Origin: Terriglobia bacterium
GTDB lineage: Bacteria; Acidobacteriota; Terriglobia; Bryobacterales; Bryobacteraceae
NCBI GenBank assembly: GCA_020073615.1
Contig: JAIQEX010000049.1
Coordinates: forward strand, 1 to 42,792
Direction of reading: 5' to 3'
DNA length: 42,792 nt
Made by a program: the position numbers and the translations under genes. Below the pieces are notes generated by a model. It had not been told where the DNA came from. It saw only the letters and a program-made list of their open reading frames with translations, and made no database searches. Below are positions 1 through 42,792 of this stretch, one piece after another; within the stretch, counting starts at the first letter, position 1, and each line of letters begins with the position of its first letter.

Positions 1-173
1 TTCAGGGCGAGCTGGCGGAAGCACAGGCGGCAAATGCCGAATTTGCGCAGGAAGGCGCGCGGGCGCCCGCAACGCCAGCAGCGGTTGCGGTGCCGGCACT
101 GGAGCTTGGGAGTCTTGGCCTTGCGGGCCGCTTCCAGCTTGATGTCTTTGGCGATCTTGGCGGTGGTGGCCAT
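1..173 (-). CDS. rpsN: 30S ribosomal protein S14, zinc type (partial, cut by window edge)
   Basis: Reading the minus strand from ATG at 173 gives 57 residues before the window ends; the full zinc-type S14 is about 61 residues, so only a few are missing. Two CxxC pairs (CWRC and CRLC) bracket the basic stretch [12 protein letters not shown] and mark the zinc-binding short form rather than the long zinc-free form. S14 binds 16S rRNA in the 30S head. It follows rplE after about 20 bases, the usual spc-operon order. The N-terminus ([20 protein letters not shown]) is longer and more charged than in most relatives. Confidence 0.95.
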
Positions 174-193
174 GTTTCTATCTGTCTCTCCTC

Positions 194-733
194 TTACTGC
201 CGGAACGGCATGCCCATCTGCTTGAGCAGCGCCACGCCCTCCGCGTCGGTGCGGGCCGTGGTGGTGATGGAAATGTTCATACCCTTGGTCTTTTCCACCT
301 TGGCGTAATCGATCTCCGGAAAAATCAACTGGTCCTTGATGCCCAACGTGTAATTGCCGCGGCCGTCGAAGCTCTTGGTCGAAACGCCGCGAAAGTCGCG
401 CACGCGGGGCAGGGCCACGTTCACCAGCCGGTCGAAAAATTCGTACATGCGGTCGCCGCGCAGCGTCACCATGCAGCCGATCGACTGTCCCTCGCGCAGC
501 TTGAACTGCGCAATCGACTTGGTCGCCTTGGTGATCACCGGCTTCTGGCCGGCGATCTGCGCCAGCTCGTTCACCGCGCCGTCCATCAGCTTGGCGTTCT
601 GCGTGGCCTCGCCCAGGCCGATGTTGATCGAGATCTTGTCGATCATGGGCACCGCCATGACGTTCTTGTACCCGAACTCTTTGGTCAGCGCCGGGACCAC
701 CTTCTTGTGATAATGCTCTCTCAAGCGTGCCAT
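194..733 (-). CDS. rplE: 50S ribosomal protein L5
   Basis: A 179-residue protein of the usual length for L5, the 5S rRNA-binding protein of the central protuberance. It starts [16 protein letters not shown] and carries the family stretches [28 protein letters not shown] and [11 protein letters not shown], ending [24 protein letters not shown]. It lies between rplX and rpsN as in the standard spc operon, with short gaps that imply co-transcription. Confidence 0.97.
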
Positions 734-745
734 GGAATCTTTCCT

Positions 746-1117
746 TTACTTCCTGTCCAGCACCTGCCCGCACTTGCGGCAGACCCGCGTGCGCCGCGAC
801 TTGCCGCCGGGTGCGTGGTCGATGTGATGCGCGATGCGCACCGCCTTGTTGCAGCCCGGGCACACGATCATCACGTTGGAGGCCGGGATGGGGCTCTCGC
901 GCTCGGCGATGCCGCCCTTGATCTGCTTGGCGGGATTGGGGCGGGTATGACGCTTGATCATCATCACGTGCTCCACCAGCAGCTTCCCGTTCTCGCGGTC
1001 CACGCGCAGTACGCGGCCGGTCTTGCCCTTGTCGCGTCCGGTAATGACCCGCACTGTATCTTCTTTCTTCAGATCGACGCGCACCGGCTCAGCCGGCTTC
1101 CTCTTTGCGATTGCCAT
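746..1117 (-). CDS. rplX: 50S ribosomal protein L24
   Basis: 123 residues starting [20 protein letters not shown]. The KOW motif ([18 protein letters not shown]) is near the N-terminus and the family sequence [18 protein letters not shown] follows. I chose ATG at 1117 because its A is shared with the last base of the rplN stop codon (TGATG), a translational-coupling junction; the open frame runs further upstream only as overlap with rplN. The protein is somewhat longer than a minimal L24 owing to a C-terminal CxxC...CRKC zinc-ribbon-like tail, seen in other Acidobacteriota-type L24 proteins as far as I recall. Confidence 0.95.
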
Positions 1118-1485
1118 CAGATTACCTCGGGGGCCAGGGAGACGATCTTCATGAATTTCTTTTCGCGCAGCTCCCTGGCGACGGGCCCGAATACGCGCGT
1201 GCCCACCGGCTCGCCGACATCGGAAATCAACACCGCGGCGTTGGAATCGAAGCGGATGTAGGTCCCGTCCTTGCGCCGCGTCTCCTTGCGCATGCGCACG
1301 ATCACGCAGCGCACCACTTTGCCTTTCTTGATCGCCGAATCGGGCGCCGCCTCCTTCACGCTGGCGGTGACCACATCGCCCAAGCCGGCGCGCAGGCCGA
1401 GGTCGCCGCCGCGCGGCAGAATACACGACAGCCTCCGCGCGCCGGAATTATCGGCCACCTCGAGAATCGTTCGCATGCCAATCAT
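1117..1485 (-). CDS. rplN: 50S ribosomal protein L14
   Basis: 122 residues, the standard length. It opens [21 protein letters not shown] and has the family motif [23 protein letters not shown] in two parts. L14 binds 23S rRNA and contacts the 30S subunit at an inter-subunit bridge. A Shine-Dalgarno-like AGGAG lies about 11 bases before the ATG, at the edge of a G/C-rich repeat separating it from rpsQ. The stop codon overlaps the rplX start by one base. Confidence 0.97.
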
Positions 1486-1500
1486 AGTCGCTTCGCTCCT

Positions 1501-1622
1501 GGGACCGGGGGCCGGGGGCCGGGGGCCAGGGAAAGGCGGCTCGCTTCGCTCGCGTCATTTCCAAACAACGCCGCGCGCAGCGCAACCTTTCCCTAGCCCC
1601 CAGTCCCCAGCCCCCAGCCCCC
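1501..1622. repeat. Dispersed GGGGCC-type intergenic repeat, copy 1 (inside spc operon)
   Basis: Left arm 1501-1536 is a run of GGGGGCC heptamers ending AGGGAAAGG; right arm 1586-1622 begins CCTTTCCCTAG and continues as CCCCCAG/CCCCAGT heptamers, so the two arms pair as a long inverted repeat. The centre holds GCTCGCTTCGCTCGC, shared with the copy at 18467. It lies between rpsQ and rplN and must be transcribed with them. Confidence 0.8.
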
Positions 1623-1627
1623 GTTCC

Positions 1628-1936
1628 TCACACCTTCACGTCCAGCTCCGCCGGCTGCGCGCCCACCTGCGCCGCCCGCCGCACAATCTCCGCCAGGCGC
1701 CACCGCTTCAGCTTGCTGAGCGGGCGGCACTCCACGATGCGCACCACGTCGCCCAGTTTGGCGGTGCGCTCTTCGTCGTGGGCGTAGAACTTCTTGCGCT
1801 TGCCGATGATGCGCTTGTACAGCCGGTGCGGCACGCGGCGGCTCACTTCCACCACGATGGTCTTCTGCATCTTGGTGGACACCACCTGGCCGATCTTTTC
1901 GTTTTTCAATCCCTGCGGGGCCTTCGCTTCGGCCAT
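1628..1936 (-). CDS. rpsQ: 30S ribosomal protein S17
   Basis: 102 residues. S17 hallmarks are [21 protein letters not shown] and [23 protein letters not shown] (given here in overlapping parts) and [17 protein letters not shown]. It binds helix 11 of 16S rRNA as a primary assembly protein. The C-terminal tail [15 protein letters not shown] extends past the core OB fold. The gene directly follows rpmC, with only one base between stop and start. Confidence 0.96.
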
Positions 1937-1937
1937 A

Positions 1938-2138
1938 CTATTTCTTCTCCCCCAGCGCTTTTTCGCGCAGGATGGTGTGCATGCGCGCGCGGTCCTTCTT
2001 GATGGCGCGGACCTTTTTCAATCCGTCCATCTGCCCCATCGACATCTGAAACTGGAGACGGAAGAGCTGCTCGTCCATTTCACCCAACTGGTGCCGTAAT
2101 TCGTTTTCGTCGAGATCGCGAACCTTCTGCGCTTTCAT
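1938..2138 (-). CDS. rpmC: 50S ribosomal protein L29
   Basis: 66 residues, normal for L29: [20 protein letters not shown] at the start, then a second helix with [21 protein letters not shown] chose ATG at 2138, five bases after the rplP stop, rather than the longer upstream extension, which only reads through rplP. L29 sits by the peptide exit tunnel next to L23. It lies in the canonical L16-L29-S17 order. Confidence 0.96.
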
Positions 2139-2143
2139 ATGCC

Positions 2144-2560
<417 letters not shown>

Positions 2561-2579
2561 GGCGGTATGCCCTCAATCC

Positions 2580-3566
2580 TTACGGTTTCTCGCCGGAACC
2601 GGGCTCCGGGGTTTCGCCGGCAGGCTTCTCTTCGGCCGGCTTCTCGGCCGGCGGCTCCTGCCGCGCCTCCTGTTTCCAGGAGGGCTGCTGCTGCTGGGGC
2701 GACATGAGCGGCGGCAGGATGGGCGTGGCCGGACGAACCGCCGGACGCGGCAGATCCGCCGGCGGCGTCTGCGTGGCCGGGCCGGTGGCTTCGGGGGCGG
2801 CAGCGATGGGCAGAGCGGCGGGGCGATCCCCGCGGTCGCGCCCGCGGCCTCCACGATCGCGGTCCCCACGGTCGCGGTCGCTGCGCTCGCGGCGCTCGCG
2901 GCGCGGCTCCGGCTCGGGCAGCAGCCCGCGGCGCTTGGTCAGATCCAGAATCTCGCCCTTGTACAGCCACGCTTTGATGCCGATCACCCCGTACGTGGTA
3001 TGCGCCTCGGCGAAGCCGTAATCGATATCCGCTCGCAGCGTGTGCAGCGGAAGCTGGCCCTGCAGGTACCATTCGCTGCGCGCGATCTCCGCGCCGTTCA
3101 ACCGGCCCGAGACGCGCACCTTGATGCCCTTGCAGCCGAAGCGCAGCGCCGAATCCACCGCCTTGCGCATGGCGCGCCGGAAAGCCACGCGCTTCTCCAG
3201 TTGCAGGGCGATCGATTCCGATACCAGTTGCGCGTCCAGCTCCGGCTTGTGCACTTCCTGTATGTCGATGAAGACCTCGCGCTTGGTCTTCTTGGCCATA
3301 TCCTGCTTGAGCTTTTCGATCTCGGCGCCCTTGCGCCCGATGATGATGCCCGGCCGCGAGGTGCGGATGGTGACGCGCAGCTTGTTGCCCGGCCGGTCCA
3401 CTTCGATCGAGCTGACGCCCGCCGATTTCAGCCGCTCGCGCAGGTTCTCCTTGAGCTCCAGGTCCTCCTGCAACAGCTTGGCGTACCCCTGCTTGGCGAA
3501 CCAGCGGCTCCGCCAGGGCTTGTTGAAGCCCAGGCGGAATCCGTACGGATGAACTTTCTGTCCCAT
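2580..3566 (-). CDS. rpsC: 30S ribosomal protein S3 with long C-terminal extension
   Basis: 328 residues, about 100 more than a usual S3 of 210-230. Residues 1 to about 220 are a complete S3: [20 protein letters not shown], the KH domain with [17 protein letters not shown], and the C-terminal domain with [16 protein letters not shown]. After this comes a low-complexity tail: first Arg/Asp/Gly repeats ([20 protein letters not shown]), then Ala/Pro-rich sequence, then QQQQPSW and a Pro/Glu-rich end. S3 lines the mRNA entry channel, so the tail would be exposed there. The start abuts the rplV stop without a gap. Confidence 0.95.
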
Positions 3567-3932
3567 CTATGCTTCCTTCTCCGTCACCTTGATGACGATA
3601 TGCGACAAGCGGCGCTGGTACCGGTAGGCGCGGCCCATGGGCGCCGGCCGCACGCGCTTCATGCGCGGGCCCTCGTTGACGTACGCCTCGCTCACGAATA
3701 GCCGGTCCACATCGAGGTCTTCGATCCGGTTGGTGGCGTTGGCGATGGCCGATTCCAGCACCTTCAGAACCGTGGGCGCGATGCGTTTGTTGGTGGTGCG
3801 CAGGGTGGTCCGCGCCGCCCCCGCCTGCTGGCCGCGGATCAGGTCCACCACCAGCCGCGCTTTCTGCGGCGAAACGCGTATGTAGCGGGCTTCCGCTTTG
3901 ACTTTAGGTTTGGCTTCGGTTTTAGGTTCCAT
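3567..3932 (-). CDS. rplV: 50S ribosomal protein L22
   Basis: 121 residues. The L22 core starts at [20 protein letters not shown] and contains [11 protein letters not shown] and the tunnel-lining hairpin region [19 protein letters not shown] short Lys/Glu-rich leader ([14 protein letters not shown]) precedes the core. It lies between rpsS and rpsC in the standard S10 operon order. Confidence 0.96.
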
Positions 3933-3941
3933 GGCTATACC

Positions 3942-4232
3942 CTATGCCGGCTTGGCGGTCTTCTCCGTCGCCGCTTTCACCGAATGGCCCCGGAAGCTCC
4001 GCGTGGGCGAAAATTCGCCCAGCTTGTGTCCCACCATGTTCTCCGTAATGTAAACCGGAATGAACTTCTTGCCGTTGTGTACGGCGACGGTCTGCCCCAC
4101 AAACTCGGGCAGGATGGTGGAACGCCGCGACCAGGTGCGCACGACCTTCTTCTCGTTGCTAGCCGCGAGCACCGCCAGCTTCACTTCCAGGTGCGTGTCG
4201 GTAAACGGCCCTTTCTTGACGGATCTGCCCAT
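3942..4232 (-). CDS. rpsS: 30S ribosomal protein S19
   Basis: 96 residues of usual length, starting [16 protein letters not shown], with [20 protein letters not shown] and the conserved [18 protein letters not shown]19 forms the head of the 30S subunit with S13. It lies between rplB and rplV, four bases after the rplB stop. Confidence 0.97.
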
Positions 4233-4236
4233 TCCC

Positions 4237-5067
4237 TTACCTCTTCTTGCTCTTGTGCGTCACGATCCACTTGTCGGTGCGCTTGTTGTTGCGTGTCTTG
4301 AACCCGCGCGTGGGCTGGCCCCAGGGCGTCACGGGGTGACGGCCGCCCGAAGTCTTGCCTTCGCCGCCGCCGTGCGGATGGTCCACCGGGTTCATGGAAA
4401 CGCCGCGATTGTGCGGCGACTTGCCCAGCCAGCGCTTGCGTCCCGCCTTGCCGAGCGACACGTTTTCGTGGTCCACATTACCCACCTGGCCGATGGTCGC
4501 CATGCAATCCAGTTGTACCCTTCGCACTTCGCCCGAGGGCAGCTTCAGCAGAGCAATGCCGCCTTCCTTGGAAACCAGTTGCGCCTGCGAGCCCGCCGAG
4601 CGCGCCATCTGCCCGCCCTTGCCCGGCTTCAGCTCAATGTTGTGCACAATGGTTCCCGCGGGCATGTTCTTCAGCGGCAGCGCGTTGCCCAGCAGGATGT
4701 CGGCTTCCGGCCCGGAGGCCACCTTCTGCCCCACCTTCAGCCCGTCGGGCTGCAGGATGTAGCGCTTCTCGCCGTCGGCGTAGTGCAGCAGGGCGATGCG
4801 CGCCGAGCGGTTGGGGTCGTACTCCACGGCCGCTACCACCGCCGGGATCCCCGCCTTGTCGCGCTTGAAATCGATTACCCGGTACGCCTGCTTGGCCCCT
4901 CCGCCGATAAACCGCGAGGTGACGCGGCCCGTGCTGTTGCGCCCTCCGGTGCGTTTCTTGGACTGGACCAGCGACTTCTCGGGCCGCTCCTTGGTGATGT
5001 CTTCGCGCGAGGTCACCGTCTGGAAGCGCCGCGTCGGGGTCACCGGCCGGTATGTTTTGATGGGCAT
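4237..5067 (-). CDS. rplB: 50S ribosomal protein L2
   Basis: 276 residues, standard for L2. It begins [18 protein letters not shown], carries [19 protein letters not shown], and near the end has the strongly conserved [20 protein letters not shown] with the functional histidine in [10 protein letters not shown]2 is a primary 23S rRNA binder needed for subunit association and the peptidyl-transferase region. It follows rplW by about 24 bases. Confidence 0.97.
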
Positions 5068-5091
5068 CTTATGGCTCCCTTGTGGCTCCTG

Positions 5092-5379
5092 TTAAATCGA
5101 CGCGAAATCGGGCACCTTCTCGCCCGCCTTCAGTCTCACGTACGCCTTCTTCCAATCCGGGCGGTAGCCCACGAACCGACCGCGCCGCCGCAATTTGCCG
5201 TCGAAGGTCGCGGTGCGCACTTCCGCCACCTTGACTTTGAAAAGTTTTTCCACGGCGGCCTTCACCTGCGTCTTGTTGGCGTCGAGCGCCACCTCGAAGC
5301 ACAGGGTGCGGTCCATCTCCTTCTTCTCCACGCCCTTCTCGGTCACGAGCGGGCGGCGAATCACTTCGTAGAGTGTCAT
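5092..5379 (-). CDS. rplW: 50S ribosomal protein L23
   Basis: 95 residues starting MTLYEVIRRPLVTEKGVEK, with the family pattern VALDANKTQVKAAVEKLFKV and RRRGRFVGYRPDWKKAYV. I chose ATG at 5379 because it overlaps the rplD stop in an ATGA junction. L23 sits at the tunnel exit and is a docking site for trigger factor and SRP. Confidence 0.96.
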   Translation of the reverse strand: MTLYEVIRRPLVTEKGVEKKEMDRTLCFEVALDANKTQVKAAVEKLFKVKVAEVRTATFDGKLRRRGRFVGYRPDWKKAYVRLKAGEKVPDFASI

Positions 5380-6002
5380 TTCGCCAGTGCCTCCGAGAAT
5401 TTGCGGGCCGCCGCCTCCGACAACAGCACGTTCTGATTGGCCAGCAAGTGATAGGGGTTCACCGCGCGCGTAGCCATCAGCGTGACGCCCTTCAGATTGC
5501 GGATGCCCAGGGTGAGATTGCGGTTTTCGCCGTTGTCCACCACCAGCACCGTCCGGCCGGAAACTACATTGGCCAGCGCGTTCATGGCATTCCGGGTCTT
5601 GTGATCGGGCAGGTCGAAGGCCTGCACCACCTTCAATTCTCCGTCCCGCACCTTGGCCGACAGCGCCGAGCGCAACGCGCCCACCAGCATCTTGTGCGGC
5701 AGTTTGTAGCTGTAATCGCGCGGCTGCGGACCATGCACCGTGCCGCCATGCCGCCACAGCGGGGAACGGACCGAGCCCACGCGCGCGCGCCCGGTGCCCT
5801 TCTGCTTCCACAGCTTCTTGCCCGAGCCGGCCACTTCGCTGCGCACTTTGGTTTTGTGCGTGCCGGCGCGCCGGCCCGCCTGGAAGTGCCGCACCGCTTC
5901 GTAGAGCAGCGCGTCGTTGACCTCGGCGCCGAATACCTCGTCGGCCAACTCGAGCTCCCCGACCTTCTGGTTATTCAAATCCACTACATCCAATGTCGGC
6001 AT
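5376..6002 (-). CDS. rplD: 50S ribosomal protein L4
   Basis: 208 residues starting MPTLDVVDLNNQKVGELELA. It has the conserved KLWKQKGTGRARVGSVRSPL segment of the extended tunnel loop and MLVGALRSALSAKVRDGEL. The start at 6002 lies five bases after the rplC stop; the longer open frame upstream is an rplC shadow. The stop overlaps rplW by four bases (ATGA). Confidence 0.96.
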   Translation of the reverse strand: MPTLDVVDLNNQKVGELELADEVFGAEVNDALLYEAVRHFQAGRRAGTHKTKVRSEVAGSGKKLWKQKGTGRARVGSVRSPLWRHGGTVHGPQPRDYSYKLPHKMLVGALRSALSAKVRDGELKVVQAFDLPDHKTRNAMNALANVVSGRTVLVVDNGENRNLTLGIRNLKGVTLMATRAVNPYHLLANQNVLLSEAAARKFSEALAK

Positions 6003-6007
6003 GGCCG

Positions 6008-6640
6008 TTACCTCTTGGACCTCCGCACCAGCACATAGCCGCCGTTCGGCCCGGGGACCGCGCCCTTCACCACCAGCACGTTGTCCTCGGTATCCACCTC
6101 GACGACCTCCAGGTTGCGCACCGTCACCCGCTCGTGCCCCATATGCCCGCCCATGCGCATGCCGGGCAGCACGCGCGACGGGAAACTGGAAGCGCCGATC
6201 GAGCCCGGAGCGCGATGGAACATGGAGCCGTGCGTGGCTTCCCCGCCGCGGAAATGATGACGCTTCACCACCCCGGCGAAGCCGCGGCCCTTGCTGATGC
6301 CGATGACGTCCACCTTGTCCTTGGGCTTGAACTGGTCCACCAGCACCTGGTCGCCCTGCTTCAGGTCGCCGTCGCCGGCCGCCAGCGGAAACTCGCGCAG
6401 GAACTTCGCGCCCTCTACACCGGCCTTCTTCAGGTGGCCGGTGGACGGCTTGTTGATGCGCTGCGGCTTGATGAATTCCACCAGGCCCAACTGCACCGCG
6501 TCGTAGCCGTCGGTGGAAGGCGTCTTGCGCTGCACCACCATGCACGGCCCCGCCTTCAGCAGGGTCACCGGCACTGCCTGGCCGTCCGCCTGGAACATCT
6601 GCGTCATGCCAATTTTCTTGCCAAGGATTCCTGGACTCAT
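6008..6640 (-). CDS. rplC: 50S ribosomal protein L3
   Basis: 210 residues starting [20 protein letters not shown]. Conserved stretches are [20 protein letters not shown] and [21 protein letters not shown]3 is a primary 23S binder near the peptidyl-transferase centre. I chose ATG at 6640, with GGAG about six bases upstream. Upstream sequence up to rpsJ is occupied by a G/C-rich repeat and is not coding. Confidence 0.97.
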
Positions 6641-6647
6641 CGTAAAC

Positions 6648-6803
6648 TCCAGGGGCCGGGGGTCGGGGGCCAGGGGCCGGGGATAACCCCGCACTGCCCG
6701 GCTCCGTCCGCCAAAGCCCAAAAATCAAAATCAAAACCGAACCCGAGGCGCGAAGCGCCGAGCGCCATTCCCTGGCCCCCGGCCCCCGGCCCCTGGCCCC
6801 GGC
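6648..6803. repeat. Dispersed GGGGCC-type intergenic repeat, copy 2 (between rpsJ and rplC)
   Basis: Left arm from 6651 reads as GGGGCC/GGGGTC/GGGGGCC units; right arm 6770-6803 is the inverted set CCCTGGCCCCCGGCCCC and similar. Between them lie an A-rich block (CCCAAAAATCAAAATCAAAA near 6718-6738) and a CGCGAAGCGCCGAGCG segment. The copy lies inside the S10 operon and would be transcribed. Confidence 0.8.
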
Positions 6804-6815
6804 GTTCGGCAAATT

Positions 6816-7136
6816 TCATTTGCCGAACGCCTTGATTTCCACATCCACGCCCGCCGGCAGATCGAGCTTCATCAGCGCGTCCACCGTCTGCTGCGTCGGC
6901 TCCAGGATGTCCAGCAGCCGTTTGTGCGTGCGGATTTCAAACTGCTCCCGCGATTTCTTGTCCACGTGCGGCGAGCGCAACACCGTCGTAATGCTGCGCG
7001 TGGTGGGCAGCGGGATGGGACCGGCCACGGTGGCGCCGGTCCGCTTCGCGGTATCCACAATCTCGGTGGTCGATTGATCGAGTATCCGGTGGTCGTACGC
7101 TTTCAGACGGATGCGAATGCGTTCTCTCAGCGCCAT
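6816..7136 (-). CDS. rpsJ: 30S ribosomal protein S10
   Basis: 106 residues of normal length. Starts [20 protein letters not shown], with [20 protein letters not shown] and [16 protein letters not shown]10 sits in the 30S head and also acts as NusE in transcription antitermination with NusB. It follows tuf by seven bases and leads the S10 gene group. Confidence 0.97.
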
Positions 7137-7143
7137 GGTTTGC

Positions 7144-8331
7144 CTATTTCACGATCTCGGTAACCGTGCCGGCGCCCACCGTGCGGCCGCCCTCGCGAAT
7201 GGCGAAGCGCAGCCCCTTGTCCATGGCCACCGGCGTGATCAGCTCCACCTTCAGGACCACGTTGTCCCCCGGCATCACCATCTCGGTGCCTTCCGGCAGC
7301 TCCGCCACGCCCGTTACATCCGTGGTGCGGAAGTAGAACTGCGGCCGGTATCCCTTGAAGAACGGCGTGTGCCGCCCGCCCTCTTCCTTGCTCAGCACGT
7401 ACACCTGGCCCAGGAACGTGGTGTGCGGCGTGATCGAGCCCGGCTTGGCGATCACCTGCCCGCGCTCCACTTCGTCCTTTTCCACGCCGCGCAGCAGCAG
7501 CCCCACGTTGTCCCCGGCGCGCCCTTCGTCGAGCAGCTTCTTGAACATTTCGACGCCCGTGACCACCGTCTTGCGGGTATCGCGGAAGCCCACGATTTCC
7601 ATTTCCTCGCCGACTTTGCAGATGCCCCGCTCGATGCGCCCGGTCACCACCGTGCCGCGCCCCTGGATCGAGAAGATGTCCTCGATGGGCATGATGAACG
7701 GCTTGTCGATCTGCCGCGGCGGAATGGGCACGTACTCGTCCACCGCCTCCATCAGCTCGATCACGCCCTTCTCCCACTGCGCTTCCCCGTTCAGCGCCCC
7801 CAGCGCCGACACGCGCTTCACCGGCAGATCGTCGCCCGGAAAACCGTAGCCCTTCAAAAGCTCGCGCACTTCCAGCTCCACCAGGTCCAGCAGCTCCGGA
7901 TCGTCCACCATGTCCACCTTGTTCATGCACACCACGATGCACGGCACGCCCACCTGCCGCGCCAGCAGCACGTGCTCGCGGGTCTGCGGCATGGGTCCGT
8001 CGGTGGCCGCCACGACCAGGATGGCGCCATCCATCTGCGCCGCCCCGGTGATCATGTTCTTGATGTAGTCGGCGTGGCCGGGGCAGTCCACGTGGGCATA
8101 GTGCCGCTTGGGCGTTTCGTACTCCACGTGCGCCACCGCGATGGTGATGCCGCGGGCCTTCTCTTCCGGCGCGTTGTCGATGGAATCGAAGCTCCGGAAC
8201 TTCACTTTGGGGTTGTTCTTGCCCAGCACCTTGGTGATCGCCGCCGTCAGGGTGGTCTTGCCGTGATCGATGTGTCCGATCGTCCCGATATTCACATGCG
8301 GCTTGCTGCGGTCGAATTTTTCCTTTGCCAT
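7144..8331 (-). CDS. tuf: Translation elongation factor Tu
   Basis: 395 residues, standard. EF-Tu delivers aminoacyl-tRNA to the ribosome as a GTPase. GTP-binding motifs are all present: P-loop GHIDHGKTT (residues about 18-26; Ile replaces the more usual Val), switch I ARGITI, switch [14 protein letters not shown] and specificity motif NKVD. Domains II and III follow ([21 protein letters not shown]). It is embedded between fusA and rpsJ as in the str operon. No second tuf copy is in this window. Confidence 0.98.
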
Positions 8332-8347
8332 AGGAAATATAATCTCC

Positions 8348-10441
<2,094 letters not shown>

Positions 10442-10454
10442 AAAAAACTCTCAG

Positions 10455-10925
10455 CTACCACCGGTAATGCGCGAAAGCCTTATTGGCCTCCGCCATGCGG
10501 TGGACGTCGTCTCTCTTCTTAATCGCGCCGCCGCGCAAATTCGCGGCTTCGTTCAGTTCGTTCGCCAGTTTCTCCGGCATCCCTTTTTCCGGACGCCCCC
10601 GCGCATTCAAAATGATCCAGCGGATGGCGAGTGAGGTCCGCCGATTCTGCGGCACCTCGATGGGCACCTGGTAGTTGGCTCCGCCCACCCGCCGCGTCTT
10701 CACTTCCAGCATCGGCTTGGCGTTTTCCACGGCCTTCTTGAAGGCCTTCAGCGGATCGTCGCTGGTGCGCTCCCGCAACTTGTCCATGGCTTCATAAAAG
10801 ATGCCTTGGGCGGTGTTCTTCTTGCCCTGCCACATCATGGAGTTCACGAACTTCTCCACCAGGGTCGAGTTATAGACCGGATCGGGCACTACTTCACGAA
10901 TTACCGCTCGTCTTCTGCGTGGCAT
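10455..10925 (-). CDS. rpsG: 30S ribosomal protein S7
   Basis: 156 residues, standard: [20 protein letters not shown] at the start, then [20 protein letters not shown] and the family motif [13 protein letters not shown]7 initiates assembly of the 30S head. The start at 10925 is seven bases after the rpsL stop; the longer frame overlaps rpsL and is not used. Confidence 0.97.
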
Positions 10926-10932
10926 AAAATTC

Positions 10933-11307
10933 CTACGATTTGGGCCGCTTGGCTCCGTACTTCGACCGGCTCTGCTTCCGGTTGGCCACCCCCGCGGTGT
11001 CCAGCGCGCCACGGATCACGTGATACCGCACCCCCGGCAGATCCTTCACGCGGCCGCCGCGGATGAGCACGATCGAATGCTCCTGCAGATTATGCCCCAC
11101 GCCGGGGATATAGGTGGTCACTTCGATCCCGTTGGTCAGCCGCACGCGCGCCACCTTGCGCAACGCCGAATTCGGCTTCTTGGGAGTGGAGGTGTACACG
11201 CGCGTGCACACGCCACGCTTCTGCGGGCAACTGTTGAGCGCCGGGCTGGAGGTTTTCCAGCGCGGCGGCTTCCGCCCGTTTCGCACAAGTTGGTTGAACG
11301 TCGGCAC
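10933..11307 (-). CDS. rpsL: 30S ribosomal protein S12
   Basis: 124 residues. Begins (M)[20 protein letters not shown], with the decoding-site loops [22 protein letters not shown] and [20 protein letters not shown] visible (quoted in part). Lysine in TPKKPNS is the site of streptomycin resistance mutations; the wild-type residue is present. The start codon is GTG with AGAGGAAGG about five bases upstream. It leads the str-type gene group; what lies upstream is a 333-base spacer rather than rpoC. Confidence 0.96.
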
Positions 11308-11640
11308 GAACCTTCCTCTTCGCGTTGTAAATCAAAAATTCGCGTTCTAAATCAAAAAACGGTGCAGCCCAATGACGGCCAGGACCCGCTCGCGGATCCC
11401 AGAAAAACAACCGGTCGCTACAGCGAGGATTCCCTGCTTTGGACAGGCCCATGTTCGAATCGGCGTAACCGGTCGAACCTCGGGGCCTCACCCCTGGCCG
11501 GACCTCGCCATTCGAGGTGGTAGCGCAGGAGCAGAAAGCTTATTCTCGCGAAACCATTAAATGATAACCGATGCAAAAGAGGAGCGCAACTGGGGGTGCG
11601 GGCGGCAGCCTGGCGTCCACTTCTCTGTCGCCCAGGCGAA
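11308..11640. other. 333-base spacer between rplK and rpsL with near-identical direct repeats
   Basis: No convincing coding sequence on either strand. Immediately upstream of the rpsL ribosome-binding site, two head-to-tail copies of an AT-rich element (core TTTTTGATTTA then AACGCGAA on the minus strand) lie at about 11321-11361, differing at one base. An AT-richer patch at 11541-11580 could hold the str promoter, but I could not find a clean -35/-10 pair. The usual rplA, rplJ, rplL, rpoB and rpoC are not here. Confidence 0.6.
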
Positions 11641-11675
11641 CTACACTACGTCCATTACGTCCACTACGTCCACAC
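11641..11675 (-). repeat. 9-base tandem repeat at the 3' end of rplK
   Basis: Three consecutive copies of a 9-base unit (TACGTCCAC or TACGTCCAT on the plus strand) cover the last codons of rplK and end at its stop. The repeat keeps the reading frame and adds about six residues after the usual L11 C-terminus. Confidence 0.75.
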
Positions 11676-12087
11676 CCATGCTGCGCGCCGTGCCGGCCAC
11701 CGAGCGCATGGCGGCCGCGAGGTCGAAGCAGTTCAGGTCGGGCATCTTGATCTTGGCGATCTCTTCCACCTGCTGCTGCGTGATTTTTCCGACCTTGATC
11801 TTGTGCGGCTCGGCCGACCCCTTGGCCAGGCTCACGGCGCGCTTGATCAGCACCGGAACCGGCGGAGTCTTGGTGATGAAGGTGAACGAGCGATCGGAGA
11901 AAATGGTGATCACTACGGGGATGATCAATCCCTCCTGGTCCTTGCCCGAAGTCTTGGCGTTAAAGGCCTTGCAGAAATCCATGATGTTGACGCCCTGCGG
12001 GCCGAGCGCCGTGCCCACCGGCGGAGCCGGCGTGGCCTTCCCGGCCGGGATCTGTAGCTTCACCTGAGCGGTAACTTTTTTTGCCAT
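11641..12087 (-). CDS. rplK: 50S ribosomal protein L11
   Basis: 148 residues, a few more than the usual 141-142. It has the GTPase-associated-centre protein signature: [20 protein letters not shown] near the N-terminus with the conserved PPVG, and GTARSMGV near the end. The extra residues come from a 9-base tandem repeat at the 3' end (units GTGGACGTA, three near-identical copies) that encodes a repeating Val-Asp-Val tail [10 protein letters not shown]. It follows nusG by about 50 bases. No rplA follows. Confidence 0.96.
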
Positions 12088-12137
12088 CGTTCCAATCCTC
12101 TCGCGCGCGCCGGGCCGCCGCGCGGCCGGCTGGGGCG

Positions 12138-12851
12138 CTACACTTTTTCGACTTGCAGAAACTCCAGCTCCACGGGGGTGGCGCGGCCGAAAATCGTGAC
12201 CATCACGCGCAGCGTGCCGCGCTCGGTGTTGACTTCATCCACCTTGCCCGAAAAATTCGCGAAGGGGCCGTCGACGATGCGCACCGAATCGTTCTTCTCG
12301 AAGGTCGTCTTGGGGCGCGGCCGCTCCGCCGAGGACGCCTGGCGGTAGAGAATCTGGTTCACCTCGTCGGCGCTCAGCGGGACCGGCGAGTTGCCGCCCC
12401 CGACGAAGCCCGTGACGCGCGGCGTGTTCTTGATTTCATGCCACAGCGCGTCGTTCATTTCCATTTCCACCAGCACGTAGCCGGGATACACCATCCGCTT
12501 GCTGGTGACCTTTTTGCCGTTGCGCAGCTCCACCACTTCCTCGGTGGGGATCAGAATCTGGCCGATTTTATCGGCGAATCCGAATGCCTCCGAGCGGGTG
12601 CGCAGAGACTCCTGGACTTTATGCTCGAAGCCCGAATAGGTGTGGATGATGAACCACTTCTTGGGCGACGATTCGTCGTAACCGGCGGCGGCCGCTTCCC
12701 CGGATTCCGGGGCCGCGGCCTCGGCGGCGGGCACGGCGCTTTCCTCGATGGCATGCTCCTCGTCCGGCGTGTCCTCGGGGCCGCCGGCGGGTTCCGCCGC
12801 GTCTTCCGCGACGGACCGGTCGTCGAACTGATCGTTCTCTTCGCTTCCCAT
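12138..12851 (-). CDS. nusG: Transcription termination/antitermination protein NusG with acidic N-terminal extension
   Basis: 237 residues against about 175-185 for a typical NusG. The NGN domain starts at about residue 63 with [20 protein letters not shown] and includes [20 protein letters not shown]. The KOW domain follows ([19 protein letters not shown]). The first 62 residues are a Glu/Asp/Ala/Pro-rich, probably disordered leader. NusG binds the RNA polymerase clamp and links it to Rho or S10. It lies between secE and rplK, the standard order. Confidence 0.96.
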
Positions 12852-12858
12852 ATGGCGC

Positions 12859-13074
12859 CTACTTCGTGAAAAACCGCAGGACCCCGGTGATGCCTACCGT
12901 GAGGAAGTGATCCACTACCGCGAAGTATCCCGCGAAGGCAAACACGGCGAAAATCACCACCGCCGTGGTCCCCTCCACCTGCTTCCGGTTGGGCCAGGTC
13001 ACGCGGCGCATCTCGAGGCGCAGCTCGTTGAAATAGTCCTTGGTGCCCTGCAGCCAGTTCGTCACATCGGCCAT
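12859..13074 (-). CDS. secE: Preprotein translocase subunit SecE
   Basis: 71 residues, the short single-membrane-helix form. [20 protein letters not shown] is followed by the family motif [13 protein letters not shown] and one hydrophobic segment ([20 protein letters not shown]). I chose ATG at 13074 with GGAAGA upstream, rather than the longer frame. SecE stabilises SecY in the translocon. It is placed between tRNA-Trp and nusG as in many bacteria. Confidence 0.95.
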
Positions 13075-13114
13075 AAATCTTCCTTCACCTGCTCCCAATT
13101 GTATGCGGGATAGC

Positions 13115-13189
13115 TGGCAGGGGCGGAGGGATTCGAACCCCCACTCGCGGTTTTGGAGACCGCTGGTCTGCCGTTAAACCTACGCCCCT
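13115..13189 (-). tRNA. tRNA-Trp (anticodon CCA)
   Basis: Acceptor stem AGGGGCG pairs with CGCCCCT; the anticodon arm is GCGGT-CTCCAAA-ACCGC, giving anticodon CCA; the T arm contains GGTTCGAATCC. The 3' CCA is encoded. It lies upstream of secE, a common arrangement. Confidence 0.95.
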
Positions 13190-13226
13190 GGGTCGCACCC
13201 CGGCATTCCGGGGGCCATCCATCATT

Positions 13227-13379
13227 CTACTTGATTTCCTTGTGCGGCTGGTGCTTCCGGCAGTGGGGGCAGAACTTCTTCATCTCCAGGCGCTCGGTGG
13301 TGGTTTTCTTGTTCTTGGTCGACGAGTAGTTGCGGTTCTTGCACTCCGTGCACTGGAACGTGATGATGTCGCGAGGCAT
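13227..13379 (-). CDS. rpmG: 50S ribosomal protein L33, zinc type
   Basis: 50 residues: [20 protein letters not shown] then [19 protein letters not shown]. Two CxxC pairs (CTEC and CPHC) bind zinc, the C+ form. L33 sits near the E site of the 50S subunit. I chose ATG at 13379; the longer frame runs into the tRNA-Thr gene. It lies between tRNA-Thr and tRNA-Trp, where it is found in many genomes. Confidence 0.96.
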
Positions 13380-13418
13380 GCTGGTCTCCTTAGCGATCCT
13401 GGTTAGAGGAGAAGAACG

Positions 13419-13442
13419 GGAGCCTCCCGACGGGGAGGCTCC
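13419..13442 (-). terminator. Perfect 10-bp hairpin between tRNA-Thr and rpmG
   Basis: GGAGCCTCCC and GGGAGGCTCC form a perfect stem with a four-base loop. No T-run follows on the minus strand (CGTTCTTCTCC), so it is more likely a processing or attenuation hairpin than a simple Rho-independent terminator. Confidence 0.45.
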
Positions 13443-13448
13443 AAACTC

Positions 13449-13524
<76 letters not shown>

Positions 13525-13541
13525 CCGGCACACACCAACTC

Positions 13542-13630
13542 TGGTGGACGGGGGAGGATTCGAACCTCCGTAGCTCGCAAGGAGCGACAGGTTTACAGCC
13601 TGTTGCCATTAACCGCTCGGCCACCCGTCC
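13542..13630 (-). tRNA. tRNA-Tyr (anticodon GTA)
   Basis: A class II tRNA with a long variable arm. Acceptor GGACGGG pairs with CCCGTCC; anticodon arm CAGG-CTGTAAA-CCTG gives GTA; T arm GGAGGTTCGAATCCTCC. The 3' CCA is encoded. It is the first gene of the Tyr-Thr-rpmG-Trp-secE-nusG-rplK row. Confidence 0.95.
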
Positions 13631-13690
13631 CAACTGTTCAGCCGCAAGGCTCCCTCACCAAAGCGAGACGCGCATTACGGGGAAACTATT

Positions 13691-13720
13691 AGCATACAAA
13701 GAGAACGGGTGGCTTGGCAA
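13691..13720 (-). promoter_or_regulatory. Possible sigma-70 promoter of the tRNA-Tyr/Thr-rpmG-secE row
   Basis: On the minus strand TTGCCA (13720-13715) and TATGCT (13696-13691) are 18 bases apart, about 60 bases before the tRNA-Tyr 5' end. Pattern match only. Confidence 0.35.
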
Positions 13721-13760
13721 CTGCGACTCGGTCCCGATTGCGAACGCGACGGTCTCCGTT

Positions 13761-14093
13761 TCATGCCGGGATCTCGACTTGCTCGACCAGCGTCGTCGGC
13801 TCCGGAATGGTTTCGCCATGGAGTCGCATGGCTTCCATGTGGAATCCAATTCCTTCGCGGATGAGTTGCCTCGTTTCTTCGAGCGTCGCGCCAGCGGCAA
13901 CACATCCGGGAAGGTCGGGAACGTGCGCGCTGTAGCCAGTATCGGTTTGTTCAAAGAACACGGTGTTCTGATTGTTTGGATCGGGTCGCTCCCGATCAAT
14001 GCCGGCGGTTCTCGCGGGCGGGAGCCCATCTCTTCCGCCCACCGCTGCCTCTACGCCGGCGTCGCGCCCGCGCAACATGGTCCGATACAGCAA
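13761..14093 (-). CDS. HicB-like antitoxin domain protein, no toxin partner visible
   Basis: The open frame from a TTG at 14093 gives 110 residues, but only the last 66 or so look like protein: FFEQTDTGYSAHVPDLPGCV followed by AAGATLEETRQLIREGIGFH, EAMRLHGETIPEP. This is the HicB partial RNase H-like fold, which in HicAB systems neutralises the RNA-cleaving HicA toxin. The first 44 residues show no similarity I recognise. A GTG at 13961 would give a 66-residue protein close to the compact HicB form, but it starts in the first beta strand, so the true start may be lost. No HicA-like frame lies within the next genes on either side. It could be a free-standing HicB-like regulator or a remnant. 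Confidence 0.65.
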   Translation of the reverse strand: MLYRTMLRGRDAGVEAAVGGRDGLPPARTAGIDRERPDPNNQNTVFFEQTDTGYSAHVPDLPGCVAAGATLEETRQLIREGIGFHMEAMRLHGETIPEPTTLVEQVEIPA

Positions 14094-14294
14094 TCACGGC
14101 ATCCTGCCGCGTGCGGTTGCTCGCTTGGGCAGGTGCTTCCGCGCCGTGCCGGCGGGCTTCTTGGCGGACTTCTTGACAGCCGCGGCCGTCCCAACGCCGC
14201 CGTCCGGCGACCAGTCGTGTTCCGCCGGATTGTGCTTCCCGTGCGCCAGATCGCGCAGGTGTTTTTTGAAATCCTTTTCATCCATGTCAGTCAT
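14094..14294 (-). CDS. Small charged protein of unknown function
   Basis: About 66 residues from ATG at 14294 (MTDMDEKDFKKHLRDLAHGK), or 63 from ATG at 14285. The first choice overlaps the stop of the upstream gene by eight bases, suggesting coupling; the second starts one base after it. The N-terminal part is acidic-basic with HKGH/HNPAEHDWSP-like residues; the C-terminal third is Lys/Arg/Ala-rich (VKKSAKKPAGTARKHLPKR), like nucleic-acid-binding tails. No signal peptide or membrane helix. I do not recognise a family. Confidence 0.6.
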   Translation of the reverse strand: MTDMDEKDFKKHLRDLAHGKHNPAEHDWSPDGGVGTAAAVKKSAKKPAGTARKHLPKRATARGRMP

Positions 14295-14583
14295 GTCCGT
14301 GATGCTTCTTATGCCGGTCGTACAACGCACCCGCCCCCGCACCGGCGGCCGCTCCGATGGCAGCGCCTTTCCCACCGCCTGCCAGGGCGCCGATCGCGGC
14401 CCCTCCGGCGGCGCCGATGCCCACCCGCTTGGCCGTTTTCATATGACGACGGTGCGCGATGTACCGGCGACTGTGGTGCACGTGCCGATGATGAATCCGA
14501 TGCTGTACCACCGCGGAGCCGGGAACCGGGGTGCCGAGTAGCAGCCCTATGGAGATGACGCCGCTCAAAAAGAACTTCTTCAT
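14287..14583 (-). CDS. Exported His-rich glycine-zipper protein
   Basis: 98 residues from ATG at 14583: MKKFFLSGVISIGLLLGTPV is a clear signal peptide, cleaved near GSA-VV. A His/Arg-rich stretch follows (HRIHHRHVHHSRRYIAHRRH), then a glycine zipper (GAAGGAAIGALAGGGKGAAI continuing to GAGAGAL) and a His/Lys-rich tail ending HKKHHGHD. Glycine zippers insert in or pack against membranes. The histidines could bind metal. The zipper closely resembles that of the lipoprotein at 39552-40433. It overlaps the next small gene, implying co-expression. The longer upstream frame has no signal peptide at its start and is not used. Confidence 0.75.
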   Translation of the reverse strand: MKKFFLSGVISIGLLLGTPVPGSAVVQHRIHHRHVHHSRRYIAHRRHMKTAKRVGIGAAGGAAIGALAGGGKGAAIGAAAGAGAGALYDRHKKHHGHD

Positions 14584-14766
14584 ACACTCACCCTCGCAAA
14601 GAGGATGTGCACGATTACGGCCAACGCACAAAAGGCCACTACCGCCCGCTGCCTGATTTTTGGGACATTTTGCGCAAATCGGCCCCCCGAACTCGCTGAT
14701 TCTAAACATCGAAGCTTCGATCTTTTGCGCATTTTGGCCGAGACCGCTGGCGCAGGTGGTTTTCGC

Positions 14767-14945
14767 CTACAGTTCCTCGTAGCGTTGCTGTCGAAACGTC
14801 TCGTTCACCCAGCCGTATACCTCCTCCCGGTTCCGCCCTTCGAACCGGACCTCAACTGCACTCCAAAAACACCTGGATCTGTTCCAGGCTCAACTTCTCC
14901 GATGCTTGCACGCTGATGATCAACTCCCAGCATGCCGGATCGCTC
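14767..14945 (-). pseudogene. Decayed transposase/integrase N-terminal fragment
   Basis: On the minus strand one frame reads ELIISVQASEKLSLEQIQVF then LECS and stops; shifting by one base continues EVRFEGRNREEVYGWVNETF then RQQRYEEL and stop. Together these match the helix-turn-helix leader region found at the N-terminus of rve-type integrase/transposase proteins common in Acidobacteriota, as far as I recall. A frameshift at about 14851 and the absence of any catalytic core show it is dead. Family assignment is from memory of motif style. Confidence 0.55.
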
Positions 14946-15003
14946 CTCCAGGCTCATCTTGAATGAGAAACGCTCCTCAACTCCAGGCTCATCTTGTATG
15001 AGA
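14946..15003. repeat. Pair of 23-base direct repeats with internal inverted repeat
   Basis: Copies at 14946-14968 and 14981-15003, 35 bases apart, one mismatch (A/T). Each contains CTCAT-CTTGA-ATGAG or CTCAT-CTTGT-ATGAG, a small hairpin. A weaker third copy (TTCCAGGCTCAACTTCTCC) lies at about 14882-14900 inside the pseudogene. Confidence 0.7.
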
Positions 15004-15076
15004 CAAGACTCGCGGTTGCCATCGGCTGCGCCAGCGATTAAGATCTCTATGTCCCCTAGATCTGGAGGTCTTAGAC

Positions 15077-18000
15077 ATGATCCGAAGAACTGTGTTCGCC
15101 CTGGTTGCCTTGCTTCTGCCCGCGCTCGCGCAAGCCCAGGTGAAGCTGCTCCGCCATCCCGACTATTCCAGGGGCAGAGTCGTCTTCAGCTACCTGGGCG
15201 ACATCTGGATCGCCAATGAGAATGGCTCCGCGGTCGAGCGTCTCACCGACAACAAGGCGCGCGACCAGTTCCCGCGCTTCTCGCCCGACGGGCAGTGGAT
15301 CGCGTTCTCCTCCAATCGCGAGGGCAATTACGACGTCTTCGCGATGCCGGTGGCGGGCGGCAAGCCCCGGCAGCTCACCTTCCACAGCGCCAATGACGAC
15401 GTGGTGGGCTGGTCGCCGGACGGAAAGTGGATACTGTTCACCTCGTCGCGCGGCAATGGCGTATTCCCCGGCGTCGCCACCCTGTGGCAGGTCTCCCCGG
15501 AAGGCGGCATGGAGCAGCCCGTCCCCACCGATTGGGGTTCGTGGGCCAGCTATTCCCCCGACGGCGGCAAGCTCGCTTTCACGCGCCATCCCGGCAACTG
15601 GTCGCGCAAGCACTACCGCGGCAGCTTCGCAGCCGACGTCTGGCTGATGGATGTGGCGTCGAAAAAATTCACCAAGGTCATCGACGACGACTACAAGGGC
15701 AACCGCCTGTGGCCGATGTACGGGCCGGCGGGCGAGATCTACTTCGTCTCCAACGAACTGGCCAACGAGAAGAACATCAAGTTCGGCGGCCCCGAGGTCA
15801 TGAAGAGCGCCAATAACATCTGGAAGGTCTCCGACAAGGGCGGCAAGGCCACGCAAGTGACCCGCCACGCCGACGGCAACCTCTTCTTCCCCAGCATTTC
15901 GGCGGACCGCAAGACCATCGTCTACGAGGACAACTTCGGCATCTGGAAGCTGGATACCGCCAGCGGCAAGAGCACCGAGATCCGCATCGATATCAAGAGC
16001 GACTCCAAGGAGAACGATACCGAGCTGGTGACTCTCACCGAGGCCGAAGGGTTCAGCCTGTCGCCCACCAACAAGCGCGCGGCCATCGCCGCCCACGGCG
16101 AGATCTTCACCATCGCCACCGATCGCGGCGAGCCGCAGCGCGTCACCGAGACGCCGTGGCGCGAGCAGGACCCACGCTGGTCGCCCAATGGCAAGGCGGT
16201 CGCCTTCGTTTCCGACCGCACGGGGCGCCAGGAAATCTACCTCTCCGACGAGCTCGGCAAGAACGTCAAGAAGCTCAGCGACGTCGATTGCGACAAGTCG
16301 GCGATCGTCTGGGCGCCGGACTCCAAGTCTCTGCTGTATGCCGGTTCGGACCACAAGCTGCGGCAGGTGGAGGTTGACACCGGCACGACCGACGTCCTGG
16401 TTTCGAGCGACGTCTCGGGCATCGAGGGCCCGCAGTTTTCGCCCGACGGCAAGTGGATCTCCTACGGCAAGCAGGACAAGCTGCTGCGATCCAGCGTGTA
16501 TCTCATGGAGCTCGCCACCCGCCAGGAGCACAAGATCGGCGGCGACGAGTTTTTGCTTTCGCGCGGCGCGCGGTGGACGCCGGACGGCAAGAAACTGGTG
16601 TTCCTGGGCGGCTACGGCGCGCCCGGCATGTCCTCTTTGAACCGCACCACGCTGGGCCTGTTCAACGTGGCGTTCACTCCCGCGGATAAGGACCCGAGCT
16701 CCACCGGCGACCTCGACACCGAAGCGCAGGCCGAAGCCGCGGCCGCGGAAACGGCGGCGGCGGGGCGCGGCGGCCGGGGAGCGGGCGCGCCGGCGGCCCC
16801 GGCCAACGTCCAGGTCAAGATCGTATGGGACGGCCTGAACCGGCGCATCAAGAGTTTCCCCGCGGCCGGATCGGTCTCCCTGGTGGTTCCGTCACCCGAT
16901 AGCCGTACCTACCTCATCATGGCCACGCCCACCGCGGGCGGCGGCGGCGACACCGGCGGCGCGGCGGGCGGCGGCATGTACACCATCGCCGAAGACGGCA
17001 CACATCTGACGCACCTCAACACCACGCCGGCCGACGCCACGGCGGGCGGGCGCGGGCGCGGCGGGCGCGGCGGCGGCTTCGGAGGCGGCGAGCCGCAATG
17101 GGCGCGCGACGGGCGCAGCATTTACTTTATGTCGGGCGGCGGCCTCTATACCCTGGCTATCGCCCCGCCGCCTGCCGCAGATGGTACGGCGGCCCCGGCT
17201 ACCGGCGGCGCCGGACGCGGCGGACGCGGCGCGGCGGCGGCCCCGGCTCCGGCGGCTTCCACCACCACCGCCGGCCCTTCGCCGCGGCGCATCAACTTCA
17301 CCGTGCGCATGGAAATCGATCTCGCCCAGGAGCGCAAGCAGGTCTTCGAAGAGGCCTGGCGCACCATGAAGAACCGCTTCTACGACCCCGCCATGCACGG
17401 CGTCAACTGGGCCGCGGCCAAGGACACCTACGAGCCGCTGCTGGGCCACGTCGCCGATGTCGACGAGCTCCACAACGTCATCATGGAGATGATCGGCGAA
17501 ATGAACGCTTCGCATACCGGCATTTCGGGCGGCGGCGTCATCCCCGGACAGCCGCAGCCCGCCGAGCGCGTGCAGACGCGCTACCCCGGCTTCGAGCTGG
17601 AGCCCGACGCCTCCGGCTATTACAAGGTCTCGTACATCTACCGCAAGGGGCCGGCCGACCACGAGTACCTGAAGATCGCCGCCGGCAACTATATCCTGGC
17701 GGTCAACGACAAGGAGCTGAAGACCAGAGACAACTACTGGAAGCTCTTCAACATTCTTCCCGGCCGGAAATTCGAGTTCCTGGTGAATTCCAAACCGGCC
17801 GCCGACGGCGCCTGGACGGTGAGCATCGAGCCCCTGACCGCCGCGGCCAAGACCAACCTGGACTACGACCTGTGGGTCCAGGGCCGCAAGGAGATGGTGG
17901 ACAAGCTCTCCGGCGGCCAGATCGGCTACCTGCACATACGGGCCATGGATGCGCCTTCGTTCGAGAAGTTCCAGCGCGACCTGCTGGAGAACCTGGACAA

Positions 18001-18466
18001 GAAGGCGCTGATCATCGACGAACGGTTCAACGGCGGAGGCGGCATCGACCAGGAGCTGCTCGAAATCCTCAACCAGCGCAAACAGTACGAGTCGTACCGC
18101 ACCCGCGAGTCGGTCGTGGTGCCGCGCCCCTTCCAGGCCTTTTATGGCCCCATGACGGTCTTACAGAACGAACGCTCCGCCAGCAACGCCGAGATGTTTC
18201 CGGCGGGCTTCCGCGCACTCGGCCTGGGCAAGGTGATTGGCGTGCCGACGTCCGGCCAGGTGATCGGCACCGGTTCTTACACGCTGCTCGACGGCTCCGC
18301 GCTGCGCACCCCCGGCGTGGGCGTCTACGGGCCCAAGGGCGAAAACCTGGAGAATTTCGGCGTGCCGCCCGACGTGTGGGTGGACAACGGCCCGGCCGAC
18401 TTCCTGGAGCATCGCGACCGGCAGATCGAGAAGGCGGTGGAAGTGCTGAAAGGGGAAATCAAGTAA
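15077..18466 (+). CDS. Secreted tricorn-type S41 protease with beta-propeller domains
   Basis: 1129 residues. A signal peptide (MIRRTVFALVALLLPALAQA) sends it to the periplasm or outside. WD40-like PD40 propeller repeats follow from about residue 25 (LTDNKARDQFPRFSPDGQWI, FSPDGKWISYGK and others) to about 740. A PDZ-like domain lies near 840-920, and the S41 protease core at about 920-1120. Catalytic candidates by comparison with tricorn: His813 in NASHTGIS, Ser1036 in SASNAEMF and Glu1092 in LENFGVPPD. Tricorn-family enzymes degrade peptides, here probably extracellular ones for nutrition. Three to four Gly/Arg/Ala-rich inserts break the second propeller (AAAGRGGRGAGAPAAPA, AGGRGRGGRGGGFGGG, GAGRGGRGAAAAPAPAA). 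GGAGGT stands eight bases before the ATG. Single gene, convergent with the next. Confidence 0.92.
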   Translation: MIRRTVFALVALLLPALAQAQVKLLRHPDYSRGRVVFSYLGDIWIANENGSAVERLTDNKARDQFPRFSPDGQWIAFSSNREGNYDVFAMPVAGGKPRQLTFHSANDDVVGWSPDGKWILFTSSRGNGVFPGVATLWQVSPEGGMEQPVPTDWGSWASYSPDGGKLAFTRHPGNWSRKHYRGSFAADVWLMDVASKKFTKVIDDDYKGNRLWPMYGPAGEIYFVSNELANEKNIKFGGPEVMKSANNIWKVSDKGGKATQVTRHADGNLFFPSISADRKTIVYEDNFGIWKLDTASGKSTEIRIDIKSDSKENDTELVTLTEAEGFSLSPTNKRAAIAAHGEIFTIATDRGEPQRVTETPWREQDPRWSPNGKAVAFVSDRTGRQEIYLSDELGKNVKKLSDVDCDKSAIVWAPDSKSLLYAGSDHKLRQVEVDTGTTDVLVSSDVSGIEGPQFSPDGKWISYGKQDKLLRSSVYLMELATRQEHKIGGDEFLLSRGARWTPDGKKLVFLGGYGAPGMSSLNRTTLGLFNVAFTPADKDPSSTGDLDTEAQAEAAAAETAAAGRGGRGAGAPAAPANVQVKIVWDGLNRRIKSFPAAGSVSLVVPSPDSRTYLIMATPTAGGGGDTGGAAGGGMYTIAEDGTHLTHLNTTPADATAGGRGRGGRGGGFGGGEPQWARDGRSIYFMSGGGLYTLAIAPPPAADGTAAPATGGAGRGGRGAAAAPAPAASTTTAGPSPRRINFTVRMEIDLAQERKQVFEEAWRTMKNRFYDPAMHGVNWAAAKDTYEPLLGHVADVDELHNVIMEMIGEMNASHTGISGGGVIPGQPQPAERVQTRYPGFELEPDASGYYKVSYIYRKGPADHEYLKIAAGNYILAVNDKELKTRDNYWKLFNILPGRKFEFLVNSKPAADGAWTVSIEPLTAAAKTNLDYDLWVQGRKEMVDKLSGGQIGYLHIRAMDAPSFEKFQRDLLENLDKKALIIDERFNGGGGIDQELLEILNQRKQYESYRTRESVVVPRPFQAFYGPMTVLQNERSASNAEMFPAGFRALGLGKVIGVPTSGQVIGTGSYTLLDGSALRTPGVGVYGPKGENLENFGVPPDVWVDNGPADFLEHRDRQIEKAVEVLKGEIK

Positions 18467-18590
18467 AGCAGGGGCCGGGGGCCAGGGGCCAGGGGCCGGG
18501 GGCCAGGGGAAGGAAGCTCGCTTCGCTCGCGGTTTTGTCAGAATGATGCGAGCGGAGCGAGCCGCCTTTCCCCGGCCCATGGCCCCTGCT
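18467..18590. repeat. Dispersed GGGGCC-type repeat, copy 3 (between convergent genes; terminator-like)
   Basis: Ends AGCAGGGGCC (18467-18476) and GGCCCCTGCT (18581-18590) are perfect 10-base inverted repeats. Inside, GCTCGCTTCGCTCGC (18516-18530) pairs with GCGAGCGGAGCGAGC (18548-18562) with one mismatch. Between them the left arm carries five GGGGCCA/GGGGGCC units. It fills the gap between the stop codons of two convergent genes and could end transcription from both sides, though it lacks a T-run. Confidence 0.8.
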
Positions 18591-18596
18591 TTTCAG

Positions 18597-21239
18597 CTAC
18601 TCCTGGCGCAACGCCTGCATGGGATCGATGCGGGTCGCCCGCCGGGCGGGCAGAAACGTGGCGGCCGCGCCTATGCCCAGCATGATCGCGAATACCACCG
18701 CGAAGGTCAGCGGATCGCCGGGCTTCACGCCGTAGAGAATTCGCTCCAGGAATCGCCCGGCGGCTAGAGCCATTCCCAGGCCGAGAACCAGCCCCGTACC
18801 GATCAAAGTGGCGGCGTTGCGGGCCACCGACGCCAGCACCTGCGCCTGGGTTGCGCCGATCGCCATGCGGATGCCGATTTCGCGGGTGCGGCGCGAGACC
18901 GCGTAGGCCATCACGCCGTAAATTCCCGTGGCGGAGAGCACCAGCGCCAGCATCCCAAACGCACTCAGCATAATCGCGGCGATGCGGGGCGCGAAGAAAG
19001 TCCACGTTAGTTGATCGTCCACGCTGCCGGCGGCGAACAGCGCGATATAGGGATCGAGGTCGCGTACCGCGCGGCGGATTGACGGCAGAGCAGACGCGGG
19101 GGGAATCGCTCGCGTGCGAGCCACTAAACAAGCCTTCGATTTATACGAGATTTCCAGCGGCGTCCAGAAGGCCGCATGGGCCTGTTCGGTCAGATTGAAA
19201 TATTTCCCGGTCTCCACCACGCCCACAATCTCCATCGGTTTCTCAGTTGGGCCGGTGGAGAAGCGGCGTCCCAGCGGGCTGCTCCCATCCAGCAATCGCG
19301 CCGCAAATGCGCTATTCACAATGGCCACCGGCCGGCCGCCCTGCTTGTCCCGGGCGTCGAACTCGCGGCCGGAAATCAAGCCCGTTCGCATGGTGTGGAA
19401 ATAATCGGGGCTGATCGTAAAGGCGTAAGCGCTCGGCACCTCGGAGGCGCGTTTGGGAACCGGCTTGCCTTCGATATAGATTGAATTCCAGGGGACGCTC
19501 AAGGTCAACGGGATATTGTCCACCAGTGCGGCCGACCCCACTCCCGGCAGTTGCCGGACCTTCTCCAGCATGCGCCGCTGGAACTCACGGCCGCGCGGCT
19601 CGTCGTAGCCCTGCATGTTCAGATCGAAGGAGACCGTAGCGAGACCATGGGATTGGAATCCGATGGGCGCTTCCAGCGACCGTCGCAAACTCTTGACCAC
19701 CAGCACCGAACAAAAAAGCAACAGCACCGACAGGCAGACCTGGGCGGCCACCATGTAATCGCGCAAATGCCAGTAGCGGAATCGTGTTGTGGCGGCATCA
19801 TTCTTCAATGCCGGGACCAGGTCCGTTTTAGTCGCCTGAAGAGCCGGCAGCAGACCGAATAACAGCGCCGTGACGGTGGAGACACCCAGGGCGAACAGGA
19901 ACACGCGGATATCTGCGGGAGCGCTGACAATCATCGGGAGATCCACCGGAGGATGCCACGCCGCCAGCGCGCTGGTAATCCAGAGAGCCAACAGCGCGCC
20001 CGCGGCGCCTCCCAGCAGAGCGACCATGAGATTCTCGATCAGCAGTTGCCGGATCAGCACGCCTCGTCCGGCGCCCAGAGCGAGCCGGATCGCGGTTTCC
20101 TTGCGTTTGTCGCCGGCGCGGGCAAGCAACATGCTGGCCAGGTTGGTGCAGGCTACCAATAACACCATACAAGAAATGCCGAACAGCGCAGCGACGAATC
20201 CGATGATGGGACCCCGCAGGAACGCTCCCGCCAACCCCGGAGGACTGAGCGCGATCTTCATACCGCCGTCGTCCTGTGGATACTCCTCCGCCAATTGCCG
20301 TCCGATCCCGTTGAGGGCCGACTCAGCCCGTGCCATGCCGATACCCGGCTTCAAGCGCCCCACCGCGAAAAAGGTACGGTTGCTCCGGCGGTCCAGATCG
20401 TTGCTGCCGCCCTCCAGCTCTTTCTCCATGGCCATGGAGAAGAAAACGTCCGGAGCGAAGAAAAGCTCGGTACCGAAAAAACCTTTCGGAGTTACGCCCA
20501 ACACCGTGAACTCCCGGCCGTTCACTTGAACCTTGGCGCCAATAATATTGGAGGCCCCTCCAAAGCGCTTTTGCCAACCTGTGTAGCTCAGAACCATCAC
20601 CGGATGACCGCCGCGGACTTTGTCGTCCTCAGGCTGGATCAGGCGGCCGGCCAGCGGCTTGACTCCCAGGAGCTCGAAGTAGTTCCCGGTCACCGTAAAG
20701 CCCCACATCCGCTGGCTGTCGCCTTTTTGACCGACGCTCGCCGGGACAAAGCCGATACCGGCCAACCCCGTCAGCACGGAATTGCGGTCGCGAAAATCGC
20801 GGTAGTCCGGGTACGAGACCAGAGGGAGGGTATTACCGCCCACGTTCTCGTTGAGCGAGACCACCTCCGAGCCGCGCTCCACACCGGGTAAAGGCCGTAA
20901 GAGAATCGCGTTGATCACGCTGAAGATGGAAGCGTTGGCGCCGATACCCAGGGCCAGCGAGAGCATGGCCATGGTGGCGAACAGCGGGCTCTTGCGCAAG
21001 CTGCGCCATCCATATCGAAGATCCCGGCCGAGCCGTTCGAGCGAGCTCCAGCCCCACATTTCGCGAATGCCCTCCTTGAGCAGCGGCACATTGCCAAAAT
21101 CGCGGCGGCTGGCCCATTCGGATTCCTGCCGCGTGGCGCCCGATCGAATTCGCTCCTCGGCGTCCAGCGCCAGATCGTGGGCGATCTCATCGTCGAGGTC
21201 GGTCTCGCGCCGTTTCCGCCGCCAAAAGTCCCACCGCAT
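18597..21239 (-). CDS. ADOP-type ABC transporter permease (MacB/FtsX-like)
   Basis: 880 residues. An N-terminal soluble segment (MRWDFWRRKRRETDLDDEIA to about residue 75, with LGRDLRYGWRSLRKSPLFAT) is the hallmark leader of acidobacterial duplicated orphan permeases. One membrane helix follows, then a large periplasmic MacB-like domain (SYPDYRDFRDRNSVLTGLAG), three helices around residues 360-500 (FtsX domain), a second periplasmic domain, and three final helices ending ARRATRIDPMQALRQE. The duplicated permease layout is complete. No ATPase partner lies nearby, in keeping with the orphan type. It follows padR by 13 bases and both are probably co-transcribed. Substrate unknown. Confidence 0.9.
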   Translation of the reverse strand: MRWDFWRRKRRETDLDDEIAHDLALDAEERIRSGATRQESEWASRRDFGNVPLLKEGIREMWGWSSLERLGRDLRYGWRSLRKSPLFATMAMLSLALGIGANASIFSVINAILLRPLPGVERGSEVVSLNENVGGNTLPLVSYPDYRDFRDRNSVLTGLAGIGFVPASVGQKGDSQRMWGFTVTGNYFELLGVKPLAGRLIQPEDDKVRGGHPVMVLSYTGWQKRFGGASNIIGAKVQVNGREFTVLGVTPKGFFGTELFFAPDVFFSMAMEKELEGGSNDLDRRSNRTFFAVGRLKPGIGMARAESALNGIGRQLAEEYPQDDGGMKIALSPPGLAGAFLRGPIIGFVAALFGISCMVLLVACTNLASMLLARAGDKRKETAIRLALGAGRGVLIRQLLIENLMVALLGGAAGALLALWITSALAAWHPPVDLPMIVSAPADIRVFLFALGVSTVTALLFGLLPALQATKTDLVPALKNDAATTRFRYWHLRDYMVAAQVCLSVLLLFCSVLVVKSLRRSLEAPIGFQSHGLATVSFDLNMQGYDEPRGREFQRRMLEKVRQLPGVGSAALVDNIPLTLSVPWNSIYIEGKPVPKRASEVPSAYAFTISPDYFHTMRTGLISGREFDARDKQGGRPVAIVNSAFAARLLDGSSPLGRRFSTGPTEKPMEIVGVVETGKYFNLTEQAHAAFWTPLEISYKSKACLVARTRAIPPASALPSIRRAVRDLDPYIALFAAGSVDDQLTWTFFAPRIAAIMLSAFGMLALVLSATGIYGVMAYAVSRRTREIGIRMAIGATQAQVLASVARNAATLIGTGLVLGLGMALAAGRFLERILYGVKPGDPLTFAVVFAIMLGIGAAATFLPARRATRIDPMQALRQE

Positions 21240-21252
21240 CGTTGCTCCCCCC

Positions 21253-21606
21253 TCACGCCGGACGCATCACCCGCGCGATCGTTCTCACCAGAAGCTTCCA
21301 CTTCGACTGCTCGGCCACCAGTTGCTTTCTGCCCGCCGCGGTGAGCCGGTAGTACTTCGCGCGCCGGTTCAGATCCGAAGCCTTCCATTCCGACGCGATC
21401 AGGCCCCGAGCCTCCAGCCGATGCAGCGCGGGATATAAGGACCCGCGTTCGATCAGCAGCAAATCCGCCGAACTCTGCCGGATCGCCTGGCCGACACCGT
21501 GCCCATGCTGCGGTCCCCACTGGAGAGTCCGCAAAACCAGCATGTCGAGCGTGCCCTGGAGCAGCTCGATACGATTTTCGCCGGAGGTGTTGTTAGGCGT
21601 TGCCAC
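21253..21606 (-). CDS. PadR-family transcriptional regulator
   Basis: 117 residues from GTG at 21606. The winged helix is typical of PadR: LLQGTLDMLVLRTLQWGPQH, then SLYPALHRLEARGLIASEWK and RAKYYRLTAAGRKQL. The short C-terminal helix (VAEQSKWKLLVRTIARVM) mediates dimerisation, as in the PadR-s1 group. GTG is chosen because no ATG fits and the codon lies at the edge of a palindromic promoter; there is no Shine-Dalgarno sequence, so the message may be leaderless. In Acidobacteriota such regulators regularly precede ADOP permeases and repress the pair. Confidence 0.9.
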   Translation of the reverse strand: MATPNNTSGENRIELLQGTLDMLVLRTLQWGPQHGHGVGQAIRQSSADLLLIERGSLYPALHRLEARGLIASEWKASDLNRRAKYYRLTAAGRKQLVAEQSKWKLLVRTIARVMRPA

Positions 21607-21661
21607 TAGAAGACATTCTAGTACAAGCGTCGTCTCTTGTCTACTAGAATGTCTGCTAGTG
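21604..21661 (-). promoter_or_regulatory. 58-base palindromic operator and promoter of padR
   Basis: Arms CACTAG(A)AGACATTCTAG... at 21604-21627 and its near-complement at 21636-21661 pair with one mismatch and a two-base bulge; each arm itself holds ACTAGA...TCTAGT. On the minus strand TAGACA and TAGAAT are separated by exactly 17 bases inside the palindrome, so a dimer or dimer pair bound here would block RNA polymerase. The start site would fall within a few bases of the GTG codon. Confidence 0.7.
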
Positions 21662-21694
21662 TGTAAGGCCGCGCACGGAACCGCCAAAGCGGTG

Positions 21695-21726
21695 ACCGGC
21701 CCCTGGCCCCCGGTCCCCAGCCCCTG
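21695..21726. repeat. Dispersed GGGGCC-type repeat, copy 4 (single arm)
   Basis: Only the C-rich arm is present, made of GGCCCCTGG, CCCCCGGT and CCCCAGCCCCTG units. It stands between the padR operator and the DHDPS-family gene. Confidence 0.65.
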
Positions 21727-21737
21727 TTTTGTGTACC

Positions 21738-22676
21738 ATGGAGGACGTGGCAAGCCGCTCCCTCCAAGGCATCGTTCCCGCGCTGGTCACTCCGTTCCGC
21801 GCCGACGAGCGCATCGATTACGGCGCCTGGCAGGCGATCGTCGACGCCATGATCGCCGCCGGCGTCGATGGCCTGCTGGCCGAGGGATCGCAGGGCGAGT
21901 TTTTCGCGCTCGATATGGAAGAGCGCCAGGTGGCGCTGCGTTTCTGCGCGCAGGCCATCGCCGGCCGCGTCACCCTTTACGGCAACGTGGGGTGTGTCAC
22001 CACGCGCGACAGCGTCGCCCTCGCGCGGGCGGCCGAATCCATGGGCGTCGATGTGGCGGTGGTCGTCACCCCCTACTACATCCGGCCATCGCCCGACGAG
22101 TTGGCGGAGCACTATATCGAAGTCTGCCGCGCGGTTCATCTGCCCGTGCTGGGCTACAACTTTCCGCTCCACGGCGGCGTCGAGCTTACGCCCGAGGTCG
22201 TCGCCCGCATTGCCACAAAGTGCGAGAACTTCGCCGGGCTGAAGGATTCCAGCGGCGCGCTGGACCGCGCGCTGGCCTTCGTCCGTGCCGTTCCCGAGCG
22301 GCCGTTCGCGGTCTTCGTCGGTTTCGATAACCTCATCCTGCCCGCGCTCGAGCAGGGCTGCGCCGGCTCGATTTCCGCTTCCGCCAACGTGGCGCCGCGG
22401 CTTTTCGTGGATCTGTATCGCGCGTTCCGCGAAGGCCGCAGGAATGACGCGGCACGCCTGCAAACGCTCGCCTCCGAGCTCGGTGGCGCCGTGATGCTGC
22501 ACACCTTTCCCTCCGTGGTAAAAGAGGCCATGCACCTCGCGGGCCTCCCCGCCGGACCCTGCCGCAAGCCGGTGGGACCGGTGCCGCCCGAGGCGCGCGA
22601 GCAACTGGCGCGCGTGGTGGCGAAGCTGGCCCAGGAAAACTATTTGCCCAACGCTCCCAAGACCACCGCCGCATAG
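21738..22676 (+). CDS. Dihydrodipicolinate synthase/N-acetylneuraminate lyase family aldolase
   Basis: 312 residues from ATG at 21738. A class I aldolase TIM barrel: N-terminal GIVPALVTPFRADERIDYGA, phosphate/pyruvate loop GSQGEFFALD, catalytic Tyr140 in LGYNFPLHGG and Schiff-base Lys169 in GLKDSSGAL, 29 residues apart as in the family. The family condenses or cleaves pyruvate with an aldehyde; substrates range from aspartate semialdehyde (lysine pathway) to sugar acids. No dapB or lysine gene is nearby and the sequence departs from typical DapA, so a sugar-acid aldolase is as likely. It is divergent from padR and 15 bases upstream of the next gene. Confidence 0.85.
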   Translation: MEDVASRSLQGIVPALVTPFRADERIDYGAWQAIVDAMIAAGVDGLLAEGSQGEFFALDMEERQVALRFCAQAIAGRVTLYGNVGCVTTRDSVALARAAESMGVDVAVVVTPYYIRPSPDELAEHYIEVCRAVHLPVLGYNFPLHGGVELTPEVVARIATKCENFAGLKDSSGALDRALAFVRAVPERPFAVFVGFDNLILPALEQGCAGSISASANVAPRLFVDLYRAFREGRRNDAARLQTLASELGGAVMLHTFPSVVKEAMHLAGLPAGPCRKPVGPVPPEAREQLARVVAKLAQENYLPNAPKTTAA

Positions 22677-22691
22677 CCCCGCACCACCACC

Positions 22692-24809
22692 ATGCCCACT
22701 AACCGCCTGGCCAACGAGAAGAGCCCCTACCTGCTGCAGCACGCGCACAACCCCGTGGACTGGCACCCCTGGGGGCCCGAGGCGTTCGAGAAGGCGCGAC
22801 GCGAGAACAAGCCCATCTTCCTTTCCATCGGCTACTCCACGTGCCACTGGTGCCACGTGATGGAGCGCGAGTCGTTCGAGAACGACGGCATCGCCGCCCT
22901 GCTGAACCGCGATTACGTGGCCATCAAGGTGGATCGCGAAGAGCGTCCCGACGTGGACCGCATCTACATGACGTTCGTGCAGGCCACCACCGGAGGCGGC
23001 GGCTGGCCCATGTCCGTGTGGCTCACGCCCGAGTTGCAGCCCTTCTTCGGCGGCACGTACTTCCCTCCCGAAAACCGCTTCGGGCATCCCGGTTTTGCGT
23101 CCGTCCTCACGCAGATCGCCGACGCCTGGCGCGCCGATCGCGGCCAGATCGAAGATTCCGCGCGCGACGTGGTGGCGCAGCTTCAAAAACAGGTGGCCGT
23201 CGCGCCCGCGCACGCCGGTGGCGCCGCCATCGACGCCGCCATCCTGGACACGGGCTACTTCGTTTTCCGCCGCACCTTCGACAGCCATCTCGGCGGCTTC
23301 GGCGGCGCTCCCAAGTTCCCGCGCCCCTCGGTCCACAATTTCCTGCTCCGCTACTACGCCCGCACCAAAAGCGACGAAGCGCTCGAAATGGTGCTGCTGA
23401 CGCTCCGCGAAATGGCCAAGGGCGGCATGCACGACCAGCTCGGCGGCGGCTTCCACCGCTACTCCGTGGACGACCGCTGGTTCGTGCCCCACTTCGAAAA
23501 GATGCTGTACGACCAGGCGCAGCTCGCCATTTCGTATCTCGAGGCCTTCCAGATCACCCGCGAACCGGAGTACGCCGCCACCGCGCGCCGCATTTTCGAT
23601 TACGTGCTGCGCGACATGACCGATGCCGCGGGCGGCTTCTATTCCGCCGAAGACGCCGACAGCGTCATCGACCCCGCCGAGCCAGGCCGCAAGGGCGAGG
23701 GTGCCTTCTACATCTGGACCGCCGCCGAAATTCGCGCGCTCCTCGCGCCGCCCGCCGCCGATTGGCTCTGTTACCGCTACGGCGTGGCCGAGGGCGGCAA
23801 TGTGACCCACGATCCGCACGAGGAGTTCACGGGCCGGAACATCCTGTATCAGGCCAACGATGTGGAAGACGTCGCGCTCCATTTCGAGCGCCCGGTGGAG
23901 GAGGTTCGGGCCCGCCTGGGCGAGGCGGAGCGGGTGCTGCTCGAGGCGCGCGGCCGGCGCGTGCGCCCGCACCTCGACGACAAGGTGCTCACCTCCTGGA
24001 ACGGGCTCATGATCTCGGCCTTCGCGCTGGGCGGGGCGGTGCTCGAAGAGCCGCGCTGTGCCGAAGCAGCGCGCCGCGCGGCCGAATTCCTCATCGCCCG
24101 CATGTACGATCCCGCGGCCGGCGCGCTGCTGCGCCGCTATCGCCAGGGCGACGCCGCCATCCCCGCGTTCCTCGACGATTACGCCCTGTTCACGCAGGCC
24201 CTGCTCGATCTCTACGAGGCCCAGTTCGACCTGCGCCACCTGGAGCTGGCGGTGCGCCTGGCGGAAAAACAGAGCGAGCTGTTCGAAGACCGCGAGCACG
24301 GCGGCTTCTTCAGCGCCGCCGCCGGCGACGCCAGCCTGGTGATGCGCGTGAAGGAGGATTACGACGGCGCGGAACCCTCGGGCAACTCCGTCGCCGTGAT
24401 GAACCTGCTGCGCCTGGCGCAGATGACCGGCCGCGCGGCGTTCCGCGAAGCGGCGGACCGCGCACTGGCCGCCTTCGCCCCGCGCCTCAACGCCGCGCCC
24501 GTGGCGCTGCCGCAGATGCTGGCCGCCTGCGAGTTCCTGCTCGGCGCGCCGCGCGAGATCGTCCTGGCCGGCGACCGCGACGGCGCCGACACACGGGCGC
24601 TCCTGCGCGCGCTCCGCGGGCGCTTTGTCCCCAACCGCATCGTCCTGCTGGTGGATTCTCCCGAGGCCCGCCGCACCCTCGCGGCCTTCATCCCCACCAT
24701 TGCGTCCATGGAGAAACAGAACGCCCGTGCGGCCGCGTACGTCTGCCGCAATTACACCTGTGAACTGCCCGTTTCCGAGGCGGACCGTTTCGCCGAATTG
24801 CTACAATAA
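22692..24809 (+). CDS. Thioredoxin-domain protein of the YyaL/DUF255 family
   Basis: 705 residues. The N-terminal thioredoxin-like domain (about 1-165) opens [20 protein letters not shown] and has the CHWCHVM motif with Cys51 and Cys54. The rest is an alpha/alpha-barrel resembling N-acylglucosamine epimerases and glycosidases, with [20 protein letters not shown] and [14 protein letters not shown]. The family includes bacterial YyaL and human SPATA20; its exact reaction is not settled. It follows the aldolase closely and likely shares its transcript. Confidence 0.9.
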
Positions 24810-24836
24810 TGAATCGCGACAAAAACAGGAGGAGTC

Positions 24837-25358
24837 ATGGAAAGAGCAGGAGCAACCACTCTGAAAGGCAATCCCTTCACGTTGATCGGCCCCGAGCTGA
24901 AGCCCGGTGATACCGCGCCCGATTTCAACCTGGTGGACAATAATCTGAAGCCGGTCACCCTGCACGATACCGGCAACCACGTGCGCATCATCAGCGTGGT
25001 CCCGTCGCTCGATACGCCGGTCTGCGACGCCCAGACCAAGCGCTTCAACGAGGAGGCGGCCAAGCTGCCGGGCGTCGATATCATTACCGTCAGCATGGAC
25101 CTGCCGTTCGCGCAGAAGCGCTGGTGCGGCGCGTTCGGCGTGGATAAAGTCAAAATGCTCTCAGACCACAAGGACGGTTCCTTCGGGTCCCACTACGGCA
25201 CGCTGATCAAGGAGCTGCGCATCGAAAGCCGCGCCATTTTCGTCCTGGATCCGCAGAACCGCGTGCGGCACGTGGAATACGTGAAGGAAGTGGCCGACTT
25301 CCCCAACTACGAAACCGCGCTGGCCGCCGCCCGGAAAGCCGGCGCCGCCACCGCCTGA
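24837..25358 (+). CDS. tpx: Thiol peroxidase (atypical 2-Cys peroxiredoxin)
   Basis: 173 residues. Peroxidatic Cys63 lies in PSLDTPVCDAQTKRFNEEA and resolving Cys97 in FAQKRWCGAFG, the pair expected for Tpx. It reduces lipid and hydrogen peroxides using thioredoxin. The leader GNPFTLIGPELKPGDTAPDF and the tail YVKEVADFPNYETALAA match the family, and the length is right. AGGAGGAG stands just before ATG 24837. It follows the YyaL gene by 27 bases, so a shared redox role is plausible. Confidence 0.95.
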   Translation: MERAGATTLKGNPFTLIGPELKPGDTAPDFNLVDNNLKPVTLHDTGNHVRIISVVPSLDTPVCDAQTKRFNEEAAKLPGVDIITVSMDLPFAQKRWCGAFGVDKVKMLSDHKDGSFGSHYGTLIKELRIESRAIFVLDPQNRVRHVEYVKEVADFPNYETALAAARKAGAATA

Positions 25359-25424
25359 GGGCGGCCCGGCCATCCCGCGCGCGCGCTGAGGTCTTCCCTG
25401 AGTTCGACCGAACCAACTCCGCCA

Positions 25425-26747
25425 GTGACGGCTGAGACCACATTCACGCGCGCGGTGGAAAGCCCGCTCGTGCGCGGCGGCCTCACGCTGGTGGCGGGCG
25501 TCCTGATCGGCAACATTGTGGGCTTCGGCCGCGTCGCGTTGACCGCCTACTTCCTGGGCACCCACAGCCGGGCCGACGCGCTGGCCGTGGCCATGGGCCC
25601 CACCGACACCATCAATTCGATGCTCATCAACAGCATCGTATTCGCCTTCGTCCCTTTGCTCGCAGCCGCCGGCAGCGCGGAGCGCATCGCGCTGTTCCTC
25701 AAGCTGAGCCGCGGGTTTGCCTGGGTGTCGTCGGCACTCTGCGCGGCAGTCGTCCTCAGCGCTCCCTGGCTGATGCACGCGCTCGCGCCGGGTCTCGATG
25801 CGGGACATTTCGCCACGGCAGTCGCCATCCTGCGCATCCTGTCGCTGTCGACCATCGCCGCCGGTCTCGCCGCCGTGCACTGCGCCCTGCTGTACACTGG
25901 CCGCCGCTTTCTGCCCACCGCCTTTTACCAGGCCGCGCTGAACGCGTTCACCATCATCGGCGCCCTCAGCCTGTGGAAACTGCTGGGCGTCTATGCCTTC
26001 GCCATCGGCTACACGGCGGGCGCCTGGGCGCAGCTTGCCATCGTCTGGTTCGCCGCGCGCTCGGGCTTGAAAACGGGCGACGCGCCGCGCTGTGAAATCC
26101 GCTGGCGCGAGATCCTGGCCAAGCCCGCGTTCTTCGTGGTGTACGCCGCCGGCCTCGGCCTCAACATGATCTTCACGCGCGCCTACGCCACCGACGCCGG
26201 GCCGGGGATGGCCGCGGCGCTGGACTACTGCATGCGCGGCGTGGGCGTGCCCCTGGCCATCCTGGTGAATCCCATCTCCAACTCGCTGCTGCCCGAGATC
26301 GCGCGTTTGCGCAGCCTTCTTCGCCTGCGCGAGGCCTTCCGCCTGATCGACCGCACCGTCGTCCTGGCGGCCATGGCGGCCATTGCCGGCTGCGCGATCG
26401 GGCTCGTCTTCCGGACGCCCGCCATCACCCTGCTGTTTCAGCGCGGCAAATTCACCGCGGAATCCACCAGGATGGTTTCCGCCGTCTTTCTGACCCTCGG
26501 GCCCGCCCTCATCGGCTGGAGCCTCATCGAGATCACCTCGCGCTCCCTGTTCGGTCTCCGCCGCCCCTGGCCTCCCGTCCTCGCCGCGTTCCTCCCCGTC
26601 CTGTTCAACGTAGCCTTCACCCTGCGCCTGCATTCCACCGACCCGCGCCTGATCGGTCTGGGCGCCTCGCTCGGGCTGCTGCTCGGATTCGCGGCGCTGT
26701 TTCTGATGCTGCATAGCAATCGGGGACGGTGGCTGGAGCAGGGCTGA
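25425..26747 (+). CDS. MurJ/MviN-like lipid II flippase family membrane protein
   Basis: 440 residues with about 12 predicted membrane helices, from [20 protein letters not shown] to [15 protein letters not shown]. The layout and motifs ([58 protein letters not shown]) fit the MOP superfamily MurJ clade. MurJ moves lipid-linked peptidoglycan precursor across the inner membrane. The protein is shorter than the roughly 510 residues of standard MurJ, so it may be a paralogue for another polyprenyl-linked sugar. No murein gene is adjacent. Confidence 0.75.
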
Positions 26748-26766
26748 GCGGCGTACGCTGTTACTC

Positions 26767-28608
26767 ATGGGCTACCTTCCGATCGAAAACTACGCCGTCA
26801 TTGGAAATCTCAGGACTGTGGCCTTGGTTGGGATCAATGGATCCATCGATTGGTTCTGCTTTCCCAATTTCGATTCGCCAAGCGTCTTCGCAGCCATTCT
26901 CGATGAACGCAAGGGCGGCCGCTTCCGGATCGGACCGGCTTCTGCAGACGGCGTGGTCTACAAGCAGATGTACTGGCCCGATACGAACGTGCTCATCACG
27001 CGTTTCTTGTCCGACCAAGGGGTGGCAGAAATCGTCGACTACATGCCGGTAAGTGCGCCGCGGGCACAAACGGGCTTTCACGGCCTGATCCGCCAGGTCC
27101 GTGTGGTGCGGGGCCGCGTGGCGTTCCACCTGGAATGCTATCCGGCATTTGATTATGGCCGCGATCGTCATGAGACGGAACTCGTGACCGGTGGTGCAAG
27201 ATTCCGGTCGAGCCAACTCAGCCTCGCGTTAGCGTCCGATCGGCCCCTGACTCAGGACGGCTCGGGCATCGTCCTTGATTTTAGTCTCGGAGCAGAGGAA
27301 ACTCTCAGCTTTGAATTGCACCCGATCGAGCCGGGGAGTGGCGATCAGCCGATTGGCATCAGCGAAGAGAGGTGCGCGACGCTCTTTGCGCAGACCGTTG
27401 ATTACTGGCACTCCTGGATCGGGCACTGCACCTACACGGGCCGCTGGCGGGAGATGGTCCGGCGGTCGGCCCTGGTCCTCAAGCTTCTGGTGTTTGCCCC
27501 AACCGGCGCCATCGTTGCCGCACCTACTTGTAGTCTGCCCGAGGCGCTCGGCGGAACGCGGAATTGGGACTATCGCTACACCTGGCTCCGCGACGCCGCA
27601 TTTACGGTATACAGCCTGATCCGCATCGGATTCACCGAAGAAGCAGCGAGGTTCATGGAATGGGTGGAGGCGCGATGCCGCGAACTGGATGGGGACGGCG
27701 GGCTGCAGGTTCTCTACCGAATTGACGGCCGCCGCGAGGTCGCGGAGGAAACGCTCGCTCACTTCGAAGGGTATTGTGGCTCCGCGCCAGTGCGCATAGG
27801 AAATGGCGCCTGCAAGCAGCTTCAGCTCGATATTTACGGCGAACTGATGGATTCGGTATACCTGTACAACAAGTACGGAATGCCAATCTCCTACGAGATG
27901 TGGTCTTACGTGCGGCGCCTGATGAACTGGCTATGCATCAACTGGAAGCGGGAGGACGAGGCGATCTGGGAAGTGCGAAGTGGCCGGCAGCACTTTGTCT
28001 ACTCACGTGTGATGTGCTGGGTAGCGCTCGACCGCGCGCTGCGGCTGGCAGACAAGCGGTCTTTCCCGGCCGATCGCGCACGATGGCTGGAGACTCGCGA
28101 CGAGATCTACGACGAGATTCAGAAATGTGGCTGGTCTGAGGACCGGAAGTCCTTCGTTCAGTACTACGGTAGCGAGTCACTGGACGCCTCTGCGCTGATC
28201 ATGCCGCTGGTCTTCTTCATGGCACCCACCGATCCCCGGATGCTATCCACGATTGAGGCAATCCGGCAACCGCCGAGCCAGCGTGGTCTGGTATCGGACA
28301 GCTTTGTCTACCGCTACAACGTGGAGGAAACTCCCGACGGGTTGAAGGGGCGGGAGGGCACTTTCAACATGTGCACCTTCTGGCTGGTGGAGGCACTGAC
28401 CCGGGCGGGGAAGGTGGATCGCGGCCGGCTTGCCGATGCGCGTCTGATCTTCGAGCGCATGTTGGGCTATGCAAACCATGTCGGTTTATACGCAGAGCAG
28501 ACTGGCCCCCGCGGCGAGGCCCTTGGCAACTTCCCCCAAGCGTTCACGCATCTGGCCTTGATCAGCGCCGCGTTTAACCTGGACCGCGCTCTAGGCGGCG
28601 AGAAGTGA
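26767..28608 (+). CDS. Glycoside hydrolase family 15 protein (glucoamylase/trehalase-like)
   Basis: 613 residues, standard for bacterial GH15. The N-terminal beta-sandwich begins [20 protein letters not shown]. The (alpha/alpha)6 catalytic barrel carries [20 protein letters not shown] (about 266-285), [11 protein letters not shown] with a family-conserved Glu near 357, and [20 protein letters not shown] with the catalytic base Glu near 529. Family members hydrolyse alpha-glucosides, including trehalose. No signal peptide, so it acts in the cytoplasm. Base composition is visibly less GC-rich than in the genes before it. It follows the flippase gene by 19 bases. Confidence 0.9.
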
Positions 28609-28747
28609 TCGCGAGAAGCTCCAGGTGAGGGAACTCAAGGGCAGGGATAACGAATGGCGTCCGGCACGCCGGCCTCAGTCAAACAGTCAAACGCCTGTCC
28701 GGCGGGTCTCCTCCCGGCTCGCCAGAGTCTGTCGCAGCAAGTGCTGT

Positions 28748-28762
28748 ACCATAGTGTATGGT
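28748..28762. promoter_or_regulatory. Inverted repeat over the start codon of the ApeA-like gene
   Basis: ACCATA-GTG-TATGGT; the ATG start codon (28758-28760) lies in the right arm. No Shine-Dalgarno sequence precedes it. It could be a protein-binding site or a small RNA hairpin hiding the start. Confidence 0.4.
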
Positions 28763-30158
28763 CGACATTACGGCAGCGCACTGGTGGCAACCCAGCGACC
28801 CTGACAAACCCTTGCCCGGGATACTGCTAAAAGACGACGAACACGGTTGGGTCTTGCAACTCGACGGTACTTTCCAAGAATCGGTCGTTCCGGATGCGAC
28901 TACGGATGGGGAACCAATAGTAGTGGAATTCGGCCTTCCAGATACCTTCCCCATCTTAGTTGGAATAACTAGCCATGGCCTGCTGATATCGCTGGTCGAC
29001 TGCCAAGTACTGGAAGCGTCTTTTCCTTTTGCAGGGTCGCGAGGGTCATTGAAGGTTTGGCCAACCCTCCTCATTTACGACGTCCATTTCGAAAGTGCTG
29101 ATGATTTTCGGTTGGCCTCGCTCTCAATCCGCTATTCAAATCTCGACACGTGGGTGGCAACCTCGGGCTTCTCGGTGCAATTTGGTCCCAACCTCTACCC
29201 GGCGGAGGTCAAATACTCCATACCCGAATCGATTGAGGGCATGCTTTCAGACGGTCTGATAATTGGTGTCAAGTTCTCGGCTTCGGGCCCATCTGTTCCA
29301 GCAGTCACGAATGTCCACATCGTTCAACAGAGTTGGCTTACGGTCACTTCTACGCAGGACCTCCTATACAAAGATCTGTTCCGCCATATCAACAACTTGG
29401 CCAATTTCGTTTCCCTCGGTGTAGGCGAACCGCTGATTCCCCTCGAAATGACCGCAATGTGCACCGCCCTAGACCGCTCAGGTGCTGAACACTCAGTTCG
29501 TGTCAGGCTAGTTTCGAACCGACAGCCAATCGTTGCCTCTTCACGCGACGTTCCCCATTGGGACATGCTGTTTACCCTCCCCGATATCCGGTTTAGTGAT
29601 TTGGTTACAGCTTGGTTCTTGCGCGACGAGGCACTACAGTCGCTCTGTGATCTGTACTTCGGCACGCTACGTAGCCCTTCAATGTATGTCGAGCACAGGT
29701 TCATCAATATGTTTCAAGCACTCGAGTCCTATGATCGCCGAACATTCAAACCTACGCCCGAAAAGATAAGAAAGCACCAGGAGCAACTCGACCGTATTCT
29801 GAATGCAGTTGGCGTCAGTGACCAGCGGTGGTTGAAGCAGAGCCTTCGGCATAGCCACGAGCCGGCGGCGGCCGACCGGATAAGACGCCTTGCTAACAAG
29901 CTCGATGCTGGTTGGTTGCTTAGTAATGAAGATATTACTCTCGCAGGCAGTTTGCGTAATTACTATACGCACTTCGATCCCGAGGTGGACCAGCGCTTGC
30001 CCCTAAAGAAAGACCGGTATCGAACCATGCACAACCTAGCAGTCCGCCTGCGTGTCCTATGCGAATTGGTTCTCTTAGATGCGATCGGTTTCCCAAAGGA
30101 TGAGGCGCGGAATAGAATGCAGAAGACTCGGCGGGTGGAGCGACATCTCGTTACATAG
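28758..30158 (+). CDS. ApeA-like HEPN-domain protein (candidate phage defence)
   Basis: 466 residues. The first 300 or so form a beta-rich region resembling the ApeA N-terminal domain (GILLKDDEHGWVLQLDGTFQ; DVHFESADDFRLASLSIRYS; LYPAEVKYSIPESIEG). The C-terminal part is helical and HEPN-like: MYVEHRFINMFQALESYDRR, then AGSLRNYYTHFDPEVD, where Arg400 and His405 form the Rx4H RNase motif. In the known family, the single protein protects against phage, presumably by cutting RNA after infection. G+C is clearly lower than in the flanks and codons such as ATA, TTA, CTA and AGA are used freely, a sign of transfer. It stands alone, with no toxin, kinase or restriction gene beside it. Confidence 0.75.
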   Translation: MVDITAAHWWQPSDPDKPLPGILLKDDEHGWVLQLDGTFQESVVPDATTDGEPIVVEFGLPDTFPILVGITSHGLLISLVDCQVLEASFPFAGSRGSLKVWPTLLIYDVHFESADDFRLASLSIRYSNLDTWVATSGFSVQFGPNLYPAEVKYSIPESIEGMLSDGLIIGVKFSASGPSVPAVTNVHIVQQSWLTVTSTQDLLYKDLFRHINNLANFVSLGVGEPLIPLEMTAMCTALDRSGAEHSVRVRLVSNRQPIVASSRDVPHWDMLFTLPDIRFSDLVTAWFLRDEALQSLCDLYFGTLRSPSMYVEHRFINMFQALESYDRRTFKPTPEKIRKHQEQLDRILNAVGVSDQRWLKQSLRHSHEPAAADRIRRLANKLDAGWLLSNEDITLAGSLRNYYTHFDPEVDQRLPLKKDRYRTMHNLAVRLRVLCELVLLDAIGFPKDEARNRMQKTRRVERHLVT

Positions 30159-30287
30159 GTCCCAGGTCCTCGCTGTTTAGACACAATTCCCTGGAAACGG
30201 CGATCGGGGAAGCGTCATTATGCCGTCATCAGGTGAATGTGAACAATGTGAACAGTATTGGGTCAGATCCCGGTCTAAACCCGTTGA

Positions 30288-30303
30288 CGCGATGCGCATC
30301 GCG
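30288..30303. other. 16-base perfect palindrome between the ApeA-like and multicopper oxidase genes
   Basis: CGCGATGCGCATCGCG lies in the gap between two convergent stop codons. Just before it are GGGTCAGATCCC (30260-30271) and two copies of ATGTGAACA (about 30237-30254). It could be a terminator stem for one side, but no T-run follows. Confidence 0.45.
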
Positions 30304-30333
30304 CCCCGGCGCGAGGTCTCCGGCTGTAGCCCC

Positions 30334-31782
30334 TCACGCCACGTTGAACAGCATCTTGAAGCCGTAATCCATGTGGAGCTGCTGGTGGCAATGGAACAGG
30401 CTCAGGCCTTCTATGGTGGGTGCGAAATCCACCGCCACCTTCGTGAAGCCCTTTACCAGCACCACGTCCTTCATCACGCCCGCGGTGGCTTTCCCGTGCA
30501 CGTTGGTCAGCTCGAAGCTGGCGCGGTGCAGGTGGACGGGATGCGCGTCGTCGGTCTGGTTGTCGAAGACCAGCCGGTAACGCCGCCCGCGGTGCAACAG
30601 GCGCGGCTCAGTCCGTTCGTCGAAACCTCGCCCGTTAATGGTCCAGCGGTTGAAGCCCCCCGCGCCGCCGTTTTCCTTGCCGAACGTCAGCAGGATGGAC
30701 TCTTCGGGCTCGGACGGCGGCCGCTCCTCGCCGAAAATCGTGTAGTCCCAGGCCGCCTTCGCGGGCTTCGTCCAAACCGGCTTGCCTTTCTGGTTGGCGT
30801 ATTCGACGACGATGCCCAAGCCGTTCTTGCGGTCGTCGTCGCGGGGAGTGCCCAAAATCCAGACGCCGGGGTTCTTCATCTCCACCACCGCGTCCACGCG
30901 CTCGGCCGTGCCCAGTTCCAGCACTTCGACCGGCTGCGGATGGGGCACCGCGTTGCCGTCGAGCGCCACCACCTGGAATCGATGGCCGGCTAGCGCCAGC
31001 TGGATGTTTTCCGTGGCGCTCGCGTTCAGGATGTGAAACAGCACCCGCTGTCCCGCTTTGACGCGCACCGGTTCGCCATGCCCCAGGCACTTGCCGTTGA
31101 TGGTGAAGCGCTGGTAGCCGATCTCCCAGCCGTTGGCTTTGGCGTCCCGCTGCGGCGCCGGCCGGGTGGCGCCCGGAGCGGGCTCCTCTTCTTCCTCCAT
31201 GGTGGTGAAGTAGGGCTCCCACTCATGGGTGGCCAGGAAGACTTCCTGGTCGTATTGCCCGGGGTTGCTCCTGGGCTCGATGTAGACGAAGGCGAACTGC
31301 CCGGTGTAGGTGCCGCGGCTCAGGTCGGACATGGGCATGGCGTGGGTGTGCACGAACCGCGCCCCCGCCGGCTGGGGCGTCAGCCGGTAGCGCAGGTGGC
31401 CGTGGACCGGCACGATGAGGCTCTTTTCTTCCGTGGCTCCGTCCACGCTCGCGGGGATATTCTGCCCGTGCCAGTGCACCAGCTCCGGCGAGTCCGTTTC
31501 GTTGAACAGGTCCACCGTCACGGCCACGCCCTCGCGCAGGCGAATCAGCGGGCCGGGCACCGTGCCGTTGTAGCCGATGGTGCTGATGGTGTGGTCCGGG
31601 GCGATATCGGCCAGCACCGGCGCGATCCGCACCGTGACGTCGGCGGGCCCCTCCGGTGCGGCCGCATCCGCCGGCGCGGCTCCCTCCGCCGGTTCGCCGC
31701 GATGGCAACCCGGCAACAGCAGCCCGGACCCGATGGCGAGGTCGCAAAGAAATTTCCGGCGTGTCCGGCGCGCATCGTCCAT
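30334..31782 (-). CDS. Multicopper oxidase, Tat-exported lipoprotein
   Basis: 482 residues. The N-terminus has twin arginines (RRTRRKFL) and a lipobox LLLPGC with Cys26, so it is folded and filled with copper in the cytoplasm, then exported by Tat and anchored by lipid. Three cupredoxin domains are present. Copper ligands are HWHG (103-106), HTH (145-147), HPVHLH, and HCHQQLH (464-470). The residue ten after Cys465, which sits at the axial position of the type 1 copper, is Phe475 rather than Met or Leu. The family oxidises phenols, metals or copper(I) using oxygen. An acidic loop EEEEEPAPGATRP replaces the Met-rich insert of CueO. No copper-efflux gene is near. Confidence 0.9.
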   Translation of the reverse strand: MDDARRTRRKFLCDLAIGSGLLLPGCHRGEPAEGAAPADAAAPEGPADVTVRIAPVLADIAPDHTISTIGYNGTVPGPLIRLREGVAVTVDLFNETDSPELVHWHGQNIPASVDGATEEKSLIVPVHGHLRYRLTPQPAGARFVHTHAMPMSDLSRGTYTGQFAFVYIEPRSNPGQYDQEVFLATHEWEPYFTTMEEEEEPAPGATRPAPQRDAKANGWEIGYQRFTINGKCLGHGEPVRVKAGQRVLFHILNASATENIQLALAGHRFQVVALDGNAVPHPQPVEVLELGTAERVDAVVEMKNPGVWILGTPRDDDRKNGLGIVVEYANQKGKPVWTKPAKAAWDYTIFGEERPPSEPEESILLTFGKENGGAGGFNRWTINGRGFDERTEPRLLHRGRRYRLVFDNQTDDAHPVHLHRASFELTNVHGKATAGVMKDVVLVKGFTKVAVDFAPTIEGLSLFHCHQQLHMDYGFKMLFNVA

Positions 31783-31798
31783 AACCGTCAGTGTCGCA

Positions 31799-32653
31799 TT
31801 AGCGTTCCATCAGGCGGTTGGCTTCCGCGTGCGTCAACACACCCTCGCCGAACGAAGCGTACGTTCCGTCGCGCTTGAGCTCACTGGCGAGGCGGCGCGT
31901 GGCGCTCATGGCGGCCCGCATGGGCCCCGAGCCGGTGCTCACCCGCGCCACGCCCAGACGCGCCAATTCCGCTGCCGCCGGTGTGCCCGGCGTGGCCAGA
32001 ATATTGATCGGTCCGTGGATCGCGCCGGCCAGGGCGGCGATGGTCTCGGCATCGCGAACCCCGGGAATGAACAGGCAGTCGGCGCCGGCCTCGCGATAGG
32101 CGTTGGCGCGTGCGATCGCCTCCGCCAGCCGCGATTCGGGGGCGCCCACCTGCAGCAGGAAGACATCCGTACGCGCGTTGATCACCAGCGGCACGCCGGC
32201 TTCGTCCGCCACCCGCCGCATGGCGCGGACGCGCCCGGCATGCTGCGCGGTTTCCAGCAGCCGGCCGCCGCGGGCATCTTCGAAGTTCAACCCGATGGCG
32301 CCCGCTTCCAATACACCGCGCGCCGTGGCTTCGGCATCGGCCACCGCGGGGCCATACCCGCCCTCCATGTCCGCGGTCACCGGGATCGCGACCGCCGCCG
32401 CGATGCGCCGCACGGCCGCCAGCATCTCGTCGCGCGAGATCCGCTCGCCATCGGGATAGCCGAGCGCATACGCCACCCCGGCGCTGGTCGTGGCCAGAGC
32501 CGGAAACCCGGTTTCTTCGAAGATGCGCGCGCTCGCCGCATCCCAGGCATTGGGCAGCACCAGGATGCCGGGCCCGGCATGCATCTCGAGAAACCGCGCC
32601 GCTTTACGGGCAAGCTCCGCCCGCCGGGCCGCATCCCCTCCGCTAGACGTCAT
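31799..32653 (-). CDS. Isocitrate lyase/PEP mutase family protein
   Basis: 284 residues, a TIM barrel. NAWDAASARIFEETGFPALA opens the barrel; the Mg-binding acidic motif is in TADMEGGYG; and NFEDARGGRLL and INARTDVFLL follow, all family landmarks. The KKCGH-type loop of true isocitrate or methylisocitrate lyases is absent, placing it in the broad PEP mutase-like branch often annotated as oxaloacetate hydrolase or carboxyphosphonoenolpyruvate mutase-like. Substrate cannot be told from sequence. It follows an ATG at 32653 without clear ribosome-binding site and stands 16 bases before the oxidase start on the same strand. Confidence 0.85.
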   Translation of the reverse strand: MTSSGGDAARRAELARKAARFLEMHAGPGILVLPNAWDAASARIFEETGFPALATTSAGVAYALGYPDGERISRDEMLAAVRRIAAAVAIPVTADMEGGYGPAVADAEATARGVLEAGAIGLNFEDARGGRLLETAQHAGRVRAMRRVADEAGVPLVINARTDVFLLQVGAPESRLAEAIARANAYREAGADCLFIPGVRDAETIAALAGAIHGPINILATPGTPAAAELARLGVARVSTGSGPMRAAMSATRRLASELKRDGTYASFGEGVLTHAEANRLMER

Positions 32654-32675
32654 GACCTCAGTTTCGCACGAGGTC

Positions 32676-32945
32676 TTACCGTTTGTGCGCCGTGAATCCC
32701 CCGGTTTGCGAATCGTAAGTGAACGTGTATAGCACGCGGGTGGCGTTCAGAATCATGATTCGCTTCCAGGCCGCTTCAATGTCATGGACCAGCGACGGGT
32801 CCAGAGCCACAAACCGGCCGGAAACCTCTTCGGGCATGTCGCGGATGGCTTCCGGCAGCCCGGCGCCGCATTCCACTTCGGCCAGGTTATGGGTGGGTGT
32901 CAGGGCGTTGTTCAGAAAGATCGAAACATCTTGAGGCACAGGCAT
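32676..32945 (-). CDS. Small protein of unknown function
   Basis: 89 residues from ATG at 32945, which has a strong AAGGAGG seven bases upstream; the longer frame lacks one. The sequence MPVPQDVSIFLNNALTPTHN continues into a helical region with DPSLVHDIEAAWKRIMILNA and ends with beta-like VLYTFTYDSQTGGFTAHKR. No signal peptide or membrane helix. I do not recognise a family. It lies 22 bases upstream of the PEP mutase-family gene and is probably co-transcribed with it. Confidence 0.7.
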   Translation of the reverse strand: MPVPQDVSIFLNNALTPTHNLAEVECGAGLPEAIRDMPEEVSGRFVALDPSLVHDIEAAWKRIMILNATRVLYTFTYDSQTGGFTAHKR

Positions 32946-33034
32946 GGCCGGCCTCCTTCGCAAGGAGTCTACCACGAATCTGGAGCAAAAAGTCTGAAAA
33001 CCGTGTGGCACACTGGCGTTGAGGACAACTCTAA

Positions 33035-33529
33035 ATGCCCAAAGACGAGGCGCTGCGCGAACAATTGATCCAGTTGCTGCGCGGCGGTAACGCACATATC
33101 ACGCTCGATGCCGCGGTTCGCGGCATGCCGCTGGACCGCACCGGCATCCGTCCCGCCGGAGCGCCCCATTCGGCCTGGGAGCTGATGGAACATATGCGCA
33201 TCGCGCAGAACGACATCCTGCGCTTCAGCCAGTCGGCCGATCATGTTTCCCCGAAATGGCCCGAAGGATACTGGCCCGCCTCGCCAGCGCCGGAGCGGGA
33301 AAGCCAGTGGAAAAGCTCGCTTCGCGCCTTTCGCAAGGACCTTGCCGAGTTCGAGGAGATGGTGCGCGATCCGGCCCGAAACCTGCATCGCAAGTTCCCG
33401 TGGGGCGAGGGGCAGACGCTGCTGCGCGAAGCGTTGCTCATCGCCGATCACAACTCGTATCATATCGGCCAACTGGTTCTGGTGCGGCGGCTGGCCGCGG
33501 AATCAACCCCCCGCAAATCCCGTGGATGA
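33035..33529 (+). CDS. DinB-family four-helix-bundle protein
   Basis: 164 residues. The DinB metal site is present: His53 in WELMEHMRIAQND, and His139 and His143 in ADHNSYHIGQLVLVRR. The family includes bacillithiol and mycothiol-dependent transferases and many uncharacterised proteins. The 3' end overlaps the convergent MFS gene by 27 bases (33503-33529). Confidence 0.85.
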   Translation: MPKDEALREQLIQLLRGGNAHITLDAAVRGMPLDRTGIRPAGAPHSAWELMEHMRIAQNDILRFSQSADHVSPKWPEGYWPASPAPERESQWKSSLRAFRKDLAEFEEMVRDPARNLHRKFPWGEGQTLLREALLIADHNSYHIGQLVLVRRLAAESTPRKSRG

Positions 33530-34747
33530 AGCGGCCGGCAACCGTTGCGGCGCCGGCCGCCAGAACGTCGATGCGAGCGCGATGGTCAGGGCCTGCACGG
33601 CAGCCACCAGCAGCACGCAGGCCGGCCATCCGCCGCGGCTCCACAACAGGCCGGGCAGGAACGAGCCGATGCTGCCGCCCGCATAGTAGAACATCACGTA
33701 CAGGCCCACGGCGGCCGCCCGCGGCTCGTACGCCACGGTCCCTATGTAGCTCGATGCCGAGGCGTGCGCAATAAACACGCTGGCGCAGGCCAGCCCCAGT
33801 CCGAGAATCACCACGGGCAGACTGTGGACCACGGTCAACAGGATTCCCGCGATACCGCCGGAAAAAGCCGCCGTGAGCGTGAAGCGATGTCCCAGGCGGT
33901 CGATCAGGCGGCCGGCGAAGGGGGTCAGAAACCCGCCCGGCAGATAGACCACGAACAGCAGGCCCAGCGCCGCCGTGCTCAGGCCAAAAGGCGGCGCCGC
34001 CAGATAGAAATTGATGTATGTGAACGTAGCCAGCAGGGTGAACAACACGCAGAAACCCACTGCGTATGTCGCCAGCAGCCGTGGATTCCGCAAGTGCCTG
34101 GCCATGGACCGCGCGATGGACACGTGGCGCCGCGCACCCGCGAATGGCCGGCCCCGTGGCAGCCACGCCCAGATCGCCACGGCGGCCAGCACATTGAGGA
34201 TGCCCAGGGCGGCGAACGCCCATCGCCAGGAAAGCCAGGCCGCCGCCAGCGCCGCCACCATACGGCCGCTGAATCCCCCGAGCACCGTCCCGCCGACATA
34301 AGCCGACATGGCCGCTCCCCCGCCCCGCTCCCATTCCTGGTTGATATAGGCGATGGTCACGGCGAAGATCCCGGGCGTAAAAACGCCCTGCCAGAAGCGC
34401 CAGAACAGGAGCTGTCCGAGGCTGGCCGAAGTGGCCGCCAGCAGCGTCGGGACGGCCAGCAGAAAAGCCGCCCACACAATCACCCGCTTGCGCTCCAGGC
34501 GGTCGGCGACGATTCCCGCCAGCGGCGCGGTGATGGCCACGGCAATCGTGGATATGGTGACCACCAGGCTCATGGCCTTCACCGGCCGGCCGAACGCCGC
34601 GGCCAGCATGGGCAGAAGGGGCTGCGGCGCAAACAGCGTCAGGAACGCGCAAAAGCCGGCGAAGGCGACCGCCAGGGTGCGCGTCCGCGATTGCCTTTCG
34701 ACCGCCTCGCGCGGTTTCGCCGCCTTCAATCCCACAGAATCCGCCAT
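33503..34747 (-). CDS. MFS transporter, probable drug/sugar exporter
   Basis: 414 residues, 12 predicted membrane helices. The motif-A-like loop GIVADRLERKRVIVW lies between helices 2 and 3 and GRLIDRLGHRFTL in the second half repeats it. FAPQPLLPMLAAAFG and YINQEWERGGGAAMSAYVGG resemble the YnfM/AraJ-type exporters. No Shine-Dalgarno sequence precedes ATG at 34747. Substrate unknown. Confidence 0.88.
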   Translation of the reverse strand: MADSVGLKAAKPREAVERQSRTRTLAVAFAGFCAFLTLFAPQPLLPMLAAAFGRPVKAMSLVVTISTIAVAITAPLAGIVADRLERKRVIVWAAFLLAVPTLLAATSASLGQLLFWRFWQGVFTPGIFAVTIAYINQEWERGGGAAMSAYVGGTVLGGFSGRMVAALAAAWLSWRWAFAALGILNVLAAVAIWAWLPRGRPFAGARRHVSIARSMARHLRNPRLLATYAVGFCVLFTLLATFTYINFYLAAPPFGLSTAALGLLFVVYLPGGFLTPFAGRLIDRLGHRFTLTAAFSGGIAGILLTVVHSLPVVILGLGLACASVFIAHASASSYIGTVAYEPRAAAVGLYVMFYYAGGSIGSFLPGLLWSRGGWPACVLLVAAVQALTIALASTFWRPAPQRLPAASSTGFAGG

Positions 34748-34982
34748 CTACTGTATTATGGCGGTTTCAGACCCTTTCTTCTCGCTGCGCGGCCTGGAAC
34801 CGATGAAACAGTTGCCGCCGCCGGAAAGCTGTTGGTGCGCGCGCCTCGCGGTCATCGTCATGCCGGCCAGACAGCCGAACAGGTGGGTGGCAAGGGGGGC
34901 GCTGCGCAATCCGTGGGGCTGCCCTGCTGGCTGCCGCCGGCTTTCGGCGTGTCTCGCCCCGCGGCTCTTGCCGTGCGAGCGC

Positions 34983-35603
34983 TTACTGCGTGTTGATTTC
35001 GCGCACCAACGCGTAGGCGGCGCTGGCCTGTTGGATGGGGATAGCGAATTTCGAGGTGCTGTAAGGAGCCAGATTCTCCAGCTTCGCGGTGACCGCGCCC
35101 AACTGCGATCCGCTCGCTTCGGTCAGCACAAACACGACTTCCGCCAGGCGAATGGAACGGCCCGTGTTGTTGGTGATGGTGCCCGCCAGCCTCGTCCCGG
35201 CGGTGTGATCGACGTGCACTTCGACCACCTGGATGTCCTTGTTGCTCTCGATGCTGATGTTCTTGGCCAGGTTCGGCAGGATCTTCGCGGCCACTTCCGC
35301 GGCAGTCAGCGGCTTCGCCGGGGCGATCTTGGGCTTGAACATGTTGCTCGTCGAGAGGATCACGCCGCCCGCCAGAATCAGGCAGGGCACCGCGATCACC
35401 ACCATGAACCGCACCCTCTGTCCCAAGGTCCGGTTGGTGAGATAGAGGGGATCGGTGGGCGCCGGCCCGCCGTTAATGAAGCGTTCGACCGGCCCCCGCA
35501 GCGGGCCGAGCCACCGCATGCGCTTGGGCTGTGCGCCGCGGCCCGCGGGTTTCATACCTGCGTAAACAATGGATTCAATGAAGCTGCGAAAACGACTTGG
35601 CAT
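34983..35603 (-). CDS. Membrane-anchored FxLYD-like protein
   Basis: 206 residues. A basic N-terminal part (to about residue 60) is followed by one membrane helix (VRFMVVIAVPCLILAGGVIL) and an extracytoplasmic domain. The latter has GTITNNTGRSIRLAEVVFVL and LENLAPYSTSKFAIPI, the pattern of FxLYD domains that resemble small immunoglobulin-like beta sandwiches. No enzymatic motif. Function unknown; the family assignment is by pattern. Confidence 0.65.
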   Translation of the reverse strand: MPSRFRSFIESIVYAGMKPAGRGAQPKRMRWLGPLRGPVERFINGGPAPTDPLYLTNRTLGQRVRFMVVIAVPCLILAGGVILSTSNMFKPKIAPAKPLTAAEVAAKILPNLAKNISIESNKDIQVVEVHVDHTAGTRLAGTITNNTGRSIRLAEVVFVLTEASGSQLGAVTAKLENLAPYSTSKFAIPIQQASAAYALVREINTQ

Positions 35604-35669
35604 AGCGACCGCCGAGGCTTATTATAGCGCGGAAACCCGCCGCGCACAGGTGTTTGGGGTCGGTTTGGG

Positions 35670-36689
35670 TTATTTTCGCGCCGCCCGCGATTCCGCCAGC
35701 AAGGCCTCGAGCGCCCGCAGGCTCTCCTGCCGCCCCATCACGATGAGATAATCGCCGCCATCCACGGCGGTGTCGGCCGGCGGATTGAAGAGCATGCGCC
35801 CGTCGCCCTTGCGGATGGCCATGACGATCACCCCCACGTCGCGCCGGAGTTGCATCTCCTTGATGGTCCGCGAGACCACCTCGCTCGACTCCGCGACGCG
35901 GACCTGCTCGATGCTGATGTCCATGCCGATATCGTGGGTGGTGAAATCCAGGAACTGGACCACGTGCGGGCGCAGCAGCGATTGCGCCAGGCGGTGGCCG
36001 GTGATGACGTAGGGCGCGAAAACGGCGTCGGCGCCGGCGCGCCGCATCTTTTCCTCGGCGCCTTCCTCGGCCGCGCGCGTGGCTACATAGATGCGCGGAT
36101 TGAGACCCTTGGCCGAGAGCAGCACGAAAAGGTTGTCGGCATCGGTGGCCAGCGCCGCCACCAGCCCGCGCGCGTGTTCGATCCCGGCCTGCCGCAACGT
36201 CTCGTCGCGCGTGGAATCCGCCGCCACCGCCAGCATGCCTTCGAGGATGGCCCGTTCCACGCGTTCCGGGTTGTTGTCCACCACCACGAAGGGCACCCCC
36301 GCGTGGCGCAATTCCACGGCGGCGCCGTGCCCCACGCGCCCGAAGCCGCAGATGATGTAGTGATCCTTCAACTTGTCGATCATGCGTTTGTTCCGCCGCT
36401 TGCCGATGGCGTCGCCGAACTCCAGCTCGATGATGGTCTGGGTCATGGCGCCCATGGCGATCAGGATTGTGGTGACGCCGAAGAAGATGAGAAACGAATT
36501 GAACACCCGCCCGGCGTGCGACAGCGGATGGATCTCCCCATACCCGACCGTGGTCATGGTGGTGAGGGTCATATAGAAGGCATCGAACGGCGGGTAATGG
36601 TCGATCAGGGTAAACCCCACCGTTCCGGCGGCCAGCGTCGCCACGATCGCCACCAGGATCAATAGAAAACGCCGCGTGAGCCGGCTCAT
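35670..36689 (-). CDS. Two-TM potassium channel with RCK (TrkA-N/TrkA-C) domains
   Basis: 339 residues from ATG at 36689. Two membrane helices (RFLLILVAIVATLAAGTVGF and FNSFLIFFGVTTILIAMG) flank the pore helix and selectivity filter TTMTTVGYGE (TVGYG at 47-51). The cytoplasmic RCK domain has the Rossmann motif CGFGRVG (114-120) and the nucleotide acidic VVVDNNPE; a TrkA-C domain follows from about 250. The layout is that of MthK-like gated K+ channels. The 25-residue upstream extension of the open frame has no membrane character and is left out. Confidence 0.93.
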   Translation of the reverse strand: MSRLTRRFLLILVAIVATLAAGTVGFTLIDHYPPFDAFYMTLTTMTTVGYGEIHPLSHAGRVFNSFLIFFGVTTILIAMGAMTQTIIELEFGDAIGKRRNKRMIDKLKDHYIICGFGRVGHGAAVELRHAGVPFVVVDNNPERVERAILEGMLAVAADSTRDETLRQAGIEHARGLVAALATDADNLFVLLSAKGLNPRIYVATRAAEEGAEEKMRRAGADAVFAPYVITGHRLAQSLLRPHVVQFLDFTTHDIGMDISIEQVRVAESSEVVSRTIKEMQLRRDVGVIVMAIRKGDGRMLFNPPADTAVDGGDYLIVMGRQESLRALEALLAESRAARK

Positions 36690-36783
36690 CGCTTCATCTG
36701 GACCAAGTATAGCCGGGCGCGCGGCCCGCCAGGAGGCGGAATCGGAGGCGAGGCCGCCGGGCAAATAGGAATAATAGATAAAC

Positions 36784-36812
36784 AGGACGGTTTTCTATGA
36801 TGGCGGTATAAT
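36784..36812 (+). promoter_or_regulatory. Possible sigma-70 promoter
   Basis: A perfect TATAAT at 36807-36812 with a weak AGGACG 17 bases upstream, 46 bases before the ATG of the gene at 36858. Confidence 0.4.
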
Positions 36813-36857
36813 GATGGTGTCAAGGGTGGCTCGACTGATGAGAGCGGGAGGACCCCG

Positions 36858-37232
36858 ATGGAAACTTCTCCGACGCTGAAATCCGATTTTACCTACTTTA
36901 GGTACTTGGCCAAGGCCGTGTTGGACGGCGTCACCTCCCCTCCCAAAGGAACCGGCAACGGGCCGTTCAAACCGGTGTTGCGCGGTACCATCTGGACGTC
37001 TACCGCGATCGGTGCCGCCATTGGAGTATTGAACGCCAGTCTGAGCCGCAGGCACAAATCCGGATACAGGGTGGCCGCCGAAGGCATGGTCGGGAGTGCA
37101 CTCGGTTTCGGCGCCGGCGTAGCATGGGCATCGCGTGACTTCACCGGAGCCGTTACGCGCAGTACGATCCAGAAGGTCAACAGCGTCCGCGACGCGCGCT
37201 GGCTGGAGAAGAATCCGATCACCTACGCGTGA
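36858..37232 (+). CDS. Conserved hypothetical protein with glycine-rich membrane segment
   Basis: 124 residues. GGGAGGA lies before ATG 36858. The N-terminal part is soluble (SDFTYFRYLAKAVLDGVTSP). Two weakly hydrophobic Gly/Ala segments follow (TSTAIGAAIGVLNASL and GMVGSALGFGAGVAWA) that may form a membrane hairpin. The C-terminus is polar (QKVNSVRDARWLEKNPITYA). I do not recognise a family. Confidence 0.7.
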   Translation: METSPTLKSDFTYFRYLAKAVLDGVTSPPKGTGNGPFKPVLRGTIWTSTAIGAAIGVLNASLSRRHKSGYRVAAEGMVGSALGFGAGVAWASRDFTGAVTRSTIQKVNSVRDARWLEKNPITYA

Positions 37233-37414
37233 ACCGGAATTCAGCCGCCAAGTCCGTCCCGCAATCTACACACACACCGATCCACCCTGCGTCACCTGCC
37301 AGGCCGTAGACCCGGATTTGCGAGCGAGCTTGACGAGGCGTGGCAGCCGGGGTACGCTCTCTGGAGGATTGGTATTGCCGCCGCTGCGAGGCCGGCGGGC
37401 AGACCGGGAGGCAC

Positions 37415-37783
37415 ATGAGAACCGCGCTAAAACTGGGGAGCATCTGTTCGTTCTTGGCTGTTTTACTCTTCGCCGCCGAAGTGACGGGGACCTGGAAAGG
37501 AGCCTTTGATTTCCAGGGTGACAGCGTTCCCCTCACGTTTAATCTGAAGAGCTCCGGAGGGGCCCTTACCGGTACTGTGGAAGGCCTGCCTACGACCCCG
37601 GTGGACATCCACGACGGGAAGTTGGATGGCGACACCGTCACGTTCTGGCTGACCACCGATTACCAGGGACAGACCTACAAGCTGGTGTACAAAGGCAAAG
37701 TCTCAGGCGACCAGATCCAGTTCACATTCGGTACCGACGACGGGAGTTGGGGCGCCGAGCTGACCGCCAAGAAGAGCTCGTAA
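37415..37783 (+). CDS. Small exported beta-rich protein of unknown function
   Basis: 122 residues from ATG 37415 with GGGAGG upstream. The signal peptide is MRTALKLGSICSFLAVLLFA, cleaved near AAE. The mature part alternates strand-like segments: GTWKGAFDFQGDSVPLTFNL, GTVEGLPTTPVDIHDGKLDG, DQIQFTFGTDDGSWGAELT, as in small lipocalin-like or lipid-binding barrels. Similar proteins recur in Acidobacteriota as far as I recall, with no known function. Confidence 0.7.
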   Translation: MRTALKLGSICSFLAVLLFAAEVTGTWKGAFDFQGDSVPLTFNLKSSGGALTGTVEGLPTTPVDIHDGKLDGDTVTFWLTTDYQGQTYKLVYKGKVSGDQIQFTFGTDDGSWGAELTAKKSS

Positions 37784-37870
37784 CCGGCAGCGACCCTGCG
37801 GAGGACTCTCCGAGCCGGCGGCTCCTCGGCCGGCACGCGGAAAGCAGCGCGCAGCCGATCGGGCCGGCCG

Positions 37871-37898
37871 GCGACCGCCACACCATGCCTGTTATGAT
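37871..37898 (+). promoter_or_regulatory. Possible extended -10 promoter of tRNA-Lys
   Basis: TGT followed by TATGAT (37893-37898) resembles an extended -10 element; the -35 side (GCGACC) is poor. It would start transcription about 50 bases before tRNA-Lys. Confidence 0.3.
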
Positions 37899-37910
37899 GG
37901 TCGGGTGAGC

Positions 37911-37926
37911 GGGGCGATATCGCCCC
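37911..37926. other. 16-base perfect palindrome upstream of tRNA-Lys
   Basis: GGGGCGATATCGCCCC, 28 bases before the tRNA 5' end. It could be an operator or a hairpin in the precursor leader. Confidence 0.5.
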
Positions 37927-37954
37927 GCGGAAATCGCTCCTCATAAACTGTTTT

Positions 37955-38030
37955 GGGCCGGTAGCTCAGGTGGTAGAGCATGTGCCTTTTAAGCACAGGG
38001 TCGCGGGTTCGAGCCCCGCCCGGCTCACCA
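37955..38030 (+). tRNA. tRNA-Lys (anticodon TTT)
   Basis: Acceptor GGGCCGG pairs with CCGGCTC (one G-T pair); D arm AGCTCAGGTGGTAGAGC; anticodon arm TGTGC-CTTTTAA-GCACA gives TTT; T arm GCGGGTTCGAGCCCCGC. The 3' CCA is encoded. Confidence 0.96.
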
Positions 38031-38501
38031 GATCGTTTATCAGAATCAATGGACACGTCCTGCACTCACGTTCGATCCTGCCGCAATCGTGGGTGATCGT
38101 CCCTCTTGAACTCGCACCACATCTTCCTCAACTTTTTGAACTGCCAGAGTAGGAGCTCAGCCGCACCGAAAAGGGAAAGCAAAAGCCCAACGAGCTCACC
38201 GAGGAACTTGTGGAGTTCTGAAAAGGACGGGATATGCAATTGTCACCTCTCCGGGCTTCTGCCTTGGCGAGTTTACGCCTTTAGCAGATCTCAGAAGGCA
38301 ACAAAAACAGGATTGATGTTATTTGGGGGGTTGTCAAGAATATTATAAGTACTAAATGCGTCAATAACATAGTGGCAACATTTCCTAAGGTTCTTGTATT
38401 GGGAACAGCCACACGCTTTTCTGTCTCGGCGAAACGCATCGCGCGCTGTGGAAATCCGTCAGGGACGCTCTCAGGATTTGAGGTGATTGGTGACGGACGT
38501 T
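38031..38501. other. 471-base stretch without a gene, AT-richer middle
   Basis: No convincing coding sequence. Bases 38280-38370 are markedly AT-rich for this genome (for example GAATATTATAAGTACTAAAT). The position directly after a tRNA and before a broken antitoxin gene fits a degraded insertion, but no integrase remnant or repeat of the tRNA 3' end was found. Confidence 0.5.
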
Positions 38502-38817
38502 CTATGTGACCGTTTCCGAGAACTGCGTCATCTTGACCACCCGTCCATCGGGAAACACAGCGCGAATCTCCAGTTCCGCTCCAACCGCCTGGAGGAAGCC
38601 TGCCAGGATGCTGACGTACATATCGGTGCGGCGCTCCAGCCGGGAAACGTCGCCCGCCCGATGTGCAGTTCCTCGGCGATCTTCTCTTGCGTCCTTTCCC
38701 TGGCGCTGCGAAGCTGGTGGAGCGACATCTCTTCCACCAGGCGGCGGTATTCCACGTCGCTCGCCGCCTTGCCGCGGCGGGCATTATGGCCCGCAATCCC
38801 TTGAATTTCTTAGCCAC
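38502..38817 (-). pseudogene. XRE/HigA-like antitoxin, broken by two frameshifts
   Basis: From GTG 38817 frame 1 reads AKKFKGLRAIMPA. A second frame then gives DVEYRRLVEEMSLHQLRSAR and ERTQEKIAEELHIGRATF, and a third gives SRLERRTDMYVSILAGFLQA, VGAELEIRAVFPDGRV and VKMTQFSETVT with stop TAG at 38502. Joined, the three make a normal HigA-type helix-turn-helix antitoxin of about 105 residues. One shift lies near 38775-38785, the other near 38643. No HigB toxin is present upstream. It follows the Sfp gene by nine bases. Sequencing error cannot be excluded. Confidence 0.75.
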
Positions 38818-38826
38818 GACTTCGCC

Positions 38827-39546
38827 TTAACGCGTGCCCTCCGGACCCCACGTGCACATCTCCACTCTGCCCAGCGTGCCTCTCCGGACAACCGCCCCAA
38901 TGTGCTCCGGTCCTACCGCCAGGCTGGCAATTACCCACGGGTTTTCGCCGTCGCCCTCCAGGTGAATCGTCGCGATGGCGCCGCCCATCGCCGCCCCGAC
39001 ATCGAATGACTGCAACGGCGCCGTGATTCCCTGGCCCGTCGCTTTCACCACCGCCTCCTTGCAGGTCCAGCACCGGAGAAACGCCTCGTCGCGGGCTGCC
39101 CCACTCGCTGCGGCGATCAGCCGGTATTCGCCCTCGGAGAACATCCGGCGCGCGATGTCGCAGGCTTCCGGGACAGGCCGCTTCCGCTCGATGTCCACTC
39201 CCACCGGCTCGTCCCGGGTAACCGCCAGCACCGCCAGGCTGCTGGCATGCGAAAGGTTCTGTCTGATCCCGCTGCCCGGAGGGTATGTCAACTCCGGCTT
39301 GCCGGCTTCGCCGTAGCCAAACACCAATTCGGATGGGGCGGCATCCACGTACCCGGAGAGGATCGAACGGACCGCATAGTGCCGCGCCACATACCATTGC
39401 CGGTCGGCCTCGAAGTGAAACCGCTCCGCTCGGGAGCGCTCGTGGGCGGAGAGTATCGCCCAGGAATCGCAAGCGGCCGGCAGCGGCGGAGCCGGCGAGA
39501 TCATCCAAACGTGCACGTCGCCGGGACCGCACTGTTGCGCCGCCAT
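38827..39546 (-). CDS. 4'-phosphopantetheinyl transferase, Sfp type
   Basis: 239 residues. It transfers the phosphopantetheine arm of coenzyme A onto carrier proteins. Family motifs are present: GVDIERK with Asp118 and Glu120, which bind Mg, and CWTCKEAVVKATGQG with Trp160, Lys163, Glu164 and Lys168. The substrate-fold halves match the Sfp length rather than the shorter AcpS. No polyketide or peptide synthetase genes lie in the window. It ends nine bases before the broken antitoxin gene. Confidence 0.9.
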   Translation of the reverse strand: MAAQQCGPGDVHVWMISPAPPLPAACDSWAILSAHERSRAERFHFEADRQWYVARHYAVRSILSGYVDAAPSELVFGYGEAGKPELTYPPGSGIRQNLSHASSLAVLAVTRDEPVGVDIERKRPVPEACDIARRMFSEGEYRLIAAASGAARDEAFLRCWTCKEAVVKATGQGITAPLQSFDVGAAMGGAIATIHLEGDGENPWVIASLAVGPEHIGAVVRRGTLGRVEMCTWGPEGTR

Positions 39547-39551
39547 GGCCG

Positions 39552-40433
39552 TTATTGCGCCGCCACTACCCGCAGCGGCCGGTCGAGCTTGAACGTCAGC
39601 ACACTTTCCACCGGCACCTTGATGGAGCTGCCCTTGGTCAGGATTTCGGTAACCGCGCCCGCGCCGGCGCCCGAGCCGGCTCCGATGGCCGCGCCTTTTC
39701 CGCCGCCCGCGATGGCGCCGATGATGGCTCCCACGGCCGCGCCTCCTCCGGCGAATTCGCCGGTCCGCTTGTTCACGCCAATCCCCTGCCTGCCGCGCTT
39801 GGCGAGATCGGTCGTGCTCAGTTGATAGCGCCGCCCGTCGATGGCCACCGAGTCCAGGTCCATCACCAGGTCGGAGGAGCCTCGGAAGCGTCCGCCCTTG
39901 GATGCCGAACGGATGACGATCGTGGCGTTCGATCCGCGCGGGATCACCACGCTGCCCTCTTCGTCGAGCACGTCCCTGGTCACTTCGGCCGCGAAGGTCT
40001 GGCCTTGCGTCGCCTTGGCGGAATCGATGGTCTCTTCGTTGCGCACCGAAATGGCGGTCCCCACCGGCAGCCGATAGCTCTTCGTGGTGATGGCCGATTC
40101 CGGCGGATGATAGTGCTTCTCGTGAAGCGCTTCGGACGGCGGCGCGGACCCCGCGGCGGCCGAGCCTTCCCCGGCCGGCGCCGCGGGCGCTGCCCCGGCG
40201 GCCGGCGCTTCGCCATAATCCACCGCCCGGACCTGGCTCATCGGAATCGTGCGCGTGACGTTGTCGTCTCCGGCCAGCTTGATCTGGGTGGCCGAACTCT
40301 CCAGCACGTTGCCCGTCACCGTCGTGCCGTCGCGCAGCAGCACCGAGGCGTGCGGCGCGGCGCTCTTATTGGCGCACGAGACAAGAAACAGCACAGCTAC
40401 GCACGGCGTTAGAATCCATCCCCGGACTGTCAT
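39552..40433 (-). CDS. Glycine-zipper lipoprotein
   Basis: 293 residues. A signal peptide ends in the lipobox LVSC with Cys20. A short beta segment follows (ASVLLRDGTTVTGNVLESSA), then an Ala/Pro/Gly linker, a second beta domain (VGTAISVRNEETIDSAKATQ; GSVVIPRGSNATIVIRSASK), a glycine zipper (GAIIGAIAGGGKGAAIGAGS) and a C-terminal beta stretch (VESVLTFKLDRPLRVVAAQ). The layout suggests an envelope-bound structural or stress protein. GAGGAGGGG precedes the ATG. The stop lies five bases before the Sfp start, so the two may be co-transcribed. Confidence 0.75.
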   Translation of the reverse strand: MTVRGWILTPCVAVLFLVSCANKSAAPHASVLLRDGTTVTGNVLESSATQIKLAGDDNVTRTIPMSQVRAVDYGEAPAAGAAPAAPAGEGSAAAGSAPPSEALHEKHYHPPESAITTKSYRLPVGTAISVRNEETIDSAKATQGQTFAAEVTRDVLDEEGSVVIPRGSNATIVIRSASKGGRFRGSSDLVMDLDSVAIDGRRYQLSTTDLAKRGRQGIGVNKRTGEFAGGGAAVGAIIGAIAGGGKGAAIGAGSGAGAGAVTEILTKGSSIKVPVESVLTFKLDRPLRVVAAQ

Positions 40434-40466
40434 TGCACCCCTCCTCTGCCGAGGTTAACAAAATGG

Positions 40467-41618
40467 TCAAGCGAGATGCCGGGCCAGAAACGGCAGGCCG
40501 CGCTTTCCCCAGAAGCTGTGCGGGCCGTCGAACACCTCCTGCTCAGCCAGGTCCCCGGCGCCGAACACTTCGTAAATCTTCTTCACCCGCGCGAAGCTGG
40601 CGCGGCTCGCCGCAATGGGAAAGATGTCGTCGCGCTCGCCCGATTCGGCGAACAGGGGCCGCGGCGCGATCAGGCCCGCCACGTCGTACAGCTCCGCCCA
40701 GTTCAGGATGCCCGGCACGTAATTGTCGATGCAGTGCGAGAGGCTCATGATGCTGTCGCGGAAGGTGTTCAGGTAGCCGCTAACCATGGCGGCCCGGATG
40801 CGCGGCTCCAGCGCCGCGGCGAACGCGGTGACCGTGCCGCCGCCCGATATCCCCAGGCAGCCCACCCGGCCGGCGTCCAGCTCGTTGCGCGTTTCGATCC
40901 AATCCACGGCCCGCATCGCGTCGTACACGCGCCAGCCGATCATGGTCTGGCCAAGCAGCAGCGCGGCGCCCGCCACCGGCTGGCAGGCCGTAGCCTTGAG
41001 CCCATTCTTCGCGGTGACGGCATCGCGCCGGCAGCCGATCGCCATCGGCTCTATGGCCACCGCCGCCAGGCCGTGCTCCACCACCTGGATCGCGAAATCG
41101 TAGGCGTAGTCTTCCTTGACGGTGCGGTCGCGGCCCTGTTCGTCGACGCCCACGATGTCGTCCACGCCGCGTCCGTGGCCCGGCAGACAGATCACCGCGG
41201 CGTGCGGAGCCGGCGCCGCCGCCTTGGGCGTGAGCAGGTATCCCAACACCCACACCCCGGGACGGCTTACGAAAACGAACTTTTCCCGGCGGTACGCGGG
41301 AAACTCGCGCACTTCGAGCGTCTGCGCCTGGAGCGGCGCGCGCCCCGAGGGAAAGCCGCCCAGCAATTCGGCGATCTTCCCGCGCAGCCCCGTCTGCCAC
41401 TCTTCGGCCTGCTGGCGGCTCCGCGCGCGGAAGGTCATGCGCAGCGGCGCCGCTTCATACAGCGCGCGGGTGTACCGCACCGGATCGAAGCCCGCCATGT
41501 CCACCTTGCCTTCGAAGCCATCGAGCGCCCCGGCGTACTTCGCGGCGCCTCGCGCCGGCCGGTTCCGCAGCAGCCCTGCGCCGGCTACGGCAAGTCTGCC
41601 CAGATCGCGTCGCGTCAT
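40467..41618 (-). CDS. Alpha/beta hydrolase with Tat-like leader (esterase-like)
   Basis: 383 residues from ATG 41618. MTRRDLGRLAVAGAGLL looks like a Tat signal, though the hydrophobic part is short. The core has the oxyanion region ICLPGHGRGVDD, nucleophile Ser258 in CLGISGGGTVTAF, acid Asp330 or Asp331 in ERDDIFP and His367 in DGPHSFWGK. This resembles the acetyl-xylan-esterase/dienelactone group often annotated Abhydrolase_7. It probably works outside the cytoplasm on an ester. An upstream ATG at 41630 would add four residues. Confidence 0.82.
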   Translation of the reverse strand: MTRRDLGRLAVAGAGLLRNRPARGAAKYAGALDGFEGKVDMAGFDPVRYTRALYEAAPLRMTFRARSRQQAEEWQTGLRGKIAELLGGFPSGRAPLQAQTLEVREFPAYRREKFVFVSRPGVWVLGYLLTPKAAAPAPHAAVICLPGHGRGVDDIVGVDEQGRDRTVKEDYAYDFAIQVVEHGLAAVAIEPMAIGCRRDAVTAKNGLKATACQPVAGAALLLGQTMIGWRVYDAMRAVDWIETRNELDAGRVGCLGISGGGTVTAFAAALEPRIRAAMVSGYLNTFRDSIMSLSHCIDNYVPGILNWAELYDVAGLIAPRPLFAESGERDDIFPIAASRASFARVKKIYEVFGAGDLAEQEVFDGPHSFWGKRGLPFLARHLA

Positions 41619-41659
41619 GACCGCAATCATACCGCCGTCCGGATCTGTGAAAATCGGGC

Positions 41660-42071
41660 ATGGAAGAGATTCGCATCCGCCCCGCGGATATCCTGGACTT
41701 GCCTCACATTCTGCAACATCGCAGGGCCATGTTCGCGGAGATGGGCTGTCAGGACCGGACGCTGCTCGATCGCATGCTGGGCACATCGCAGGCCGCTCTC
41801 CGCGAAGCGCTGCCCAATGGCGCATACCGCTAGTGGCTGGCCGAGACGGGTGCCGGGCGCGTGGTGGGCGGAAGCGGGGTCCTGGTGGTTCCCTGGCTCG
41901 GTTCGCCCACCGATCCGGCGCCGCGCCGCGCATGGATTCTCAACGTCTACACCGAGCCGGAATTTCGCCGCCGCGGCATCGCCCACCGCCCGATGGACAC
42001 CGCCGTGGCATGGTGCCGCGCCGCGGGTTTTCGCACCGTCTCGCTTCACGCCAGCAGCGAAGGACCTGTAG
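41660..42071 (+). pseudogene. GNAT acetyltransferase with in-frame stop
   Basis: Frame from ATG 41660: MEEIRIRPADILDLPHILQH continues to ALPNGAYR, then TAG at 41831-41833, then WLAETGAGRVVGGSGVLVVP, RRAWILNVYTEPEFRRRGIA and FRTVSLHASSEG. The acetyl-CoA loop RRRGIA and the strand-loop-helix order are those of GNAT enzymes. After residue 135 or so the frame loses family resemblance, so the C-terminus is also damaged. A GTG at 41861 could restart the second half but would lack the N-terminal strands. It is divergent from the hydrolase gene. Confidence 0.75.
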
Positions 42072-42120
42072 CGAGGCTGCCCATGCCGGCGGCTATACAA
42101 TGGACCGGAGGATTTCCGCC

Positions 42121-42792
42121 ATGCATCGAGCCGCCATGACGTTCGTCTCTCTCGTCCTTTCGGTCGCGCTCCACGCGCAGCCACCCGGCGCCGGCGCGCC
42201 GCAACGGACCCCGGGCGCCGCGCCCACAGGTGGGCGCACGCCGCCCATCGAGGAGCGTACCAGCGGCATGCACAAGCTGGACGGCTACTTCCCGCTTTAT
42301 TGGGACGAGCGGTCGGGTAGCCTGTGGCTCGAGATTCCGCGCTTCGACGCCGAGTTTCTTTATGCCACCGGTCTCGCCGCCGGGCTCGGCTCCAACGACA
42401 TCGGCCTCGACCGCGGGCAGGAAGGCGGCGGCAGAGTCGTCTCCTTCCAGCGCGTGGGGCCGAAGGTGCTCCTGGTGCAGGCCAATGAGTCGTTCCGTTC
42501 CTCGAGCCCCAATGCCGCCGAGCGCCGCTCGGTCGAGGACTCGTTCGCCAAGTCCGTGTTGTGGGGCTTCACCGTGGCCGCGGAGAGCGACGGCCATGTG
42601 CTGGTGGACGCCACCGATTTCCTGCTCCGCGACGGGCACGGCGCCGGCAATGCCCTGCCCGCCGGGGCCGGTGCCGCCGGCGCATACCGTGTCGATCGCA
42701 CGCGTAGCGCCTTCTACCTGCCGCGCACCAAGGCATTTCCGAAAAACACCGAGATCGAAGTGACGCTGACCTTCACCAACGATGCGGCGGGC
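42121..42792 (+). CDS. Zinc metalloprotease-family protein with DUF5117 domain (partial, cut by window edge)
   Basis: 224 residues are in the window and the frame is open to its end. ATG 42121 has GGAGG about eight bases upstream. The signal peptide is AAMTFVSLVLSVALHAQ. A Pro/Gly/Ala linker leads to MHKLDGYFPLYWDERSGSLW and FLYATGLAAGLGSNDIGLDR, the start of the DUF5118/DUF5117 region of large secreted HExxH metalloproteases common in Acidobacteriota and Bacteroidota. The catalytic domain would lie beyond the window, so activity is inferred from the leader domain only. Confidence 0.8.
   Translation, partial: MHRAAMTFVSLVLSVALHAQPPGAGAPQRTPGAAPTGGRTPPIEERTSGMHKLDGYFPLYWDERSGSLWLEIPRFDAEFLYATGLAAGLGSNDIGLDRGQEGGGRVVSFQRVGPKVLLVQANESFRSSSPNAAERRSVEDSFAKSVLWGFTVAAESDGHVLVDATDFLLRDGHGAGNALPAGAGAAGAYRVDRTRSAFYLPRTKAFPKNTEIEVTLTFTNDAAG

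Follow-up and report, generated by a model that had tools for sequence, protein, structure and literature searches.

A candidate twin operator over the core promoter of an acidobacterial padR-ADOP operon

The padR-ADOP locus and its inverted repeat

The window, meaning the whole stretch of 42,792 nt from a soil bacterium of the Terriglobia that was analysed here, carries a small regulator gene, padR, and an ADOP permease gene 13 nt further on, both on the minus strand. A dapA-like gene at about 21738-22676 on the plus strand is divergent from padR, and a Tricorn-like/S41 peptidase with PD40 repeats (15077-18466) is convergent to the ADOP gene. The window's genome holds 33 PadR family matches, 23 of them over the cut-off, and at least 68 ADOP family matches, all over the cut-off, two being pieces of one frame (67 of 160 candidates scored). 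Given these numbers, many permeases are probably without an adjacent PadR from TIGR03433. The features of the locus are as follows.

18597..21239, minus strand: ADOP permease, 880 aa; TIGR03434 at 859.6 bits, above the curated cut-off of 622.3
21245..21252, minus strand: Shine-Dalgarno-like sequence GGGGGGAG, read from the sequence, preceding the ADOP ATG
21253..21606, minus strand: padR, 117 aa; TIGR03433 (padR_acidobact) at 145.9 bits, above the curated cut-off of 101.8
21604..21606, minus strand: start codon GTG of padR, made up of the repeat's final three bases; absent from 7 orthologs
21604..21661: 58-bp inverted repeat with 20-nt arms (21604-21623 and 21642-21661) and an 18-nt centre
21605..21622, minus strand: candidate proximal operator box 2, ACTAGAATGTCTTCTAGT, with the family core CTAGAATGTCTTC at 21621-21609
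21615..21620, minus strand: -10 hexamer TAGAAT, lying within box 2; T closes the hexamer in 74 of the 81 two-box promoters that belong to either main spacing class
21638..21643, minus strand: -35 hexamer TAGACA, overlapping the edge of box 1 and repeating the half-site TAGAC; 81% identity in 7 orthologs
21643..21660, minus strand: candidate distal operator box 1, ACTAGCAGACATTCTAGT, with the family core GCAGACATTCTAG at 21656-21644

A sequence-only reading had claimed that a 58-base palindrome lies over the padR promoter, and this was confirmed. The arms of the repeat, separated by 18 nt, are 95% complementary (19 of 20 pairs), and among spans of up to about 64 nt it is the top ungapped repeat in the window, with a net score of 17 against 14 for the next. 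In 100 dinucleotide shuffles of the window (500-nt blocks), the best repeats score 14 or less. The further claim that each arm is itself a palindrome stands in part: the arm ACTAGAAGACATTCTAGT is self-complementary at 14 of 18 positions and the other arm at 12 of 18, so that the inner symmetry is imperfect, and the wider family conserves GTAGA-N3-TCTAC instead, with a centre 1.5 bp off that of the arm palindrome. The 18-bp palindrome inside each arm is a feature of the nearest clade, and the window's two boxes are inverted copies of the family site. Allowing up to three mismatches, the 18-mer arm word is found within the window only at the two arms.

TAGACA and TAGAAT, 17 nt apart on the minus strand, form a sigma-70-like pair and are the sole promoter-like pair in 21200-21900, where 0.1 is expected; the same pair at the same spacing had been assigned to the repeat from the sequence. 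The palindrome does cover this promoter. The -10 sits inside box 2, but the -35 overlaps no more than the edge of the far box. In the window the -35 thus adjoins box 1 rather than sitting inside it, which counts against reading the element as a twin operator.

The AlphaFold model of PadR (mean pLDDT 73.9, pTM 0.63) consists of a winged helix plus a lone C-terminal helix, with helices at 7-29, 32-46, 49-55 and 57-66, strands at 70-76 and 82-88, and a helix at 90-114. A fold search of the PDB returned PadR-type or LmrR-derived chains as top matches, LmrR, cdPadR1 (5dym) and bcPadR1 (4esb) among them, at modest TM-scores of about 0.5-0.7. With its 117 aa, winged helix and single C-terminal helix, the modelled protein would belong to PadR subfamily 2 (LmrR-like). 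TIGR03433 was also matched by all 27 aligned members, at E 0.001 or better.

Conservation of the boxes among orthologs and PadR relatives

We compared the region in seven orthologs with PadR cores 84-98% identical, anchored on the -10 and with the window as reference. Identity to the window is 87% in box 2, 81% in the -35 and 80% in box 1, the last value being lowered for L064 and L093 by the ungapped footprint, while it is 57% in the spacer, 48% in the stretch after the boxes and 31% in the 69 bases above them. The boxes are therefore a conserved island (80-87% with the -35, against 31% upstream and 57% in the spacer). For comparison, positions 1, 2 and 3 of the padR codons are 91, 95 and 67% identical.

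In three of the ortholog regions the ADOP partner shares 82-92% identity with that of the window; in the other four it shares 34-39%, although PadR there is still 84-86% identical and the boxes are kept. Since they are kept while the partner changes, the boxes track padR and not the permease. At L063/L094, L064, L062/L092 and L093, padR and the boxes are orthologous but sit beside another ADOP paralog (34-39%), which looks as though the regulator unit had been exchanged between permeases. At L063, the whole of box 1 with its flank (about 26 bp) is also duplicated upstream of padR, giving three boxes.

Promoters of more distant relatives yielded the family word GTAGANTGTCTNC together with its reverse complement. 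In a test set of 60 relatives selected by protein score, with the window's and the sister genome excluded, a site of at least 10 of 11 bases lies within 110 nt in 46 loci, against 0.16 expected from shuffles; 130-240 nt upstream in the same loci, such a site is found in 0 of 60. Nine of these promoters had been examined earlier, and among the 51 new ones 37 have the site and 14 do not. The 14 test loci without a 10-of-11 site count against a twin operator.

A scan for the core GTAGA-N3-TCTAC (at least 8 of 10 bases, 135 nt) covered the 127 relatives of at least 56% identity. From the relatives, protein matches below 90 bits had been dropped (10 of 215, before duplicate removal), none for short upstream sequence, and 6 of 159 unique loci had been left out, having been brought in by a DNA pattern. 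Two sites were found in 91 relatives (0.15 with two in shuffles), one in 29 and none in 7; the one-site and no-site relatives again speak against two operators as the rule. A site within 110 nt is present in 119 of the 127 relatives, as against 3 of 26 loci below 56% PadR identity, almost all of which come from the window's genome and its sister. A search for a similar site before other ADOP/PadR pairs had been proposed by the sequence-only reading, and such a site does stand before many other PadR genes of this clade. Judged by these promoters, similar layouts recur across a large, little-studied gene family. Most of the relatives' 38 named loci come from metagenome assemblies with the label Bryobacteraceae, Bryobacterales, Solibacteraceae or Acidobacteria, and single loci are labelled Vicinamibacteria, Acidimicrobiia, Gemmatimonadetes and Aminicenantes.

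The 91 two-site promoters fall into two main spacing classes, 23-24 bp in 51 and 32-36 bp in 30, with other spacings in 10; the two classes differ by about one helical turn, and the window's spacing is 35. The -10 (TAGANT) falls in the copy nearer to padR, and where the spacing is 23-24 bp the -35 (TAGAC) falls in the far one. A point against the twin operator is that the sigma factor's 17-18 bp rule, and not contact between proteins, could set this 23-24 spacing. Promoters spaced like the window's have box 1 about one turn further upstream, with a TAGACA half-site at the -35. The hexamers have a strand polarity. The box 2 hexamer ends in T in 46 of 51 promoters spaced at 23-24 bp and in 28 of 30 spaced at 32-36 bp, and the mirror letter A stands there once in each class (1/51 and 1/30). 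A protein-binding palindrome would by itself leave the strand free, so this polarity supports the box 2 hexamer as a -10. At box 1, a C comes after the opening five bases (TAGAC) in 44 of the 51 promoters with 23-24 spacing; the hexamer's sixth base there is A, giving the full TAGACA, in 28 and G in 14 of the 51. With 32-36 spacing the C is found in 21 of 30. Box 1 is less strictly polar than box 2, another point against the twin operator. What the sequences show directly comprises the boxes, how well they are conserved, their tie to this PadR clade, a preference for two spacings and the polarity of the hexamers on the strand.

We also scanned whole genomes with the two-box pattern TAGACN-16..18-TAGANTGTCT and a reversed control. 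In 150 genomes of the family there were 27 matches in 21 genomes, against 5 for the control. These represent 25 distinct regions including the window; a conserved PadR domain starts 34-51 nt further on in 22, and of the remaining three, one leads to an ADOP gene without PadR and two to neither. The scan of 297 genomes from the phylum gave 16 matches, spread over 15 genomes and including that of the window (reversed control, 5). Twelve of the other 15 precede PadR, eight of them being one sequence in one genus, and three precede an ADOP gene without PadR, at some 40-100 nt. At L247, L248, L261 and L173, all in other genomes, the two-box motif stands before ADOP genes with no padR between.

Start codon and leader of padR

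In the window the edge of the palindrome does form the GTG start codon (21606-21604), as had been noted, but this is peculiar to this genome, being found in 0 of 7 orthologs, and the claim that made the start codon an integral element of the palindrome is unsupported in that form. With the start taken by rule, not annotation, as the first in-frame ATG, GTG or TTG after the box, the first start in all seven orthologs is an ATG, 5-8 nt beyond the position of the window's GTG and 13-16 nt after the -10 hexamer. Counted from the first T of the -10, the start codon is 14 nt away in the window (GTG) and 19-22 nt away in all seven orthologs, L091 and L093 among them (ATG). In the sister species GTC stands in place of the window's GTG, and its ATG, 6 nt beyond, corresponds to ACG in the window. 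At 21598-21606, the padR start codon of the window thus appears shifted relative to that of the sister species (GTG/GTC, ACG/ATG).

A box was present in 119 relatives; in 95 of them the start lies 12-22 nt from the first T of the -10, and 6 gave no start. A Shine-Dalgarno-like word was found in 13 of the 113 relatives with both a box and a start (raw count); none was seen before padR in the window sequence. According to excerpts of PMC3160421, predicted leaderless genes of bacteria have their box about 12 bp upstream, and an average of 13.3% of genes are predicted to be leaderless in three acidobacterial genomes. The ATG starts of all seven orthologs and the GTC of the sister species suggest that the ancestral padR mRNA would have had a leader of a few nt, and a very short predicted leader is the usual state in this clade. 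The later ATG of the orthologs shows that strict leaderlessness, as proposed for padR, is not conserved. It is possible for the window's copy alone.

Proposed autorepression, alternatives and parallel circuits

The conservation of the site, its spacing and its linkage to padR support the earlier proposal of a two-site operator on the core promoter of the padR-ADOP operon. We consider it highly likely that the element is a twin operator for autorepression, and the two mirror-image boxes are very probably the repressor's own binding site. We infer that PadR is the protein bound there, with one dimer on each box. With the -10 inside box 2 and the -35 adjoining box 1, bound PadR would be expected to exclude RNA polymerase. 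The two dimers would lie on a comparable face of the helix and may cooperate, and the operon, padR and ADOP together, would repress itself until a ligand or another signal releases PadR. Translation of padR would proceed from a very short leader or none, and that of the permease from its own Shine-Dalgarno-like sequence.

The repeat sits between two divergent genes, and it might be the site of another regulator or serve the dapA-like gene, with padR a mere neighbour. The contig of the sister species stops 183 nt above the PadR domain, too soon to reveal a divergent gene. However, no dapA-like match was found in 11 loci of the 7 distinct ortholog regions; the sequence above padR extends for at least 1.5 kb in five of these regions, and for 183-221 nt in the sister species and L093. 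A site for the divergent gene is disfavoured by the absence of a dapA-like gene from the five regions with enough sequence. The presence of the site moreover falls from 119/127 to 3/26 with PadR identity, and of the 25 motif regions in the family genomes 22 precede padR and one an ADOP gene, both of which argue against another regulator; we regard this explanation as very unlikely. PadR acting as an activator from box 1 rather than as a repressor from both boxes would agree with the location of box 1 above the -35 in the window and with a PadR-like positive regulator on record, PrhP (excerpts of PMC6804342). Yet box 2 covers the -10 across the family, a position for repression, which makes activation very improbable.

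With 19 of 20 positions paired, so large a repeat might also act as a nucleic-acid structure, as a cruciform, a terminator or an RNA hairpin, and not as a protein site. No terminator-like site was found in 21200-21900, and a terminator was rejected on that ground. The padR transcript, as inferred, starts at the edge of the repeat and so would exclude it, and relatives keep the two boxes and their spacing despite much less pairing between the boxes (promoters inspected, unscored). A structural role is in our view extremely unlikely. Inverted repeats also mark mobile elements, and padR with its boxes recurs beside different ADOP partners, as a transposon end, a MITE or a REP-like repeat might. 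In the window's genome, however, the site with 0 or 1 mismatch is confined to the two arms, and with no dispersed copies there we rejected a mobile or repetitive element as vanishingly improbable.

Autorepression by a twin operator has known counterparts. LmrR of Lactococcus lactis is, like the window's PadR, a small PadR protein that regulates its own gene and a transporter, and the lmrCD promoter region has two LmrR sites, one on the -10/-35, in an arrangement similar to the window's boxes (excerpts of PMC5050560 and PMC5428041). The LmrR site is ATGT-N8/10-ACAT, as against GTAGA-N3-TCTAC here, and its target in these excerpts is the ABC exporter LmrCD, not an ADOP. In the same two sources, as excerpted, cdPadR1 too binds two sites in its target promoter; for this Clostridioides difficile protein they are inverted repeats of its own promoter, one of which covers the predicted -35/-10 (PMC5050560). 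Its site differs, being TACT-N11/12-AGTA with loose internal spacing, and by that excerpted account the motif is matched about 200 times in its genome; for the site of the window there is no second locus with 0 or 1 mismatch. In Bacillus cereus, bcPadR1 and bcPadR2 are LmrR-like PadR-s2 proteins, of which bcPadR1 binds its own promoter, and their half-sites are degenerate and ATGT/ACAT-like, unlike GTAGA-N3-TCTAC (excerpts of PMC3506622). The family site thus departs from the canonical PadR operator ATGT-N8-ACAT. A literature search gave no operator for an acidobacterial PadR-ADOP pair (TIGR03433/TIGR03434) among the matches listed. Autoregulation by PadR through two promoter sites (LmrR, cdPadR1) is already known, and what differs here is the operator word. 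A precise word makes regulons readable from sequence and ties permeases without PadR to likely regulators; it also offers ready reporter targets for finding inducing compounds.

The exact core GTAGANNNTCTAC has three occurrences in the window's genome, against nine per strand for the reversed control, so that it is not enriched in number there, a point against the twin operator. The three places are before padR L005, before padR L008 and directly before an ADOP ATG on C79. At this last place (L245, C79:44203-44215), the ADOP ATG comes right after GGTAGAATATCTACC, and the 3-kb locus holds no PadR. The same 15 bp form the candidate operator of padR L008 on a different contig, and the shared GGTAGAATATCTACC makes the L245 ADOP gene a likely trans target. 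The window's own version of the site is found nowhere else in its genome with 0 or 1 mismatch, and its circuit for this reason looks local.

Other PadR paralogs have other conserved dyads, judged by eye between the window's and the sister genome. At L012/L038, ACCCGAG...CTCGGGT in one sister species corresponds to ACCTGAG...CTCAGGT in the other, with both arms changed and the symmetry kept; this dyad lies over the paralog's promoter. The helix SLYPALHRLE, the putative recognition helix from its place in the modelled fold, is nearly invariant in paralogs whose promoters carry other dyads, which counts against the twin operator. A broader reading, on which we are evenly divided, is that the acidobacterial PadR-ADOP family forms an expanded array of parallel circuits: each PadR paralog would have a private dyad in its own promoter hexamers (in the clade of the window, one operator word and its reverse complement serving as -35 (TAGACA) and -10 (TAGANT), with spacing in helical-turn steps), and some PadRs would act in trans on ADOP genes without padR. 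If the circuits are private, specificity would have to be set outside the nearly invariant recognition helix. The PadR-ADOP set also offers a natural experiment on the way in which a single family of repressors keeps its many operators distinct.

Matches to the window's site with two or three mismatches on C142, C201 and C178 of its genome lie in loci with neither PadR nor ADOP and were taken as chance. A three-mismatch match at C206:4717 adjoins a weak PadR-family match.
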